DNA of 54,863 nt from Candidatus Harrisonbacteria bacterium CG10_big_fil_rev_8_21_14_0_10_49_15 (GTDB lineage Bacteria; Patescibacteriota; Minisyncoccia; UBA6257; 1-14-0-10-44-23). Within the stretch, counting starts at the first letter, position 1. Each line of letters begins with the position of its first letter. A program made the position numbers and the translations under genes. Location: contig PFBD01000023.1 in NCBI GenBank assembly GCA_002773415.1, positions 37,084 to 91,946 on the forward strand. Direction: 5' to 3'. Of this stretch, positions 1 to 54,863 are shown in pieces. The notes beneath the pieces are model-generated. The model had not been told where the DNA came from. It did not search any database and worked only from the letters and a program-made list of their open reading frames with translations.

Positions 1-434
1 TGTAGTCCCTGTGCCTTTAAGTTGACTGTGTTCTGTGGCGACGCGGCCGGCTGTGGAGTTTCTAATTTAGGCTTCGGATTAACAGGTGGTGTTTCAAGTA
101 AGTCAATGTCAATATGTAACCGGTTTTTCATTCCCATTTTAACAGGATGGAAAACACGCTCTTTGATCTGTTTAACCAAGGCAATCGCAATTTTCTGTTC
201 AATGCCAAATTCTTGAACCAGTGTTTGGATAAATTCCGTCGGCTTTATATAGCCCAGTACTAGCCAGGTGCAGGTGTAGCCGATCGCACGCTCTCTTCCT
301 AAATCTAAGAGATTAAATTTAGTATTGAGCTCTTCAACGATCCTTTCTACGGCCTCAGATTTAAGCCAGTCTGCAAGCTCAGGTGGCAAGTTCTCAAAGG
401 GCCATGGCGATTGTGTGTGGGTGGTAGAGATCAT
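1..434 (-). CDS. Hypothetical protein, 3' end outside window
   Basis: An open frame runs from ATG at 434 to the window edge without a stop, giving about 144 residues. The product is soluble-looking: a mixed helical region (about 1-110) followed by a Pro/Thr-rich stretch (motif ETPPVNPKPKLETPQP) that looks like a linker to a missing C-terminal part. I do not recognise the family. It starts 21 bases after the stop of the TrbL/VirB6-like gene on the same strand, so it is probably the next gene of the secretion-type operon. No function is assigned. Confidence 0.6.
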   Translation of the reverse strand, partial: MISTTHTQSPWPFENLPPELADWLKSEAVERIVEELNTKFNLLDLGRERAIGYTCTWLVLGYIKPTEFIQTLVQEFGIEQKIAIALVKQIKERVFHPVKMGMKNRLHIDIDLLETPPVNPKPKLETPQPAASPQNTVNLKAQGL

Positions 435-455
435 GTGCTTTAATTACAGCTATTT

Positions 456-2474
456 TTACTTACCTTCCTCGCCATCTTTGGGTTTTGTTGGTTTCACCTG
501 AGATCCCGTAGATCCAATATTAGCATTGAGATGTTTAATCTTCTCCAGCGCATTCTTCGCTTGATCGGTTAAGCTGAGATTCTTCGGGTTAAGTTCAGAC
601 ACAGTCTCAGCACGCTCCGTTATAGCGACACGCAGATCCGCACGGGCTTTAAGGGCGTCTTCAGGTGTTTTCGCTTTTTTCTCACGCTCTCTAGCATCAG
701 AGATGCTCGCATTAAGAGCCCGTAAGTCTTTAGAGATAAGCTCGGGAAGACCGCTGTCGCTCTCAGAAAGTATTTTAGTGAGCGAAGTTTGAATTGTATC
801 CTCCTTTTCACCCGACGCTCGTGCAGCTGTAGTTAGCTGGTTACGTGTCAAAGTGAGTACAGTATCGCTGTCCTCCAACTGCTTTTTGGAAAGATTACCA
901 AGTGCCTTGCCATCCATCTTGCTAAGCACCTCGCTCTTTGTCTGTCCTGTGATCTGCGGTGCCATATCCGGAAATGCCCTTGCCAGATCTTTAAGGTCGT
1001 CAATATCCTTGGCTTCCTTACCCGGATTCGCAGCCTTGATCATCTTGGCGAAAGCGCCAACTTTTTCTTCAGGAATATCGCCAAGCATATCTCGCTTCTT
1101 TGCCTCATCAAAGAGCGCCTGCCGCTGCGCCGGGTCCATATTAAGCATGCGACCAGCAAGCTCTTTTTTAATGGCTTCGTTGGTCTGATTTGCATACATG
1201 CCTTTTTGATACCGCTCCTTTTGTTTATCGTAAGAACCAGCCTTCATTAAAGTATTTCCAATACCAGTTAGACCAACCGCATTCATGCCCCTTCCCAGGA
1301 GACGCGACGTTGCTTTTCCGGCTCGCTCTGTACCAGAGCGGCGATAGGCAAATCCAGCCGTACCCTTGGTCGCTCCCCAGGCTAACTTTTTCGCGCCACT
1401 CCCGGCCATGCCGGCCATCTTCAGGCCGATCCCTGATCCGGTGCCGCCTAAGCTCGCCGCTACTTTCAAACCTCCGTAGATCAGGGCGCCCAGGATCAAT
1501 AGCTGTATGCCCGTAGTGGAGAGCGTCTCCATCAACTTCGCCCCCACGCTGTCAGCCTCGCCAATGGACGGCAGGCCCTGGGTAAAAGGACTGTCCGCAC
1601 GGCTCATTAGGGCAGTGGTAGAAATCGCCAACCACAAGAAGAATGTCGCCGTCGGCAGGTAAATAACCCCCCACTTAATAAAGTTATCCCACCACTCCTT
1701 GTGGTATTTTGACAGCATCGGGAAACCCCAAGCTCCCCACGAAAGTGGCATTAAAATAAGTAAGAAAGCCACCCACATATTACGCACCAGCGCCATGATA
1801 AATACAGTCGCCATTGTAATAAGCGCAAACGCGGTCAACCCAATGGACAATATTGTTACCTGTAAGCTGCCGACAAACCGATTCAGCCAATCTACGTCAA
1901 CGCCGTCCGGAACAATGGTTGTAAAGCGCTGTGGCGCGAAGGCCGAACCGATAGACTCTCCGTTTAGGCCGCCACTAATAAAGAAGTTTGTTAGAACATT
2001 GCTAATATCAAGTAAAAAGCCGGCGATAAGCATGCTGAAATTAACCAGCAGGGCCGCCAGCACGATAAGACCCACCATTTTTTGCGCCTCTCGCTCGCCA
2101 ATCCCCAGAATAATCCGGAAAGCAGCAATAATAATCCCCAGCACAAAAAGAAGGTTTACGACACTCAAAGATATTCTAAAGCCCTCACTCACCACCGGCA
2201 GTTTAATTATCTCCGTCCCCAATCCAATCATCCAAATCGCGGCTTGGCTTACCCAATTAAGCAATGTCCCAAAAAATAATTGAATGCTCGCCAGTAAAGT
2301 CAAGACAAGATTTCCTGTTTTACACCCAAAATCAAAAGTACTGCAGTCAACCTCAAGGGCACCAGGATCCACCGCATCCTGAGCTCCGGCAATCCCCGGC
2401 AACAAGAAAGCGCCAATCAGGAGCACTGCCACCAGGAAGACTATTTTCTTGTTTTTTAGGATTGAAAAATTCAT
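456..2474 (-). CDS. TrbL/VirB6-like inner-membrane channel protein
   Basis: 672 residues. An N-terminal signal/anchor (about 8-31) is followed by a short periplasmic part with two Cys, then five to six hydrophobic helices between about 50 and 350, including a conserved-looking stretch 'WVAFLLILMPLSWGAWGFP' after a paired-helix region. This layout is that of TrbL/VirB6 polytopic components of type IV secretion and conjugation machines. The C-terminal half (about 380-672) is charged, helical and probably cytoplasmic, longer than in classical VirB6. It sits 12 bases after the previous gene, so it is in an operon with two secreted or anchored proteins. Channel identity rests on topology; the transported substrate is unknown. 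Confidence 0.65.
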   Translation of the reverse strand: MNFSILKNKKIVFLVAVLLIGAFLLPGIAGAQDAVDPGALEVDCSTFDFGCKTGNLVLTLLASIQLFFGTLLNWVSQAAIWMIGLGTEIIKLPVVSEGFRISLSVVNLLFVLGIIIAAFRIILGIGEREAQKMVGLIVLAALLVNFSMLIAGFLLDISNVLTNFFISGGLNGESIGSAFAPQRFTTIVPDGVDVDWLNRFVGSLQVTILSIGLTAFALITMATVFIMALVRNMWVAFLLILMPLSWGAWGFPMLSKYHKEWWDNFIKWGVIYLPTATFFLWLAISTTALMSRADSPFTQGLPSIGEADSVGAKLMETLSTTGIQLLILGALIYGGLKVAASLGGTGSGIGLKMAGMAGSGAKKLAWGATKGTAGFAYRRSGTERAGKATSRLLGRGMNAVGLTGIGNTLMKAGSYDKQKERYQKGMYANQTNEAIKKELAGRMLNMDPAQRQALFDEAKKRDMLGDIPEEKVGAFAKMIKAANPGKEAKDIDDLKDLARAFPDMAPQITGQTKSEVLSKMDGKALGNLSKKQLEDSDTVLTLTRNQLTTAARASGEKEDTIQTSLTKILSESDSGLPELISKDLRALNASISDAREREKKAKTPEDALKARADLRVAITERAETVSELNPKNLSLTDQAKNALEKIKHLNANIGSTGSQVKPTKPKDGEEGK

Positions 2475-2486
2475 AGATCAAATATT

Positions 2487-4142
2487 CTACTCCCACGGGA
2501 ACGGCCTTTCCGGCACCGTGGTCCAACTGTCTCCGGAGTATGAGAACGGCAGAGTTCCCCCACTATAACTTCCGGCCGGCGACCGGTGCTTGGTGCAATC
2601 ATCCAGTCTACCGGCCCAGTTTTGATCTTCCGTGAGCATGTTATACGCTCTGCCAAAGATCTTTCTCGCCCCTGTAATATTATTCTCAAACTGCCTGGCA
2701 TCTACGACTATGCCTCCCCCCAAGCCGGCTTTCAGTTCAGTCAATGTCTGTCGTCCCTCCGGTGAATTGGCTACATCCGAGATCGCCGCCTGAATATCCG
2801 TCATTCTTCTCAACAGGTCTTGATTGCGCCCGGCCTCATCAACCGCCGCGTCTTCTAGTGCGTCCATCACCGATTCAACATCCTTTATCATATCTTCAAT
2901 ATCCGGCAAAACTCGGTTTTGCAAACGCTTGGCGATCCTGAAGTTCGCGGAACAAACGAACTGCTCATTTCCTGCATCATCAGTATATTTTGAGCTGTTC
3001 AAGTCGCCATCCTCATTAATTAAATAAAACTCATCGCGTAAGTATTCTAATGCCGCCAAAGCCGTCTCTCCATCCGCTAAGGAGACCGAGCCGGAGGCAT
3101 TGTCATAAAAGGCCTGTCCTTTCTCGCGTAAAGAAATCGCCTGCTTAATATCTCTTAAGAAAGTTTTCTTTTCTTGACCGAAGCGAGCATTGTTAATCCC
3201 CCGGCCGGCGCCCCCCCCGGGCGGAACATTACCCCAGCCGCCGCTCCTACCGCTTCCCCCGCTGTTTAAGCTACCGATAACACTAGCCAGGCCCTTGTCC
3301 AAAATAGAACCCATGAGTGAGTTGGCGATTGCGTTGACGTATTCCTCCAGGCTGTCAGCGGCCAAGGTGTAGTCTATCTCAATGCCCGCAACCCTAGATG
3401 TTAGGTCCTTTATCACTGAACCGGGCGTTTTAATAAATCCGTCCACTGAGTCGCTGAGAAATCCCCCGCCCGCAACTCCTTCGGCTTCGGCCGCCCGCTC
3501 CGCTCTCTCCGCCACCGATGCCTGGACTGTCTCCGCGCGAACTAATGATAATATGTAGTTATTTTCCGGCCGCAGAGATTGTTGATACGCGTCCCAACCT
3601 CCTTCGCCAAAGTTCTTATCAAATTTAGCCGCCTCTCCAGCATCTGTACTACAGCCAACAGAAGCGCCCAATGACCATGTGCTTCCGCTAACACTCACAC
3701 TACCAAGCGCTTGCAAGATCTGTGGCTTGAAAGAATCACAAAGATTCGCATCCGCGAAAAGACCGGCAACCGATCTTTTCGCGGAGTTCGCCGCCTCTCC
3801 AAGGAAAGAAGTCCAATTTTCCACAAACTTTGGCGCGCCGTCCAGGCCGTCGCCCACAAAACTAAGCACTTCGCTTGTTATCCAGTCAATTAACTCTCGG
3901 CGCAGTTTCTCGTTAGCTAGTTTTTCGGCCCACTCCAGCAACTGTTGACCAAGACTCTCCGCGGTACTGTAATCTGCGGCAACCGTCGAGGCCGCCGTAA
4001 TCGGGCTAGCCGTAGAGTCAACATTAGCCGGCACGGCTTGTTGCGCTGTAGCTTGACGCGCCGTCGCTAAGCCTCCGCTAACTAAAATAAGTAACAGTAG
4101 CGCCGTAATAACCAATGGTATTTTTTTAACTTGTCGCTCCAT
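2487..4142 (-). CDS. Large exported protein of the secretion-type operon
   Basis: 551 residues from ATG at 4142; another in-frame start lies 9 bases upstream at 4151. An N-terminal signal segment (VITALLLLILVSGGLATA) is followed by a helical extracytoplasmic body. Near the middle is a Gly-rich linker (GGSGRSGGWGNVPPGGGAGRG). A C-terminal helical region contains two Cys (FVCSANF and LDDCTKH) that could pair. The start overlaps the end of the upstream gene by 17 bases and the TrbL-like gene follows 12 bases later, so the three are probably translated together. I recognise no catalytic motif. It could be a surface or pilus-associated partner of the channel, which is inference only. Confidence 0.6.
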   Translation of the reverse strand: MERQVKKIPLVITALLLLILVSGGLATARQATAQQAVPANVDSTASPITAASTVAADYSTAESLGQQLLEWAEKLANEKLRRELIDWITSEVLSFVGDGLDGAPKFVENWTSFLGEAANSAKRSVAGLFADANLCDSFKPQILQALGSVSVSGSTWSLGASVGCSTDAGEAAKFDKNFGEGGWDAYQQSLRPENNYILSLVRAETVQASVAERAERAAEAEGVAGGGFLSDSVDGFIKTPGSVIKDLTSRVAGIEIDYTLAADSLEEYVNAIANSLMGSILDKGLASVIGSLNSGGSGRSGGWGNVPPGGGAGRGINNARFGQEKKTFLRDIKQAISLREKGQAFYDNASGSVSLADGETALAALEYLRDEFYLINEDGDLNSSKYTDDAGNEQFVCSANFRIAKRLQNRVLPDIEDMIKDVESVMDALEDAAVDEAGRNQDLLRRMTDIQAAISDVANSPEGRQTLTELKAGLGGGIVVDARQFENNITGARKIFGRAYNMLTEDQNWAGRLDDCTKHRSPAGSYSGGTLPFSYSGDSWTTVPERPFPWE

Positions 4143-4869
4143 ACGTAACAATTAAATCTGATAGCGCCTCTGACAAAGCCGCTAGCTCATCCTCTACTCT
4201 TTGCAATACCGCGACTGCCAGCGAAGCAGCCAAGGGGTCTTGTTCGTAATTTACCAAGGTTTCAAAAAGCTTTTTTTGAATCTGTAACAACCGGATTTGC
4301 TCTGTGTGTGCAAACAAAAAGTTTTCCGGAGTCGAAGTATTGTAAAGACGGTCTATCGCTCGCTCATAAATAACACTCAGCAAAAGTAAATCCGTCACAG
4401 AGTCATCCGAAAAACTAATGTTGTTTTCTGCGATGGTTTTTGCGCTATCGTGAATTATTTTTGTGCGCCGCTCCAAGTAGTACTGCCAGTCCGCCTTGTC
4501 CGGATTCGGTATGATAATTAGTCTCTCCTCTTGAACCGGCTCATCAAGTAGCAACGAAATAGATTCTTCTATCTTGTTTCCTAAGACCGTATTAACCATT
4601 CGCTCCGGCGAAAGAGTCGCTATCTGCCCGATGCCATTAACGGTCTCCGGTCCTTCCGGGTTAGCTTCAAACATTATCTGAGCCACCTCTTTAGCCATGG
4701 CCTGGGTATTCAAAGGAGATTGAAATGACTTACTAAGTAAGGCGGTATTCCCGCCGAGTGGATTGCCTTCTATGCTCACTGTCGTTACCATGGCATCAAA
4801 GACAACGAGCAAAAAAAAGACAGTCAAACCAATACTGACAGTGATAATCAATGACTTTAAGAATCGCAT
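4126..4869 (-). CDS. Single-pass membrane protein, first gene of secretion-type operon
   Basis: 247 residues from ATG at 4869; a TTG 51 bases upstream (4920) would add 17 residues. I prefer the ATG because it lies 15 bases downstream of a TATACT box (rc of 4885-4890) and starts directly with a signal-anchor (MRFLKSLIITVSIGLTVFFLLVVF). The rest is a helical, mostly acidic extracytoplasmic domain with no motif I recognise. Its end overlaps the next gene by 17 bases. Its divergent neighbour at 4981 is also an exported protein, so the two transcription units share a promoter region of about 110 bases. Confidence 0.55.
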   Translation of the reverse strand: MRFLKSLIITVSIGLTVFFLLVVFDAMVTTVSIEGNPLGGNTALLSKSFQSPLNTQAMAKEVAQIMFEANPEGPETVNGIGQIATLSPERMVNTVLGNKIEESISLLLDEPVQEERLIIIPNPDKADWQYYLERRTKIIHDSAKTIAENNISFSDDSVTDLLLLSVIYERAIDRLYNTSTPENFLFAHTEQIRLLQIQKKLFETLVNYEQDPLAASLAVAVLQRVEDELAALSEALSDLIVTYGATS

Positions 4870-4965
4870 AATGATGGTCAAGAAAGTATATTGAAAAATA
4901 GCGATCGCTTTATTAGCCAAACATGTCTAAACAGGCTCACAGTGAACAAATCACTCCTCTTATGA

Positions 4966-4971
4966 TATCAT
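4966..4971 (+). promoter_or_regulatory. Extended -10 box, near-leaderless start
   Basis: TGaTATCAT is an extended -10 box that ends 9 bases before the ATG at 4981. The transcript would carry only about 3 untranslated bases. There is no Shine-Dalgarno sequence. Confidence 0.5.
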
Positions 4972-4980
4972 GAAAAGCAC

Positions 4981-5712
4981 ATGAGCGGGCGGCAAAAAAC
5001 ACAGTGGATATCTTTCCTTGGTACTATTGTCACAATAGTTGTATTTTTTGGTTACTTTAACCTAGCTCAAGCTGATTTTTATAGAAATTTAAGTATCGGT
5101 GATTCCGGCCCGGATGTGCTTGAACTCCAAAAAACATTAAATTTTCTTTCCGTGACCAGGGTGGCGCAAACAGGGCCGGGCTCACCCGGGGCGGAGACCA
5201 GCTATTTTGGCCCGGCGACCTATGCGGCAGTAATTAAGTTCCAAGAGTTATACCGGAGTGTCATTCTAGCTCCGATTGGCTTGAGCGCCGGTACCGGCTT
5301 TGTCGGCCCGTCTACCCGCGCAAAGCTGAATCAGTTCTCGGGGCAGTCTGCCCAAGCTCAACCAACCAAAATAGTACCTACCTCACCGGCTCAGCCGCAG
5401 CCTACGGCCTCAACTCCAGCCCCATCTTCCCAGGCGCCCCAAATCACCCTTATTACGCCGAACCCGGTCCGGCGCGGCCAGACCGTGGTTGTCACCGGCA
5501 CCGGCTTTACGAAGGACAACACCATCTCTCTGGGCCCTGACGAGATTTATCATCTCTCCTCCCCAGACGGCCAAAGGCTTGAATTCACCATGACTAGCTC
5601 CATTCCAGTATACAAAGACAACGAAGACGGCGGAGCAGAATTTCCATTTTGGGTGTATATTGATAATGACAACGGCACCAGCGGAAACTTTATTTTAAAC
5701 TTTCGACCCTAG
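4981..5712 (+). CDS. Exported peptidoglycan-binding-like / IPT-TIG protein
   Basis: 243 residues. It has an N-terminal transmembrane or signal segment (about 10-30). A PG_binding_1-like domain (about 36-115) carries the typical pattern 'LSIGDSGPDVLELQKTL' and 'YFGPATYAAVIKFQE'. A Pro/Gln/Ser-rich linker follows (about 118-150). The C-terminal IPT/TIG-like beta domain (about 150-243) begins 'ITLITPNPVRRGQTVVVTGTGF'. A wall-binding module plus Ig-like domain suggests a cell-surface protein anchored to peptidoglycan. It is followed 4 bases later by another exported protein. Confidence 0.75.
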   Translation: MSGRQKTQWISFLGTIVTIVVFFGYFNLAQADFYRNLSIGDSGPDVLELQKTLNFLSVTRVAQTGPGSPGAETSYFGPATYAAVIKFQELYRSVILAPIGLSAGTGFVGPSTRAKLNQFSGQSAQAQPTKIVPTSPAQPQPTASTPAPSSQAPQITLITPNPVRRGQTVVVTGTGFTKDNTISLGPDEIYHLSSPDGQRLEFTMTSSIPVYKDNEDGGAEFPFWVYIDNDNGTSGNFILNFRP

Positions 5713-5716
5713 GCCT

Positions 5717-6094
5717 ATGAAATCATTTATTAAAAAATACTGGGTTATCATAGTGGCGATAGTAATAGCTGTTACAGCCGCAAGCGGCGTCTTTTGGTAC
5801 ACCAGCCAGCCAGCCTATGGCATTCTCGGCTTTGGTGGGCAGATTTCGCAGGTATTTTACTGCACCTGTTCCGATGGAATCTTGTTGACTATCAGCGCTC
5901 CCGGGCCAGCCGGCACCTATGTGTATCAAGGGGGTCTCACTCAGGTCTATCCCTATGGACGAATTTACGCACCCGGCGCCCAGGCCCTAGGTACCTACAG
6001 CCCTGGGGGAGTTTGCTTGTATGTGACTGGTCCGACCTGTAGCAGCCAGTCGGTCACTAGGGGCACTATTCTAATGGTTGGGACATCGCAATAG
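5717..6094 (+). CDS. Small exported protein, function unknown
   Basis: 125 residues. The N-terminus is an uncleaved-looking membrane anchor (KYWVIIVAIVIAVTAASGVFW). The extracytoplasmic part is Gly/Tyr-rich and carries four Cys (YCTCSDG near the anchor, GGVCLYVTGPTCSS near the end), which suggests a small disulfide-stabilised beta domain. It starts 4 bases after the stop of the peptidoglycan-binding protein and is surely co-transcribed with it. Its 3' end overlaps convergent rsmA by 29 bases. I recognise no family. Confidence 0.6.
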   Translation: MKSFIKKYWVIIVAIVIAVTAASGVFWYTSQPAYGILGFGGQISQVFYCTCSDGILLTISAPGPAGTYVYQGGLTQVYPYGRIYAPGAQALGTYSPGGVCLYVTGPTCSSQSVTRGTILMVGTSQ

Positions 6095-6890
6095 CCAGCT
6101 GTCGAAGGCGTTCAACTGAAAGGTCTTGAGCCCTCGTTTTTTCGTCTATCCCTTGATTCGTAAATACCTCCAGAATCTGATTTTTTGGCATAGCTAATCC
6201 GGTTGCCAAGTTATTCAAAAGCATCTTCCTTGGCTGTTTAAAAGCCGCATGAATGAAGGCATAATAACTCTCTAACCCCTCTTTTTTTAACTCTCCAGGC
6301 TTTATTCTCAACTCCACAACCGCGGAGTTTACTTTCGGCGGCGGCGAAAAGTCTTTTGCCGGTACCTCAAATAAAACTCTAGCCTCGGCCCAGATCTGAG
6401 TGGCCGCGGCCAGCAGATTCATTTTCGGCGGCTGCGCGGCCAGCCGCTCCCCGACTTCTTTTTGAACCATTAAAACGCTCTGCTCGGGCTTGTGCTCCAG
6501 CTCACTGATGGTTCGCAATATCTTGCCGGTGATGTAATAGGGCAAATTACCCACGATCGCATAACGATCGAGAGGTAAGAAGTTAGAATTAAGAATTAAG
6601 GCAGGGAGTATCCTGAGCGCATCCCCGGCGATGATTTCGTATTTTCCCTTACTTCTTACTTCATAATTCTTCATTCTGGTGGCCAGCTCATGAGCGAGAG
6701 TTACATCTTTTTCGATTCCAATGTAGCTACAGCTCAATTTTTTGCACTGCTCAAATAGAGGCCACGTCAGCGCTCCTCTACCCGGCCCAATCTCAATAAC
6801 TGTCTCTCCCTTTTTCAACTTTAAACCAGCGACGATCTTTTTGATCACCTCCGGATTTTTCAACCAATGTTGCCCAAGGTAGCGACTCAT
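6066..6890 (-). CDS. rsmA: 16S rRNA dimethyladenosine transferase RsmA/KsgA
   Basis: 274 residues. RsmA uses SAM to dimethylate two adjacent adenosines near the 3' end of 16S rRNA in a late step of small-subunit assembly. The N-terminal 'LGQHWLKN' box, motif I 'VIEIGPGRGALT' (about 32-43) and catalytic motif IV 'GNLPYYIT' (about 113-120) are all present. Two stretches between motif I and motif IV look inserted: 'MKNYEVRSKGKYE' and 'LILNSNFLPLDR'. The DNA coding for them is A/T-rich repeat sequence like that between genes here (see findings), and the two arms are inverted copies. It is followed by the uvrD-like gene on the same strand upstream. Confidence 0.93.
   Translation of the reverse strand: MSRYLGQHWLKNPEVIKKIVAGLKLKKGETVIEIGPGRGALTWPLFEQCKKLSCSYIGIEKDVTLAHELATRMKNYEVRSKGKYEIIAGDALRILPALILNSNFLPLDRYAIVGNLPYYITGKILRTISELEHKPEQSVLMVQKEVGERLAAQPPKMNLLAAATQIWAEARVLFEVPAKDFSPPPKVNSAVVELRIKPGELKKEGLESYYAFIHAAFKQPRKMLLNNLATGLAMPKNQILEVFTNQGIDEKTRAQDLSVERLRQLAIAMSQPLE
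6572..6676. repeat. Inverted repeat arms inside rsmA
   Basis: Segments 6572-6600 and 6642-6676 are built from the word 'agaagtaagaa / gaattaaga' in opposite orientation. They resemble the intergenic palindrome words but lie in frame inside rsmA, between methyltransferase motifs. Confidence 0.5.
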
Positions 6891-6917
6891 TGAAAATTGG
6901 AAATTGAGAATTGAAAA

Positions 6918-8732
6918 TTATTCCTCTATCCACACATCACTCTCGTCCGGCAACTCATTGCACGTGCCCGTCGGACTGATGAAATCATAATACTCTCGAG
7001 GCACCTCGCGCAAAAAACGCGACGGAAAACTTTGGTAAAGCAGGTAAAGCACTTTGCGCGCCCGCGTCATCGCCACATACATCAGCCGTCGCTCCTCCTC
7101 AACATCCTCCTCTTTGCTCATACATCTCTCGTGCGGCAAAATACCCTCGTTACAGCCGATCAAAAAAACATAATCAAATTCCAAGCCCTTAGACATGTGG
7201 ATACTCATCATCAACACCGGCGGCCGCTCCCCCTCTTTTGTCTCCTTAATGTCATCGGTCGCCTCCAGTAGCGAGATCCGCTCCAAAAACTCCTCTAAAG
7301 ATTTAAATCTAGATGCGAACACTGTTAACTCTGCTATGTTTTCCAGTCGCTCCTGAGCATTGTCTGTTTTTCGCTCTAAAAACTCCGGATACTCGCTCTC
7401 TCGCAAAAACCAGTTGATCAAATCAACGGGTGCCTGCTCCGCAGATTGCCTGGTAATTGCCTCTACTAGCGGCTGACCTACGCGTTTGCCAAAAGCCTTT
7501 TCCAGCCGCTCTGTCGCTAACAGGTCGTCATGATTAAGCGCGATCCGGAGAACCGCCAGCACGTCTTTAACCTCCTTGCGGTCATAAAACTTAAACCCAC
7601 CATAGATCTTGTAGCGGATATTCTCGCTAATCAGCGCCTGCTCCGGCGCTCGCGACTGCGCGTTTGTCCGGTACAAAATAGCAATGCCTGCCAGCGGCTC
7701 CTTATCACGAATATCCTGGATCTCATGCGCCACCCAAGTCGCCTCAATGTCCGGATCCACGGCCGCGACCATTTGAATCGGTTCGCCCGCCCCCCTGTCT
7801 GTCCAAAGCCTTTTTGGCGTACGCACCTTGTTATTTTCAATTACGGCATTTGAGGCTTCAATGATCGTACTAGTAGAGCGGTAATTTTGCTCAAGTTTTA
7901 TAACAGTTGCCTCCGGCCAATCCGTACTGAAGTTAAGAAAGTTTCTAAAGTCTGCCAGACGGAAGCCGTAAATTGCTTGTGAATCATCACCGACGACAGT
8001 TATGTTTTTATGTTTTTCTACTAATATACGAATCAATTGATATTGCACGGTGTTAACGTCTTGGTATTCATCAACAAGGAGATGCGAAAAAAGTTTTTGG
8101 TACTTCTCCCGGACCTGTTTATTATTTTTGAACAAACGGACTATCTTTTCCAGTAGGTCATCAAAGTCAAACGCGTTGTGCGCCTCCAGTCGCGCTTCGT
8201 ATTTTCCATAAAGCTCAGCCACTAACCCGTCAAACCACTCCCCTGAACTTGCTAGCTCGCTAACACTCTCCAGCTCGCTCTTTATCCGGCTTATCCGCGA
8301 CTGCGCCACGCGAGGGTTGAACTTGTCCGCCGGAATGTCCATATCTTTCAATATCTTCTTGATTATGGAAAGAGAGCCATCAGAGTCCACGATGGAAAAG
8401 TTTCTGTTTCGGCTACCAACAGCCTCTATTTCCTGTTTAAGAAACCGAGCGCCAAGAGAGTGAAACGTACCCAAAAACGGCGTCCCCGGAACCGGAAATG
8501 TAGGCGACCACGCCGCCGGCGTCGACACCCCGAACACTCGCTCGCGCATCTCCTTCGCGGCTTTATTGGTAAAAGTGATTGCGATTATCTCGTGCGCCGG
8601 CACCCCTTTTTGAATAAGTAGTCTCAACCGAGCCGTTAGCGCCCTTGTCTTCCCACTCCCCGCCCCAGCGGCAATTAAAAGCGGCCCGCCCGGGTGTTCT
8701 ACTGCTTGTTTTTGTCTTTCATTTAAATCCAT
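6918..8732 (-). CDS. UvrD/Rep-family superfamily 1 DNA helicase
   Basis: 604 residues. This is a 3'-5' ATP-dependent DNA helicase of the UvrD/PcrA/Rep group. Visible motifs are the Q-motif 'LNERQKQAVEHPGGPLLIAAGAGSGKT' region (Walker A near 20-28), 'ITFTNKAAKEMRERV' (Ia), 'VDEYQDVNTVQ' (II), 'VVGDDSQAIYGFR' (III), 'LEQNYRST' (IV), 'MSIHMSKGLEFDYVFL' (V) and 'YVAMTRARKVL' (VI). At 604 residues it is shorter than typical UvrD (about 700 or more) and lacks the C-terminal extension. It is probably a repair or restart helicase. The start codon abuts the palindromic element at 8742-8858. Confidence 0.9.
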   Translation of the reverse strand: MDLNERQKQAVEHPGGPLLIAAGAGSGKTRALTARLRLLIQKGVPAHEIIAITFTNKAAKEMRERVFGVSTPAAWSPTFPVPGTPFLGTFHSLGARFLKQEIEAVGSRNRNFSIVDSDGSLSIIKKILKDMDIPADKFNPRVAQSRISRIKSELESVSELASSGEWFDGLVAELYGKYEARLEAHNAFDFDDLLEKIVRLFKNNKQVREKYQKLFSHLLVDEYQDVNTVQYQLIRILVEKHKNITVVGDDSQAIYGFRLADFRNFLNFSTDWPEATVIKLEQNYRSTSTIIEASNAVIENNKVRTPKRLWTDRGAGEPIQMVAAVDPDIEATWVAHEIQDIRDKEPLAGIAILYRTNAQSRAPEQALISENIRYKIYGGFKFYDRKEVKDVLAVLRIALNHDDLLATERLEKAFGKRVGQPLVEAITRQSAEQAPVDLINWFLRESEYPEFLERKTDNAQERLENIAELTVFASRFKSLEEFLERISLLEATDDIKETKEGERPPVLMMSIHMSKGLEFDYVFLIGCNEGILPHERCMSKEEDVEEERRLMYVAMTRARKVLYLLYQSFPSRFLREVPREYYDFISPTGTCNELPDESDVWIEE

Positions 8733-8741
8733 ATTTTTAGT

Positions 8742-8858
8742 ACTTAGTACGTAGTACCTAGTGCGTAGTCGTTAACTGCTGAAACGCAATTTTTTACAAA
8801 TAATAACTTCAATCGGAGCCAGTACCTAAGTACTAAGCACTACGTACTAAGCACTGGC
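8742..8858. repeat. Intergenic palindromic element, 'ttagtac' word
   Basis: The left arm (about 8744-8771, word agtacttagtacgtagt) is mirrored by a right arm (about 8820-8856, word gtactaagcactacgtact). The word carries TAG about every seven bases, so stops fall in all three frames. It lies directly upstream of the helicase start. Confidence 0.6.
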
Positions 8859-8947
8859 CTCTCATTGTACTTGATATGACTCATTCACACAAAAAACCTC
8901 CAAAAAAGTGAATTTTTAGACCACAAAAAATATCCACCGCGGGGTAC

Positions 8948-8975
8948 TTGACGCCCTATCTAGGCCTGCTAGTAT
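8948..8975 (+). promoter_or_regulatory. Strong sigma70-type promoter of the LysM-M23 gene
   Basis: -35 TTGACG (8948-8953), a 16-base spacer and an extended -10 TGcTAGTAT (-10 at 8970-8975). The predicted transcript starts near 8982, about 163 bases before the GTG at 9145, which leaves a long leader. Confidence 0.65.
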
Positions 8976-8981
8976 GACCCT

Positions 8982-9144
8982 ATGCCTGAGAAATTCATCA
9001 ATTTTTCAGAATGCGAAAACGGACGCTATGCCCGAAAAACCTAGATTTTATAGGCTTTAAGAGCCCTAGGGCGTAGCCGACAGATAAGTAACCCTCTCTT
9101 ATATAAGTACTCTTTTAACATACTGGAGTCGTGCTCTGCCATTT
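8982..9144 (+). ncRNA. Structured 5' leader, candidate riboswitch or regulatory RNA
   Basis: The leader begins with a 10-bp hairpin (8986-8995 with 9000-9009, loop catc). A 9-bp stem follows (9025-9033 with 9069-9077). It encloses two small hairpins, 9040-9043/9051-9054 and 9053-9056/9062-9065. These share the GG at 9053-9054 and therefore exclude each other, as expected of a switch. The 3' part contains CCGACAG, reminiscent of the 3' conserved segment of c-di-AMP riboswitches, but the other consensus parts of that class are not evident. The gene it controls is a peptidoglycan hydrolase. The class is unknown. Confidence 0.4.
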
Positions 9145-10146
9145 GTGAAAAAGGCAGTCACCACTCCACTTGGAATCACCGCCATCATCGTGCTTGGCGG
9201 ACTTTTAGTTAACGCGGTCGCCCCGGTCCGGCCGAGCCAGACCCAGGCTGTGTTTGGTGGCGCTGACGACTCTGCCGGCCTAGTTAACGAAACGCTAGCT
9301 GCCCAAGACGCCACTCTACAAGCCGCCAACCCCTTACTTTCCGGCGAAATAGACTACGACGCCGCAGACGCGCTTCTCTTTAGTAGCGCCACCCTGTCCG
9401 GTAACGCCACGGGCGCTGGTACGGGCCCGGCGCGGAGCGAGGTCATAACTTATGTAGTTGAAGAGGGCGACAATCTTTCTGCGATTGCCTCCCGCTTTAA
9501 CATCACCCTGACCACCCTTTTAAACAGCAATCCAAACATAAAGCCAAGCGCCTTAGCAATCGGTCAAAAACTGACTATCTTACCGGTTGACGGTGTTGTT
9601 CACACAGTCAAAAAAGGTGAGACTGTTGGCGCGCTTGCCATCCGCTACGGCGTTACCCCTTCTGTTATCACCAATGCTAACGAGATAAAAGAAAATATTA
9701 TCGCTACCGGAGACGCACTCATTATCCCGGGCGGTAAGGCAACCATCGGCGGTAGTAGCGGTAGTAGCGCCGCGCGCTCTGTCGCCTCCTCGCTCACCGG
9801 CTATATAGCCCGCGTCAGCAACTCTGCAGTTTACCCGCTTGGATCACGTGGTCGGCAAACCGCGGGTCAGCACGGCCGCTATGGAGCTTACGACCTAGCC
9901 GCCCCAACAGGCACTAGTATCGTTGCCGTTGAAAACGGTATCGTGGAGTACGCCAAACGTGGTTGGGAGGGCGGCTATGGTAATCGGGTTATTATCCGTC
10001 ACGACAACGGCCGCCAGACTTTGTACGCGCACATGTCCACCATTGATGTCTCTACTGGGCAGTACGTTAGCCGCGGCCAGCGCCTTGGTGGCGTTGGTTC
10101 TACCGGTAACTCCACCGGCCCACATCTACACTTCGAAGTGAGATAG
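9145..10146 (+). CDS. LysM-LysM-M23 peptidoglycan endopeptidase
   Basis: 333 residues from GTG at 9145. It has a signal segment (about 6-30), a low-complexity linker, two LysM domains (about 101-146 'TYVVEEGDNLSAIASRFN' and 152-197 'HTVKKGETVGALAIRYG'), then an M23 lasso-peptidase domain (about 235-333) ending 'GPHLHFEVR'. The first zinc ligand region reads 'QHGRYGAYDLAAP', with the His seven residues before the Asp instead of four. LysM binds glycan and M23 cleaves peptide crosslinks, so this is a wall-remodelling enzyme outside the membrane. The protein stops right after HFEVR, where homologues usually continue 10-20 residues. The stop abuts the repeat element at 10146. Confidence 0.88.
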   Translation: MKKAVTTPLGITAIIVLGGLLVNAVAPVRPSQTQAVFGGADDSAGLVNETLAAQDATLQAANPLLSGEIDYDAADALLFSSATLSGNATGAGTGPARSEVITYVVEEGDNLSAIASRFNITLTTLLNSNPNIKPSALAIGQKLTILPVDGVVHTVKKGETVGALAIRYGVTPSVITNANEIKENIIATGDALIIPGGKATIGGSSGSSAARSVASSLTGYIARVSNSAVYPLGSRGRQTAGQHGRYGAYDLAAPTGTSIVAVENGIVEYAKRGWEGGYGNRVIIRHDNGRQTLYAHMSTIDVSTGQYVSRGQRLGGVGSTGNSTGPHLHFEVR

Positions 10147-10244
10147 ACCTCACCAATCACTAATAATCACAAATCGCCTAATTCGCCGCCGTTAGACTTG
10201 ATTTTCATTAGTTTGATTGGTGGATATTAGTGATTAGTGACGTC
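10146..10244. repeat. GACNTC-ended palindromic element, copy 1
   Basis: The left arm begins GACCTCACCAATCACTAATA and the right arm ends TTAGTGATTAGTGACGTC. The arms match imperfectly over about 30 bases. The stop codon TAG of the M23 gene supplies the first G. It is related to the elements at 25844-25968 and 32034-32131. Confidence 0.65.
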
Positions 10245-10252
10245 TATTCTGC

Positions 10253-10258
10253 TAAAAT
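10253..10258 (+). promoter_or_regulatory. Extended -10 box giving a leaderless transcript
   Basis: TGcTAAAAT lies just after the palindromic element and ends 8 bases before the ATG at 10267. Transcription would start at or next to the start codon. Confidence 0.55.
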
Positions 10259-10266
10259 AGGAAGGT

Positions 10267-11151
10267 ATGAGTGAAGCAGAATCTTCAGCAGAAAAAAAGA
10301 AACTCAAAATAGATCTGCTTGATCTTGTTCTATTGCTATTGCTGGCGATTGTCTTTGATTTGCTAAGTATCATCCCGGCTCTCGGCAGCGTCATTGGTCC
10401 GCTCGGCGTAGTTATCTTCCGGGTTGTATTTCATTTCATGGGCGTCAATACCAAGCTCATGAACGTGTCTCCAGTCATCGGCTTCATCATCGAACTTATC
10501 CCTATCGTGGAGATAATTCCTTCCAGCATTTTATACGTCGTGGTTGTTTATTTTGAAACTCGATATGCTGAAAAGATAGCGGCCAGGATTCCTGGCGGAG
10601 AAAAAGCTTTGAATCTCGCCGCGGCGGTCGGTGGAGACGTGAAGAGTATGCGCCAAGGTGCCGCCGGTGCCCGCCAAACTGTTGCCGCGCAAGCCGCCGC
10701 CACTGCTCATAAAAAAGAAAAGCCATCTGCGGGTACTCAAGGCTTCACCGCCACCGACCAGTTCGGCCAGACCATGGGTCCGCAGACAGCGGGAGGCAAG
10801 TCTTCTGAAAGCCCATACGCCCAACCCGGCGAACAGGCATCCACTCGCCCTCAAGGAAGACAGCCATCACACCCGGTCAATAAAGCCCGCTCGGAAGCAG
10901 GTACTGCTCGACGTGAAAGGGACGCATCCACCGGCCGACCCTCTGAAGACGAATCTAAACAAGAGGATACCGGCGAACTGGCCCGCGACCCTCGCTTAGA
11001 CCAGTACGGTCAGCCAGGCCCGGTTTCTAAAGGTAAGTCAGTCGCCGGCGCCGAAGATGTAGGCCAACAAGCAAAGAAGTCAAAGTCAGCCGGCAAAATA
11101 CTGAGCATGTCTGAAAAGCTGGCCAACGCCAAAAAACGCCGCGCCGCCTAG
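10267..11151 (+). CDS. Membrane protein with long disordered C-terminal tail
   Basis: 294 residues. Residues about 15-100 hold three hydrophobic segments (LLDLVLLLLLAIVFDLLSIIP, VIGPLGVVIFRVVFHF, PSSILYVVVVYF). From about 130 on, the protein is low-complexity: rich in Ala, Gln, Lys, Ser and Pro, charged and without predicted structure. The extreme C-terminus is basic (KKRRAA). Function is unknown. It lies between the LysM-M23 gene and the DksA-like gene on the same strand but has its own extended -10 box. Confidence 0.6.
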   Translation: MSEAESSAEKKKLKIDLLDLVLLLLLAIVFDLLSIIPALGSVIGPLGVVIFRVVFHFMGVNTKLMNVSPVIGFIIELIPIVEIIPSSILYVVVVYFETRYAEKIAARIPGGEKALNLAAAVGGDVKSMRQGAAGARQTVAAQAAATAHKKEKPSAGTQGFTATDQFGQTMGPQTAGGKSSESPYAQPGEQASTRPQGRQPSHPVNKARSEAGTARRERDASTGRPSEDESKQEDTGELARDPRLDQYGQPGPVSKGKSVAGAEDVGQQAKKSKSAGKILSMSEKLANAKKRRAA

Positions 11152-11180
11152 ACACTCCCCTCCTTTTCCCCTACAATTAA

Positions 11181-11219
11181 TCCTAATAAGCTAAACAGCT
11201 AATAAGCTAATCAGCTAAA
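11181..11219. repeat. 'agctaa' word repeat upstream of the dksA-like gene
   Basis: A short run of agctaa/taagctaa words lies directly before the start codon at 11223. It is the same word as in the elements at 11563-11724 and 26021-26105. Confidence 0.5.
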
Positions 11220-11222
11220 AAT

Positions 11223-11573
11223 ATGATCGACCCACAAATCCAACAAGAACTGCGTCAGCAGCTAGAGACTGAAAAGAAAAAGCTCGAAAAAAACATTGCC
11301 GAGCTATCAAAGCCTGTAGATATGGGCGACGATATTGACTCTTTTGACGAAGAGACAGACGAGGCCGAGGCCTTTAGCGCCAACGTTGGCTCTGCCGAGT
11401 CGCTAAAAGCGAGACTCGGTCGCGTCACTGACGCCCTCGCCAAAATGGAGGTTGGCACTTATGGAAAGTGCGAGGGTTGCGAAGGAGTTATAGGCCTAGA
11501 GCTACTCAAGGCCGACCCGGAGTCCCGCCTCTGCCGAGACTGTAAGCTGAAAGAAAGAACACAAGCTGCTTAG
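11223..11573 (+). CDS. DksA/TraR-family zinc-finger protein
   Basis: 116 residues. The N-terminal half is a charged coiled coil (QQELRQQLETEKKKLEKNIAEL) containing an acidic stretch (DDIDSFDEETDEAEAF). The C-terminal half has the family zinc finger, 'YGKCEGCEGVIGLELLKADPESRLCRDC' (four Cys). DksA/TraR proteins reach into the RNA polymerase secondary channel through the coiled-coil tip and modulate initiation, often together with ppGpp. The size matches short DksA-like proteins of reduced genomes. It is flanked on both sides by 'agctaaac' repeats, and I see no Shine-Dalgarno sequence. Confidence 0.85.
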   Translation: MIDPQIQQELRQQLETEKKKLEKNIAELSKPVDMGDDIDSFDEETDEAEAFSANVGSAESLKARLGRVTDALAKMEVGTYGKCEGCEGVIGLELLKADPESRLCRDCKLKERTQAA

Positions 11574-11728
11574 CTTATTAGCTGTTTAGGGCAGTAGGCC
11601 ACGGCTAGAAAAACCTAATAAGCTAAACAGCTAAACAGCTAAACAGCTAAACAGCTAAACAGCTAAACAGCTAAACAGCTAAACAGCTAAACAGCTAAAC
11701 AGCTAAACAGCTAAACAGCTAAACAACC
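11563..11728. repeat. Palindromic element with 13 tandem copies of agctaaac
   Basis: 11621-11724 is 13 exact tandem copies of the octamer agctaaac, ending 4 bases before the comM ATG. The upstream part (11567-11590, gcttagcttattagctgttta) is the inverted complement, so the whole forms a large hairpin. Period 8 places TAA in all frames. The copy number is likely to vary by slippage. Confidence 0.85.
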
Positions 11729-13291
11729 ATGTCCTCCAATTTTTCTCGAGTACTGTCCGCTGAACTGGAAGGAATTGAAGCAATGGCCATTGAGGTTGAG
11801 ACCGACGTTCACGTCGGTCTTCATAATTTTACGATAGTCGGCCTTGCTGACAAGGCCCTCTCTGAGTCAAAAGAGCGAATAAATGCTGCGCTCAAGAACA
11901 TTAAAGTTCGTCCACCCGCGGCGGAAAACCGACGAGTCATTGTTAATCTGGCTCCGGCCGACATAAAGAAAACCGGCTCGCAGTACGACCTGCCAATCGC
12001 CATCGGTTACTTGCAAGCCACCGGCCAGTTAGAGGGCTCTAGCGTTGACCTGGAAGAAACATTCATCGTCGGCGAGCTGGCTCTTTCCGGACAAGTACGA
12101 CCAATAAGCGGCGCGCTTAGCATTGCCCGTTGTGCTAAAAAACAACAGGCCTACGAACTGCTCGTGCCGGCCGCCAACGCGGCTGAAGCGGCCATGGTTG
12201 AGGGTCTGCGCGTCATTCCAATAAAAAATCTCCGCCAAGCTATTGCTCATCTTGAGTCTCGCCAACCCATTCCGCCGATGCCGGTTACACGGGTTAACGA
12301 CATCCCCGAAGAGTTTTCCATCACTATCGCTGATATCAAAGGCCAGCAACAGGCGAAACGTGCCCTGATGATCGCCGCCGCCGGCGGGCATAATGTTTTG
12401 ATGAGCGGGCCGCCCGGCACTGGTAAGACCATGCTCGCCCAGGCCTTGGTCTCTATCTTGCCGCCGGCAACAGATCAAGAGGTCATTGAAATGACCCAGA
12501 TATACAGCGCCGCCGGCCTACTTGGTGAGGAGCCCTGCATCAAGCGCCGGCCCTTCCGATCCCCGCATCAGACTGCTTCACCAGCCGCTATCTTTGGTGG
12601 CGGTGGCACGCCGCGACCCGGAGAAATAAGCCTTGCCCACCGGGGCATCCTCTTTTTAGATGAAATACCTGAATTTCGCCGCGACTTGCTTGAGTCTCTT
12701 CGCCAGCCGCTTGAAAGCGGCCGGGCAGTTGTTAGCCGAGTCCGAGGCAACCTAGAGTTTCCAGCCCGCTTTATTCTTATTGCCGCCATGAATCCCTGCC
12801 CTTGCGGTTATTATCAAGACAAGGAAAAAGTGTGCAGCTGCCCCATGGCCCAGATCCAGCGGTATCAAAAGAAGTTATCCGGCCCGCTTTTAGACAGGAT
12901 TGATATTCAAATAATCGTGCCGCGACTTGATATTGAAGAGCTCCGCCAAAAAACAACCGAAGCCGATATTCAATCTTGGCAATCAACCCGTGAACAGGTC
13001 CACCGCGCTCGACTCATGCAGCAGCAGCGGTTTAGCGAGACCGGCACAAAACTCGTTACTAACAGTGAGATGAGCTCTAGGCTCGTCGAAAGCCTTATCC
13101 GCCCAGACTCTACTGCTGAAGAGCTCATCAAAAAGTTGTTCCAGGGCAATAAATTATCCCCTCGCAGTTATTACCGTTTGCTAAAGACGGCGCGAACAAT
13201 CGCTGACCTTGAGGCCAGTGACCAGGTTCGCAAAGAGCACGTCAGCGAAGCCTACGGGTTCCGCGTCCGCGAAGACGACGAGCGGGAATAA
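11729..13291 (+). CDS. comM: YifB/ComM-type Mg-chelatase-like AAA+ ATPase
   Basis: 520 residues, normal for the family. The N-terminal Lon-protease-like fold domain (about 1-190, 'VDVHVGLHNFTIVGLADKALSESKERINAAL' region) is followed by the AAA+ domain with Walker A 'GPPGTGKTM' near 226, Walker B 'ILFLDEIPEF', sensor 'AAMNPCPCGYY' with the Cys-rich insert, and a C-terminal 'RSYYRLLKTARTIADLE' domain. In naturally transformable bacteria ComM is a hexameric helicase that extends branch migration during integration of incoming DNA. That role here is inference. The start has only the octamer array in front of it and no Shine-Dalgarno sequence. Confidence 0.9.
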   Translation: MSSNFSRVLSAELEGIEAMAIEVETDVHVGLHNFTIVGLADKALSESKERINAALKNIKVRPPAAENRRVIVNLAPADIKKTGSQYDLPIAIGYLQATGQLEGSSVDLEETFIVGELALSGQVRPISGALSIARCAKKQQAYELLVPAANAAEAAMVEGLRVIPIKNLRQAIAHLESRQPIPPMPVTRVNDIPEEFSITIADIKGQQQAKRALMIAAAGGHNVLMSGPPGTGKTMLAQALVSILPPATDQEVIEMTQIYSAAGLLGEEPCIKRRPFRSPHQTASPAAIFGGGGTPRPGEISLAHRGILFLDEIPEFRRDLLESLRQPLESGRAVVSRVRGNLEFPARFILIAAMNPCPCGYYQDKEKVCSCPMAQIQRYQKKLSGPLLDRIDIQIIVPRLDIEELRQKTTEADIQSWQSTREQVHRARLMQQQRFSETGTKLVTNSEMSSRLVESLIRPDSTAEELIKKLFQGNKLSPRSYYRLLKTARTIADLEASDQVRKEHVSEAYGFRVREDDERE

Positions 13292-13308
13292 TACCTCGTC
13301 CCCTGCTC

Positions 13309-13587
13309 TTAAGCACCAAGCGCCACTCGGAGCTGTGGGTAAACGAAGTAGTAAAAGACAACCCCAAGAGCAATAAGCAGAATCAGCATCAGCACGCTTT
13401 TTGTTTTTGAGCCTCCTTCTTTTGAGCCTCCTTCTGTCTTTAAGTGCTCCGTCTCCGGCAGCATTAAAACTTCTGCGCTCGGCTGGTTGCCCCCACCGCC
13501 AATATCAGAGCTCATGGTTCGCAAAGATACCCGCGGCCTTGTTAAGACCGTGCTTACTTTCTGAGATTGATGCTGAGTGCTGTTCAT
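13309..13587 (-). CDS. Small tail-anchored-like membrane protein
   Basis: 92 residues. The N-terminal part is polar and probably disordered, with a GGGG tract and a duplicated KEGGSK/GGSK unit. A single hydrophobic segment lies near the C-terminus (VLMLILLIALGVVFYYFVYP), so it would be held in the membrane by its tail. It starts 11 bases after the stop of the larger membrane protein at 13598, whose membrane segment ends in a similar 'YFVVYPIF', so the two may be partners. The family is unknown. Confidence 0.5.
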   Translation of the reverse strand: MNSTQHQSQKVSTVLTRPRVSLRTMSSDIGGGGNQPSAEVLMLPETEHLKTEGGSKEGGSKTKSVLMLILLIALGVVFYYFVYPQLRVALGA

Positions 13588-13597
13588 CTATTACTAC

Positions 13598-14731
13598 CTA
13601 ACTCGCCCACCCAAGTAGGCGGATGGCCTCCTTCATTCCTTCAAACGAGGTACTGATAAGAACCTCGGTTTCATTTGCAAGGTATCCCAAAGAGGCACCG
13701 GCAGTTTCTGTCGGCGCAAAGCGGTCAGGCAAGCCTAAGACGGTACCGTTACGGAATTCCTGGAAATCCCCCGGGCTGGTTACAAAGAACTCACCCAAGC
13801 TACTAGCTTCCAAGGCCTCAAACCACGCGGTGAGCGCCGCCGGGTCAGTTGCGTCCAGCTTACCTATATAACCAGGCCAGATGCCATCCGCATTTTTGTA
13901 GATGAATGCGGTAAAGTCATCCGCGAAAAGCGCGGCAGTAGATTCCTGATCGCCAAGGCTTGGCGCGACTGCTGCCACAAATTGACCAAAGGGAACCTGG
14001 TTACCCGCTCCGTCAGTAAAGATTATTTCAGTCAAACCATCTGGCAACTCAGCCGCCTCCCGGCGTAGAGTTGTGGTCACCGCCGCGCTCGTCACAGTCC
14101 CATCGAGCGAGACAGTTATTTGCCCCTGCGGTGCTCCTTTAAAGGCGGAGGTGTGTGAGAGAAGCTCCGACTGTCCCGGCTGATCCTCTGTCGCCGGTTG
14201 CTCGGCAACAGGCGGATTGATCACTGGCTCGCCAGAGCTAAAGATCGGGTAAACTACAAAGTAGCCAATAAGTCCGAGAATGATTATACCCATAACAATT
14301 CCAAGGATCCACCAAAGGGTGTGAGATTTACTCCCTGCAATATCCGGCTCCATCTCCATGCCATTCGCTGTCTCCGGAGTGAACATCGGCTCATTCGCAT
14401 CTATACCAGCAGGAGTAAAGGAAGGCTGGTTGGCTGGCGCCGCGGGAGGTGTCATCTGACCCATGTCAGTCATCATCGTGCGGGGCTGCTGCTGGTCCGC
14501 TGCAGCTGGACCTGGTTCCGGCACCAATTTATCCTGAGGGGCGCTTGCTGGCGCTGCACCAGGTAAATTCTGAGGCGGCTGTCCAGGGCTGGCCTGAGCA
14601 ACGTTGTTAAGGCGGTCAGTCAAAGATCCGCTACCTTGGTCTCCTGCTCCCGTGTTAACGGGTTTACCCTGAGCATCGTCGAAGGGTTGACTCTGAGTAT
14701 TGTCAAAAGATTGATTGTTATTGTTTGCCAT
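13598..14731 (-). CDS. Membrane-anchored protein with extracytoplasmic domain
   Basis: 377 residues from ATG at 14731 (a TTG two codons upstream is possible). Residues 1-140 are Gln/Pro/Ala-rich and disordered. A single membrane helix (about 143-168, TLWWILGIVMGIIILGLIGYFVVY) is followed by an extracytoplasmic domain of about 190 residues without Cys. Near the N-terminus, 'SFDNTQSQPFDDAQGKPV' is encoded by a dispersed repeat (rc of 14655-14705) of the 'tcgacaggctcaaggg' type. An extended -10 box (TGgTATAGT) lies about 55 bases upstream, after the 14800-14888 element. Function is unknown. Confidence 0.6.
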   Translation of the reverse strand: MANNNNQSFDNTQSQPFDDAQGKPVNTGAGDQGSGSLTDRLNNVAQASPGQPPQNLPGAAPASAPQDKLVPEPGPAAADQQQPRTMMTDMGQMTPPAAPANQPSFTPAGIDANEPMFTPETANGMEMEPDIAGSKSHTLWWILGIVMGIIILGLIGYFVVYPIFSSGEPVINPPVAEQPATEDQPGQSELLSHTSAFKGAPQGQITVSLDGTVTSAAVTTTLRREAAELPDGLTEIIFTDGAGNQVPFGQFVAAVAPSLGDQESTAALFADDFTAFIYKNADGIWPGYIGKLDATDPAALTAWFEALEASSLGEFFVTSPGDFQEFRNGTVLGLPDRFAPTETAGASLGYLANETEVLISTSFEGMKEAIRLLGWAS

Positions 14732-14799
14732 AGGCAAAAATTCTTAATAATAAACGATATTTTCGTTCCCTTTACTATACCACAAAAACAAAGTGGTCT

Positions 14800-14888
14800 G
14801 CGAATAACGAATAAAAAACGAATCAACGAATAAGCGAAAAAAGCCCATGGGCCATTCGCCGATTCGTCTGTGTGTATTCGTTATTCGG
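14800..14888. repeat. Palindromic element, 'cgaataacgaat' word
   Basis: The left arm cgaataacgaat...cgaatcaacgaat is mirrored by attcgtctgtgtgtattcgttattcg. It lies between pnp and the membrane-protein gene. A near copy is at 17857-17944. Confidence 0.65.
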
Positions 14889-14893
14889 ACACC

Positions 14894-16987
14894 TCAGCTC
14901 TGCTCAATGCCTTTCATTGAAAGGCCGATCTTTCCGTGATCCATCTTGATTATCTTCGCTTTGACACGCTGTCCCACCTCCAGAACATCTTTGATATCTT
15001 TCACAAATCCATCCTTAACTTCAGAAATATGCACCATGCCGTCCTGACCGGCATCCATCTCAACAATACCGCCAAATTCCAAGAGCTTAATAACGGTACC
15101 CGTGACCAACTCCCCTATGTCATAGGTCTTGGTCAGTGCTCGCACTTCTTCCAGCGCCGCTTTTGCTGTCTCTCCACTATCACCGGCGATAAAGACGGTA
15201 CCGTCTTCTTCAATATCAATAGATAGTGCGCCGGTCTTTTCAATGATGCCGTTGATAGTCTTTCCACCCGGACCAATGACCAGCCCAATCATGTCTGACG
15301 GGATCTTCAGCGAAAGCACGTGTGGTGCCAGCGGTGAAAGTTCCGGCCGCGGCGCCGGTAACACGCCTTTCATTACTTCAAGAATCTGCATTCGGGCAAC
15401 TCTTGCCTGAGCCAGTCCCTCGCGCAGCATCGCTACTGTCAGACCCTCAATCTTCACATCCATCTGAATAGCGGTTACGCCGTCCGTAGTACCGGCTACT
15501 TTAAAGTCCGCGTCACCGTAGTGGTCTTCGTAACCTTGAATGTCAGTCAGTATCTTATAGTCGCCGCTCTTGTTGCTCATCAGCCCCATCGCTATGCCGG
15601 CCACCGGCTTTTTTAGCGGCACACCGGCGTCCATCATAGACAAAGTTCCCGCGCAAACCGTGGCCATTGAAGATGAACCGTTGCTTGCTAGGATTTCTGA
15701 AACTATTCTCAGTGTGTATGGGAAATCTTCTTTGGCAGGCAACATGTTCTGAAGCGCTTTACGCGCCAGGGCGCCATGCCCTATCTCGCGCCTGCCCGGA
15801 CCGCGGAAAAAGCCCGTCTCACCAACCGAGTATGGCGGAAAGTTATAATGGAGCAAGAAGCGCTGCTTTTTAGACTCCGTCATCGACTCAACCAGCTGCT
15901 CGTCACCCGGCGCGCCAACAGTTGTTACTGCAAGGGCCTGGGTACCGCCACGAATGAAAAGGCCACTGCCGTGCGTCTTCGCAAGCAGTCCAACCTCACC
16001 ATAAAGCGGCCGCACCTCGTCTAGCGCCCGTCCGTCCGGGCGCTTACCACTGTCTAAAACGTTCTTGTGGACGACTCCGTCGATTATTTCTTCTAAGATA
16101 TGATCAACGTGCTTCAGTTTTTCGTCCTCTACTTCTTTTTCGACCAAGTGCTCGTCTATCTCCGCGCGGATCTTTTCTAGCGCCGCCTCACGCTCGGTTT
16201 TAACAGCCAGATAAATCGCCTCCTCCAGCTTTGCCATCGCAAACTCTGCAATTATCTTTCGCAACTCTTCATCTATGCCCGCCGTTTCTATCGTCACCTT
16301 TGGTTTACCAATCTTGGCCACCATCTCTTGCTGAAACTTGATAAGCGCCTCTACTTCCTTGCTCGCCATCTCAAAAGCGGCGACCACGTCTGCCTCGTCC
16401 GCCTCTCGTCCCTCTAGCTCGATCATATTGATGCGGTCAGCTTTACCGGCGACAAACGAATCAATCGTAAAGCCTTCCGCCTCGTCCGCACGCGGGTTCA
16501 GCAGGAACCGGTCGTCTTTTTTAACAACGCGCACACCGGCCACCGGCCCGGCCCAAGGTACGGAAGAAATCGCCAGCGCCGCTGAAGCCGTCATCAGCGC
16601 CAAAAAGTCTAAGTCTTCTTTCGGGTCCAGAGACAAAATAGTAATCACCACCTGAATCTCCCGGCGGATTTGATTATCAAAGAGCGGGCGGATAACCCGA
16701 TCAATAACTCGGCCGGAAAGCACCGCTTCTTCAGACGGCCGACCCTCCCGGCGCATAAAGCGACTACCTAAGATCTTACCAATTGCGTAAAATCGTTCTT
16801 CGTAAATAACTTGAAGTGGGAAGTAAGGCAGATTAGACTCCTTACCCATGACCACGGTTGCCAACAAGGCGCTGTCTCCATACTTACCAAGTACGGCCGC
16901 GTTTGCCTGGTTCGCGAGTTCAGATACTTCTAATGTGAGTGGCCGTCCGGCGTGCGTAGTCGTAAACTGCTGTCTGTTTAAGTTCAT
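14894..16987 (-). CDS. pnp: Polyribonucleotide nucleotidyltransferase (PNPase)
   Basis: 697 residues, full length. It has two RNase PH cores (about 1-230 and 310-545) separated by an all-helical linker, a KH domain (about 550-615, 'IPSDMIGLVIGPGGKTINGI') and an S1 domain (about 620-690, 'GELVTGTVIKLLEFGGIVEM'). PNPase degrades mRNA 3'-5' by phosphorolysis as a ring trimer. It follows rpsO and a NYN-domain gene on the same strand, close to the rpsO-pnp order of many bacteria. The mRNA start is buried in a 16-bp stem (see the leader), which suggests autoregulation as described for E. coli pnp. Confidence 0.95.
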   Translation of the reverse strand: MNLNRQQFTTTHAGRPLTLEVSELANQANAAVLGKYGDSALLATVVMGKESNLPYFPLQVIYEERFYAIGKILGSRFMRREGRPSEEAVLSGRVIDRVIRPLFDNQIRREIQVVITILSLDPKEDLDFLALMTASAALAISSVPWAGPVAGVRVVKKDDRFLLNPRADEAEGFTIDSFVAGKADRINMIELEGREADEADVVAAFEMASKEVEALIKFQQEMVAKIGKPKVTIETAGIDEELRKIIAEFAMAKLEEAIYLAVKTEREAALEKIRAEIDEHLVEKEVEDEKLKHVDHILEEIIDGVVHKNVLDSGKRPDGRALDEVRPLYGEVGLLAKTHGSGLFIRGGTQALAVTTVGAPGDEQLVESMTESKKQRFLLHYNFPPYSVGETGFFRGPGRREIGHGALARKALQNMLPAKEDFPYTLRIVSEILASNGSSSMATVCAGTLSMMDAGVPLKKPVAGIAMGLMSNKSGDYKILTDIQGYEDHYGDADFKVAGTTDGVTAIQMDVKIEGLTVAMLREGLAQARVARMQILEVMKGVLPAPRPELSPLAPHVLSLKIPSDMIGLVIGPGGKTINGIIEKTGALSIDIEEDGTVFIAGDSGETAKAALEEVRALTKTYDIGELVTGTVIKLLEFGGIVEMDAGQDGMVHISEVKDGFVKDIKDVLEVGQRVKAKIIKMDHGKIGLSMKGIEQS

Positions 16988-17247
16988 CCCGTTAGTAATT
17001 GTTGTTAATTTTTTATTATCACTACTGAAATTTGTTGCAAACTATCCCCGCCTTGTATTGGATACAATCTGATCCAATTACTAACGGGATTCATATATAT
17101 GTGTTATTAGGTAGTGTTCACACTACCCTGCCTAACCGCTAACACATGGGATGCAGGAATGAATGCTTGCCCGTACTGCTAAGTATTAGGGCGCCTCACT
17201 CGTTCCTATCCCCCACGATGTTTAGCTAGGTTGGCTGAATTAATTTG
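16988..17247 (-). promoter_or_regulatory. Structured pnp leader with start-site hairpin
   Basis: Read 5'-3' on the minus strand there are three foldable units: 17212-17148 (gggat/atccc, aggaa/ttcct, inner gccc/gggc), 17146-17100 (tgtgtta/taacaca with an inner ggtagtg/cactacc) and a perfect 16-bp stem of 17090-17075 with 17001-16986. The last stem pairs across the pnp ATG (16987-16985). Its loop holds a further 6-bp hairpin (17053-17067). No open frame of note lies here. E. coli pnp is controlled through a leader hairpin cut by RNase III. The same logic is plausible here. Confidence 0.55.
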
Positions 17248-17847
17248 TTAATTTTTATCTGTTTTCGCCTTTTGGTTTGCGTCACCGCGACGCCCTCGTT
17301 TCCGAATGAGAACTTTTGGTATCTCCTCCAGAGCAAAAAATGAGTCTGCCTCTTCGCGCAGCTTAGAGTTTGTGGTTCGGCTGAAAGCGGCCACCTCCAC
17401 TTCGCGCCCGCGCCCCCATTTTAAGTACTGGACCAGCGGCACAAAGTCTCCGTCACCTGTGACCAAAACCACCACATCCAAAAACTCCGCCATCCGCACC
17501 GCGTCTATCGCCATCCCCACATCCCAGTCCGCTTTTTTCGCTCCACCGGAAAAAACCTGAATGTCCTTTATCCGTAGCTCTATCCCAGCCTGCTTCAAAG
17601 CATCAAAGAAAGTAGACTCGCTTTTAGTGGTCCGCTCTTTGGCCTGTTCCTCGGTCAGCTGCATGCCGGCCACGCCCTCGGTCTGGACGACATACGCCAG
17701 CGCGCGAATCAGCTTTCTGTCGCCAAGCAAACTCGCCATCAACTCTTTATAGTTGACGCGAGCATTGTAAAGATTTTTTGAGGAGTGATAAAGATTTTGG
17801 ATATCTATGAATATCCCAACTCTTTGATCACTGTGTTTGCTACTCAT
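17248..17847 (-). CDS. NYN-domain (LabA/DUF88-like) putative ribonuclease
   Basis: 199 residues. A PIN-like NYN fold with its acidic residues visible: 'VGIFIDIQNLYHSS' (Asp near 14-15), 'KADWDVGMAIDAVRMA' (two Asp), 'VVLVTGDGDFVPLVQYLKWGRGREVEVAAF' (GDGDF). The C-terminal tail is basic (RKRGRRGDANQKAKTDKN) and could bind RNA. NYN proteins are metal-dependent nucleases, several acting on RNA. Its place between rpsO and pnp suggests a role in RNA processing or decay together with PNPase, which is inference from context. Confidence 0.82.
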   Translation of the reverse strand: MSSKHSDQRVGIFIDIQNLYHSSKNLYNARVNYKELMASLLGDRKLIRALAYVVQTEGVAGMQLTEEQAKERTTKSESTFFDALKQAGIELRIKDIQVFSGGAKKADWDVGMAIDAVRMAEFLDVVVLVTGDGDFVPLVQYLKWGRGREVEVAAFSRTTNSKLREEADSFFALEEIPKVLIRKRGRRGDANQKAKTDKN

Positions 17848-17856
17848 ATAATAGTC

Positions 17857-17944
17857 TGCGAATATCGAATTCTTAACGAATCAACGAATGAAAATGAGCT
17901 TTTTGAACTGGATTCGCTGATTCGTTTTCCTATTCGTTATTCGG
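17857..17944. repeat. Palindromic element, 'cgaat' word, second copy
   Basis: Left arm cgaatatcgaattcttaacg, right arm ending cctattcgttattcg. Same family as 14800-14888. It lies between rpsO and the NYN gene. Confidence 0.6.
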
Positions 17945-17950
17945 GAACAG

Positions 17951-18217
17951 CTACTTTTTGAGCCCCAGCTGCTTGATAAGCTTGGCGTGGCCCTTTTTAT
18001 CAGTCTTTTCAAAGTAGCTCACAAGACGGCGGCGCTTGCCGACCATCAGCAGTAAGCCCCGGCGAGAGTGGTTGTCCTTTTTGTGCTTTTTCAGGTGTTT
18101 TGTCAGTTCGTTTATCCGGCGCGTCAAAAGAGCAACCTGGACCGGTACCGATCCGGTGTCCTTCTCCGTGGTCTTAACGTCTTTAATGGTTCGTTTTTTT
18201 TGCGTGGTTGATAACAT
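17951..18217 (-). CDS. rpsO: 30S ribosomal protein S15
   Basis: 88 residues, the usual length. It shows the S15 pattern 'DTGSVPVQVALLTRRINELTKHLKKHKKDNHSRRGLLLMVGKRRRLVSYF', including the Asp-Thr-Gly-Ser and His-Ser-Arg-Arg residues that contact 16S rRNA helix 22. S15 is a primary assembly protein of the small subunit. It is upstream of pnp on the same strand with the NYN gene between. The first residues (MLSTTQKKRTIKDV) are standard. Confidence 0.96.
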   Translation of the reverse strand: MLSTTQKKRTIKDVKTTEKDTGSVPVQVALLTRRINELTKHLKKHKKDNHSRRGLLLMVGKRRRLVSYFEKTDKKGHAKLIKQLGLKK

Positions 18218-18227
18218 ATTTGTAGTA

Positions 18228-18344
18228 AATTTCTAATTCTCAATTTCTAATTTCTAAACAATTTTCAATGATTCAATTTTTCAATGTTTAAAACATTACA
18301 GAATTAATTCATTGTTTGAAAATTGAAAATTCGTAAATTGGAAA
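18228..18344. repeat. Palindromic element, 'aattgaaaattg' word
   Basis: An A/T-rich word (ctaatttctaaacaattttc on the left, gaaaattgaaaattcgtaaa on the right) folds back on itself between rpsA and rpsO. It is related to the words at 29156-29259 and at 6893-6917 before rsmA. Confidence 0.5.
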
Positions 18345-19448
18345 TTAATCTTCCTTCTTCTCCAGCATCTTCAAGATTATTCGCTTCTCCGCCGGCTTAA
18401 TGGAGTCAATGCGGAAAGTGTACTGCTGATTCAGGTTAATGCGCTGCTTCATCTCTTCTACGCCGCCAAACTCGGTAACGTGGATAAGGCCCTGAATTTC
18501 CGGAGTAAGGCCGACAAAAGCGCCAAACGGATTAAAACGAGTTACTGTGCCCTGCACCTCTTGGCCCTCGTTAAAGGTCTCCAAGATAGTGTCCCATGGG
18601 TTCGGCTTTAGGGCTTTCAGAGAGAGGCTGACTCGACCGTCTTTTATCTCAACGATCTTCGCCTTGATAACCTCGTCTACCTTAACAATTTCCTTGGGGT
18701 CTTCAATAAGCTTGTGGTCAAGCTCGGAGATGTGAATTAGGCCCTCAATTGACGGCTGGTCTGTAAAGCGCATAAAGGCACCAAAGTCAGCCACGCCGGA
18801 GATAGTCCCGTCTACCACGTCGCCAACCGAGTAGTTTTCCAACCGGACTTTAACGCTCTCGTCAGCCACCTCTCGCTCACTCACAATCAGTTTGTTTGTG
18901 TTCTGGGTGTTGCTGATTATCTTCACCTTCAGCACCTCGCCAACCAACTTTTTCAATTCTTCCAAGATCTTTTCTTTGCTACCATCGGAAACCCGCGGGT
19001 AGTGTTCGTTAGAAAGCTGGCTAACCGGCAAGAACGCCTTCATCCCCTCTACCTCGGTTAGCAAGCCGCCGGAGTTCGCGCCAGAAATGTGAACGCTAAT
19101 CGGGTCATCTTGGTCTTTTATCTCTTTGATCCCCTCCCACTGCTTGGCCCGACCGGCCTCTGCCAGCGAAATTTCTACATAACCATCCACGTTCTCCTCT
19201 TCAACAACCTTGGCGGAGATCTTCTCGCCAATAGGCATCTTCTTGATGATGTCGCTTGCGTTCAAGTACTCAGCGCCAAAAACAATCCCCGTGCCAAAGC
19301 TCCCTAGATCAAAATAAGCCGCTCGCTTTACCTTCGCGATCAGCACACTGTCAACATAGTCGTTCGGCTTTAGGCTTTTAATGGTGCTCGCCTCCGCTTT
19401 AAGCAGCGCGGCCAGAGCAGAATCTTTAGTCTTAGTCGTAGTAGCCAT
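18345..19448 (-). CDS. rpsA: S1-domain RNA-binding protein, ribosomal protein S1-like
   Basis: 367 residues with four S1/OB repeats: about 30-98, 115-195, 210-280 ('VGDVVDGTISGVADFGAFMRF') and 293-363 ('EGQEVQGTVTRFNPFGAFVGL'). The last two are the canonical ones. This is the short, four-domain form of bacterial S1, not the six-domain form of E. coli. S1 helps unstructured mRNA bind the 30S subunit. This matters here because most genes lack a Shine-Dalgarno sequence. It is transcribed from the promoter at 19509-19537. Confidence 0.88.
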   Translation of the reverse strand: MATTTKTKDSALAALLKAEASTIKSLKPNDYVDSVLIAKVKRAAYFDLGSFGTGIVFGAEYLNASDIIKKMPIGEKISAKVVEEENVDGYVEISLAEAGRAKQWEGIKEIKDQDDPISVHISGANSGGLLTEVEGMKAFLPVSQLSNEHYPRVSDGSKEKILEELKKLVGEVLKVKIISNTQNTNKLIVSEREVADESVKVRLENYSVGDVVDGTISGVADFGAFMRFTDQPSIEGLIHISELDHKLIEDPKEIVKVDEVIKAKIVEIKDGRVSLSLKALKPNPWDTILETFNEGQEVQGTVTRFNPFGAFVGLTPEIQGLIHVTEFGGVEEMKQRINLNQQYTFRIDSIKPAEKRIILKMLEKKED

Positions 19449-19508
19449 ATATTTAGTACAAGTATCTAGTGCTTAGTACCTAGTTGAACATCGCACCAGA
19501 ATGTGTAG

Positions 19509-19537
19509 ATACTAGCAAAAAAGGCATTTTTCGTCAA
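19509..19537 (-). promoter_or_regulatory. rpsA promoter, close to consensus
   Basis: On the minus strand: TTGACG (rc of 19532-19537), a 17-base spacer and extended -10 TGcTAGTAT (-10 rc of 19509-19514). It has the same layout as the LysM-M23 promoter. The leader is about 55 bases and contains a 'tagtgcttagtacctagt' word. Confidence 0.65.
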
Positions 19538-19555
19538 ATGTAGCCACAAATCCTC

Positions 19556-19599
19556 AAAAAGCAAAGCGGCGCCTGCAGAGTTCCCTCCACAGACGCCGC
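19556..19599 (-). terminator. Intrinsic terminator of the 59-aa gene
   Basis: A 10-bp GC-rich stem (19566-19575 with 19590-19599) followed on the minus strand by tttgcttttt. It closes the small gene at 19617. Confidence 0.7.
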
Positions 19600-19616
19600 C
19601 GCGTTTTGCCGCCATC

Positions 19617-19796
19617 CTACTTCGGCGGCTCTTCTAGCCCATTCGGGATGAAGAGGAGCCTGTCGGTTGACGGCAAGGCGATCGGCCACGATTCGCCCGT
19701 CTCGTCCTGCTCCTGCGTGCCGGACATAGCGCAGACGCAGGCAATACAGCCGGGCACCTCGCAGCTATCTGGCCTTATATGTAAGCTCAGAGCCAT
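19617..19796 (-). CDS. 59-aa Cys-containing small protein with strong ribosome binding site
   Basis: The frame is longer upstream, but ATG at 19796 is chosen because a perfect GGAGGT lies 6 bases before it (rc of 19801-19808) and a consensus promoter sits just upstream. The product is 59 residues, with 'SCEVPGCIACVCAMSG' (four Cys) near the N-terminus, perhaps a metal site or a modified-peptide core, and an acidic Pro-rich C-terminus. It is the first of a class of short genes here with strong Shine-Dalgarno and terminator. I recognise no family. Confidence 0.55.
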   Translation of the reverse strand: MALSLHIRPDSCEVPGCIACVCAMSGTQEQDETGESWPIALPSTDRLLFIPNGLEEPPK

Positions 19797-19814
19797 AGTG
19801 CACCTCCATATAAG

Positions 19815-19843
19815 AAGATAAGTAGTTTTCAAGGGGTTGTCAA
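19815..19843 (-). promoter_or_regulatory. Consensus promoter of the 59-aa gene
   Basis: TTGACA (rc of 19838-19843), a 17-base spacer and TATCTT (rc of 19815-19820). The leader would be only about 12 bases and carry the Shine-Dalgarno sequence. It overlaps the region of the divergent fba promoter. Confidence 0.6.
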
Positions 19844-19851
19844 AAAGCTGG

Positions 19852-19857
19852 TATACT
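19852..19857 (+). promoter_or_regulatory. Extended -10 box of fba, leaderless
   Basis: TGgTATACT ends 7 bases before the fba ATG at 19865, so the transcript should begin at or next to the start codon. Confidence 0.55.
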
Positions 19858-19864
19858 AATCTAT

Positions 19865-20749
19865 ATGCAAACACTACGCGAGTCGCTCAGCTGGGCGCGA
19901 GAAAATAAAGTTGCCATCGGCCACTTCAATGCCGCCGACATCACTATGACTAAGGCCGTTATTGAGTCCGCCCTTGATGTGTCAAAGGATGTTGGCCACA
20001 AAATACCGGTCATCATCGGCTTTTCTGATGGCGAGCGCGACTTCTTTGGTATTCCGGAGGCCGTTGCCTATGTTCGCGCCGCCGCGAAAGAGTACGACCA
20101 CCCGATCTACATAAACGCCGATCACACTGCCACAGTCCAGCGCTCTAAGGACGCCGTAGACGCCGACTTTGACAGTGTCATTATAGATGCCGCCAAAGAA
20201 ACCCTGGAAGATAATATCCGCGCCACCAAAGAAGTGGTTGTTTACGCGCGCGGTAAAGCCTCCCCCGCCCTTATTGAAGGCGAGTTTGGCTATATTGGCT
20301 CCGGCTCTAAAGTAATGGACAGTCTACCCGAAGGCGCGGCCATCACCAAAGACGCCATCGCCTCCGTGGCCGACTCGCATCGCTTTGTCAGCGAGACCGG
20401 CGTAGACCTGTTCGCCCCGGCCGTTGGTAACGTCCACGGCATGCTCGCCAAAGGCAAGAATCCCCACCTCTTTATAGAGCGCATCGCTGAGATCCGCGAA
20501 GCAGTTGGCGTCCCGCTCGTCCTCCACGGCGGCTCCGGCGTCAGCGACGAAGACTTCACCGCCGCTATCGCCGCCGGCATCTCTATCATCCATATCTCCA
20601 CCGAGATGCGCCGCGCCTGGCGCGAGGGTCTGGAAAAAGGCCTAGCCGACAAACCCGGCGAAATCGCGCCGTACAAAGTAGAACCCGCCGCCATCGACGC
20701 CATGAAAGCCGTCATTACCCGCCGCCTCCGCCTCTTCAACAACCTTTAA
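19865..20749 (+). CDS. fba: Class II fructose-bisphosphate aldolase
   Basis: 294 residues. This is a zinc-dependent aldolase that reversibly splits fructose-1,6-bisphosphate (or a related ketose bisphosphate) into two trioses. Metal and catalytic residues are visible: 'INADHT' (catalytic Asp and zinc His), 'EGEFGYIG', 'VGNVHG' (zinc His) and 'VLHGGSG' (zinc His), then 'ISTEMRRAWREGL' at the phosphate site. The first motif has Asn where many members have His (HxDH), but the essential Asp-His pair is kept. Tagatose-bisphosphate aldolase is an alternative. The gene stands alone and ends in a perfect hairpin. Confidence 0.9.
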   Translation: MQTLRESLSWARENKVAIGHFNAADITMTKAVIESALDVSKDVGHKIPVIIGFSDGERDFFGIPEAVAYVRAAAKEYDHPIYINADHTATVQRSKDAVDADFDSVIIDAAKETLEDNIRATKEVVVYARGKASPALIEGEFGYIGSGSKVMDSLPEGAAITKDAIASVADSHRFVSETGVDLFAPAVGNVHGMLAKGKNPHLFIERIAEIREAVGVPLVLHGGSGVSDEDFTAAIAAGISIIHISTEMRRAWREGLEKGLADKPGEIAPYKVEPAAIDAMKAVITRRLRLFNNL

Positions 20750-20778
20750 AAGTTACGAGGCCGAACCTCGTAACTTTT
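20748..20778. terminator. Terminator after fba
   Basis: A perfect 13-bp stem (20748-20760 with 20766-20778, loop ccgaa) begins inside the stop codon. The arms start and end in A/T tracts, so it could work in both directions. Confidence 0.7.
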
Positions 20779-21010
20779 GGAACCCCCTCTCTTACCTCGC
20801 CCGTCCGTAGTCTTGACGAAGGTGGCCGCCTCTCCTCCCCTTAAGATAAGGGGAGGCTGGGAGGGGTTATGTGTAGCCCCCGCAGTCTAATTCTCCCTTT
20901 TTTAAAGGGAGTACTCCGACGGTTTACGTCGGAGGGAGGGATTTCCGATGTGCATGGCGAGTTATAAAAACCAATTATCAAATTAATATGCGGCCGCATA
21001 TTAATTTGAT
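20779..21010. other. Gene-free stretch of nested dispersed repeats
   Basis: No gene is visible. It holds a stem of ctccccttaagataagggga type (about 20834-20853) and the 'aattctccctttt...aaagggagtac...gagggattt' repeat (20889-20944), which is the uninterrupted relative of the copies at 31180-31244 and 53640-53703. It ends in the loopless palindrome at 20975-21012. Confidence 0.5.
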
Positions 21011-21012
21011 AA
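20975..21012. repeat. Perfect 38-bp loopless palindrome centred on CGGCCG
   Basis: All 38 bases are self-complementary, with A/T-rich arms and a GCGGCCGC centre. It lies just before the terminator of the minus-strand gene at 21067. Confidence 0.85.
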
Positions 21013-21045
21013 AAGAAAAAGAGCCGTACCCGAAGGTCGTGCTCT
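21011..21045 (-). terminator. Terminator of the 103-aa gene, UUCG loop
   Basis: A stem agagc/gctct plus acc/ggt around a UUCG tetraloop is followed on the minus strand by ctttttctttt. Confidence 0.6.
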
Positions 21046-21066
21046 GTTCTTATTGCGGACTCCCTC

Positions 21067-21378
21067 CTAGAACCCCAAGCCCAAGTCGATCCTGAGGCCG
21101 ATAGAGGGTGGCTTCGGAGAGGTCGTTGACGAATTCTGCCGCCTGACCACTCCCCGAATGATCGGGTAGAAGAGAACCTCGTGCTTCGGGCTCGCGCGAA
21201 CCAAGCGGTCTTTAGCTTCCTGGCTACAGACGGTGCTGACTATGCACTCGAAGCGCCTTCGCATCAAGGCATGCCACACCCGTATCTCGCACGCGCCATT
21301 GTGCGCATCCAGGATACGGCTGGCTTCCAGGAAAACGGCACGGTCGCTGAGACCGGTATCGAGCCTCATCCAGTCCAT
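21067..21378 (-). CDS. 103-aa hypothetical protein with strong ribosome binding site
   Basis: ATG at 21378 is preceded by AAGGAGGT at 4 bases; a longer in-frame start at 21396 lacks this spacing. The product is 103 residues, mixed helical (MDWMRLDTGLSDRAVFLEAS), with three Cys and a Pro/Ser tail. No recognised domain. It is followed by a hairpin terminator and preceded, about 58 bases upstream, by TTGACG-17-TGTGAT (rc of 21436-21464). It belongs to the same class as the genes at 19617, 42484, 44147, 44511, 45133 and 48996. Confidence 0.5.
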   Translation of the reverse strand: MDWMRLDTGLSDRAVFLEASRILDAHNGACEIRVWHALMRRRFECIVSTVCSQEAKDRLVRASPKHEVLFYPIIRGVVRRQNSSTTSPKPPSIGLRIDLGLGF

Positions 21379-21458
21379 ATATACCTCCTTAGCCATTTGC
21401 GGTGGCCAGCCGGGCTTTCGCCTTGGTTGTTAAAGATCACACTGACAAAGCCAATATA

Positions 21459-21496
21459 CGTCAATCTTGACAAAACGTCAAAAAAGGTGATACAGT
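21459..21496 (+). promoter_or_regulatory. Divergent promoter region with TTGAC/GTCAA operator
   Basis: The plus strand has TTGACA (21467-21472), an 18-base spacer and extended -10 TGaTACAGT. The minus-strand -35 (rc of 21459-21464) overlaps it. The shared segment reads cgtcaatcttgacaaaacgtcaa, three copies of GTCAA in alternating orientation, a candidate operator for the neighbouring TrmB-like regulator. A second extended -10 box (TGcTATAAA, 21544-21549) ends 6 bases before the TrmB ATG and would give a leaderless transcript. Confidence 0.5.
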
Positions 21497-21555
21497 ATTT
21501 GTATTAAAATACACAAAAGCTTGAAATATAAGGCTAAATATGCTATAAAATCTGT

Positions 21556-22347
21556 ATGAAAAAGTCATACAATATATCTGAGCTTAAGCAGTTTTTAACC
21601 GATTTTGGCCTCACTAAAAAGCAGGCCGCCGTCTACCTCGCCTCCTTACAGCTTGGCCCGGTCTCCATCCAAGCCATCGCCAAAGCTGCCAAAACCCAGC
21701 GCACTAATCTCTACGATGCCGTGGAGGAGCTTATTGAGCGCGGCCTAATGGCCATTGTCCCCTTTGGCAAACGCAACCACTATCAAGCGCAAGACCCGAC
21801 CGCCCTCAAAAGCCTACTACACGAAAAAGAGCGCGCTCTTAAAGACACGCTCCCCCAGTTTGCCTCACTCTACGATGCCGGCGAAACCAAACCTCATATT
21901 CGCTACTACCCAGGCCTAGAGGGTTATAAGCAGGCCTACGAAGACTCGCTCACCACCACTGATAAAAAACTCATTGGCATTTTCTCCACCCAGTCAATGT
22001 GGGAAGTTATTGGCCGCCAGGCCGCTGACGACATGGTCACTCGCCGCATCAAAAAATGCATTGCCCTGCGCGTTATTCGTTCCAAAGTTGGCGAGCCCAA
22101 TCGCATTTACCCCAGTAGTCTTGGCGACTTACGCGAGATGCGCTGGGCGCCCAGTGGCATGGAGTTCCCTATCACTACCTACGTCTACGACAACAAGGTA
22201 ATGATTCTCTCCTCCAAGCGCGAGACCTTTGGTTTGATTATTGAGTCGGCAGACATCGCCGCCGCCCACCGCCACTACTTTTCTGCTCTGTGGCAGCTCT
22301 CTACCCCCGACCGCCCCGACTTCTGCCTGCCACAGTTTCAGAATTAG
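21556..22347 (+). CDS. TrmB-family transcriptional regulator
   Basis: 263 residues. It has an N-terminal winged-helix domain of the TrmB type (about 8-75, 'LTDFGLTKKQAAVYLASLQLGPVSIQAIAKAAKTQRTNLYDAVEELIERGL'), a short coiled coil (about 88-105) and a C-terminal effector-like domain (about 115-250, 'GLEGYKQAYEDSLTTTDKKLIGIFSTQ'). TrmB regulators in archaea sense sugars. In Patescibacteria such proteins are common but their ligand is not known to me. It may control itself and the divergent gene at 21378 through the GTCAA repeats. Confidence 0.8.
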   Translation: MKKSYNISELKQFLTDFGLTKKQAAVYLASLQLGPVSIQAIAKAAKTQRTNLYDAVEELIERGLMAIVPFGKRNHYQAQDPTALKSLLHEKERALKDTLPQFASLYDAGETKPHIRYYPGLEGYKQAYEDSLTTTDKKLIGIFSTQSMWEVIGRQAADDMVTRRIKKCIALRVIRSKVGEPNRIYPSSLGDLREMRWAPSGMEFPITTYVYDNKVMILSSKRETFGLIIESADIAAAHRHYFSALWQLSTPDRPDFCLPQFQN

Positions 22348-22618
22348 CCGGAATATCTCGGCCTTCAGAGTATTTATGCAGAATTGAGCTAATCAAAGTT
22401 TGGTATGGTAGCCCCTCGCGTATAGCCGCGGCTTTCAGTCTCTGTAAAGACCGATTAGAGATCCGAATGTTAATGCTACGCGTCTTGTTAAGCGTCTCCC
22501 GCGCAACCGCCTGGTATCGCGCCATCTCCTTCTTAAGATTTTTAACAGGCTTGTATTTGCCGGCTGCAAAATCTTTTTCTATTTTCTTCTCCTCTGCATC
22601 AAGCTTGATGTATTTCAT
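22301..22618 (-). CDS. CopG-type antitoxin of a BrnT-like pair
   Basis: 105 residues from ATG at 22618; an upstream in-frame start (22639) would lie inside the toxin gene. The N-terminal half (MKYIKLDAEEKKIEKDFAAGKYKPVKN region) resembles the toxin-contacting part of antitoxins. The middle has a ribbon-helix-helix DNA-binding motif, 'INIRISNRSLQRLKAAAIREGLPYQTLISSILHKY', typical of CopG antitoxins. The toxin stop lies 7 bases upstream, so the two are cotranslated. The last 47 bases overlap the convergent TrmB gene. Confidence 0.75.
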   Translation of the reverse strand: MKYIKLDAEEKKIEKDFAAGKYKPVKNLKKEMARYQAVARETLNKTRSINIRISNRSLQRLKAAAIREGLPYQTLISSILHKYSEGRDIPANSETVAGRSRGGRG

Positions 22619-22625
22619 ATGATTA

Positions 22626-22904
22626 TTACTTTTCATCAATAATATATTTCTTTGTTTCTCTTCGACTCGGATAAATGGTTTTTAGAAAAATTTTTTCATC
22701 GTCTTCTACAAAAGGAACTTTATACGCATAATTTTCTATATTAACGATGAAGATTTTCTGATTCGGATACCTTTTTATATTACTATGGTCAACTACAGTG
22801 AGCAACTTTCCCGACTCAATAGCAGCAACAACGTCTTCAAAGCTGACATCGCGAGTTTCCTTCAACCATTTATTTTTAGCCAAATCCCAATCAACGTATT
22901 TCAT
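22626..22904 (-). CDS. BrnT-like ribonuclease toxin
   Basis: 92 residues. The BrnT-type pattern is visible: 'VDWDLAKNKWLKETRDVSFEDVVAAI' at the start, a beta-rich middle with a His ('TVVDHSNIKRYPNQKIFIVNIENYAYKVPFVED') and an Arg/Lys-rich C-terminus ('TIYPSRRETKKYI'). BrnT proteins are RelE-fold ribonucleases. Toxin-first order with a CopG-type antitoxin behind fits BrnTA. It is expressed from the promoter/operator at 22916-22943 with an almost absent leader. Confidence 0.75.
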   Translation of the reverse strand: MKYVDWDLAKNKWLKETRDVSFEDVVAAIESGKLLTVVDHSNIKRYPNQKIFIVNIENYAYKVPFVEDDEKIFLKTIYPSRRETKKYIIDEK

Positions 22905-22915
22905 ATCCCATAATT

Positions 22916-22943
22916 AGTATATACAAATAGTATACTTTGTCAA
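22916..22943 (-). promoter_or_regulatory. Toxin-antitoxin promoter with palindromic operator
   Basis: Minus strand: TTGACA (rc of 22938-22943), a 16-base spacer and TATACT (rc of 22916-22921). The inverted repeat AGTATA-N9-TATACT (22916-22936) covers the -10 box and is a likely site for the CopG antitoxin. Confidence 0.6.
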
Positions 22944-22949
22944 TAAAGG

Positions 22950-23507
22950 CTACGCCCGCTCGTAAGTCACAAAACTATACCCCTCGTGGTCCTCGCGTTC
23001 GGTCTCGCGCCACTCGTCCGTCTTTATCTCCGGGAAAAAGGCGTCTGCGCCTTCTACGTTCTGGTGCACGTGCGTTAGGTACATCCGGCCGGCATCGCAA
23101 ATTGTTTGGTCAAATATCTGCCCGCCGCCGATTCCATAAATATCCTCGTCCGGGTGCGCCTTCACTGCGTCTTCTACGCTCGGGTACACCTCCACCGAAT
23201 CCCATCCGTCATTCTGAGGCACATACCGAACCTGCCTGCCGGCAGGCAGGGAATCCCGAGATCCTTCACTACGTTCAGGATGACCAGGAGTATAATTTTG
23301 CTGTCGCGTAATCACAATATTCGTCCGATTCGGTAGCGGCTTACCTAGCCGCGCTACAATAGACTCAAAAGTCTTTCTCCCCATCAGCACGGTTTTACCC
23401 GAAGTGATTTTTTTAAAATGCTTCAAGTCCTCCGGTAAATACCAGGGCAGATCATTCTCTTTTCCTATTGCATTGTTTTCTGCGAGCGCAGCGACTAGAA
23501 TAAGCAT
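22950..23507 (-). CDS. folA: Dihydrofolate reductase with in-frame repeat insertion
   Basis: 185 residues from ATG at 23507; a start 30 bases upstream would lie inside thyA. DHFR reduces dihydrofolate to tetrahydrofolate with NADPH. Conserved parts are 'LVAALAENNAIGKENDLPWYLPEDLKHFK', 'GKTVLMGRKTFESI', 'LPNRTNIVITR' and 'IYGIGGGQIFDQ'. Typical length is about 160 residues. The excess is a segment beginning 'HPERSEGSRDSLPAGRQV' (about 75-100), encoded by a dispersed palindromic repeat (23208-23285) inserted between two strands. Divergent to the thymidylate-synthase-like gene with overlapping promoters. Confidence 0.93.
   Translation of the reverse strand: MLILVAALAENNAIGKENDLPWYLPEDLKHFKKITSGKTVLMGRKTFESIVARLGKPLPNRTNIVITRQQNYTPGHPERSEGSRDSLPAGRQVRYVPQNDGWDSVEVYPSVEDAVKAHPDEDIYGIGGGQIFDQTICDAGRMYLTHVHQNVEGADAFFPEIKTDEWRETEREDHEGYSFVTYERA
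23208..23285. repeat. Dispersed repeat inside folA, with nested 20-bp palindrome
   Basis: A 'gtcattctgagg...ttcaggatgac' repeat with inverted ends lies in frame within folA. Its middle holds the perfect palindrome CCTGCCTGCCGGCAGGCAGG at 23231-23250. Confidence 0.85.
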
Positions 23508-23520
23508 ATATAGAATTATG
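23505..23520. promoter_or_regulatory. Interlocked divergent leaderless promoters of folA and thyA
   Basis: The folA -10 box is CATAAT (rc of 23515-23520) with TGt in front, and its CAT is the complement of the thyA start codon. The thyA -10 candidate is CATATA (23505-23510), whose CAT is the complement of the folA start codon. Each lies 7 bases before its ATG. Confidence 0.5.
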
Positions 23521-24348
23521 ACACAGTTTGACTTCAAATATCGAGAGGCGCTCCGAGAGATAATGAATCACGGCTTACGCGAGCGCAACGAGCGTACCGG
23601 CCATGAGACCGTCGCCCTGCCCGGCCTGACCATCGCGATAGACGAGGGCTTTCCCCTGTTGACCCTGCGCAAGATCCCTATCAAGCTCTTCGTCGCCGAG
23701 CAGATCTGGTTTTTAACCGGCTCTAACCGCCCCGACCCATTTTTAACCAAGTTTACCCACATCTGGGACGACTTTACCGAAGCCGACGGCACTATCGCCG
23801 CCGCCTATGGATATCGCTGGCGCCACCACTTTGGCCGAGATCAGATAGGTGACCTGGTCCGCCTTCTTCAAAATGAACCCGGATCTCGCCACGGCGTGGT
23901 CATGGCCTGGGACCCGGCGGACGACGGCCTGGGCACCGGCACCAAGAAAAAGAACGTCCCCTGCCCTTTTACCTTCACAGTGACCATCATCGCCAATAAG
24001 CTCCACCTGCACAGTATTATTCGTTCTAATGACATGATGCTCGGCGCTCCGCACGACGCCGCCGGCTTTGGCCTGCTTCAACATCTGCTCGCCGCCAAGC
24101 TTGGCTACCAAGTTGGTACTTATACTCACTCCATCAGCAACGCTCATATTTACGACATCCACTACGACCAGGCTTGGGAGCTGATTGATCGGGAAAATGA
24201 CCATAAAGAGGTTTTTCTGGAGTGTCAGCCGGACTACTTTGATCGCGGTGAAAAAGGCGACGAATCCCTAGTTGATGAGATAGTTGAAAAAATAAACAGT
24301 CAGTATCACCCCCTCGGTCCGATTAAGGGCCTCAAGATCGTCTTGTAA
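23518..24348 (+). CDS. Thymidylate synthase family protein with Asp at the dUMP-selecting position
   Basis: 276 residues from ATG at 23518. Family residues: 'ERTGHETVALPG' (phosphate Arg), 'EQIWFLTGSNRPD', 'WDDFTEADGTIAAAYGYRWR', nucleophile Cys in 'KNVPCPFTF', 'IIRSNDMMLGAPHDAAGF', 'HSISNAHIYDIHYDQ'. E. coli ThyA reads PCHAFFQF and LGLPFNIASY. Here the His after the Cys is gone and the Asn that recognises the dUMP base is Asp (PHDAAGF). Asp at this position is known in dCMP hydroxymethylase, and Asn-to-Asp mutants of thymidylate synthase accept dCMP. The enzyme may therefore act on dCMP. Partner genes folA, dcd and a deaminase surround it. Confidence 0.8.
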   Translation: MTQFDFKYREALREIMNHGLRERNERTGHETVALPGLTIAIDEGFPLLTLRKIPIKLFVAEQIWFLTGSNRPDPFLTKFTHIWDDFTEADGTIAAAYGYRWRHHFGRDQIGDLVRLLQNEPGSRHGVVMAWDPADDGLGTGTKKKNVPCPFTFTVTIIANKLHLHSIIRSNDMMLGAPHDAAGFGLLQHLLAAKLGYQVGTYTHSISNAHIYDIHYDQAWELIDRENDHKEVFLECQPDYFDRGEKGDESLVDEIVEKINSQYHPLGPIKGLKIVL

Positions 24349-24406
24349 AAAGTGAGCTACTTGGTATTCTGTAGAAACATTACTGCTAACCAAATTCAAA
24401 ATTATT

Positions 24407-25069
24407 ATGGGCATTCTCGGTAAAACAGATATTAAGAAGTACATTAAAGAAGGGAAGATAATTCTTGATCCAGTCGCTGACCAGTTTCAGATCCAGCCAA
24501 ACTCTCTAGACCTTCGCGCCGGCTGGAACTTTTATGTACCTCAGCAGTGGCAGTACGGAGAGGCTGGTCGCACCGTCACTAGGCCCGACTACACAGAACA
24601 CAAAGCAAACAGCGACGACTTTAAGTTAATAAAACTTCGCCCTGGCCAGTACTTTGAGTTCCTACCCAACGAGTTCGCAATCGTCTCTACCCTGGAAAAA
24701 CTCAGCCTTAAAGCAAATGATTTAATGGCGCTCCTGTACCCGCGTAGCTCAATGATCCGCCGCGGCTTTGTAATTGAAAGCGGCGTTGTGGACGTCGGCT
24801 ATTCAGGTCACCTTACAATTCCCGTTTACAACGCCACCCCACAACCCCTGCGTCTATACCCGGGTGAGCGCATGTATCAGCTCGTCTTTCACACCTTAGA
24901 TACGCCACTTGCCGACGACGACGCCCAGCTGCACGGCGCTGTCAAAGCCAAGTACCAAGATGCCACCGCTCATAACCTGCAAGCGCGCACAGACAGTAGT
25001 GAGGAATTGGAGTTCATCAAAAGCGGCCAGCTAGAGAAAATAAAAGAGCAGTACAGGGCCAGCGAATAA
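24407..25069 (+). CDS. dcd: dCTP deaminase / dUTPase-family protein
   Basis: 220 residues. The trimeric dUTPase-like fold is shown by 'QIQPNSLDLRAGWNFYVP' (N-terminal), 'EFAIVSTLEKLSLKANDLMALLYPRSSMIRRGF' and 'ESGVVDVGYSGHLTIPVYNATPQPLRLYPGERMYQLVFH'. The RSS and the 'DVGYSG' segment match dCTP deaminase, which makes dUTP from dCTP. A bifunctional or dUTPase activity cannot be excluded. It stops 4 bases before the next deaminase gene, so the pair is an operon feeding pyrimidine nucleotides to the thymidylate-synthase-like enzyme. Confidence 0.85.
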   Translation: MGILGKTDIKKYIKEGKIILDPVADQFQIQPNSLDLRAGWNFYVPQQWQYGEAGRTVTRPDYTEHKANSDDFKLIKLRPGQYFEFLPNEFAIVSTLEKLSLKANDLMALLYPRSSMIRRGFVIESGVVDVGYSGHLTIPVYNATPQPLRLYPGERMYQLVFHTLDTPLADDDAQLHGAVKAKYQDATAHNLQARTDSSEELEFIKSGQLEKIKEQYRASE

Positions 25070-25073
25070 ACCC

Positions 25074-25844
25074 ATGTCAGAATCAATTCATGGCGCAGGC
25101 AATCAGCGTCGGTTGGACGAGTACGTCCCTAGCTGGGGCACTCAGGAAACTGTATCCGCGGATAACGAATTCATGGCGCGGGCTCTCGCAGAGTGCGAGC
25201 AGATGAGAAAAGAGCACCCGGAGGTCAGCAATCCGGCCGCCGCTGTAATTGTTAAGGAAGGGAAGGTCCTTGCTGTTGCTAGAAACGGCTCCGCCCATGA
25301 AAGCTTTTGCCCGCGCATCGCCCTAAACTGCAAGAGCGGCGAAGACTACGACCTCTGCCCGGACCACTGCCACTTCAGCAATCATGCAGAGCCAGCTGCC
25401 GTGAAAGCCGTCCAGTCCGCCGGCGTTGATGCCACTGGCGCCGAGCTATACCTCGCCGGCCATTACTGGGCCTGCGCGCCATGCTGGGAAGCCATGAAAA
25501 GCATTGGTATTACAAAGCTTTTCTTACTAGACAACGCTGAGCAGGAGTACAAAAAGAAACGCGATGCCGGCAAGCAGGGCGGCGGCCGCATATCCCACCC
25601 ACTCTATGTTGAGTATCGTGGCTTAAATTCAGAAGCTGTGCGCACCGCGCTGGAGAAAGTAAATATCTTCCCGGCTGATCCCGCTCATGAGCCCAGCTTC
25701 ACCATCGTCTTAGCCGGCGGCGACCTGCCCGAGCCAGGGTCTAAGCTCCCGGTCTTTGACTATCGCGACCAGACTGACTATCGCCACGTCTTAGTCGAGC
25801 TGAGTCGTGAGCTAGACAACTTTCCAGAGCTGACCCGCCGCTAG
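25074..25844 (+). CDS. Cytidine/dCMP deaminase-family zinc protein, long form
   Basis: 256 residues. The CDA fold has 'NPAAAVIVKEGKVLAVARNG', zinc/catalytic 'NHAEPAAV' (His and Glu) and 'YWACAPCWEAMKSIGITKLFLLD'. The usual PCxxC is replaced: CxxC is formed by C-A-P-C, three residues earlier than expected. An insert between strands carries extra Cys/His (SFCPRIALNCKSGEDYDLCPDHCHF), perhaps a second zinc site. The C-terminal 90 residues are not part of the core fold. dCMP deaminase is the likely activity from the context (4 bases after dcd, near the thyA-like gene), but the substrate is not proven. Confidence 0.75.
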   Translation: MSESIHGAGNQRRLDEYVPSWGTQETVSADNEFMARALAECEQMRKEHPEVSNPAAAVIVKEGKVLAVARNGSAHESFCPRIALNCKSGEDYDLCPDHCHFSNHAEPAAVKAVQSAGVDATGAELYLAGHYWACAPCWEAMKSIGITKLFLLDNAEQEYKKKRDAGKQGGGRISHPLYVEYRGLNSEAVRTALEKVNIFPADPAHEPSFTIVLAGGDLPEPGSKLPVFDYRDQTDYRHVLVELSRELDNFPELTRR

Positions 25845-25968
25845 ACTTCTACCCCTCGCTAATCACGCCTGCCTGTCCGGTAGGCAGGAATAATCACAAA
25901 TCGCCGAATGCGTGGCAAGCATTGAGACTGATTTGTGAGATTAGTGATCATTACCGATTAGTGAAGTC
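25844..25968. repeat. GACNTC-ended palindromic element, copy 2, with nested 20-bp palindrome
   Basis: Ends GACTTC and GAAGTC. The left arm aatcac...aataatcacaaatcgcc is split by a CCTGCCT-type palindrome at 25868-25888. In copy 1 the same arm is continuous (aatcactaataatcac). The upstream deaminase ends in the TAG at the element edge. Confidence 0.7.
25868..25888. repeat. CCTGCCT palindrome, 21-bp variant
   Basis: cctgcctgtccggtaggcag(g), one base longer than the other five copies, nested in the GACNTC element. Confidence 0.75.
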
Positions 25969-26020
25969 CAGAGCTTGCCAAAGCTCTATTTCTCTGCTAC
26001 TCTTTCCCTATTCTGTACCA

Positions 26021-26109
26021 AAAGCTGATTAGCTGCTTAGGTTTCGGTTGCGGCCTACCTGCCTACTGCCTAAGAAGCTAAACAGCTAAACAGCTAAACA
26101 GCTAACTCT
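26021..26109. repeat. 'agctaaac' palindromic element before rplY
   Basis: Left arm aagctgattagctgcttagg, right arm cctaagaagctaaac followed by three tandem agctaaac copies (26076-26099). It reaches the rplY start codon without a Shine-Dalgarno sequence. Confidence 0.65.
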
Positions 26110-26775
26110 ATGCAACTAGCAACTCAAAAGCGCGATCTGTTCGGTCGCCAGGTAAAGCAGCTCCGCCAGCAGGGCCTTGTCCCGGTTGAGCTCTACGGTC
26201 ATGGTATCGGCAACGAACACCTCTCCGTTTCCAGTAAAGAATTTAATAAGGTTTTAAATGAGGCCGGTGAAAGTACCGTTGTTGAGCTTGTCGTGGGCGA
26301 GGAAAAGCGCCCCGTGCTAATTCACAACGTGCAGTACCACCCAATCACCGACGACGTCATCAGTGTAGATTTTTATCAGGTCCGCATGGACGAGAAAATA
26401 TCTGCTGCCGTGGAGCTTGTCTTTGAAGGCGAGTCCCCGGCCGTTAAGACTTTAGGAGCCGTGTTGGTTAAGTCTGTTTCTGAGCTTGAAGTTGAAGCCC
26501 TACCGGCCCAGCTTCCTCACCACTTAACAGTTGACCTGACCAAGTTGGTAAACATTGGTGATTCTATCCACATCAAAGACCTGGCAATTCCTGAGGGTGT
26601 TGAGGTAGACGCCGACATGGAAACCGTGATAGCCACAGTTACCGAAAAGATGAGCGAAGAAGAAGACGCGGCCCTAAGCGCCGAAGCAGACGTCGCCTCT
26701 ATCGCCACCGAGGCTGAAGTGAAAAAGCCTGAGGAGGGTGCTACCACCGAAGGCGGCGAGCCTAAAACCGAGTAA
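26110..26775 (+). CDS. rplY: 50S ribosomal protein L25 (CTC/TL5 type)
   Basis: 221 residues. The N-terminal 5S-rRNA-binding domain (about 1-90, 'RDLFGRQVKQLRQQGLVPVELYGHG', 'VVELVVGEEKRPVLIHNVQYHPITDDVISVDFYQV') is followed by the CTC beta domain (about 95-180) and an acidic Glu/Ala-rich tail. This is the long CTC/TL5 form, which binds loop E of 5S rRNA. It starts right after an agctaaac array and ends at a palindromic element plus an intrinsic terminator. Confidence 0.93.
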   Translation: MQLATQKRDLFGRQVKQLRQQGLVPVELYGHGIGNEHLSVSSKEFNKVLNEAGESTVVELVVGEEKRPVLIHNVQYHPITDDVISVDFYQVRMDEKISAAVELVFEGESPAVKTLGAVLVKSVSELEVEALPAQLPHHLTVDLTKLVNIGDSIHIKDLAIPEGVEVDADMETVIATVTEKMSEEEDAALSAEADVASIATEAEVKKPEEGATTEGGEPKTE

Positions 26776-26779
26776 ACAT

Positions 26780-26849
26780 CAGGCGAATTACGAATCCAAT
26801 AACGAATATACGAATTCGTAAATACGTAACTATATTCGTAATTCGTCTG
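26780..26849. repeat. CAGACGAATTAC-ended palindromic element, short copy
   Basis: Left arm caggcgaattacgaat, right arm attcgtaattcgtctg, 70 bp in all, uninterrupted. Related to 42290-42375 and 53517-53831. Confidence 0.7.
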
Positions 26850-26851
26850 AT

Positions 26852-26885
26852 AGAGAGCCGCATAACAACGCGGCTCTCTTTTGTT
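26852..26885 (+). terminator. Intrinsic terminator after rplY
   Basis: A perfect 10-bp stem agagagccgc/gcggctctct with loop ataacaac, followed by tttgttt. Confidence 0.8.
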
Positions 26886-26888
26886 TGC

Positions 26889-26894
26889 TATAAT
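26889..26894 (+). promoter_or_regulatory. Perfect extended -10 box
   Basis: TGcTATAAT, 24 bases before the ATG at 26919 and directly after the rplY terminator. The leader is about 18 bases. Confidence 0.65.
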
Positions 26895-26918
26895 AGAGTA
26901 ACTGCCGGGTCTACAAGC

Positions 26919-28283
26919 ATGATTTCTCAAAACAAAAACAACCCGTCATATTTCAGCCGTATCATCCTGGCTTTTGTCCTAGGAGCATTTTTTGTTGTCG
27001 CGATCGCTCTGGCCGAGGTCGGGACTACATTTGCTCAACAAGATATGACCGCCTCCGAACGCGCCGACCTTGAGGCCGAGCTTGCTCAGCTTGAGCATGA
27101 AATAAAGATCCACGAAGAAGAGGCCCGCCGCTACCGCGCCCAAGGCAACAACCTAACCTCCGAGATCAATGGTTTGGATAGCAAGATAGCCAAACTAAAT
27201 GCTCAGATCCAGTACATCAATACCACTCTTTCGCGCCTGAATCGTGATATCGCCAAAAACGAAGTAAGCATTATCACTACTGAACAAAAAATAGACAGGC
27301 AGCGGGCCGCTATCGCCAGCGCGCTCCAAACACTCTATGCCCAAGAACAGACAAGCCTTGTAGCTATCTTGCTTAAGAGCCCAAACCTCTCGGCCTTTTT
27401 TGATGACCTTAATAGCTTGATGGCCGTGCAGTCTCACCTGACAGTCAAAGTTCGGGAGGTCACCGCGCTTAAGAACGAGCTACTCGCCCATAAAGACGAC
27501 CTTGCCACTCAAAAAACTGAAGCCTCAACTTTCCGCGCCTTCCAAGAATCACAAAAAACCGAGGTCGCCAGTGCTAAGGAGGTTAAAAAAGAACTACTGG
27601 ATGTCACTAAGGACCAAGAGGCGCGTTACCAGCAAATTGCGGAAGCCCGCAAAGTCGAAGCCGCCCAGATCCGCTCCCGCCTCTTCCAGTTGCTCGGCGG
27701 CGGCGAGATGACCTTCCAGCAAGCTTACGAGTTTGCCAAGAACGCCCAAGATTTAACCGGCGTTACAGCATCTTTCCTGTTAGCCACCTTAGACCGCGAA
27801 TCCGCGCTTGGCCGTAACGTTGGCAGCTGTACTTATCACACCGCCATGGCCCCGGGCCCGCCGGAATCTCGCCGAGACGACGTAACGCCATTCTTACAAA
27901 TAACCGCCTCCCTTGGTTTGGATCCGGAAACCACTCTGGTCTCCTGCGCAAACTCTGATGGCGCTTACGGCGGCGCTATGGGTCCATCTCAGTTTATCCC
28001 TACGACTTGGGTCCTTTACAAAGACAAGGTCGCCAGTTTAACCGGTTCCAATCCGGCTTCTCCGTGGCGAAATTCCGACGCGTTTATTGCCACCGCCCTT
28101 CTACTTAAGGACAATCTAAACGCCTGCGCCAGTGAATACTCCGGCGATACTCAGATCCGCTGCGCCGCCGCTCGGTACTATGCCGGCGGATACTACAAAT
28201 CTCACATGTGGGCCGGTTACGGCAGTGGCACCCTGGCACGCAAGAACCAGTTCGACGCCGACATTGCCACCATCACCGAGTAG
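26919..28283 (+). CDS. Exported coiled-coil murein hydrolase with transglycosylase domain
   Basis: 454 residues. Signal/anchor about 18-40; long coiled coil about 45-265 (PcsB/EnvC-like heptads, 'QLEHEIKIHEEEARRYRAQ'); C-terminal lysozyme-like domain about 275-450. Transglycosylase motifs are 'LLATLDRESALGRNVG' (the Glu is the likely catalytic acid) and 'GAYGGAMGPSQFIPTTW' (MltB/SLT_2 signature), with four Cys in the domain. The fusion of a division-type coiled coil with a lytic transglycosylase points to septal or growth-related wall cleavage. It is followed by a RodZ-like gene, which supports a cell-shape role. Confidence 0.82.
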   Translation: MISQNKNNPSYFSRIILAFVLGAFFVVAIALAEVGTTFAQQDMTASERADLEAELAQLEHEIKIHEEEARRYRAQGNNLTSEINGLDSKIAKLNAQIQYINTTLSRLNRDIAKNEVSIITTEQKIDRQRAAIASALQTLYAQEQTSLVAILLKSPNLSAFFDDLNSLMAVQSHLTVKVREVTALKNELLAHKDDLATQKTEASTFRAFQESQKTEVASAKEVKKELLDVTKDQEARYQQIAEARKVEAAQIRSRLFQLLGGGEMTFQQAYEFAKNAQDLTGVTASFLLATLDRESALGRNVGSCTYHTAMAPGPPESRRDDVTPFLQITASLGLDPETTLVSCANSDGAYGGAMGPSQFIPTTWVLYKDKVASLTGSNPASPWRNSDAFIATALLLKDNLNACASEYSGDTQIRCAAARYYAGGYYKSHMWAGYGSGTLARKNQFDADIATITE

Positions 28284-28398
28284 TCAAATCATCAGCCAGG
28301 CTGGTAATTTGACACCTCATCCCCTGGCTACTATAGTAACTGCACGCTGAAAAAAACTAGACCCTCGTTACTGGCTACTTGTTACTCATATATCTTCT

Positions 28399-29142
28399 AT
28401 GGCTCCTCAACCAACTCTTCGTGAACGCATCTTAGATTCTGCCGCGGCCAAAGACCTTGATATCGAGGCCATCGCCAAGGCTGCGGATATGCCGCTGAGC
28501 TATCTGCAGGCAATCGTGGAAAACGACCGAGAAAAGCTACCCGCCTTTCCTTATGTTCGCGCCCATTTGGCTAGCCTGGCCGAGGTTTTGGACATGGATC
28601 CGGTTGAGGTAAGTAGCGCCTACAAGCGCGAGTTTGACCATCGCATTTCCGGCAGTCGCGACCTCCTCCCCGGCAATCGTTTCGCCCTGCCCAAAAAAGG
28701 ACGCCTCATCGCCATCTTAGTCGGCGTTGTCGTTGTGCTCGGAGTTGTTACTCTTTTGTGGGGCCCCGGAGTTCTGGGAGAGCCGGATCTACTGGTAACC
28801 AATCCGCCCGCCACTCCGCAGCCCTTTATAGTTACTACATCAACCATAATCCTTCGCGGCAAAATTGATCCACGCGATAAACTGTTAATAAACGACCAAA
28901 TCGTTCCGGTTGAACCGGACGGTAGCTTCGCTCGGCCCTACAACTTTGACCCGGATATAAACTTCATTGAATTCCGAGTGGAACGCTTGCTCGGCGGCTC
29001 TACTCGCGTTGTTCGCGAAGTTTTCTATGAGTCAGTCCTTATTCCCACAAATACTAACTCCTCAACTGTTCCGACCCCTACGTCCACGCTTGAGGATACG
29101 ACCACCAGCACCAGCTCGGTTTTAGAAGAACCGACGTTGTAG
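28399..29142 (+). CDS. RodZ-like HTH membrane protein
   Basis: 247 residues. N-terminal Cro/HTH_25 domain (about 8-75, 'LDIEAIAKAADMPLSYLQAIVENDREKLPAFPYVRAHLASLAEVLDMDP'), basic juxtamembrane region, one membrane helix (about 98-118, LIAILVGVVVVLGVVTLLWG), then an extracytoplasmic beta domain (about 130-215) and a Thr/Ser-rich tail. This order is that of RodZ, which links MreB to the elongation machinery. The outer domain has the pattern 'STIILRGKIDPRDKLLINDQIVPVEPDGSF' of glucodextranase-like modules. It lies between a murein hydrolase and recA. Confidence 0.75.
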   Translation: MAPQPTLRERILDSAAAKDLDIEAIAKAADMPLSYLQAIVENDREKLPAFPYVRAHLASLAEVLDMDPVEVSSAYKREFDHRISGSRDLLPGNRFALPKKGRLIAILVGVVVVLGVVTLLWGPGVLGEPDLLVTNPPATPQPFIVTTSTIILRGKIDPRDKLLINDQIVPVEPDGSFARPYNFDPDINFIEFRVERLLGGSTRVVREVFYESVLIPTNTNSSTVPTPTSTLEDTTTSTSSVLEEPTL

Positions 29143-29155
29143 TATACTTAAAAGA

Positions 29156-29259
29156 AGCACCAAATCCCAAGCATCAAGCACCAAATAAATCTCAAGTTCG
29201 AATTTAAAAAATTGGAATTTATTTGGAATTTGGATATTGTTATTTGGAATTTAATCACC
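29156..29259. repeat. Low-complexity foldable element before recA
   Basis: Words caccaaat/aaataaat on the left and atttggaattt on the right, with partial inverted complementarity. It reaches the recA start. Confidence 0.45.
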
Positions 29260-29260
29260 T

Positions 29261-30340
29261 ATGGCCAAGAAGAAAAAAACTGAAGAAACCAAAGCCGAGT
29301 TTAAAGATATCCAAGGTCTGGTAGACGACCTCCGCGGCAAGTTTGGCGAGGGCTCCATTATGAGTCTTGGCGAGGCCAAGCTGGTAGACGTGGATGTTAT
29401 CCCAACCGGTTCGTTTTCCTTAGACTTGGCCCTCGGCGTTGGCGGCCTACCTCAGGGGCGCATCGTGGAGATCTTCGGCCCTGAAAGCTCAGGCAAAAGT
29501 ACCTTAGCCCTCAACGTAGTTGCCCAGTCTCAGGCCAAGGGTGGCCGTGCCGCCTACATTGACGCCGAGCACGCACTTGATCCTGTTTACGCCGCCCGTC
29601 TAGGTGTCAAAGTGAAAGACTTACTCATCAGCCAGCCGGATAATGGCGAAGAGGCCCTTAATATTCTAGAAAGCTTGGTTCGCTCCGGCATGATTGACCT
29701 GGTTGTGATAGATTCTGTGGCCGCCCTTACCCCCAAAAGCGAGATAGAAGGAGAGATGGGCCAGCAGTTCATGGGCCTGCAAGCTCGGATGATGAGCCAG
29801 GCTCTGCGCAAACTCACCGCCATCGTCGCTCGTTACAACGTCTCGGTTGTTTTTATCAACCAAATCCGTATGAAAATCGGAATTATGTTCGGGAGCCCGG
29901 AAACCCAGCCGGGAGGGCGCGCTCTGAAATTCGCCTCCTCGGTTCGCATCGACCTGCGCCGCACCGCCCAGATCAAGAAAGGCGAAGACGTGGTTGGTAG
30001 TCGTGTTAAAGCCAAAATCGTGAAAAACAAAGTCGCCCCGCCATTTCGCGTGGCCGAGTTTGACATCATGTACGGCACCGGCATCAACTACGAAGCCGAC
30101 ATCATCAACTCTGCTATGAAGCACGGCACCGTCACCCGCTCTGGTTCCACCTACAGCTTTGAGGGCGAAAAAATCGCCGTCGGTATTGATAAAACCGCCG
30201 ACAAGCTCCGCGAAGACAAAAAACTCGCCAAAGAAATATCTAAAAAGACTATTGCCGCCGCCAAAGACGCCTTCACCTCCAGTTTCAACCCCACCGAAGA
30301 GCAAGACGAAAAAGAAGCCCCCGAACCCACCGACGACTAA
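29261..30340 (+). CDS. recA: Recombinase RecA
   Basis: 359 residues, complete and without intein. It shows '[14 protein letters not shown]', '[38 protein letters not shown]' (Walker A near 67), '[12 protein letters not shown]', '[39 protein letters not shown]' (Walker B and L1) and '[39 protein letters not shown]' (L2). It forms filaments on single-stranded DNA for strand exchange and SOS control. The acidic C-terminal tail ([14 protein letters not shown]) is standard. No SOS-type operator is evident upstream. Confidence 0.97.
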
Positions 30341-30379
30341 CGGCGGTCCCCTCTGTGCCACTTTTCAATATCCAAACAT

Positions 30380-30407
30380 CATAGTTCAGACGGCCGTCTG
30401 AACTATG
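30380..30407. repeat. Perfect 28-bp loopless palindrome centred on CGGCCG
   Basis: catagttcagacggccgtct plus its completion, between convergent recA and the membrane-protein gene. It probably acts as a two-way terminator. Confidence 0.8.
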
Positions 30408-30437
30408 GTATTGGGTAAGCAACTCCGACCGATGCAC

Positions 30438-30761
30438 TTAGGCAACTATGTTATAGATACCAAAAACAATAAAACCAAGAGTTATCAAGAATATAGGAAC
30501 TGCAATCCACCAAACCCAGAGAGATGGTACAGTGGGTTTTTCAGCTCCAAGCCGTTTCTGCTGTTGCCATCCGTGCAATCCTAAAATCAGTGCTATAACT
30601 ATCCCAAAGGATGCCACGAACAAAATAGTTGCTGGATCAAAAATACCATCCAACACCTTAGTTGGTACAAGGGCATAAATTAAAGATGATACTGAGCCCA
30701 AAAGCCACGCAATATTAAGAGGTGTTGAAGCTGGTGGTTGAAGCGTTGATTGGTTTTTCAT
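30438..30761 (-). CDS. Small three-helix membrane protein
   Basis: 107 residues from ATG at 30761; the frame is open further upstream but the ATG is 7 bases after TATTAT (rc of 30769-30774), giving a leaderless start. It has three hydrophobic segments: 'LNIAWLLGSVSSLIYALVP', 'ILFVASFGIVIALILGLHGW' and 'LWVWWIAVPIFLITLGFIVFGIYNIV'. No charged or catalytic residues stand out. Function is unknown. It is convergent with recA. Confidence 0.55.
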   Translation of the reverse strand: MKNQSTLQPPASTPLNIAWLLGSVSSLIYALVPTKVLDGIFDPATILFVASFGIVIALILGLHGWQQQKRLGAEKPTVPSLWVWWIAVPIFLITLGFIVFGIYNIVA

Positions 30762-30848
30762 ATATGTAATAATACCGAAAAAGGATAGATCTTTGATTAC
30801 AAGAGATAGAATTGGGCGAGTTAGGTAATGGGAACGGGATTCCTGCAC

Positions 30849-31120
30849 CGACTTTTAAGCCATAATAGTACCTGATTTAAATGAGGCGCTAATGAAGCAA
30901 TAGCCGCTAGGAATCTTTATTATCGTTCTTGCGCAGAGTCTGTCATCCCCGAGACGAGCGAAGCGAGGAGTCGGGGATCCAGCCTTAACAACAAACCTCT
31001 GGATTCCTGTACCACGGGCATTGCGATTTGTATCTACTCAAGTGCCTGCCTGCCGGCGGGCAGGCTCGTAGACAAATCGGGAACCTTCGCTAGAATGACA
31101 AGCAGGTGGTAGCCAGCATT
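30849..31120. other. Gene-free stretch with two dispersed repeats
   Basis: About 30943-30984 is a 'gtcatccccgag...ggggatcc' hairpin repeat of the same type as the one inside fur. About 31026-31079 is a cgatttgt...acaaatcg hairpin whose loop holds a CCTGCCT palindrome. The end (aatgacaagcagg) is another repeat edge. I see no gene. Confidence 0.6.
31045..31064. repeat. 20-bp CCTGCCT palindrome
   Basis: CCTGCCTGCCGGCGGGCAGG, one mismatch from perfect, in the loop of a larger hairpin. Confidence 0.8.
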
Positions 31121-32032
31121 TCATAAAATTTCCCGCACTGCTCGCCAAATTTGTGAGGGGGTGTAGCGTTCCATTTCTAAAATCCCTCCCCCTACGGGTA
31201 CCTGCCTACCGGCAGGCAGGCTCCCTTTAGAAAAGGGAGAATAACCTAAGATGTCTCGGGGGCGAATCACCTCCTCTACCACGCCCACGTATTTTTTCAG
31301 TTCTCGAACATAATCCTCATCCGTAAAACCAGCGGTTTCTGCCGGCTTGTTTGCGGCGTTGATTATATAGATTTTTTTGGCTTCAGACTGCGCAACCGCC
31401 TCTTTCATACCAGTCACTAGAAAATTCGGAATTATAGAAGTATACAAGTCCCCCGGGCCAATAATGATTGCGTCCGCGCGCTCAATCGCCTGCCGCGCCC
31501 TTGGGTTAAGCGGCACCGGCTTCACAAACCCCACCCGCATAATCCCTACTCTAGTATTTTTACGCAGATCAATGTGCGTCTCCCCCACTATTCGATGACC
31601 ATTAGCCAACACCGCATACAGCGTCGCCGGTGTCAGGCTGGCCGGTAAAATATCCCCGCGCACTTTTAGGGCTTTTTTCAGCTCTTCAATTGCCTCCTCA
31701 AAACCGCCAAGATTTCTGGCTAATCCGGCGATAATCAAATTTCCCAACACTTGCCCCTTCAGTGGTCCGGTTTCAAATCTATGCGTAAACGCGGCTAACG
31801 CTTTTTTATCCTTAGTCTCTGAAAGTGCCACCAGCGCCCGGCGCGCGTCTCCCGGCGCCATTATCTTAAAGTGAGCCCGCACCGCTCCGCCACTGCCACC
31901 ATCATCCGCCGGCGTCTGAATGACGCTCAGGTGACCAACTCTCCTCTTGAGCGCCTGCAATACCGCCGCCGTTCCGTTAGCACCACCAATCACCACGATA
32001 CGTTTATTTTTGAGTAGATGTTTTTTTAACAT
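31121..32032 (-). CDS. yvcK: YvcK/CofD-family protein
   Basis: 303 residues from ATG at 32032. The Rossmann-type CofD fold is indicated by 'KRIVVIGGANGTAAVLQALKR', 'VIQTPADDGGSGGAVRAHF', 'PGDARRALVAL', 'GLARNLGGFEEAIEEL' and 'IIGPGDLYTSIIPNFLVTGM'. YvcK proteins bind UDP-GlcNAc and link central carbon metabolism to wall synthesis. CofD relatives make F420, but nothing else here suggests F420. The GGGTG loop is GGANGT. Near the C-terminus 'YSPFSKGSLPAGRQVPVGGG' is encoded by a dispersed repeat with a nested CCTGCCT palindrome (31180-31244). The protein reads through it in frame. Confidence 0.88.
   Translation of the reverse strand: MLKKHLLKNKRIVVIGGANGTAAVLQALKRRVGHLSVIQTPADDGGSGGAVRAHFKIMAPGDARRALVALSETKDKKALAAFTHRFETGPLKGQVLGNLIIAGLARNLGGFEEAIEELKKALKVRGDILPASLTPATLYAVLANGHRIVGETHIDLRKNTRVGIMRVGFVKPVPLNPRARQAIERADAIIIGPGDLYTSIIPNFLVTGMKEAVAQSEAKKIYIINAANKPAETAGFTDEDYVRELKKYVGVVEEVIRPRDILGYSPFSKGSLPAGRQVPVGGGILEMERYTPSQIWRAVREIL
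31180..31244. repeat. 'ctccctttt/gagggattt' repeat inside yvcK
   Basis: It aligns, in inverted orientation, with 53640-53703 and with the uninterrupted copy 20889-20944. The 20-bp palindrome at 31201-31220 sits between gggag and tac, as at 53663-53682. Confidence 0.8.
31201..31220. repeat. 20-bp CCTGCCT palindrome in coding sequence
   Basis: CCTGCCTACCGGCAGGCAGG. Together with one flanking base it encodes LPAGRQ within YvcK. Confidence 0.85.
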
Positions 32033-32033
32033 G

Positions 32034-32131
32034 GACGTCACTAATCACGAATAATCACTATTCCCACGAATAGCTCTCGGCGCCTTGTCTTAGATTAGTC
32101 TGATTCGTGCTTATTAGTGATTCGTGAGGTC
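32034..32131. repeat. GACNTC-ended palindromic element, copy 3
   Basis: Ends GACGTC and GAGGTC with arms cactaatcacgaataatcac and gcttattagtgattcgtga. It lies between the giant glucan-synthase gene and yvcK. Confidence 0.7.
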
Positions 32132-32157
32132 AGGAGAGACCTCCTAACTTTTATGTC

Positions 32158-35100
32158 CTACCTCAGTACCACCCGCACCTGATGCTCTACCTGATCATCT
32201 TCCAGTTCCAGGGTGTTACCACGAGTCTGCGTGCTATCAATAAATACGGCGCGAACACCACTACATTTGCCAAGAGGATTTTCAATTGTAATAACGTAGT
32301 CCGTCTGCCCGTACCGGTAGGTTATTTCACACTCCTTCCAACTGCTTGGAATACACGGCTCAATCTGCAGGAGTGCCCCCTGCTTTTTCAAGCCAAAAAT
32401 ATACTCTACCAGCGTTCTGTAAAACAGGCCAGCCGACCCGGTATACCAAGTCCACCCCCCTCTTCCTGCATACGAAGGCTCAGTGTAGACCTCAGAAGAA
32501 ACCACGTACGGCTCCACCCGATAACGATCTGCCTTTTCTTTACTGTCGCTCCGCTTAATTGGGTTAATCAGGTCTAGTAGAGCCATCGCATCGTCCCCCC
32601 GGCCCTGCCTGCAAAGTGCTTGCACTAACCAAATGGCCGCGTGATTGTACTGCGCCCCGTTTTCCCGCACACCGGGCGGGTAGTCTTTTAAGTAACCCGG
32701 GTTTAGCTCGCTCTTCTCTAGCGGCGGGGTTAGTAGACGGATAAACTGCTTATCTGGAGAAAGCAGTGCCAAGGCCGAATCAATCGCGAGCGCCGCCCGC
32801 TCCGGTTTACTGGCCCCACTCAGCACAGCCCAAGACTGAGCAATGGAGTCTATCCGGAACTCATCATTCAGCGAAGATCCCAAGGGCGCGCCATTGTCTA
32901 GATAAGCGCGTTTGTACCACTTGCCATCCCAGGCGTGGTCCTCCAGCGCGGTTTGCAGTCCCGTCTTAATATCAACAAAGCGCCTGGCGCGCTCCATATC
33001 AGAGCGTTGCTTTGCGACTGGCTCAAACTGGTCAAGCACTGTAAACAAGAACCAACCCAGCCAAACACTTTCTCCCCGCCCGCGCACACCGGCGTTATTA
33101 AGTCCGTCGTTCCAGTCCCCCTTACCAATTAGTGGCAGGCCATGCTCGCCAAAGCGTAGGCTGTGCTCTATTGCTCGGACAGCATGCTCGTAAAGCGAAT
33201 GTGATTCAGTAGTAGTCTCCGGAACACCAAGCCACTCCGGCCGCTCAATAAAGTGCGGCACCGGCGCTATTAAAAATGGCAGCTCTTCGTTCAAAATAGC
33301 ATAGTCTCCGGTGTGGGTAACGTAAAAACTAAGCACATACGGCAGCCAAAGCGCGTGGTCTGAAAAAAGTGCCCGCACGCCAAAATTATTATGCTCGTGC
33401 CACCAAGCCATCACGTCACCTTCTTGGAACTGGTGCCGCGCCGCTCGCAAAATATGCTCTCGCACTATCTCCGGCCTGGTCCAAACAAAAGCCATCACGT
33501 CTTGTAGCTGATCACGAAAACCATATGCGCCACTCGGCTGATACAAACCGGTCTTACCAAATAGCCGCGCGCTCGCAGTCTGGTATAAGAGCCAAGTATT
33601 ACCAAGCAGGTCCAGGCTCTTGTCCGGTGTTTTAATGGCGACACCTTCAGAAAGCTCATCCCAGACGGCGCTTGTCTCGCTCCGAGATTCTATCGCCGGC
33701 CGCGCTCCGTAGCGTTCAATCAACTCCCGGGCCGCCACCTCGCTCTCCGCATCACCTAGCAAAATGGTTATCTCAACCGTGCTACCGGCTGGTAGCTTAA
33801 TAGTGGACTGCATCGCCGCCGCCGGGTCAACCGGTTGGTCTATCGCACCGCTAAGCCGGTCATTACTAAGCGCCGCCGGCGCCTCCGGGCTACCGCAGTG
33901 GCCAAAGAATTCATGCCGGTCATTACTGAACGAAATCATTCCACTTGAAACAAACACAAAAGCCACTCGCCCCGCCAAGTCATTCCGCAGTGGATTTTGC
34001 ATAAAGATCGCCCCCAGCGAGTCATCGGTCCAGATCCGCAGTCCATGCCGGGTCGTGTCGCGTTGGGGTCCAAGAGTCGGCTCAATTAGCGTGAATAAAG
34101 AAAGCCGACAATCTTCATCTCCTTTGTTCGTTAAGCTAAGCTTTTGTATTTTAACCGTGTCATTAACAGCCACAGTTACCATCAGATCCTGGCGGATCTT
34201 CTCGTGAGCGGTGGAGAATGTAGAGTAGCCTCGTCCATGTCTTACTTCGTAGTTGTGCCCTCGCCGCGCCGGTGCCGGTGTAGCGCTCCAAAACTCCCCG
34301 GTAGAGTCGTCGCGCAGATAAAGATACTCCCCTGTTCGCTCTACAAGAACATCATTATGCCACGGGGTTAAGCGATTATCGTAACTGTCTATAGACCAGG
34401 TTGTCGCGTTCCCTTCCGCGGTAACAATTGTCCCAAAGTTTGGCCGGCCGATGATGTTCGCCCAAGCCACCGGCGACCGGTCTTGATCTGTAAGCGTCAT
34501 GCAGTACTCGCTTGTTTCCGGATCAAAACCGCCATACCCATTTTCAAATAGTTTAGCCGGCAACTCAGCAGATAACTTGGAAAGACTCGCCTGCGGTTTT
34601 GCCCGCTGGCCTGCACGCGCTACCAGTGGCACAACTGGCACAGCGTCAGTTGGCACAACCAGGCGCTTAAGCTGATCGCTTAAAGAGCCCTGCTTGCTAT
34701 CCAGCTCTACCGAAGCCGCCGAGCGAATCATCGCCTCTTCCTCCGGCTGGATAAGCTTAGTTCGGATATGATAAATTCCGCCAAGCGACTCTTTTACGGA
34801 CGAGCGGTTGTAGCTGATAATAAAGTCTATTTCGTCTTCCAGCGCTTTTATGTAGCCAACCGGGTAGTCATTTAAAATAGCGATATCTAAAGTAACGCCC
34901 TTGTAGCGAGCGTACTGTTCAAAGGCAAGCAGTCGCCGCGCGAACCAGATGTCTTCAAGGTCATGCACTTTGGCGACTAAAAGCGGTAGTGTTCCGGTCA
35001 GGCCGTGCTGCCACAAAGCGGCAATGGTTCCATTTTCCAAGCTCTGATTACTGCTCTGACCAGGCTTGCGCCGCCCCGTCATCACTCTGCTCAAAAGCTC

Positions 35101-38100
35101 CTGGAAAACCAGCGCGTCTTGAGACGCCGTCGCCAGCTTCGCTAATGTTCGGCTACTCTGCTTGTTGGTATTTTTCACCACACCATGACTGCTGGCCTCG
35201 TCCCGATATTTTTTCAAAAGCACTCGCAGCGCGTCTGCAGTCGGCGCGACCGCCGTGATAAAGGCTAGGCGCACCGACTTGCCTGCCGGCACCACAACCG
35301 TCTTTTTTAAACTCGCGACCGGGTCCAGTGGGTAGTTCGGAATCCCTTCTTGCGTCGCTCTCTGAAACAGGAGCGGCGTGCTTAGCGAGCCACTTCGGTC
35401 CACGCAGTCCTCACGAAGCACTCGCAACTCCGCATCCGCCTTACCTAGTTTGGTCAGCGTGTGTCCAAGGGTAATTCCCTCACCCCGTTTCTTTTCGGTG
35501 TTACCATTACTGCTACTGTTACTTCGGTCATTCCGGCTAAAGATTATCGCCTCATTTTTTTGGTCCGGCTCTGCCCGGACAAATAGTTTTTGAAACATCG
35601 GGTGGTGGCGGATCTGCCCCGGCTCCGCTAGTGCCACCTCGCCATAACTGGCCACCTCCAGCGTGTACAGCGTCTCGCCACTGTTAGTCAGGGTCAGCTC
35701 TCTGATCTCCACCGGCTCATCCGGGGCGACCGTCACAAACAACTCTGACTCCAGAGTCCCCCGCTCCGTCGTGAAGACAGCCGCGTTCTCTTTAAACTGA
35801 ACAGCATACTTGCCGCCCGCCACCGGCAAAGGCGTTGGCGACCAAATTTCCCCACTTGCCTTGTCTCGAATGTAAAGCGCCAAACCGCCGCGCTCTAAAA
35901 CAAAATCATCTTCGCCCTTGAAAAGTTCCGTCTGCAGATAACTGCTTCGGCCAACTCCGGCACTGCTAATAACTGTCTGCCAGCTGCCATTACCCAAATA
36001 AGCGTACTCCGGTTCGCCGGCAAACGCATCCGGCGTTCGGTGCGGGTCGCTCTCACTACTGCTCGCCGGCAGATACTTTAGCGGCAGATGATTGCGAAGC
36101 ACTCGTGTCTTTGGCGGCACCACATTTGGCATTTTTTCATCAAGTAGTAGTGCGACCGAACGCAGGCGCGGGTCCGCCTCGCTTAGCTTGTGCAGGCGGT
36201 TGTCGCGCAAAGTGTTCAGCAGCGCCGCCATAATAAATCCTTGGTGGTGGGCGTAGTGCACCTCCGCCCTCACCCCTCGGGCGCGTTTTTTGTGGCTGTC
36301 TTTTGAAAAGTCTAGCGCGTCATAAAATCCATAGCGGCTAAACATCCCGCGCCGCATCATTCGGCGAAGATTCGCAACCGCTCTGGACGGCTTGGTAAAC
36401 GGTAGCGCCAGGAAAGTTGTGTAAGGAGCGGCCACAAGATAGTTATTCAAATTCCGTTTTAAACCAAGCTCCGGCACACCAAAGACCTGGTACTGATAGT
36501 TTTGATTGATGTCCAAAGTGTCATAAGCCGACTCACCAATCCCCCACGGAACGCCATGGCGAGCACCATATTTAATATGCGCCCTGGTCGCGTTTGTTGC
36601 CGTCGCCCCAAGTACACTGAGCGGACTGGTCTTAAAGAAGAGCAGTGTGGTTAAGTATTCAAAAAGTGACCCCCCCCAGGAAGAGAGCAGCGGTCGCCCG
36701 CGGCCATTAATAAGTTTTCGGCTCAGGTAAAACCAGTGTTTTTTCGGTGCTTGGTTCTTTAGAATCGCAATCAGGCTGATGATATTTGTCTCTGAAGCCA
36801 TCAGGTTGTAGTGGACCGTATCCATGGTCTCAAAAGCGGCGTTGTAGCCCACTCGGAACAAGCCCCGCTCCGGATTATACAAGAAAGAAAAGTCCGCCTC
36901 TTCGAAAAGTTGTTGGCATCTGGTTTCAAGTCCCGCAAAGCGCTCTATCTCCCCGGCCGCCTGTCTGCCACTTTCTTGAACACTCCTCATCAAATCACTA
37001 AGCCAAGTTCGTAGTGCCTCTTTTGTAATCAGCGGCAGCTGAGAATCTTTAATGCTGTTATAAAGGTCAAGACTATCCAGCCTGGCAACAAAGCGTCCGT
37101 CCGCCAGTTCTGCAAGGCTCACCGGCGTGCCAACCGCATCGGTAAAGACGTGGAGCTGTCGCGCAAACTGTTCGCTCCCGGGTTCATGTTGGACCGGCGC
37201 GCTTAGCGCGGCGGCGGTCGCAAATGGTAGCAGTGAGTCTATTAAGGCTCGGATCTGCTCGTCTGCTTTACCAAGACGCAGCAGCCAGTAATCAATATCA
37301 AAGAACTCTTCAATGCCGTGGCGAACTGCCACCTCTTCTAGCAGGGTCTGCCACTCCACTCGTTTGCTTGCCAGCTTGTCCAAGAACAAGAGCAACTCGG
37401 CCGGCCGCGGCGCTTGCCACTCAAGCTCTTTGGCAAGCTGAGCGGCCTCTTTGATAATTCGCTGCAGCACGATCTTCTTTTCTGCGTCGTGAGATATTTT
37501 CAGTAGATCCTCCGCCGAGTCGCGCGTGGCCAAAAGCATGTCTTGGATGCCTTGAAGCATCGCCGTATCAACAAGCGGCGTTTGAGTAAGCGATCGCAGT
37601 CCCTGGGCTAACAGAAGCAGGCTAAGGGAGAAGTTAGCGCTATCAACTGAGGACACATACTTAGGAAAGACCGGATTCTTTGTCTTCAGGTCATACCAGT
37701 TGAAGAAGTGCCCGCGCCAGCGCTCCATGCTCTCTAGCGCCCCCATAGTCGCGCTTATCCGATGCTCAAAATCCTTCAAACCAAGATAACCAAATTCATA
37801 TGAAGCAAGCAGGCTTAAAAGCTGCATGCCGATATTTGTTGGCGAGGTCGTTGTTTGGATCTGGTTGTGCCGCTGCTCACTTAGGTTGTCCGGAATAAGC
37901 CAGTGATACTCCGGCAGGCCGTGCTCAATAAAGAACCGGGCAGTTCGGCAGGCAACCATCCGCAGGAACCGTTCTTGCCGCGCTGAAATATCCGGCGCTC
38001 GGGTTTCGCCGTCTTTGCCATATTCGTTTTGACTTATCAGGTAAGCAAACAGCGGCGAGGCCAGCCATAATAAACCCCAAGCCGCCAGGACCACACTCAT

Positions 38101-40968
38101 CATCCGATCAGTTATCAGCAGCGCCGCCGCCACTAAAAACAAACCGATCGGCTGCGTGCTCCAGAGTGCCAAGGCCACTTCATGCAAGCGGTCGCTTGCT
38201 CGCGCCGCCACTGCGCTGGCCGAGTCCCACTCTAGCAACTTTCTCTTGGTGACTAACTGGCGGACTAGCGCGCTCCCAATCGCGCCCAAAGTGACGATGG
38301 TCTGATGAAGCAGAAACGAGGCCTGGAGCAAGATCCGACCCAAGATGGTCGCTAGCAGTTCCTTTATTAGAAGAAGGTATCGCTTTGGATGCTCGTTGGT
38401 AGTAAATTGACTAAAGCGAAGCAGCCACTGCAGCAAAATAGGTAAGCTTAAAAAGATAGCCACGCCGATTTGCCAAAACCAAAGCCCGGTCACCACCCCC
38501 GCCCAGCTCGCAATCAGTATCAGTAGTAGGGCCGGCCGGATAAGACTCCGCCGCAGATTATCCGCGATTTTCCACCGGTCAATTACCGCGAACCGTTCTT
38601 TGGCTCTCAGGATCCAGCTCACTATCTGCCAATCCCCGCGGATATGCCGATTCAGCCGGCGCATGTACTCGTGGTAGCGCTGCGGAAACTTCTCAAATAT
38701 CTGGATATCGGTCGCCATCCCCACTCGAGCATAAATTCCCTCTAACAGATCATGACTAAGTACCAAATTCTCCGGGATCTTATCGGCCATGACCTGTTCA
38801 ATAATATCAATGTCATAAATACCCTTACCATAAAAGATACCGGCTCCAAACAGGTCATGATAAAGATCTGTGCTTGTGGTGGAGTACGGGTCTAGCCCAA
38901 CCGTAAAAGAAAAAAATCTGGAAAAAACCGAGCGGTGAGCGCTGTCCAGCTCAACCGTTACCGCCGGCTGGATTATCCCATAGCCTTCAGTAATAACTCC
39001 GCGTGCTTCGTCAAAGTAAGGGCGGTGTAGTGGATGGCTTATGCAGCCGATAAGCTCGCTCGCGCTCTCCCGCAGCAGCTGCGTGTCTTCATCTAAAGTA
39101 ATGACATAGACAATGTCTTTTGGTATTGCTCGCCGCTGCGCCTCCGTTAGCTGATAGCTGGTTTGTGTATCTCCTCTCAACAGCTTATTCAACTCGCGCA
39201 GCTTACCGCGCTTTCGCTCCCACTCCATAAAGACTCCCTCCTGCGGGTTCCAGCGCCTGCTCCGCGGCAAGAAAAAGAAACGCAAACCCTGCTTACGCGG
39301 GTAGCGCTTATTCAGCTCCGCGACCATCAGCTGAGCGTAGGCTAACAGCTCCGCGTCAGTTGGCAGCGTTTCGGAGTCGGCATCCGGCAGTCCGCCAAGC
39401 AGAGAAAAAAATATATTCTCATCCCGGTTGCTTAAAAAGTGGTTTTCCAACTTCCGGGCCAACTCATCAATAACCGCCTTGCTTCGCAAAACAGCCGGTA
39501 TCGCCACCATGGTTTTGTGCTGATCCAGCACGCCCTTAGTTAAATCCAGCCGAGGCAGTACCCGCGGCGGGATTATCCGAGCCACCAAGGTATTGGTAAG
39601 AGTCAAAGCGATCTCGCTTAAAATAAGTAAGAGAGCGAGCCAAACCACGACCAAAACACCAAGCGGCTGCCCAGATGAAACAGCTGGAATAAGCGGGCTT
39701 ATCAGTATGCCCAAGCCAATGGTCAGCGCCGCTGCCGGCCCAAAGTAAGTAGCGTATGGATGGCGCTTTATTAATCTTCGAACTCGTTCAACTATCCGCG
39801 GCCGGTAGTGCAGTTCCCGCTCAATTAGCGCTCGACCTTCGCCGAGCAGATAGTAACCAACATGGTGCGTCCGCGGATCAGTGGTTGCGTCAGCTTGGGC
39901 ATCCCTCGCGAACCGCAACGCTAGCCGAGCCACCTCCACCTCATGTACGCCACTGCGCTCGGCAATACTAACGGCCAGCGCCCTGAACAAGCCCCGGCTT
40001 TTTGCTTCAGTCAGGTGATAGAACCGTGCCGGATCTTCAAAAAGAACAGTATCAATACTGTTTACCTCTGCCGTAAAATCATCCCAAAGAAACTGATTAA
40101 TCCAGTGCAGGCTCGCCAGATTGTTAGTTATCAAGTGCGAGTTGGCCTCCCGAGAGCTTCGCTCCAGCTCGCTTAGATTAGCACTATCAATCCCCTGTTT
40201 TTGAAAGTTGAGCCGGATCCACTGTTTTATCGGCGCCGTCGTTTTCAGGCCATCGCGAGTCAGTTTCTCTTGCAAAAAAAATCCCATATGCAGAGGCAAG
40301 ACCGGATACTCATCAGTCAAGCTGTTAATGAGCTCAGAAAAGTTTGGGTTCTTACGTTCTGCCTCTTTGTGTATCTTTTCGTGCCAGTACCTAGACTGCT
40401 CATACTGCTTCAGTGATGTCAGGCTCCGCCTCATCAACTGCTGGATGTTCTCAACCAGCAGCGTTTTCAGGGCGTTTGGCAAAATAGTTAGCTCCAGAAC
40501 AGAAAGAGGCGCGCTCTGTTGGTACGCCTCAATAAAAGTAGCCAGGGTCTTTTTCGTAACAACGTTCTTGGTCGTCTTTAGAAGCTTCTCAAAAACATAG
40601 TGTACTCGCGGCAGCGTGCGCCCTTGGCTGGTGGTTATCTGGGGCAGCTGTCTAAAAACCTTTTTCGGGATACTCTTCTGAATATCACTAAGCGCCGCCT
40701 CTATGATATAGAAGTTGTCTAAGATCCACTCCATCTCATGCGTGAGATGATTAGCTCTTTTTATCTCCTTGGTTAGGCGTTTGAAAAGTCGATAGGTGTC
40801 TCGGTGCTGCGATTGCAACGAGGCGTAAAATGAGCTCGCCGTACCCGATTCAAGTACTGATGCTGTCGCGCTGCCCAGACTAGCACCAAGTTGAGCGATC
40901 TTCTTTTTTAAAACTGGGTCAAGTTTTTTGTTCTGCCGGTTGTTCGGGTTGTCCTGTGAGTTTGGCAT
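32158..40968 (-). CDS. Giant cyclic beta-1,2-glucan synthase-like protein (GT84 + glycoamylase + GH94)
   Basis: 2936 residues, unbroken. An N-terminal helical region is followed by membrane helices near 405-465. The GT84-type glycosyltransferase (about 480-800) has 'VYVITLDEDTQLL' near 626, 'LVLSHDLLEGIYARVGMATD' and 'RGDWQIVSWIL'. More membrane helices lie near 815-1005. A glycoamylase domain (about 1360-1570) has 'YNPERGLFRVGYN' and 'WGIGESAYDTLD'. Two GH94 beta-sandwich regions follow (about 1650-1900 and 2150-2420). The GH94 catalytic barrel (about 2430-2936) has 'GFRDQLQDVMAF' (catalytic Asp) near 2480 and 'FQEGDVMAWWHEHNNFGVR'. NdvB/ChvB of rhizobia have this order and make cyclic glucan at the inner membrane. 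It overlaps the dedA gene by 50 bases. It is very large for a reduced genome. Confidence 0.88.
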   Translation of the reverse strand: MPNSQDNPNNRQNKKLDPVLKKKIAQLGASLGSATASVLESGTASSFYASLQSQHRDTYRLFKRLTKEIKRANHLTHEMEWILDNFYIIEAALSDIQKSIPKKVFRQLPQITTSQGRTLPRVHYVFEKLLKTTKNVVTKKTLATFIEAYQQSAPLSVLELTILPNALKTLLVENIQQLMRRSLTSLKQYEQSRYWHEKIHKEAERKNPNFSELINSLTDEYPVLPLHMGFFLQEKLTRDGLKTTAPIKQWIRLNFQKQGIDSANLSELERSSREANSHLITNNLASLHWINQFLWDDFTAEVNSIDTVLFEDPARFYHLTEAKSRGLFRALAVSIAERSGVHEVEVARLALRFARDAQADATTDPRTHHVGYYLLGEGRALIERELHYRPRIVERVRRLIKRHPYATYFGPAAALTIGLGILISPLIPAVSSGQPLGVLVVVWLALLLILSEIALTLTNTLVARIIPPRVLPRLDLTKGVLDQHKTMVAIPAVLRSKAVIDELARKLENHFLSNRDENIFFSLLGGLPDADSETLPTDAELLAYAQLMVAELNKRYPRKQGLRFFFLPRSRRWNPQEGVFMEWERKRGKLRELNKLLRGDTQTSYQLTEAQRRAIPKDIVYVITLDEDTQLLRESASELIGCISHPLHRPYFDEARGVITEGYGIIQPAVTVELDSAHRSVFSRFFSFTVGLDPYSTTSTDLYHDLFGAGIFYGKGIYDIDIIEQVMADKIPENLVLSHDLLEGIYARVGMATDIQIFEKFPQRYHEYMRRLNRHIRGDWQIVSWILRAKERFAVIDRWKIADNLRRSLIRPALLLILIASWAGVVTGLWFWQIGVAIFLSLPILLQWLLRFSQFTTNEHPKRYLLLIKELLATILGRILLQASFLLHQTIVTLGAIGSALVRQLVTKRKLLEWDSASAVAARASDRLHEVALALWSTQPIGLFLVAAALLITDRMMSVVLAAWGLLWLASPLFAYLISQNEYGKDGETRAPDISARQERFLRMVACRTARFFIEHGLPEYHWLIPDNLSEQRHNQIQTTTSPTNIGMQLLSLLASYEFGYLGLKDFEHRISATMGALESMERWRGHFFNWYDLKTKNPVFPKYVSSVDSANFSLSLLLLAQGLRSLTQTPLVDTAMLQGIQDMLLATRDSAEDLLKISHDAEKKIVLQRIIKEAAQLAKELEWQAPRPAELLLFLDKLASKRVEWQTLLEEVAVRHGIEEFFDIDYWLLRLGKADEQIRALIDSLLPFATAAALSAPVQHEPGSEQFARQLHVFTDAVGTPVSLAELADGRFVARLDSLDLYNSIKDSQLPLITKEALRTWLSDLMRSVQESGRQAAGEIERFAGLETRCQQLFEEADFSFLYNPERGLFRVGYNAAFETMDTVHYNLMASETNIISLIAILKNQAPKKHWFYLSRKLINGRGRPLLSSWGGSLFEYLTTLLFFKTSPLSVLGATATNATRAHIKYGARHGVPWGIGESAYDTLDINQNYQYQVFGVPELGLKRNLNNYLVAAPYTTFLALPFTKPSRAVANLRRMMRRGMFSRYGFYDALDFSKDSHKKRARGVRAEVHYAHHQGFIMAALLNTLRDNRLHKLSEADPRLRSVALLLDEKMPNVVPPKTRVLRNHLPLKYLPASSSESDPHRTPDAFAGEPEYAYLGNGSWQTVISSAGVGRSSYLQTELFKGEDDFVLERGGLALYIRDKASGEIWSPTPLPVAGGKYAVQFKENAAVFTTERGTLESELFVTVAPDEPVEIRELTLTNSGETLYTLEVASYGEVALAEPGQIRHHPMFQKLFVRAEPDQKNEAIIFSRNDRSNSSSNGNTEKKRGEGITLGHTLTKLGKADAELRVLREDCVDRSGSLSTPLLFQRATQEGIPNYPLDPVASLKKTVVVPAGKSVRLAFITAVAPTADALRVLLKKYRDEASSHGVVKNTNKQSSRTLAKLATASQDALVFQELLSRVMTGRRKPGQSSNQSLENGTIAALWQHGLTGTLPLLVAKVHDLEDIWFARRLLAFEQYARYKGVTLDIAILNDYPVGYIKALEDEIDFIISYNRSSVKESLGGIYHIRTKLIQPEEEAMIRSAASVELDSKQGSLSDQLKRLVVPTDAVPVVPLVARAGQRAKPQASLSKLSAELPAKLFENGYGGFDPETSEYCMTLTDQDRSPVAWANIIGRPNFGTIVTAEGNATTWSIDSYDNRLTPWHNDVLVERTGEYLYLRDDSTGEFWSATPAPARRGHNYEVRHGRGYSTFSTAHEKIRQDLMVTVAVNDTVKIQKLSLTNKGDEDCRLSLFTLIEPTLGPQRDTTRHGLRIWTDDSLGAIFMQNPLRNDLAGRVAFVFVSSGMISFSNDRHEFFGHCGSPEAPAALSNDRLSGAIDQPVDPAAAMQSTIKLPAGSTVEITILLGDAESEVAARELIERYGARPAIESRSETSAVWDELSEGVAIKTPDKSLDLLGNTWLLYQTASARLFGKTGLYQPSGAYGFRDQLQDVMAFVWTRPEIVREHILRAARHQFQEGDVMAWWHEHNNFGVRALFSDHALWLPYVLSFYVTHTGDYAILNEELPFLIAPVPHFIERPEWLGVPETTTESHSLYEHAVRAIEHSLRFGEHGLPLIGKGDWNDGLNNAGVRGRGESVWLGWFLFTVLDQFEPVAKQRSDMERARRFVDIKTGLQTALEDHAWDGKWYKRAYLDNGAPLGSSLNDEFRIDSIAQSWAVLSGASKPERAALAIDSALALLSPDKQFIRLLTPPLEKSELNPGYLKDYPPGVRENGAQYNHAAIWLVQALCRQGRGDDAMALLDLINPIKRSDSKEKADRYRVEPYVVSSEVYTEPSYAGRGGWTWYTGSAGLFYRTLVEYIFGLKKQGALLQIEPCIPSSWKECEITYRYGQTDYVITIENPLGKCSGVRAVFIDSTQTRGNTLELEDDQVEHQVRVVLR

Positions 40969-41554
40969 CTATCTTAGTATAACCCATCAGCCACTGTGTC
41001 AGCCACCGTCCCAGTAGAGCGATAGCGATAAGTACCACCACCACCAACTCTATCCGGTGCATCACGGCCTTCCAGCCGATAAGTTCAATAAAATGATAGA
41101 AGAGGTATCCGACAATCAGCATGATCACTGTCCAGAGTCCGCTCGCCCATAGCGTTATTCGCCAAAACTTTTTAAAATCCAACTTGTGCCAACCGGCCAC
41201 AAACACCGTCGCGTGCGTCGTGAAGTAGAGAAACTTGGAAGCCAGCGCGTAGCGACTATAGCGGTCAACAATCTTCGCCCGCAACCAGTTACTTCGCTTT
41301 TCAAGGCAGCGATCCAGCCAGCAGCCAACCCGTGTGCCCCGCGAGTAATAACCGGCCGCGTACCAGGCCAAGTCGCCGACAACCACGCCGGAAAAAATAA
41401 CTACCGCCAAAATGCTCCAAGCCAGGGTTTTGCCCGGACCGGCAAAGATAGACGACAGCAGTACAATGCCCTCTCCTTCAAAGGTCATCCCGAAAAAAAT
41501 GATCAAATAGGTCAGGAGCGGATTCGCTACAATAAACGCCTCAACTGGTGTCAT
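40919..41554 (-). CDS. DedA/VTT-family membrane protein
   Basis: 211 residues from ATG at 41554, which lies 7 bases after an extended -10 box; an earlier start (41584) would precede that promoter. The DedA pattern is seen in 'FFGMTFEGEGIVLLSSIFAGPGKTLAW', 'VIFSGVVVGDLAWYAAGYYSRG' and 'SRYALASKFLYFTTHATVFVAGWHKLDFKKFW', with five or six hydrophobic segments. Some DedA proteins move undecaprenyl phosphate or phospholipids across the membrane. The canonical 'E...F.R..P' is altered to 'SKFLYFTTHATVFVAG'. It is cotranscribed with, and overlaps, the giant glycosyltransferase, so lipid-carrier recycling is plausible. Confidence 0.75.
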   Translation of the reverse strand: MTPVEAFIVANPLLTYLIIFFGMTFEGEGIVLLSSIFAGPGKTLAWSILAVVIFSGVVVGDLAWYAAGYYSRGTRVGCWLDRCLEKRSNWLRAKIVDRYSRYALASKFLYFTTHATVFVAGWHKLDFKKFWRITLWASGLWTVIMLIVGYLFYHFIELIGWKAVMHRIELVVVVLIAIALLGRWLTQWLMGYTKIDAKLTGQPEQPAEQKT

Positions 41555-41561
41555 AGCATTT

Positions 41562-41570
41562 AGTATATCA
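41562..41570 (-). promoter_or_regulatory. Extended -10 box of dedA, leaderless
   Basis: TGaTATACT on the minus strand, 7 bases before the ATG at 41554. Confidence 0.6.
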
Positions 41571-41580
41571 AAGTTACGGC

Positions 41581-41618
41581 TCACAAAGAACGGCTCACTA
41601 GATAATGTGAGCCGTTCT
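41581..41618. terminator. Terminator between the iron-permease-like gene and dedA
   Basis: A perfect 13-bp stem aagaacggctcac/gtgagccgttctt with an 8-base loop, right after the stop at 41620. T tracts flank both ends. Confidence 0.7.
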
Positions 41619-41619
41619 T

Positions 41620-42282
41620 CTAATTTTTGAGGATATACCGTACCACCCTTCCTTCGCCTATCTGCTCTACTTTTCCTTCTTTTTCCAACGTATCCATGTA
41701 CCGAGTCGCGGTCGCGTCTGATACTCCTGTCAGCGCCTGCACCTCATCATTAGTAACATAGTTCTTCACTTTGTTCTTTGCCTTCTTCTCCAAGGCGGTG
41801 ATGATCTTTGCCTTATTGTCTTCTCGCTCAGCCTCTCGCTCTTTATGAAACTCCTCCAGTAGTTTCTGAGCCTTCTTTTTTTTCTCCGGCTTAACCGCCA
41901 CCACCACTCCGCCGCCGAGCGCAACCCCATCCATCGAGGGCTTACTAAACTCATCTTCAAACACCTTCAACTCTTCATCTGTTCGGTCCTCAATATCAAT
42001 CAGTTCGTTCCGTGCCTGCCTGGCTACTTTGATAAGCTCATCCAACTTCAAGTGGATTGCTTTAGAGTCTCGGTTCTGTGTATTTTGAATCAAAAACACC
42101 GTTAAAAATGTCGAGATGGTTGTAAAGGTATTGATGACTAACTGCCAAGTATTGGAAAAATTAAAAAATGGTCCAGAGGCCGCCCAGGCCACCAAGAGAA
42201 CAATAGCAATCGAAAAAGCCCAAGGAGATCCAACCGCCGCCGCTGTCCTATGCGCAATACGCCTAAAAAATTCGTGTAACAT
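41620..42282 (-). CDS. Low-affinity iron permease-like protein fused to a winged helix
   Basis: 220 residues. The N-terminal part (about 1-95) matches the small two-helix low-affinity iron permease family: 'AHRTAAAVGSPWAFSIAIVLLVAWAASGPFFNFSNTWQLVINTFTTISTFLTVFLIQNTQNRDSKAIHLKLDEL'. A charged coiled-coil linker (about 100-160) leads to a winged-helix-like domain (about 165-220, 'VTNDEVQALTGVSDATATRYMDTLEKEGKVEQIGEGRVVRYIL'). The first half is a known family; the wHTH fusion is unusual and suggests a membrane-tethered regulator. An extended -10 box (TGcTATATT, rc of 42390-42398) lies upstream of a palindromic element in the leader. Confidence 0.75.
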   Translation of the reverse strand: MLHEFFRRIAHRTAAAVGSPWAFSIAIVLLVAWAASGPFFNFSNTWQLVINTFTTISTFLTVFLIQNTQNRDSKAIHLKLDELIKVARQARNELIDIEDRTDEELKVFEDEFSKPSMDGVALGGGVVVAVKPEKKKKAQKLLEEFHKEREAEREDNKAKIITALEKKAKNKVKNYVTNDEVQALTGVSDATATRYMDTLEKEGKVEQIGEGRVVRYILKN

Positions 42283-42289
42283 ATTTAAG

Positions 42290-42375
42290 CAGACGAATTA
42301 CGAATCCTTTACGTATTTACGAATTCGCTAAAAACGTTTCTCCTACATACGTAAATTCGTATTGTATTCGTAATT
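42290..42375. repeat. CAGACGAATTAC-ended palindromic element in a leader
   Basis: Left end cagacgaattacgaatcc, right arm attcgtattgtattcgtaat. It lies between the promoter (42390-42398) and the start codon at 42282, so the RNA hairpin would be in the 5' leader. Confidence 0.6.
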
Positions 42376-42422
42376 ATTTTAATGATTTTAATATAGCATA
42401 AAACCGAATGAATCGCGCTGTG

Positions 42423-42464
42423 AAAAACAAAATGGCCGCGGGGAAATGATCTTCCCCGCGGCCA
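42423..42464 (-). terminator. Terminator of the 67-aa gene
   Basis: A perfect 13-bp stem tggccgcggggaa/ttccccgcggcca, followed on the minus strand by ttttgttttt. Confidence 0.8.
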
Positions 42465-42483
42465 GAAACCCACGCTCAGTCGG

Positions 42484-42687
42484 CTACGCCGACCGGCCTG
42501 CGGCGCTCTCCTGCCTCAGGTGCGCCACCAAGGCATTGTGCCTGACGCTCCGCTCCGCCATTCGCCTCGTTGCGTCCGGCACGTCCACCGGCAAGGCGGC
42601 CCTCACCTTCTCTGCCGCTTTGTCCGCCCGCCGCGCACTCTCAGCCGGGTCGATGTGAAAGCGACTCTTCGTCTGTCCCGCATTCAT
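42484..42687 (-). CDS. 67-aa basic helical protein with strong ribosome binding site
   Basis: ATG at 42687 is preceded by AAGGGAG. 67 residues, rich in Arg and Ala (AESARRADKAAEKVRAALPVD, MAERSVRHNALVAHLRQES), predicted helical; it could bind nucleic acid. A terminator follows at 42423-42464. The overlapping plus-strand frames lack both signals. Codon use is markedly more GC-rich than in the flanking genes. No family is recognised. Confidence 0.5.
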   Translation of the reverse strand: MNAGQTKSRFHIDPAESARRADKAAEKVRAALPVDVPDATRRMAERSVRHNALVAHLRQESAAGRSA

Positions 42688-42797
42688 GCAGCAACTCCCT
42701 TCAACGAAAAAGAGCGCCCATTCGCTCTAGTACTTATTCTGCCTGATAAATTTTAAAAATCAACCCTTCGGTATCTTCTTGCTGAAGTAGTACGCCG

Positions 42798-43247
42798 CTA
42801 TCGCCGTGGAAATCGGCACTGCGCGCACAAACCAAAAAACTCCAGCGCGTGCCGCTCTATCTTAAAGCTCGTCTGGCGCTCCAGCCGCCTCTCTGTTGCT
42901 GCCAGCGGCGCATCTACCTCCACGTCTTGCACGCGTGTACAGCCGACACAAATAAGGTGATGGTGATGCTTGGAGTCCGCCAACTCATACCGTTTTATCG
43001 CGTCGCCAAAGTCTACCTCTAGGATCAGGTTTTCCGCGCGTAGCATCTCCAACTCGCGATACACAGTCGTTTTATTGACCCGCAGCTTTTTTATGTCATC
43101 CCCGCGTAGGCGGGAATCCAGCGGGCCCAGAATATCCGCGGCCGCTAGCGGCGCGCCCGCCTCGCTTAAGATACCGGCGATCCCCTGCCTTGCTTTGGTC
43201 ATTCTATAGCCGCGCTCTTTCAGCGTTTGCAAAATCTTATTCTGCAT
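42798..43247 (-). CDS. Fur-family metal-responsive repressor with repeat insertion
   Basis: 149 residues. A winged helix ('RMTKARQGIAGIL', 'VNKTTVYRELEMLRAENLILEVDFGDAIKRYEL') is followed by the dimer/metal domain ('KHHHHLICVGCTRVQDVEV', C-terminal 'CAQC'). The four Cys form the usual structural zinc site. Between helix 2 and the recognition helix the segment 'GPLDSRLRGDDIKK' is encoded by a 'gtcatccccgcg...gcgggaatccag' dispersed repeat (43094-43121). The start overlaps the ZIP transporter stop by 11 bases, so the repressor is coupled to a metal importer. A zinc-type (Zur) role is likelier than iron by context. Confidence 0.85.
   Translation of the reverse strand: MQNKILQTLKERGYRMTKARQGIAGILSEAGAPLAAADILGPLDSRLRGDDIKKLRVNKTTVYRELEMLRAENLILEVDFGDAIKRYELADSKHHHHLICVGCTRVQDVEVDAPLAATERRLERQTSFKIERHALEFFGLCAQCRFPRR
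43094..43121. repeat. Dispersed hairpin repeat inside fur
   Basis: tgtcatccccgcgtaggcgg..., the common 'gtcatccccgcg/cgcgggaatcc' repeat, read in frame as LDSRLRGDD. Confidence 0.75.
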
Positions 43248-44052
43248 ACGAGATACTATGCATTATGATCATCGCCTCGTCTTCATGATCGTCCACAATC
43301 CCCTGGCCGTGATCATCCTCCGGCACAAAAGTCAAAAGCAAGACCAAAATCAAAAAACCCACTCCAATCCCAGTTAAGTGCCCGCGGCGAGCCTCCGGCT
43401 CCGAAAACTCGCGCCACATCGCTCGCGCTAACACGAAAGCAATATAAAGGAACGTTCCGGTTACTAGCGGGATAACCACTCCCGAGATAGCCGGCAACCA
43501 CTGGCTACTAAACCAAATGCCAACACCTCCCAAAAGCGATACCAGCGCCGACATAAAGTTCAAAAATAGCGCCCGCGCGCGACTAAGTCCTTCGCCCAGC
43601 AAAATACCAAAGTCCGCGATCTCTTGCGGGATCTCATGCGCCATCACCGCCACGGTCGCCGCAATCCCAACCTCCGTACTTGCTAAAAATGCCAACCCAA
43701 TCAGCGCGCCATCCATAAAGTTGTGCAGTGCGTCGCCAAACAAGACCACGCCCACCAGCGACCCTTTATGTCCATGACCGCTATGATCGTGCCGGTGTTC
43801 ATGCCCGACGAATCTTCTCAAAACCACAGAAAGGAAAAACCCGACCGCCAGCCAAAAAGCGACCATACTCCCCGAGGCCATCTCCAGCGCCTCCGGCAAT
43901 AAGTCGAGCGCCGCCGCTCCCAAAAGCATCACCACCGCCAGCCCAGAGCTGATGTGTTTAAATCTCTCCTCGCCCAGCGGCAGTAGTAACAAGCCAACTA
44001 ATGACACTCCACTAACTGCCAACAGCGCGATCACGATATAAATAAGTTCCAT
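43237..44052 (-). CDS. ZIP-family metal transporter
   Basis: 271 residues with about eight hydrophobic segments. ZIP signatures are 'GDALHNFMDGALIGLAFL' (helix IV, HNxxDG) and 'VMAHEIPQEIADFGILL' (helix V, HExPQE). The His-rich cytoplasmic loop 'GHEHRHDHSGHGHKG' between helices III and IV is a metal sensor or chelator. It imports zinc or another divalent metal. It forms an operon with the Fur-family gene (11-base overlap) and has its own promoter with a palindromic operator. Confidence 0.88.
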   Translation of the reverse strand: MELIYIVIALLAVSGVSLVGLLLLPLGEERFKHISSGLAVVMLLGAAALDLLPEALEMASGSMVAFWLAVGFFLSVVLRRFVGHEHRHDHSGHGHKGSLVGVVLFGDALHNFMDGALIGLAFLASTEVGIAATVAVMAHEIPQEIADFGILLGEGLSRARALFLNFMSALVSLLGGVGIWFSSQWLPAISGVVIPLVTGTFLYIAFVLARAMWREFSEPEARRGHLTGIGVGFLILVLLLTFVPEDDHGQGIVDDHEDEAMIIMHSISYAE

Positions 44053-44061
44053 ATACTAAAC

Positions 44062-44091
44062 ATACTAACGCAACTCAGTTGCAATAGTCAA
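44062..44091 (-). promoter_or_regulatory. zip-fur promoter with GCAAC-tga-GTTGC operator
   Basis: Minus strand: TTGACT (rc of 44086-44091), an 18-base spacer and TAGTAT (rc of 44062-44067), 9 bases before the ATG. The spacer contains the inverted repeat gcaactcagttgc (44070-44082), a likely site for the Fur-family repressor. Confidence 0.6.
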
Positions 44092-44096
44092 TAGTC

Positions 44097-44131
44097 GAAA
44101 GCCCGCCGTTCCCTTTTGGTACTAGGCGGGC
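44097..44131 (-). terminator. Terminator after the 44147 gene
   Basis: Stem gcccgcc/ggcgggc with a 17-base loop, followed on the minus strand by tttcg. Confidence 0.55.
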
Positions 44132-44146
44132 AATGCGTTTGTGTGG

Positions 44147-44497
44147 CTAGGAATCAAGCCCTGGCCACACGCCGCTAGTGGCAGCCCACAGCGGCTCCTC
44201 AATCGGACTGTCCGAGGGGAGTCTCTCCGCCGGGTAGAATCCGGCGACCAGGATCACCTCCACATCCAGACCGATGTTCGAAAGCGCGCCGGCAATCCAC
44301 TCCGCTCGCCCTTCCTCCGTGTCGTAGACACGAACGAATGAGTCGTCGCTTCCAGTCATGTTGCGCACCGTAACCCTGGGGTTCAAGGTGATGACCAGGT
44401 CAGCTACGAACGTCGCACTCTGGAAATAGCGAAACAAGTTTCTACCCAGGTGATCCGCGTCCACTTCTGAGAACCCAATCAGCTCGATGTTCGGCAT
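44147..44497 (-). CDS. 116-aa hypothetical protein with strong ribosome binding site
   Basis: ATG at 44497 follows GAGGAGGGG closely; the longer frame upstream is only the antisense shadow of the transporter gene. 116 residues, alpha/beta, starting 'MPNIELIGFSEVDADHLGRNLFRYFQSATFVADLVITL' and containing 'RVTVRNMTGSDDSFVRVYDTEEGRAEWIAGALSNIGLDVEVILV', which resembles small sugar- or tautomerase-type domains but is not assignable. It is 13 bases after the transporter stop, one operon. GC-rich codons set it apart from neighbours. Confidence 0.55.
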   Translation of the reverse strand: MPNIELIGFSEVDADHLGRNLFRYFQSATFVADLVITLNPRVTVRNMTGSDDSFVRVYDTEEGRAEWIAGALSNIGLDVEVILVAGFYPAERLPSDSPIEEPLWAATSGVWPGLDS

Positions 44498-44510
44498 CAG
44501 CCCCTCCTCT

Positions 44511-44918
44511 TTATCGGTTGATGAGCCAGACTCCCGCACACACCAGAGCCAGCCCGATGAACTTGGTTGCGTAGGCCGGATCGCGGAAGACCACGAGCAT
44601 GCCCACCATGGACACCGCCGGTAGCATGCCGTACACAATTGGAATGTACTTGGACGCGTCTAGTCCAGGTGTACCTAGCAGTTTCCCGAACATGATCATG
44701 CCCAGGCCGTTGAGCGTGCCAGCGGCCAGAACAATCAGCACGCCGCGCCCCGTTGCCTGCCCCTCCTGTAAATTGAAAGTGAAGCCGACCACGACTAGCG
44801 TGCAAGCCGCGACCGCCACGGCAATCCACGACCCGGGGAATCCTGACCAGCGCGCAACCACGGGCCAACTCCCGAAACACAGCCCCGTCAGCAGACAGAG
44901 CGCGAGCGGATTGTTCAT
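44511..44918 (-). CDS. Small EamA/DMT-type membrane transporter
   Basis: 135 residues from ATG at 44918, which is preceded by TGGAGGGG. About five hydrophobic segments, from 'ALCLLTGLCFGSWPVVARW' to 'FIGLALVCAGVWLINR', including 'GVLIVLAAGTLNGLGMIMFGKLL' and 'IPIVYGMLPAVSMVGMLVVF', in the pattern of one EamA repeat. A single repeat would have to dimerise. It belongs to the strong-Shine-Dalgarno class and is operonic with the 44147 gene. The substrate is unknown. Confidence 0.65.
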   Translation of the reverse strand: MNNPLALCLLTGLCFGSWPVVARWSGFPGSWIAVAVAACTLVVVGFTFNLQEGQATGRGVLIVLAAGTLNGLGMIMFGKLLGTPGLDASKYIPIVYGMLPAVSMVGMLVVFRDPAYATKFIGLALVCAGVWLINR

Positions 44919-45046
44919 ATTCCCCTCCACGGGAAAGCACATTCGTGCAAAGTTCAGGACAGATTGTTTCCAACTACCGGACAACGAGTCCGACAGTCAT
45001 TTTTTCCTCTAATAAAATACAACACATCACCAATTTTGTAAACCGA

Positions 45047-45075
45047 TTGACGAAAAAAAGAAAGTAGTGTATTTA
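45047..45075 (+). promoter_or_regulatory. Candidate promoter of the pseudopilin gene
   Basis: TTGACG (45047-45052), a 17-base spacer and TATTTA (45070-45075), about 60 bases before the ATG. Confidence 0.4.
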
Positions 45076-45132
45076 ATACATAGCACTGTGGAGGGGTTCC
45101 ATGGGCACTGGTATGAAACACGGGAGGGACAC

Positions 45133-45735
45133 ATGTCCACCAGTCAGAGGCGCATTCCGAAGGGTTTCACCCTGATCGAGTTCATGATCGTGATTTCCAT
45201 CCTCGCCATCATCATGATGCTCGTGATCCCCAACCTGCTGAACGCCGGAGACAGCAAAAAAAACGATCTGCGTGCTGTCGCGATCCTGAAGCAGATCGCC
45301 GCGGCGCAGGCAGACGCCAAGGTGCAGAAGCTGTTCGACAACGACTCCGACGGCGTCGGGGAGTACGGCTCGCTCTGGCAACTGTACCAGGCCAAGTCTC
45401 GAACCGGCCGGGAGATCTTCCCGCAACCAAGGCTGGAGTTCAACAAGATCGGCATCGCCTTCAGGCAACAGCCATCGTACGCCTTCTACGTCATGGTCAG
45501 CGAGACCGACCCGGACGTCAACGAGCAGTCATGGGTCGCCTACGCCTGGCCAACGTATCAGGGCGGCACGGCGCTCACGTTCCGTCTGGACTGGCAGGGC
45601 GAGCTCACCGCGACGCCAGCGCTGGTCTTCGACACAAACGGCAGTGCTCTGCCGTCGGAGGAGCTCGCCGGCAGGGTCTCGTGGGAGGCCTTTGATCCCG
45701 ACAAGAACACCGAGGCGTCGGCAACCGCCGACTGA
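45133..45735 (+). CDS. Type IV pilin / GspG-like pseudopilin
   Basis: 200 residues from ATG at 45133, preceded by GGGAGGG; an in-frame start at 45067 lacks this. It has the class III prepilin signal 'RRIPKGFTLIEFMIVISILAIIMMLVIPNLL' with cleavage after Gly and Glu at mature position 5. Then 'DLRAVAILKQIAAAQADAKVQKLFDNDSDGVGEYGSLWQLYQAK' and a beta-rich C-terminal part. The motif layout resembles GspG-like proteins of Planctomycetes and relatives more than CPR pilins. Base composition is GC-rich, unlike the neighbours, which suggests acquisition. No assembly ATPase or prepilin peptidase is nearby. Confidence 0.8.
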   Translation: MSTSQRRIPKGFTLIEFMIVISILAIIMMLVIPNLLNAGDSKKNDLRAVAILKQIAAAQADAKVQKLFDNDSDGVGEYGSLWQLYQAKSRTGREIFPQPRLEFNKIGIAFRQQPSYAFYVMVSETDPDVNEQSWVAYAWPTYQGGTALTFRLDWQGELTATPALVFDTNGSALPSEELAGRVSWEAFDPDKNTEASATAD

Positions 45736-45748
45736 CCTCGCCAACCGC

Positions 45749-45783
45749 AGGCCCCCGGGCGCGCATCGCGCACCCGGGGGCCT
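45749..45783 (+). terminator. GC-rich hairpin after the pseudopilin gene
   Basis: Stem aggcccccggg/cccgggggcct with loop cgcgcatcgcgca, followed by a weak T tract (agtctattt). Confidence 0.6.
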
Positions 45784-45865
45784 AGTCTATTTCAGGGGCG
45801 AATAGTCACCACCTTGAGTCTCTCTTAGACTCCACGTTTGGAGGCACCAACTCAGCTATTCTTCC

Positions 45866-45907
45866 ACCGGTCATAAAAAGAAACGGCCGTTTCTTTTTAT
45901 GACCGGT
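45866..45907. repeat. Perfect 42-bp loopless palindrome, CGGCCG centre
   Basis: Arm accggtcataaaaagaaa meeting its complement at CGGCCG. It lies 3' of the Cas2-like gene. A near-identical copy stands on the other side of that gene (46656-46699). Confidence 0.9.
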
Positions 45908-45973
45908 AGGCAAGGTAGTCAGCTATGAAGAAAAAGAATCTCTCCTCCCACTCTTACCACGCCACTCTTTTCT

Positions 45974-46576
45974 CTAAAGATTTCGTTGGCGTAAGGTGCC
46001 AGACTTGGTCATCTCAAAAATCTCAATGTGTTCGTCCAGTTCGTAGCGAACAATATCTTTTACCAGCTCCTCTGGTAGTTTTATCTTGCCGATATACACG
46101 CTCTGATGAACTTGCTTCATGCCCAGCTGATGCAACAGCACATAGCGAAGCCAATCCCGGAATATCCTCATTGATTCCGGAATATCATAACTAATGACGG
46201 TTACCGTCGCACGTTCTGCCGGCCCGGGCGCATAATCCGTAGTAGGCTTTTCTACAAAAGATTTTAGCCACCTCCTACCGACGGTGGTAATACTGTAACG
46301 CCCACTCTTTTTATCTTCTTGAACAAGTTTATCGCGTCGCAACTCATACATCAGTTGTTTGAAACGCTTTTTATCTACCGGCAATTTTTAAAGATCAAAT
46401 TTTATTTCTGCATGGCTTTTATCTTCATATGGCTTTTCTGGAATAAGGGCGGCTATGGGGGCGGTAATGATCGCAAATAGTTCCAAAAGATCGTCGCGAT
46501 CCATATCTTTTTGACGAAGTTCTCGCAAAAACTCCACACGATTTTTCGGTTTCCGGCCCCGATAATAGGAAGGCAT
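45974..46576 (-). pseudogene. PaaX-C/Cas2-like winged-helix protein, split by one in-frame TAA
   Basis: ATG at 46576 opens a 62-residue frame ending in TAA (46390-46388). The same frame continues as a 136-residue open stretch from TTG at 46384 to 45974. Joined, it is one protein of about 200 residues: a hydrophobic N-terminal helix ('LLELFAIITAPIAALIPEKP'), a winged helix broken by the stop ('AEIKFDL*KLPVDKKRFKQLMYELRRDKLVQ'), and a Cas2-like ferredoxin domain ('TVTVISYDIPESMRIFRDWLRYVLLHQLGMKQVHQSVYIGK'). It is not a CRISPR protein by context: no cas1, no array. It could be a recent nonsense pseudogene, a readthrough gene, or two separately translated parts. Confidence 0.65.
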
Positions 46577-46598
46577 AAGATGTTGAATTAAAAGATTG

Positions 46599-46616
46599 AT
46601 AAGTAATCCTACTTAT
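46599..46616. promoter_or_regulatory. ATAAGTA-N4-TACTTAT operator-like repeat
   Basis: A perfect 7-bp inverted repeat 23 bases upstream of the Cas2-like start, in its promoter region. Candidate self-binding site of the winged-helix protein. Confidence 0.4.
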
Positions 46617-46655
46617 AAAAACAAACAAGTATCTCCTTACAAGCCAGAGTAACAC

Positions 46656-46699
46656 AACCGGTCATAAAAAGAAACGGCCGTTTATTTTTATGACCGGTT
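46656..46699. repeat. 44-bp loopless palindrome, second copy, one mismatch
   Basis: Same arm sequence as 45866-45907 with one substitution (tttc to ttta) that breaks one pair. It lies between the Cas2-like gene and the divergent gene at 46777, not at a 3' end. Confidence 0.9.
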
Positions 46700-46776
46700 A
46701 TTATAAAAGTGGCAGATATGGAGAAACTGTCAGAGAGAGATTGTAATGCCCTCTTGTTTGTTTCGTTTACTTAGGT

Positions 46777-47004
46777 ATGGTAAATGCTTCCAAAAAATCT
46801 CGCACCATACGTCGCTCTTGTATCGTATGCGGTAAAAAGCTGAACATTGTAGTCTACCCAAATCGTCGCTATCGCGGTGGCCATTATTTTCGTAGCGTTT
46901 TGCCAGAGAATAAAGAGTTTAAAAAAATCTTTGGAGAATATTGGGAGTGCGAGAAGTGCTATCAAGAGGCTAAGGCCGCTGACGCATTACCAGACGCTCC
47001 TTGA
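46777..47004 (+). CDS. 75-aa zinc-ribbon-like protein
   Basis: 75 residues. Basic N-terminus, then two Cys pairs, 'CIVCGKKLNI' and 'YWECEKCYQEAK', in the spacing of a treble-clef or zinc ribbon. The part between is basic and aromatic (YPNRRYRGGHYFRSVLP). A nucleic-acid-binding or ribosome-associated role is plausible. It is divergent to the Cas2-like gene, with the palindrome at 46656-46699 in the shared upstream region. No Shine-Dalgarno sequence. Confidence 0.6.
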   Translation: MVNASKKSRTIRRSCIVCGKKLNIVVYPNRRYRGGHYFRSVLPENKEFKKIFGEYWECEKCYQEAKAADALPDAP

Positions 47005-47030
47005 ATACGCCATTGTTCTCTCGCCTCTCG

Positions 47031-47480
47031 TCATCCATGTCGAGCCAGATTAGCCTTAATGAGTTCAGCCACTTCCCGCAACTCAGCCTCCGGCGTGATC
47101 GGCCGCTTACCCGGCCGATATAAAAACTGCCGCGGATCGTATTCATAGATTCCTGTGTCCCCTTTTGTCCGCGGCACCACATGCAGGTGAAAGTGTGGCT
47201 CACTCTGCCCGGCCGCCTCGCCCTCGTTCCAGGCGGTATTAAATCCTTCCGCGCCAAAAGTTTTCCGCAGTGCCTCACAAACCTGCTCGCGCAATGCAAA
47301 AACCGCCGCTTGTTCTTCGGCAGTCATCTCGCCAAAAGTCGCCACACACCGCTTCGGCAAAATGAGTGTATGACCGACAGTGATCGGAATATAAGTTAAG
47401 CACGCGAATACTAGCTCGTTTTCCAGAATCTTCCGATCCTGTATCTGCGGGAGTGTACAAAAAGGACAAATTTTTTTCAT
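47031..47480 (-). CDS. HIT-family nucleotide hydrolase/transferase
   Basis: 149 residues. N-terminal zinc-type Cys pair 'CPFC', 'AFLTYIPITVGHTLILPKRCV'-type core (here 'ACLTYIPITVGHTLILPKR'), 'FNTAWNEGEAAGQSEPHFHLHVVPR' with the HxHxH triad. HIT proteins cleave dinucleoside polyphosphates or adenylylated metabolites. It overlaps the next HIT-like gene by 4 bases (ATGA type), so the two are translationally coupled. Confidence 0.88.
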   Translation of the reverse strand: MKKICPFCTLPQIQDRKILENELVFACLTYIPITVGHTLILPKRCVATFGEMTAEEQAAVFALREQVCEALRKTFGAEGFNTAWNEGEAAGQSEPHFHLHVVPRTKGDTGIYEYDPRQFLYRPGKRPITPEAELREVAELIKANLARHG

Positions 47481-47848
47481 AGCTCTGTACTTTCCGGATC
47501 CTTGATCTTAGTCAGATGCAGGTGAAAATGATTCGGGATAGATTTAATCTTTGTCACAGCCTCCATTATAAAGTGGTAGTTATTGTTGATATACTCTCCA
47601 CATTTTATCTCCCAGAGCTCCTTCCTTTCTTCCTCTGTAAGGCCACCCTCCCCAGTGTGCCTTTTTGGAATAAGCATATCGTGAGTTTCAGCCACCCTGT
47701 CATACGGGAACTCATTCTTAATAACCCGCCAAAACCTAAACTCCTTTAGCGATTCTCGCTCACAAAGCGCGCAACCCTTCTCAAGCCCACCGTTATTTCG
47801 ATAAGCTAAGTATTTATGGTGCGTCTCTTTGGTTCTTAACAAATACAT
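47477..47848 (-). CDS. Second HIT-like protein
   Basis: 123 residues. It has a Cys pair 'CALC', 'WRVIKNEFPYDRVAETHDMLIPKRHTGEGGLTEEERKELWEI' and a C-terminal 'IPNHFHLHLTKIKD' with the HxHxH motif. It is shorter than its neighbour, and the last motif lacks the usual VVPR. Two divergent HIT proteins in a 4-base-overlap operon may act on related substrates or form a heterodimer. Confidence 0.75.
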   Translation of the reverse strand: MYLLRTKETHHKYLAYRNNGGLEKGCALCERESLKEFRFWRVIKNEFPYDRVAETHDMLIPKRHTGEGGLTEEERKELWEIKCGEYINNNYHFIMEAVTKIKSIPNHFHLHLTKIKDPESTEL

Positions 47849-47937
47849 ACTCAGCCAATGTACCAGAAATTACAATCTCAATGAAGAGCAGGGTAATTCC
47901 TGCCCGCGCCTATGCTCAAACCACCTGTGAGATTAGG

Positions 47938-48423
47938 CTATCTATTTTCCCCAATCTTCTCATACAAATAAAAATGTAAAAACGTAAACAAGATAGTTAC
48001 ACCGTACAAGCCCAAGACTAGGGCAACCCCGATGTCACCATTAGCTGCCTGAAAAACTCCCTGCCTGTATAGATACGCAAACGCCAAGCCATAGAGCAGG
48101 GTATCAATCGTGGCAAAAGACCAAAACCAGTGTCGCCAGGTCAGTACAATATTTTTTCCCAGCCCCAGCGAGAGGAGCTTAATGACAATCGCCGCGCCAA
48201 TTGGTGCCAGCAAAAACCAAGCATTCAGGTCAAAGTCCAATGCAAAGATTTCCGCGTTAAAACTAAAACTTCCCACCCCATCGGTCAAGCTGAGCTTATA
48301 GGTTATATAGCCAATCCCAAACACCAGCACCTGCGCGAAGAAAAACGGCGCCCCCACAAAAATAAACTCCACAAAGTATATAGGATGAGTCAGCAACCGT
48401 TTCATCACCCAGGCATAATTCAT
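47938..48423 (-). CDS. Four-helix membrane protein, function unknown
   Basis: 161 residues from ATG at 48423; the frame extends to a TTG at 48432, which overlaps the stop of the upstream gene. Hydrophobic segments: 'FVEFIFVGAPFFFAQVLVFGIGYITY', 'AWFLLAPIGAAIVIKLLSLG', 'FWSFATIDTLLYGLAFAYLY' and 'IGVALVLGLYGVTILFTFLHFYLY'. No charged active residues inside the helices. Cotranscribed with the P-loop gene. Family is not recognised. Confidence 0.6.
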   Translation of the reverse strand: MNYAWVMKRLLTHPIYFVEFIFVGAPFFFAQVLVFGIGYITYKLSLTDGVGSFSFNAEIFALDFDLNAWFLLAPIGAAIVIKLLSLGLGKNIVLTWRHWFWSFATIDTLLYGLAFAYLYRQGVFQAANGDIGVALVLGLYGVTILFTFLHFYLYEKIGENR

Positions 48424-48424
48424 A

Positions 48425-48940
48425 CTATTCAAAAAAATCTACCATCCTCTCCTTAATCATGACCACTGTTTCGTCCACGGTCAATTCACTGTTATCTATT
48501 TCTGCATATGTGTAGCCAGGATCCTCTTTGTCAAAGGGTTTTTCGCGTACAGCGTCTACAATGTCGCGCCACTCTTTTGTAGTTGGTTTTTCGCGCTCTA
48601 TTCGCCGCTTATCTCTAACTTCTTGAGAGGCTGTAAGTTGCAGGACCAAAATCTTCGGGTTGTGCTTTAGTTTTGGCTTGAGTCTCTCATAACCATCTTG
48701 GCCATTTATAAAGCTCGCTGCCACTACGCGCTCATAGCCATGTTCAAAAAAGTTGTAGACCAGCGCCATTGAGTTAGCTATCGCCAGATCCTTAAACTCC
48801 GGCCCAAACACAAAAGGGTTCACCTGTAAGATGTTCTCCGCGTCAAAAGCAGCCCCGTTTTCCAGTTCCGGTAGCAGCGCCTTGGTCAGCGTGGACTTCC
48901 CCACCCCCTCCTGTCCCGCAATAATCAATAGCTTTTTCAT
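48425..48940 (-). CDS. P-loop kinase-like protein
   Basis: 171 residues. Walker A 'IIAGQEGVGKSTLTKAL' at the N-terminus, then 'ERVVAASFINGQDGYERLKPKL', 'KILVLQLTASQEVRDKRRIEREKPTTKEW' (an Arg-rich lid like that of small-molecule or nucleotide kinases) and 'GYTYAEIDNSELTVDETV'. The size and lid fit an AAA/zeta-toxin-like or nucleotide kinase-type NTPase; the substrate is not clear. Its stop is 2 bases before the start of the membrane-protein gene. Confidence 0.65.
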   Translation of the reverse strand: MKKLLIIAGQEGVGKSTLTKALLPELENGAAFDAENILQVNPFVFGPEFKDLAIANSMALVYNFFEHGYERVVAASFINGQDGYERLKPKLKHNPKILVLQLTASQEVRDKRRIEREKPTTKEWRDIVDAVREKPFDKEDPGYTYAEIDNSELTVDETVVMIKERMVDFFE

Positions 48941-48955
48941 AACTCAATTATACCT

Positions 48956-48997
48956 CAAAACGCGAACGACCCCTGAAGAAGTCGTTCTTCGGGGGTC
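48956..48997 (-). terminator. Terminator overlapping the stop of the 64-aa gene
   Basis: Stem gaccccNgaagaa/ttcttcNggggtc with loop gtcg starts in the stop codon and is followed on the minus strand by a T-rich tract (cgttttgagg). Confidence 0.65.
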
Positions 48998-49190
48998 AGC
49001 GAATGCGTAGCCCCGTAAAGGCCGGGTGGACAGGCCTCTCCGAGGCCCGCAGCTCAGCCACGGTACTCCTGGCCCACGCGACCCGCTCGCGCAGAGCCGC
49101 GAGAACGACGGTCTTGTCCAAGACGAGCGACCGCGCCGGAAACACCGGCTTCCCCGCCCGCAACGCAGCAAGAATCTCACCTTGTGTCAT
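48996..49190 (-). CDS. 64-aa hypothetical protein with consensus ribosome binding site
   Basis: ATG at 49190 is preceded by AAGGAGGT at 5 bases (rc of 49191-49203). 64 residues, helical and basic (MTQGEILAALRAGKPVFPA, VVLAALRERVAWARSTVAEL), with GC-rich codons. It ends in a terminator that overlaps the stop codon. Same architecture as the other short cargo-like genes. No family is recognised. Confidence 0.5.
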   Translation of the reverse strand: MTQGEILAALRAGKPVFPARSLVLDKTVVLAALRERVAWARSTVAELRASERPVHPAFTGLRIR

Positions 49191-49381
49191 CAGACACCTC
49201 CTTCTATCCAAATCATGCCCCAAATCATCTAAAATTGCCAGGCCTTTAAAATTATGGGGTCAAACCTCATATTAGGGATCCCCTACCGCGTCCATCCGTA
49301 GTTCCTTGCGAAGGAGGAGCTAACCCCGCCTCGCCTTGAGCCTGTCGAAAGGTTCAACCCTGTTTAGTTTGAAAAGCGAAG
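49191..49381. other. Short intergenic stretch with dispersed repeats
   Basis: Besides the Shine-Dalgarno of the 64-aa gene it holds 'cgtccatccgtagttccttgcgaagg' and 'ttgagcctgtcgaaaggttc' repeat fragments, the latter of the type that encodes the N-terminus of the 13598 protein. Confidence 0.45.
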
Positions 49382-49798
49382 CTAGCTGTTTTGCGTCGCA
49401 ATCAAAATGCTCCCAAGAACAACGAGGCCAGATCCAAAAGCAGATATCCAGGAAATCTTGTCTCCAGAGATGAGCGAGTAAAAAAATCCAAAGAAAACGG
49501 TAGCTCCCACAAAAAGAGGAACACCCACGCTTAGCTTTAATCCTCGAGAGTAGGCGGTCACTAAAAAGATATCAAGCAACAAGACCGCAACACCAGCTAA
49601 TACAGAGAACCCAAGCGCAGATTTCGAAAACTCGTGCCACTTGTTTTGAGCTGTCGCGGCAATAAGGCCCAAGATGCCCCCTGATAGAGAAATAAACGTT
49701 GCAACAAGAAGCGCATTAGTGCCACTCGGTAAAATCCTTCTAATAAATTCAACACTAGCCTGGGAAAAGCTCGCAAGGACAACTAAAAGAGTATCCAT
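49382..49798 (-). CDS. Small DMT/EamA-like membrane protein
   Basis: 138 residues from ATG at 49798. Four to five hydrophobic segments ('LLVVLASFSQASVEFIRRIL', 'ALLVATFISLSGGILGLIAA', 'ALGFSVLAGVAVLLLDIFLV', 'GVPLFVGATVFFGFFYSLI', 'SAFGSGLVVLGSILIAT') in the pattern of a single EamA repeat with the end 'GLVVLGSILI'. An extended -10 box (TGaTATACT, rc of 49832-49840) lies about 34 bases upstream. The substrate is unknown. Next to the tRNA-His gene. Confidence 0.65.
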   Translation of the reverse strand: MDTLLVVLASFSQASVEFIRRILPSGTNALLVATFISLSGGILGLIAATAQNKWHEFSKSALGFSVLAGVAVLLLDIFLVTAYSRGLKLSVGVPLFVGATVFFGFFYSLISGDKISWISAFGSGLVVLGSILIATQNS

Positions 49799-49914
49799 GT
49801 ATAAAAACAAGTTAAAGGATGATATAGATTTAGTATATCATTTTTAAAATACAATAACATCGCAGGAGGAGTATTTCCTAAAAAAGATAGGCCTCGCCCT
49901 GACCTTGTCAGCTG

Positions 49915-49988
49915 GGTGTCCGACGGGGCTTGAACCCGCAACCGCTGCCTCCACAGAGCAGAGCTCTACCAATTGAGCTACGGACACC
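49915..49988 (-). tRNA. tRNA-His (GTG)
   Basis: The cloverleaf is complete: acceptor GTGTCCG/CGGACAC, D stem GCTC/GAGC, anticodon loop CTGTGGA with GTG, T arm GCGGG-TTCAAGC-CCCGT. An extra G at -1 opposite C73 is the tRNA-His identity feature. CCA is not encoded. Confidence 0.95.
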
Positions 49989-50000
49989 ATGTCTCCTAGA

Positions 50001-50477
50001 TCATTTCTTTTTACCGTCGTTGTAATGCTCTAAGAAATGACAATTATGACATAACCAAACAAGATTATCAAGATTATTGTTTTCTCTATTTCTATCCTTG
50101 TGGTGCACGAGCAGAACTTTAAATTTTTCAATTTTGCAGTCTCTGCAGATCGGGGGAACACCGGCTCGCTTCATTATGTTTCGATATGCATTCTTGCCAT
50201 TGATCCAGCGCGGATGATTTTCGCCCGAGATGGCATACTTATTCTTCCAAACTGCGTGGCAAGCTTTATCACAGAAAAATCTTCCACTATTTGAGTGCTT
50301 AAAATGTCTTGGGGTGCGATAAACTTTTTTCTTGCAAGCCGCACACTGTACATACGATCCATTGCGTTGTGCGGCAAACTGACATTTCTGTGAACAATAC
50401 TTACCCCAACCGATTTTCAGATGGCGCGGCTTTGCGTAAAAAGTTGCTTCACAGCGTATGCAGTTTACATGGGGCAT
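50001..50477 (-). CDS. HNH endonuclease with zinc-finger modules
   Basis: 158 residues. Two N-terminal Cys4-type modules ('CIRCEATFYAKPRHLKIGWGKYCSQKC' and 'CAACKKKVYRTPRHFKHSNSGRFFCDKAC') are followed by the HNH core 'CRDCKIEKFKVLLVHHKDRNRENNNLDNLVWLCHNCHFLEH' with the catalytic His-His and the Asn. Free-standing HNH proteins with such fingers are often homing or phage-type nucleases. It sits between two tRNA genes (His and Phe), a typical place for mobile genes. It starts close to a TATA-like box (taagtataatcct on the plus strand). Confidence 0.82.
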   Translation of the reverse strand: MPHVNCIRCEATFYAKPRHLKIGWGKYCSQKCQFAAQRNGSYVQCAACKKKVYRTPRHFKHSNSGRFFCDKACHAVWKNKYAISGENHPRWINGKNAYRNIMKRAGVPPICRDCKIEKFKVLLVHHKDRNRENNNLDNLVWLCHNCHFLEHYNDGKKK

Positions 50478-50627
50478 AAATTAAGTATAATCCTCACGTA
50501 AGGAATTGTAAACCCAATGCACTGTGGAAATAACGCCGCCCTTCCTATCTATTGTTTTCAAGCCGAAAATATACTAAACTCAAACACATCTTGAGCTTTG
50601 ATAAAGAGCGCAAGAGTATCTTAAAAC

Positions 50628-50699
50628 GCCGCGGTAGCTCAGCGGTAGAGCGCGGCCCTGAAGAGGCCGGCGTCGGGTGTTCAACTCACCCCCGCGGCA
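50628..50699 (+). tRNA. tRNA-Phe (GAA)
   Basis: Acceptor GCCGCGG/CCGCGGC, D stem GCTC/GAGC, anticodon stem CGGCC/GGCCG around CTGAAGA (GAA), T arm present, discriminator A. CCA is not encoded. Confidence 0.95.
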
Positions 50700-50704
50700 C
50701 ATTC

Positions 50705-50745
50705 GTACCCCAAAACCCCATCTTTAAGATGGGATTTTGGTTTTT
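50705..50745 (+). terminator. Terminator after tRNA-Phe
   Basis: Stem ccccatctt/aagatggga flanked by aaaa and tttt, then ggtttttgtgttt. Confidence 0.7.
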
Positions 50746-50763
50746 GTGTTTCCTCTATGGCGC

Positions 50764-50803
50764 GCATTCGTTTGATTAGTGATTATTTGTGATTCGTGAC
50801 GAA
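50764..50803. repeat. Half of a GACNTC-type element
   Basis: One arm only: gattagtgattatttgtgat followed by tcgtgacg. It lies before the nrdJ promoter. Confidence 0.5.
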
Positions 50804-50942
50804 ATATTTGCGTCTTTTCCCCAAACAATCTCTGCCAAGTGGGTTGACTCGCAATGAAGACGATGGAGTACAATAGGAAGACCCGCCGGCGATCAAAAAA
50901 TTGTCAGCGATCTTACAAAATAACCGGAAAAATTATAAAAAT

Positions 50943-53513
50943 ATGGCGAAAAAAAGCGTTTCTCGCCGAGCATCTGCCTCAAAAGCGACTGTTCGAGCGG
51001 CCAAGACCAATGTAAAGAAAGCTGTAATCTCTAAACGAACTGCAACTTCTGCTAGCCCGGTTAAAACCGACATGAAAAAGTTTGATAAAATGGTCAACGC
51101 TTCGTTTTCCGATAACGCCGAGCGCGTTATGAAAAAACGCTACCTCGCCATCAAGCCAAACGGCTCTCAAGAAACTCCGGCCGAGCTCTTCCACCGCGTC
51201 GCCCGCGGTCTGGCCGAGATAGAGAAGAGCTACGGCAAGTCTGCCAAGGAGGTCGCCGGCTTTGAGCAAGACTTCTTTGAAGTCATGGCCAACAAGGAGT
51301 ACACTCCGGCCGGCCGGACGCTGACTAACGTCGGCGCCGGTACGCCAATCATCGCCAACTGCATCGTGATGCCGGTTCACGATACGCTTGATGATATTTT
51401 TCAGACTTTGAAAGAGTCGGCTCTCCTCCAGCAAGCCGGCTCCGGCCTTGGCTTTGCCTTTAGTCGCCTGCGCCCGGCCGGCTACCCGACCAAGCGCACC
51501 AACGGCATGAGCTCCGGTCCGGTTGAGTTCCTCCGCATCTACGACACCGCCTTTGGCATCATCAAACAGCAGGGCCGTCACGGCGCGAACATGGGTATCA
51601 TGCGCATTGACCACCCGGATATTCTTGACTTCATTGAGTCCAAGAAAAAAGAAGGCGACATCCGCAACTTCAACATCTCTATCGGCATCACTGACGAGTT
51701 TATGAAGGCCGTGACGGAAAAGCCAAACGAGCCGTGGCTTGCTACCTTTAACGGTAAGAAGCTCAAGCCGCACCGCGTCTTGCGCGCCGGTAACGGCTCT
51801 GTCACCGGTTTTGAGGAAATAGACATCACCGCCAAGGATCTTTTTGACCGCCTGGTTGAAGGTGCTTGGCAAAACGGTGAGCCGGGCGTGGTCAACCTAG
51901 ACGCCGCTAACCGCACCAACCCCCTGCCCCAGCTCGGCGACATTGATGCCACAAACCCATGCGGAGAGCAGTTCCTGCATCACTACGACGTCTGCAACCT
52001 TGGCTCGCTCAACCTCGCCGCCTTTGTGGAGAACAAGAAGGTCAAGTGGGAGCGCCTCCGTTTTGCCACCCGCGCCTCTGTGCGCATGATGGATAACGTC
52101 ATAGACCTGTACGACCACCCGGTTAAGAAAGTTGATGATCAGGCTAAGAACAACCGCCGCATCGGTCTGGGTGTGATGGGCTTTGCCGACATGCTTTACA
52201 AGCTGCGCATCGGCTACAACACAGAGGAAGGACGCGCTCTGGGCGAAAAGGTAATGGCATTTGTGAACAAAGAAGCCCACAAGGCCAGTCAGGCGCTAGC
52301 CAAAGAAAAGGGCGTATTCCCAAACTGGGAAGGCAGCATCTTTGGTAAGAAGAAGGTAAAGATGCGAAACGCCGCCCTAACCACAGTCGCACCAACCGGC
52401 TCTATCTCAATGTTCACCGACTGCAGCTCCGGTATTGAACCGGAATTCGCCCTGTACTTCACCAAGCAAGACAAAGACGGCATCCAGTACCAGTATCTGA
52501 ACCCTATTTTCAAAGCCGCGCTTGAAGAAGCCAAGATAGAAATTAGTGAGGGCGGCGTCATGGAGGAGCTTGGCAAGACCGGTTCTATCCAAGGACTGAT
52601 GGCTCTTCCTGAAGAACTGCGCGAGACCTTCGTGGTTTCTATGGACATCAGTGCCGAAGACCACATCCGTATGCAGGCCGCCTTCCAGCGCCACACCGAC
52701 AACTCCATCAGTAAGACCATCAACTTTCCGAACAGCGCCACTAGAGAAGACGTGGCCGAAGGTTACATCATGGCTTGGAGGCTCGGTTGCAAAGGTATGA
52801 CCTTCTATCGCGATGGCTCTCGCCAGATCCAAGCAATCAGCATTGGTGACGGTAAGGACATGAAGTCCATCATGGACAGCCTAGATACTCCGGAGGCCGT
52901 TGCCGCTAAGACCGAAAAGCCGATGAATCTACCGATAGACCAAGGCAGAATAAGTCCGCGCGTCCGCCCGGATGTAGTTTTCGGCAAGACCTACAAGGTA
53001 AAGACCGGTTACGGCAATTTGTACGTGACCATCAACAACGACGAGGCCGGCGCGCCCCTGGAGGTGTTTGCCACTTTAGGCAAAAGCGGTGGCTTCTTCC
53101 AAGAGCAGTCCGAGGGCCTCTGCCGCCTTATCTCCACGGCTCTGCGCTCCGGCATCAAAGTAGAAGACATCATCAAAGAGCTCAAAGGCATCCGCGGTCC
53201 AATGCCGGTGATGACCAACCGCGGCACCATCCTCTCCCTGCCGGACGCGATCGCGCAGATAATGGAAGAGCATGTGAGTGGCACCGTGGAAGACAGCACT
53301 GAACAGCTGGCCGAGGCTCAGCAGCTTGCTGAGCTGGTTGCCGCTCCGGCGCCAACCGCGACAAACACTGAAGGAGCGCAAAAGAAAGCCGTCGGCAAGA
53401 AATCGCTAGCCGACATGGGCATGATGCCACAGTGTCCGGACTGCGGTGGCGCGCTCACCCTACAAGAGGGCTGCATGAGCTGTAAGTCCTGCGGCTTTTC
53501 CCGCTGCGGGTAA
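50943..53513 (+). CDS. nrdJ: Adenosylcobalamin-dependent ribonucleotide reductase (class II)
   Basis: 856 residues from ATG at 50943; a TTG at 50901 is in frame. A basic low-complexity N-terminus (AKKSVSRRASASKATVRAAK) precedes the barrel. Conserved parts: first redox Cys in 'IIANCIVMPV' near 140, 'LLQQAGSGLGFAFSRLRPAG', 'GPVEFLRIYDTAFGIIKQQGRHGANMGIMRIDHPDILDF', radical/redox Cys in 'ATNPCGEQFL' near 340, 'VAPTGSISMFTDCSSGIEPEFAL'. A C-terminal TSCPD-type domain and zinc finger 'CPDCGGALTLQEGCMSCKSCG' close the protein. It makes deoxynucleotides without oxygen dependence. Class II needs B12, so the cell probably imports cobamide. Confidence 0.95.
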   Translation: MAKKSVSRRASASKATVRAAKTNVKKAVISKRTATSASPVKTDMKKFDKMVNASFSDNAERVMKKRYLAIKPNGSQETPAELFHRVARGLAEIEKSYGKSAKEVAGFEQDFFEVMANKEYTPAGRTLTNVGAGTPIIANCIVMPVHDTLDDIFQTLKESALLQQAGSGLGFAFSRLRPAGYPTKRTNGMSSGPVEFLRIYDTAFGIIKQQGRHGANMGIMRIDHPDILDFIESKKKEGDIRNFNISIGITDEFMKAVTEKPNEPWLATFNGKKLKPHRVLRAGNGSVTGFEEIDITAKDLFDRLVEGAWQNGEPGVVNLDAANRTNPLPQLGDIDATNPCGEQFLHHYDVCNLGSLNLAAFVENKKVKWERLRFATRASVRMMDNVIDLYDHPVKKVDDQAKNNRRIGLGVMGFADMLYKLRIGYNTEEGRALGEKVMAFVNKEAHKASQALAKEKGVFPNWEGSIFGKKKVKMRNAALTTVAPTGSISMFTDCSSGIEPEFALYFTKQDKDGIQYQYLNPIFKAALEEAKIEISEGGVMEELGKTGSIQGLMALPEELRETFVVSMDISAEDHIRMQAAFQRHTDNSISKTINFPNSATREDVAEGYIMAWRLGCKGMTFYRDGSRQIQAISIGDGKDMKSIMDSLDTPEAVAAKTEKPMNLPIDQGRISPRVRPDVVFGKTYKVKTGYGNLYVTINNDEAGAPLEVFATLGKSGGFFQEQSEGLCRLISTALRSGIKVEDIIKELKGIRGPMPVMTNRGTILSLPDAIAQIMEEHVSGTVEDSTEQLAEAQQLAELVAAPAPTATNTEGAQKKAVGKKSLADMGMMPQCPDCGGALTLQEGCMSCKSCGFSRCG

Positions 53514-53527
53514 CATCAGACGAATTA

Positions 53528-53547
53528 CCTGCCTACCGGAAGGCAGG
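53528..53547. repeat. 20-bp CCTGCCT palindrome, clean insertion
   Basis: CCTGCCTACCGGAAGGCAGG between gaatta and cgaata. The other arm and the 26780-26849 copy show the empty site gaattacgaata. Confidence 0.85.
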
Positions 53548-53602
53548 CGAATACAAAGCGAATTTACGAATCATTCGTCCGTGGCAAAATTAGTACCTGG
53601 GT

Positions 53603-53632
53603 TCAAAATCCCCCATCATCTGGGGGATTTTG
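53603..53632 (+). terminator. Probable nrdJ terminator
   Basis: Stem caaaatccccc/gggggattttg with loop atcatct, then attttgt. It lies about 90 bases after the nrdJ stop, behind the repeat arm. Confidence 0.6.
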
Positions 53633-53639
53633 ATTTTGT

Positions 53640-53703
53640 AATTCTCCCTTTACTAAAGGGAGCCTGCCTGCCGGTAGGCAGGTACCCGCAGGGGGAGGGA
53701 TTT
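53640..53703. repeat. 'ctcccttt/gagggattt' repeat with nested palindrome
   Basis: Same repeat as in yvcK (31180-31244). The nested CCTGCCTGCCGGTAGGCAGG is at 53663-53682 between gggag and taccc. Confidence 0.8.
53663..53682. repeat. 20-bp CCTGCCT palindrome
   Basis: CCTGCCTGCCGGTAGGCAGG, at the same target position as the yvcK copy. Confidence 0.85.
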
Positions 53704-53840
53704 CAAATCCTACGTCCGGCCAAAAAGCCGGCCACCTCCTTTAAAAAAGGAGGAATAAATCACTGTGATTGCGGTGCGTATGCTAAAATAGGAACATTCG
53801 TAAATTCGTACTTTATTCGTAATTCGTCTGATGATTTCCA

Positions 53841-54599
53841 ATGAGATTTAAATCCAATCTCCACCTCCACTCCAGCGAAGATCCGCTAGACGGTAACAGC
53901 TGCGACTTCACCGCCAAAGAAATAATTGACCAAGCTGCTGAGCAGGGCTTTGATGTTCTGGCCCTCACTCTGCATACCGCTTGCGGCTACTCTCCCGAAC
54001 TCGCCGCCTACGCTGAGAATCTTGGCATTCTACTCATTCCCGGCATTGAGCAGTATATCGAGGGAGCCCATGTGCTTATCTTAAATTGCGACACCCGCGC
54101 CGAGCACGTGCGCACATTTGTGGAGCTGGAGATGTATAAGAGCCTTAAGCCCGATATTTTTGTCGTCGCTCCTCACCCATATCACCCCGGCCCAATCTGC
54201 TTGCACGAAAAACTAGAGGCTAACATCAGCCTGTTTGATGCCATTGAGCACTCTTGGTTTTATATGTGGCTTTATAATCCAAATCGCCGGGCCGCCAAAC
54301 TCGCCCGCCGCTATGGATTACCGCTGATCGCCACCAGTGACACCCACAAAAGAAAATATTTAAACACCAACTACGCTCTTATTATTGCCAAAACCAAGAC
54401 CATCCCTGCCATCTTCGCCGCCATCCGCCGCCAACAGTTCACCAACGTCACCCGTCCAGCCCACTTCTGGACCGACATGGTCTACGCGATCGGCATCAAA
54501 GAGATCCTGGGCCACCCCGTCCGGTTCTTACTCGGAAATGCATTGACCAAAGACAAGAGTCGGGCCCCGGTCTCCGAGCCAGCTTCTGCCAAAGAGTAG
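53841..54599 (+). CDS. PHP-domain metal-dependent phosphoesterase
   Basis: 252 residues. PHP motifs: 'NLHLHSSED' (metal His pair), 'LALTLHTACGY', 'LLIPGIEQYIEGAHVLIL' (Glu and His), 'FVVAPHPYHPG' and 'IATSDTHKRKY' (Asp-His). PHP proteins are trinuclear metal phosphoesterases that act on small phosphorylated substrates or nucleic acid ends. This free-standing form is close to histidinol-phosphatase-like or YciV-like proteins, but no his genes are near. The C-terminal part (about 215-252) is outside the fold. Promoter TGcTAAAAT at 53781 lies before half of a repeat element. Confidence 0.82.
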   Translation: MRFKSNLHLHSSEDPLDGNSCDFTAKEIIDQAAEQGFDVLALTLHTACGYSPELAAYAENLGILLIPGIEQYIEGAHVLILNCDTRAEHVRTFVELEMYKSLKPDIFVVAPHPYHPGPICLHEKLEANISLFDAIEHSWFYMWLYNPNRRAAKLARRYGLPLIATSDTHKRKYLNTNYALIIAKTKTIPAIFAAIRRQQFTNVTRPAHFWTDMVYAIGIKEILGHPVRFLLGNALTKDKSRAPVSEPASAKE

Positions 54600-54604
54600 G
54601 TCCA

Positions 54605-54630
54605 TTCACTAACTTTATAAAGTTAGTGAA
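54605..54630. repeat. Perfect 26-bp loopless palindrome after the PHP gene
   Basis: ttcactaactttataaagtt and its completion, centred on TTATAA, 6 bases after the stop. Probably a terminator hairpin, but there is no T run on the coding side. Confidence 0.75.
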
Positions 54631-54663
54631 AAAAACAGAAACTTTTATAAAATTTGTAAATTA

Positions 54664-54709
54664 ACCAAAAAGCAAACGACTCACCGCGGTGAGTCGTTTG
54701 CTTTTTGGT
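54664..54709 (-). terminator. Perfect 46-bp palindrome starting at the tRNA-Arg 3' end
   Basis: The arm starts ACCAAAAAGCAAACGACTCA on the minus strand, so the tRNA's own ACCA end is part of the stem, and the centre is CCGCGG. The stem ends in a T run. It is a strong two-way terminator. Confidence 0.8.
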
Positions 54710-54780
54710 GCCCCCGGAGGGAATCGAACCCCCATCAAGACCTTAGAAGAGTCCTGCTTTATCCATTAAGCTACGAGGGC
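54706..54780 (-). tRNA. tRNA-Arg (TCT)
   Basis: Acceptor GCCCTCG/CGGGGGC (one G-T pair), D stem GCTT/AAGC, anticodon stem GGACT/GGTCT around CTTCTAA (TCT), T arm GGGGG-TTCGATT-CCCTC, A73 and encoded CCA. It is unlike the other two tRNAs in having CCA in the gene. Confidence 0.93.
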
Positions 54781-54863
54781 AAGTGAGGAGAAATGTTCAA
54801 ATGCGAAGCATTTGTATATTTTCCGAATGCCGCCTTCGCAAGCTACCCGCTTACGAGGGCAAG
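54781..54863. other. Stretch after tRNA-Arg with direct repeat of its 5' end
   Basis: It holds a 7-bp hairpin caaatgc-gaa-gcatttg and ends with acgagggcaag, which repeats the bases at the 5' end of tRNA-Arg (54772-54782). No gene is visible before the window ends. Confidence 0.4.

Follow-up and report, generated by a model that had tools for sequence, protein, structure and literature searches.

In the textbook account, de novo thymidylate synthesis begins with dUMP, in its ThyA and ThyX versions alike. The chemistry considered here, in which a cytosine nucleotide is methylated before it is deaminated to a thymine nucleotide, has phage precedent, and the route is so far known only from a bacteriophage. 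In phage Xp12, a member of the Bradleyvirinae, all cytosines are 5-methylcytosine (PMC11946847, PMC9206674). A deoxycytidylate methyltransferase is made in Xp12-infected cells (PMC8543423), and the Xp12 deaminase needs no host function to turn 5-methyl-dCTP into dTTP (PMC12088426, citing Wang and Ehrlich 1982; Kuo et al. 1982, 'A new thymidylate biosynthesis'). The final deamination step is chemically ordinary, since dCMP deaminase also accepts 5-methyl-dCMP (PMC12088426). The first step has a counterpart in mutant work on thymidylate synthase (TS): the single change N177D is enough to shift ThyA toward methylating dCMP, yielding 5-methyl-dCMP (cited in PMC8670742), and in a metagenome study of modified phage DNA, positions 177 and 147 best separated the TS of modified contigs from those of unmodified ones (PMC8670742). 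Other members of the fold are hydroxymethylases, which release tetrahydrofolate (PMC6400193, PMC5175136). Among them are the T4 dCMP hydroxymethylase gp42 and the CMP hydroxymethylase MilA, which we compared from the literature only; MilA is a TS-fold enzyme that acts on a cytidine monophosphate, as is proposed for the protein described below, but its substrate is a ribonucleotide, it carries a large extra helical C-terminal domain and it serves antibiotic biosynthesis (PMC5175136).

The window analyzed here, a stretch of 54,863 nucleotides, comes from a Candidatus Harrisonbacteria genome (884 kb, 91% complete) of the Patescibacteria (CPR), whose relatives, judged by kinship or by TS, all belong to the CPR. 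At 23518..24348 on the forward strand it encodes a TS homologue of 276 aa, for which we propose dCMP methyltransferase activity. Membership of the TS superfamily PF00303 is shown by a profile match above the curated cut-off (1.6e-50, 172 bits vs 24.3) together with the catalytic Cys. The score falls under most NCBI ThyA equivalog cut-offs. An AlphaFold2 model gave a confident TS fold (pLDDT 92) that solved TS structures match with a TM of about 0.8, which is a fold match only and does not address the geometry of base contacts.

We aligned the protein with E. coli ThyA, T4 dCMP hydroxymethylase and phage TS. The motif LGAPHDAAGF stands against LGLPFNIASY of E. coli ThyA, with Asp180 (codon 24055..24057, +) at the position of N177, the base-reading residue. 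Cys149 aligns with the catalytic C146 and is followed by Pro150 where E. coli has H147 (both codons at 23962..23967, +). The protein has Asn at E. coli position 143, and the other catalytic residues examined are all retained (E58, W80, Y94, R126, R166, S167, D169, H207 and Y209), as is a C-terminal tail (PIKGLKIVL) whose Ile274 is invariant across the family. Lacking both Asn177 and His147, the protein fails the criteria for a canonical dUMP-specific ThyA. An earlier note on this DNA had claimed a TS relative with the Asp typical of dCMP enzymes and a Cys motif altered to PCP with no His after it. Both claims held: the Asp at 177 is common to the T4 enzyme, and the Pro sits at E. coli H147. 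It also described the Cys motif as two residues short, which failed, as VPCPFTFTV and APCHAFFQF of E. coli align without gaps and the preceding loop is longer, not shorter.

A scan of 84,980 species genomes recovered 38 relatives of this protein, all from CPR where a lineage is named and spread over Nomura-, Uhr-, Moran-, Doudna-, Harrison-, Vogel-, Kerfeld- and Gracilibacteria. Asp177 is present in 38 of 38 and Pro147 in 37 of 38, the family having P, rarely L or V, at the latter position. Chance can be ruled out as the source of Asp177, because the residue is invariant in 37 aligned family members and in every further member found. Sampling the phylum evenly (380 genomes) gave 15 members (about 4%), the window's genome included. 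Members in that sample scored below 1e-120, and the next match, at 1e-52, was a canonical ThyA with Asn177 and His147, the residues found in canonical CPR ThyA. No intermediates between the D177 TS and canonical CPR ThyA were found among the 38 relatives and the 380-genome sample. Outside cellular genomes, six putative viral contigs (IMG/VR; L160-L165) encode the same D177 TS with its C-terminal tail, and the family deaminase described below lies near it in two of the six; these contigs could possibly be phages of CPR bacteria.

A maximum-likelihood tree built from 92 TS places the CPR D177 proteins as sister to a clade of siphophage TS (AXL1/Mallos/Donnerlittchen) with support of 98/82. The bootstrap is rough and this placement not fully settled, and T4 sits on a long branch. 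Neither canonical ThyA (96/85) nor T4 dCMP hydroxymethylase falls with the CPR and phage D177 clades. Several sister-clade phages belong to the Bradleyvirinae, and AXL1, a close relative, stands in for the Xp12 sequence in our comparisons. Its TS motif, PCPTSF, also has Pro directly after the Cys. D177 and N143 are common to the CPR family and the Xp12-type phage TS, with P147 in nearly all. In the sister-clade phages the TS gene adjoins that of a dCMP deaminase, and most of them also have a pyrophosphohydrolase and dihydrofolate reductase (DHFR) in the row, which then reads pyrophosphohydrolase-TS-dCMP deaminase-DHFR. The likeness to the Xp12 route comprises a sister TS clade with shared active-site residues, an adjoining deaminase and DHFR, and deamination of a methylated cytosine nucleotide to a thymine nucleotide. 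The differences are that the phage also makes 5-methylcytosine DNA and deaminates at the triphosphate level, and that Xp12-type phages have a tailless TS, a MazG-like pyrophosphohydrolase and a different deaminase, to which that of the CPR is merely remotely related. We had considered the C-terminal tail as proof of methylation and dropped it, as Xp12-type phage TS are tailless, yet Xp12 makes 5-methylcytosine. With ThyA (EC 2.1.1.45) the CPR enzyme shares the fold, the catalytic Cys, folate and phosphate residues, the tail and a DHFR partner; it differs in Asp for Asn177, Pro for His147, low equivalog scores and a separate clade. We also observed D177 TS beside a deaminase, and usually DHFR, in phages of Achromobacter, Ruegeria, Variovorax, Rhodobacter, Janthinobacterium, Xanthomonas, Pseudomonas and Stenotrophomonas (L060-L066, L069). 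These are mostly annotated as ordinary thymidylate synthases, one as 'ThyX-like'; we infer from Asp177 and the gene neighbors that they are probably dCMP methylases or hydroxymethylases.

Unlike the Xp12 enzyme, the CPR D177 TS is the only TS of its cell. The earlier note had proposed checking the genome for another thyA or thyX; we ran this search and found a single PF00303 gene, with neither a second TS nor ThyX in the window's genome. Across D177 genomes, exactly one PF00303 match was found in 39 of 40, the remaining genome having two fragments of a single gene, and ThyX was found in none of 39. Two genomes, G003 and G061, gave identical results and are probably one, so that counts of 40 represent 39 different genomes. 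Thymidine kinase scored above its cut-off in just 8 of the 40. Thymidylate kinase is present in 38 of 39, and by coordinate comparison lies less than 5 kb from TS in 21 of 39, usually as the sole copy; in the window's genome it is located away from the TS locus. Most D177 genomes have no completeness figure, and single absences are accordingly weak; it is the overall pattern that counts.

A zinc deaminase of the dCMP deaminase superfamily, which we propose to be a 5-methyl-dCMP deaminase, is encoded at 25074..25844 (+; PF00383, 9.4e-8; HAE, CxxC and GHYWACxxCW motifs). In its family, the HxE and CxxC zinc motif is invariant (H97, E99, C127 and C130), which meets the test for the superfamily, and GH(W/Y)W(A/C)CxxCW is a distinctive motif. 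The solved structures (PDB) nearest to the family profile are dCMP deaminases, and the structure model itself is weak (pLDDT 75). As PF00383 missed this deaminase in the genome search, although hmmscan finds it, we scanned 80 CPR genomes with the family's own profile (A2). At E <1e-30 the family deaminase was detected in 36 of the 39 D177 genomes, whereas the 41 other CPR genomes gave no match at that level, their best being 2e-18 (Fisher p 1e-19, which overstates independence as the genomes are related). Five of 26 deaminases examined carry a fused C-terminal PF05014 domain resembling nucleoside 2-deoxyribosyltransferase or 5-hydroxymethyl-dUMP N-hydrolase, and in an Uhrbacteria protein (L034:5381-6292) the nearest solved relatives of this domain are 5-hydroxymethyl-dUMP N-hydrolases. 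The C-terminal extension of the window's deaminase looks degenerate.

Between the TS and deaminase genes, at 24407..25069 (+), lies a gene for a Dcd/dUTPase-fold protein (PF22769, 3.7e-31). It shares the fold and most motifs with Dcd and bifunctional Dcd/dUTPase. Glu138 of E. coli Dcd is required for deamination. Dcd keeps this residue, whereas the window's protein has Pro139 at the site, as does the corresponding protein in every D177-TS genome carrying the gene (Pro in 25 of 25, against Glu in all five Dcd proteins from CPR genomes outside this group). We therefore rejected a true dCTP deaminase. From its sequence the protein is likely to be a dCTP/dUTP pyrophosphatase giving dCMP, an activity that remains inferred.

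DHFR is encoded divergently from TS at 22950..23507 (-; PF00186, 1.2e-47). Of the 38 relatives, 32 have a DHFR-like gene in the locus, and in several its product scores about equally with RibD_C. Such a partner would be expected if the TS methylates, since a methylating TS makes dihydrofolate, unlike hydroxymethylases. The window's DHFR gene also contains, at 23231-23250, a dispersed palindromic repeat (CCTGCCTGCCGGCAGGCAGG) that helps to form what looks like an in-frame insertion of some 25 aa and resembles palindromic elements within Rickettsia genes. Five copies occur in the window vs 0.01 expected by chance, and its 12-nt core has 25 exact copies in the genome vs none for a reversed control. 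Beside the DHFR gene, at 22301-22904 (-), is a pair resembling a BrnT-type toxin (under the Pfam cut-off) and a small antitoxin-like protein, and elsewhere in the window a very long ORF of 2936 aa occupies 32158-40968 (-).

The sequence data show the active-site residues, the lack of any other TS gene, the linkage and co-occurrence of the genes, and the phylogeny. On these grounds we consider it likely that the D177 TS carries out the methylation in a 'methylate first, deaminate last' route to dTMP, and that this is the sole de novo route to thymidylate in these Patescibacteria; every activity and the order of steps are inferred. From dCTP (and dUTP) the Dcd-fold neighbor would release the monophosphate by hydrolysis. 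With methylene-tetrahydrofolate as the donor, the D177 TS would then add a one-carbon unit at C5 of dCMP and reduce it, giving 5-methyl-dCMP and dihydrofolate, the latter to be recycled by DHFR. The neighboring zinc deaminase would convert 5-methyl-dCMP to dTMP, its preference for the 5-methyl substrate being a guess, and thymidylate kinase would carry dTMP on toward dTTP. Occasional quenching of the intermediate by water may yield 5-hydroxymethyl-dCMP and, after deamination, 5-hydroxymethyl-dUMP, which the domain fused to some deaminases could destroy. The earlier note had raised a route from dCMP through 5-methyl-dCMP to a thymidine nucleotide, and had placed a deaminase and DHFR next door. 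The neighbors were confirmed, and the route is now the best-supported reading, because the enzyme is the sole TS of the genome, is sister to the Xp12-type phage TS clade and has a neighborhood of deaminase, DHFR and, among many of its relatives, thymidylate kinase. The source of dCMP remains open in the 14 of 39 D177 genomes, mainly Nomurabacteria, that have no Dcd-like protein, and this counts against the proposed pathway, as do the distant location of thymidylate kinase in the window's genome, the merely remote kinship of the deaminase to the Xp12-type one and its weak structure model.

The most serious rival is the ordinary order, in which the deaminase converts dCMP to dUMP and the TS methylates dUMP, with Asp177 either doing no harm or offset by P147 and further changes. 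Gene content alone fits this reading, a dCMP deaminase beside TS being the layout of the ordinary route too, and the only TS in the cell must serve thymidylate synthesis. Against it, N177D favors dCMP in characterized TS (PMC8670742), the Asp is invariant over a deep and diverse clade along with N143 and, nearly always, P147, and the sister clade is that of the Xp12-type phages, of which Xp12 itself produces a dCMP methylase; there is no evident reason for a dUMP enzyme to fix Asp. We regard the ordinary order as unlikely. The methylate-first order is favored because Asp177 is invariant, because positions 147 and 143 are altered as in the Xp12-type clade, and because the neighbor has lost the dCTP deaminase residue; we do not go beyond calling it likely, because gene content alone cannot separate the two orders.

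Two further readings would direct the product elsewhere, and we consider both very unlikely. A dCMP hydroxymethylase like T4 gp42, serving DNA modification or nucleotide chemistry, is suggested by the TS fold with Asp at 177 common to the T4 enzyme, and by the domain resembling 5-hydroxymethyl-dUMP N-hydrolase on some family deaminases. However, the T4 residue Asp145, whose proposed role is to orient the pterin so that hydride transfer is avoided (PMC6400193), corresponds to position 143 and is Asn in the CPR TS; the CPR enzyme has a folate-covering C-terminal tail that T4 gp42 lacks; linkage to DHFR, which gp42 does not need, implies production of dihydrofolate; gp42 lies far outside the CPR clade in the tree; and the cells would be left without an evident de novo source of dTMP. 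Alternatively, a 5-methyl-dCMP/5-methyl-dCTP pathway could place 5-methylcytosine in DNA, as in Xp12, with the deaminase as a side branch. Xp12 does have 5-methylcytosine in place of all its cytosine, and its subfamily is the one found in the sister clade (PMC11946847, PMC9206674); moreover, the gene is also found on putative viral contigs. Yet the family is the sole TS in cellular genomes and is linked to thymidylate kinase, and full replacement of cytosine meets no evident cellular need. A modified-cytosine pathway in general, the alternative offered in the earlier note, is likewise less likely: no DNA-modification gene was recognized among the immediate neighbors, and it too would leave no evident de novo source of dTMP.

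In the open-licence full-text literature searched, we did not find a D177-type enzyme described as the sole TS of cellular organisms. The evidence tips, by a small margin, toward a bolder version of the methylate-first reading, in which a widespread cellular group makes all its de novo dTMP from dCMP via 5-methyl-dCMP and never from dUMP, its dCTP deaminase activity lost, while in some members a fused domain like 5-hydroxymethyl-dUMP hydrolase may clear a side product. If the proposed pathway is true, dCMP-first methylation in cells would mean that a DNA base can be built by a different logic, and a phage-type pathway would be serving as core metabolism. The dUMP/dUTP pool would be avoided on the main path, and a new problem would arise, that of keeping 5-methyl-dCTP out of DNA. 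By profile, such genes pass for an ordinary thyA and dCTP deaminase, and metabolic models of CPR bacteria that use those names would therefore be wrong.
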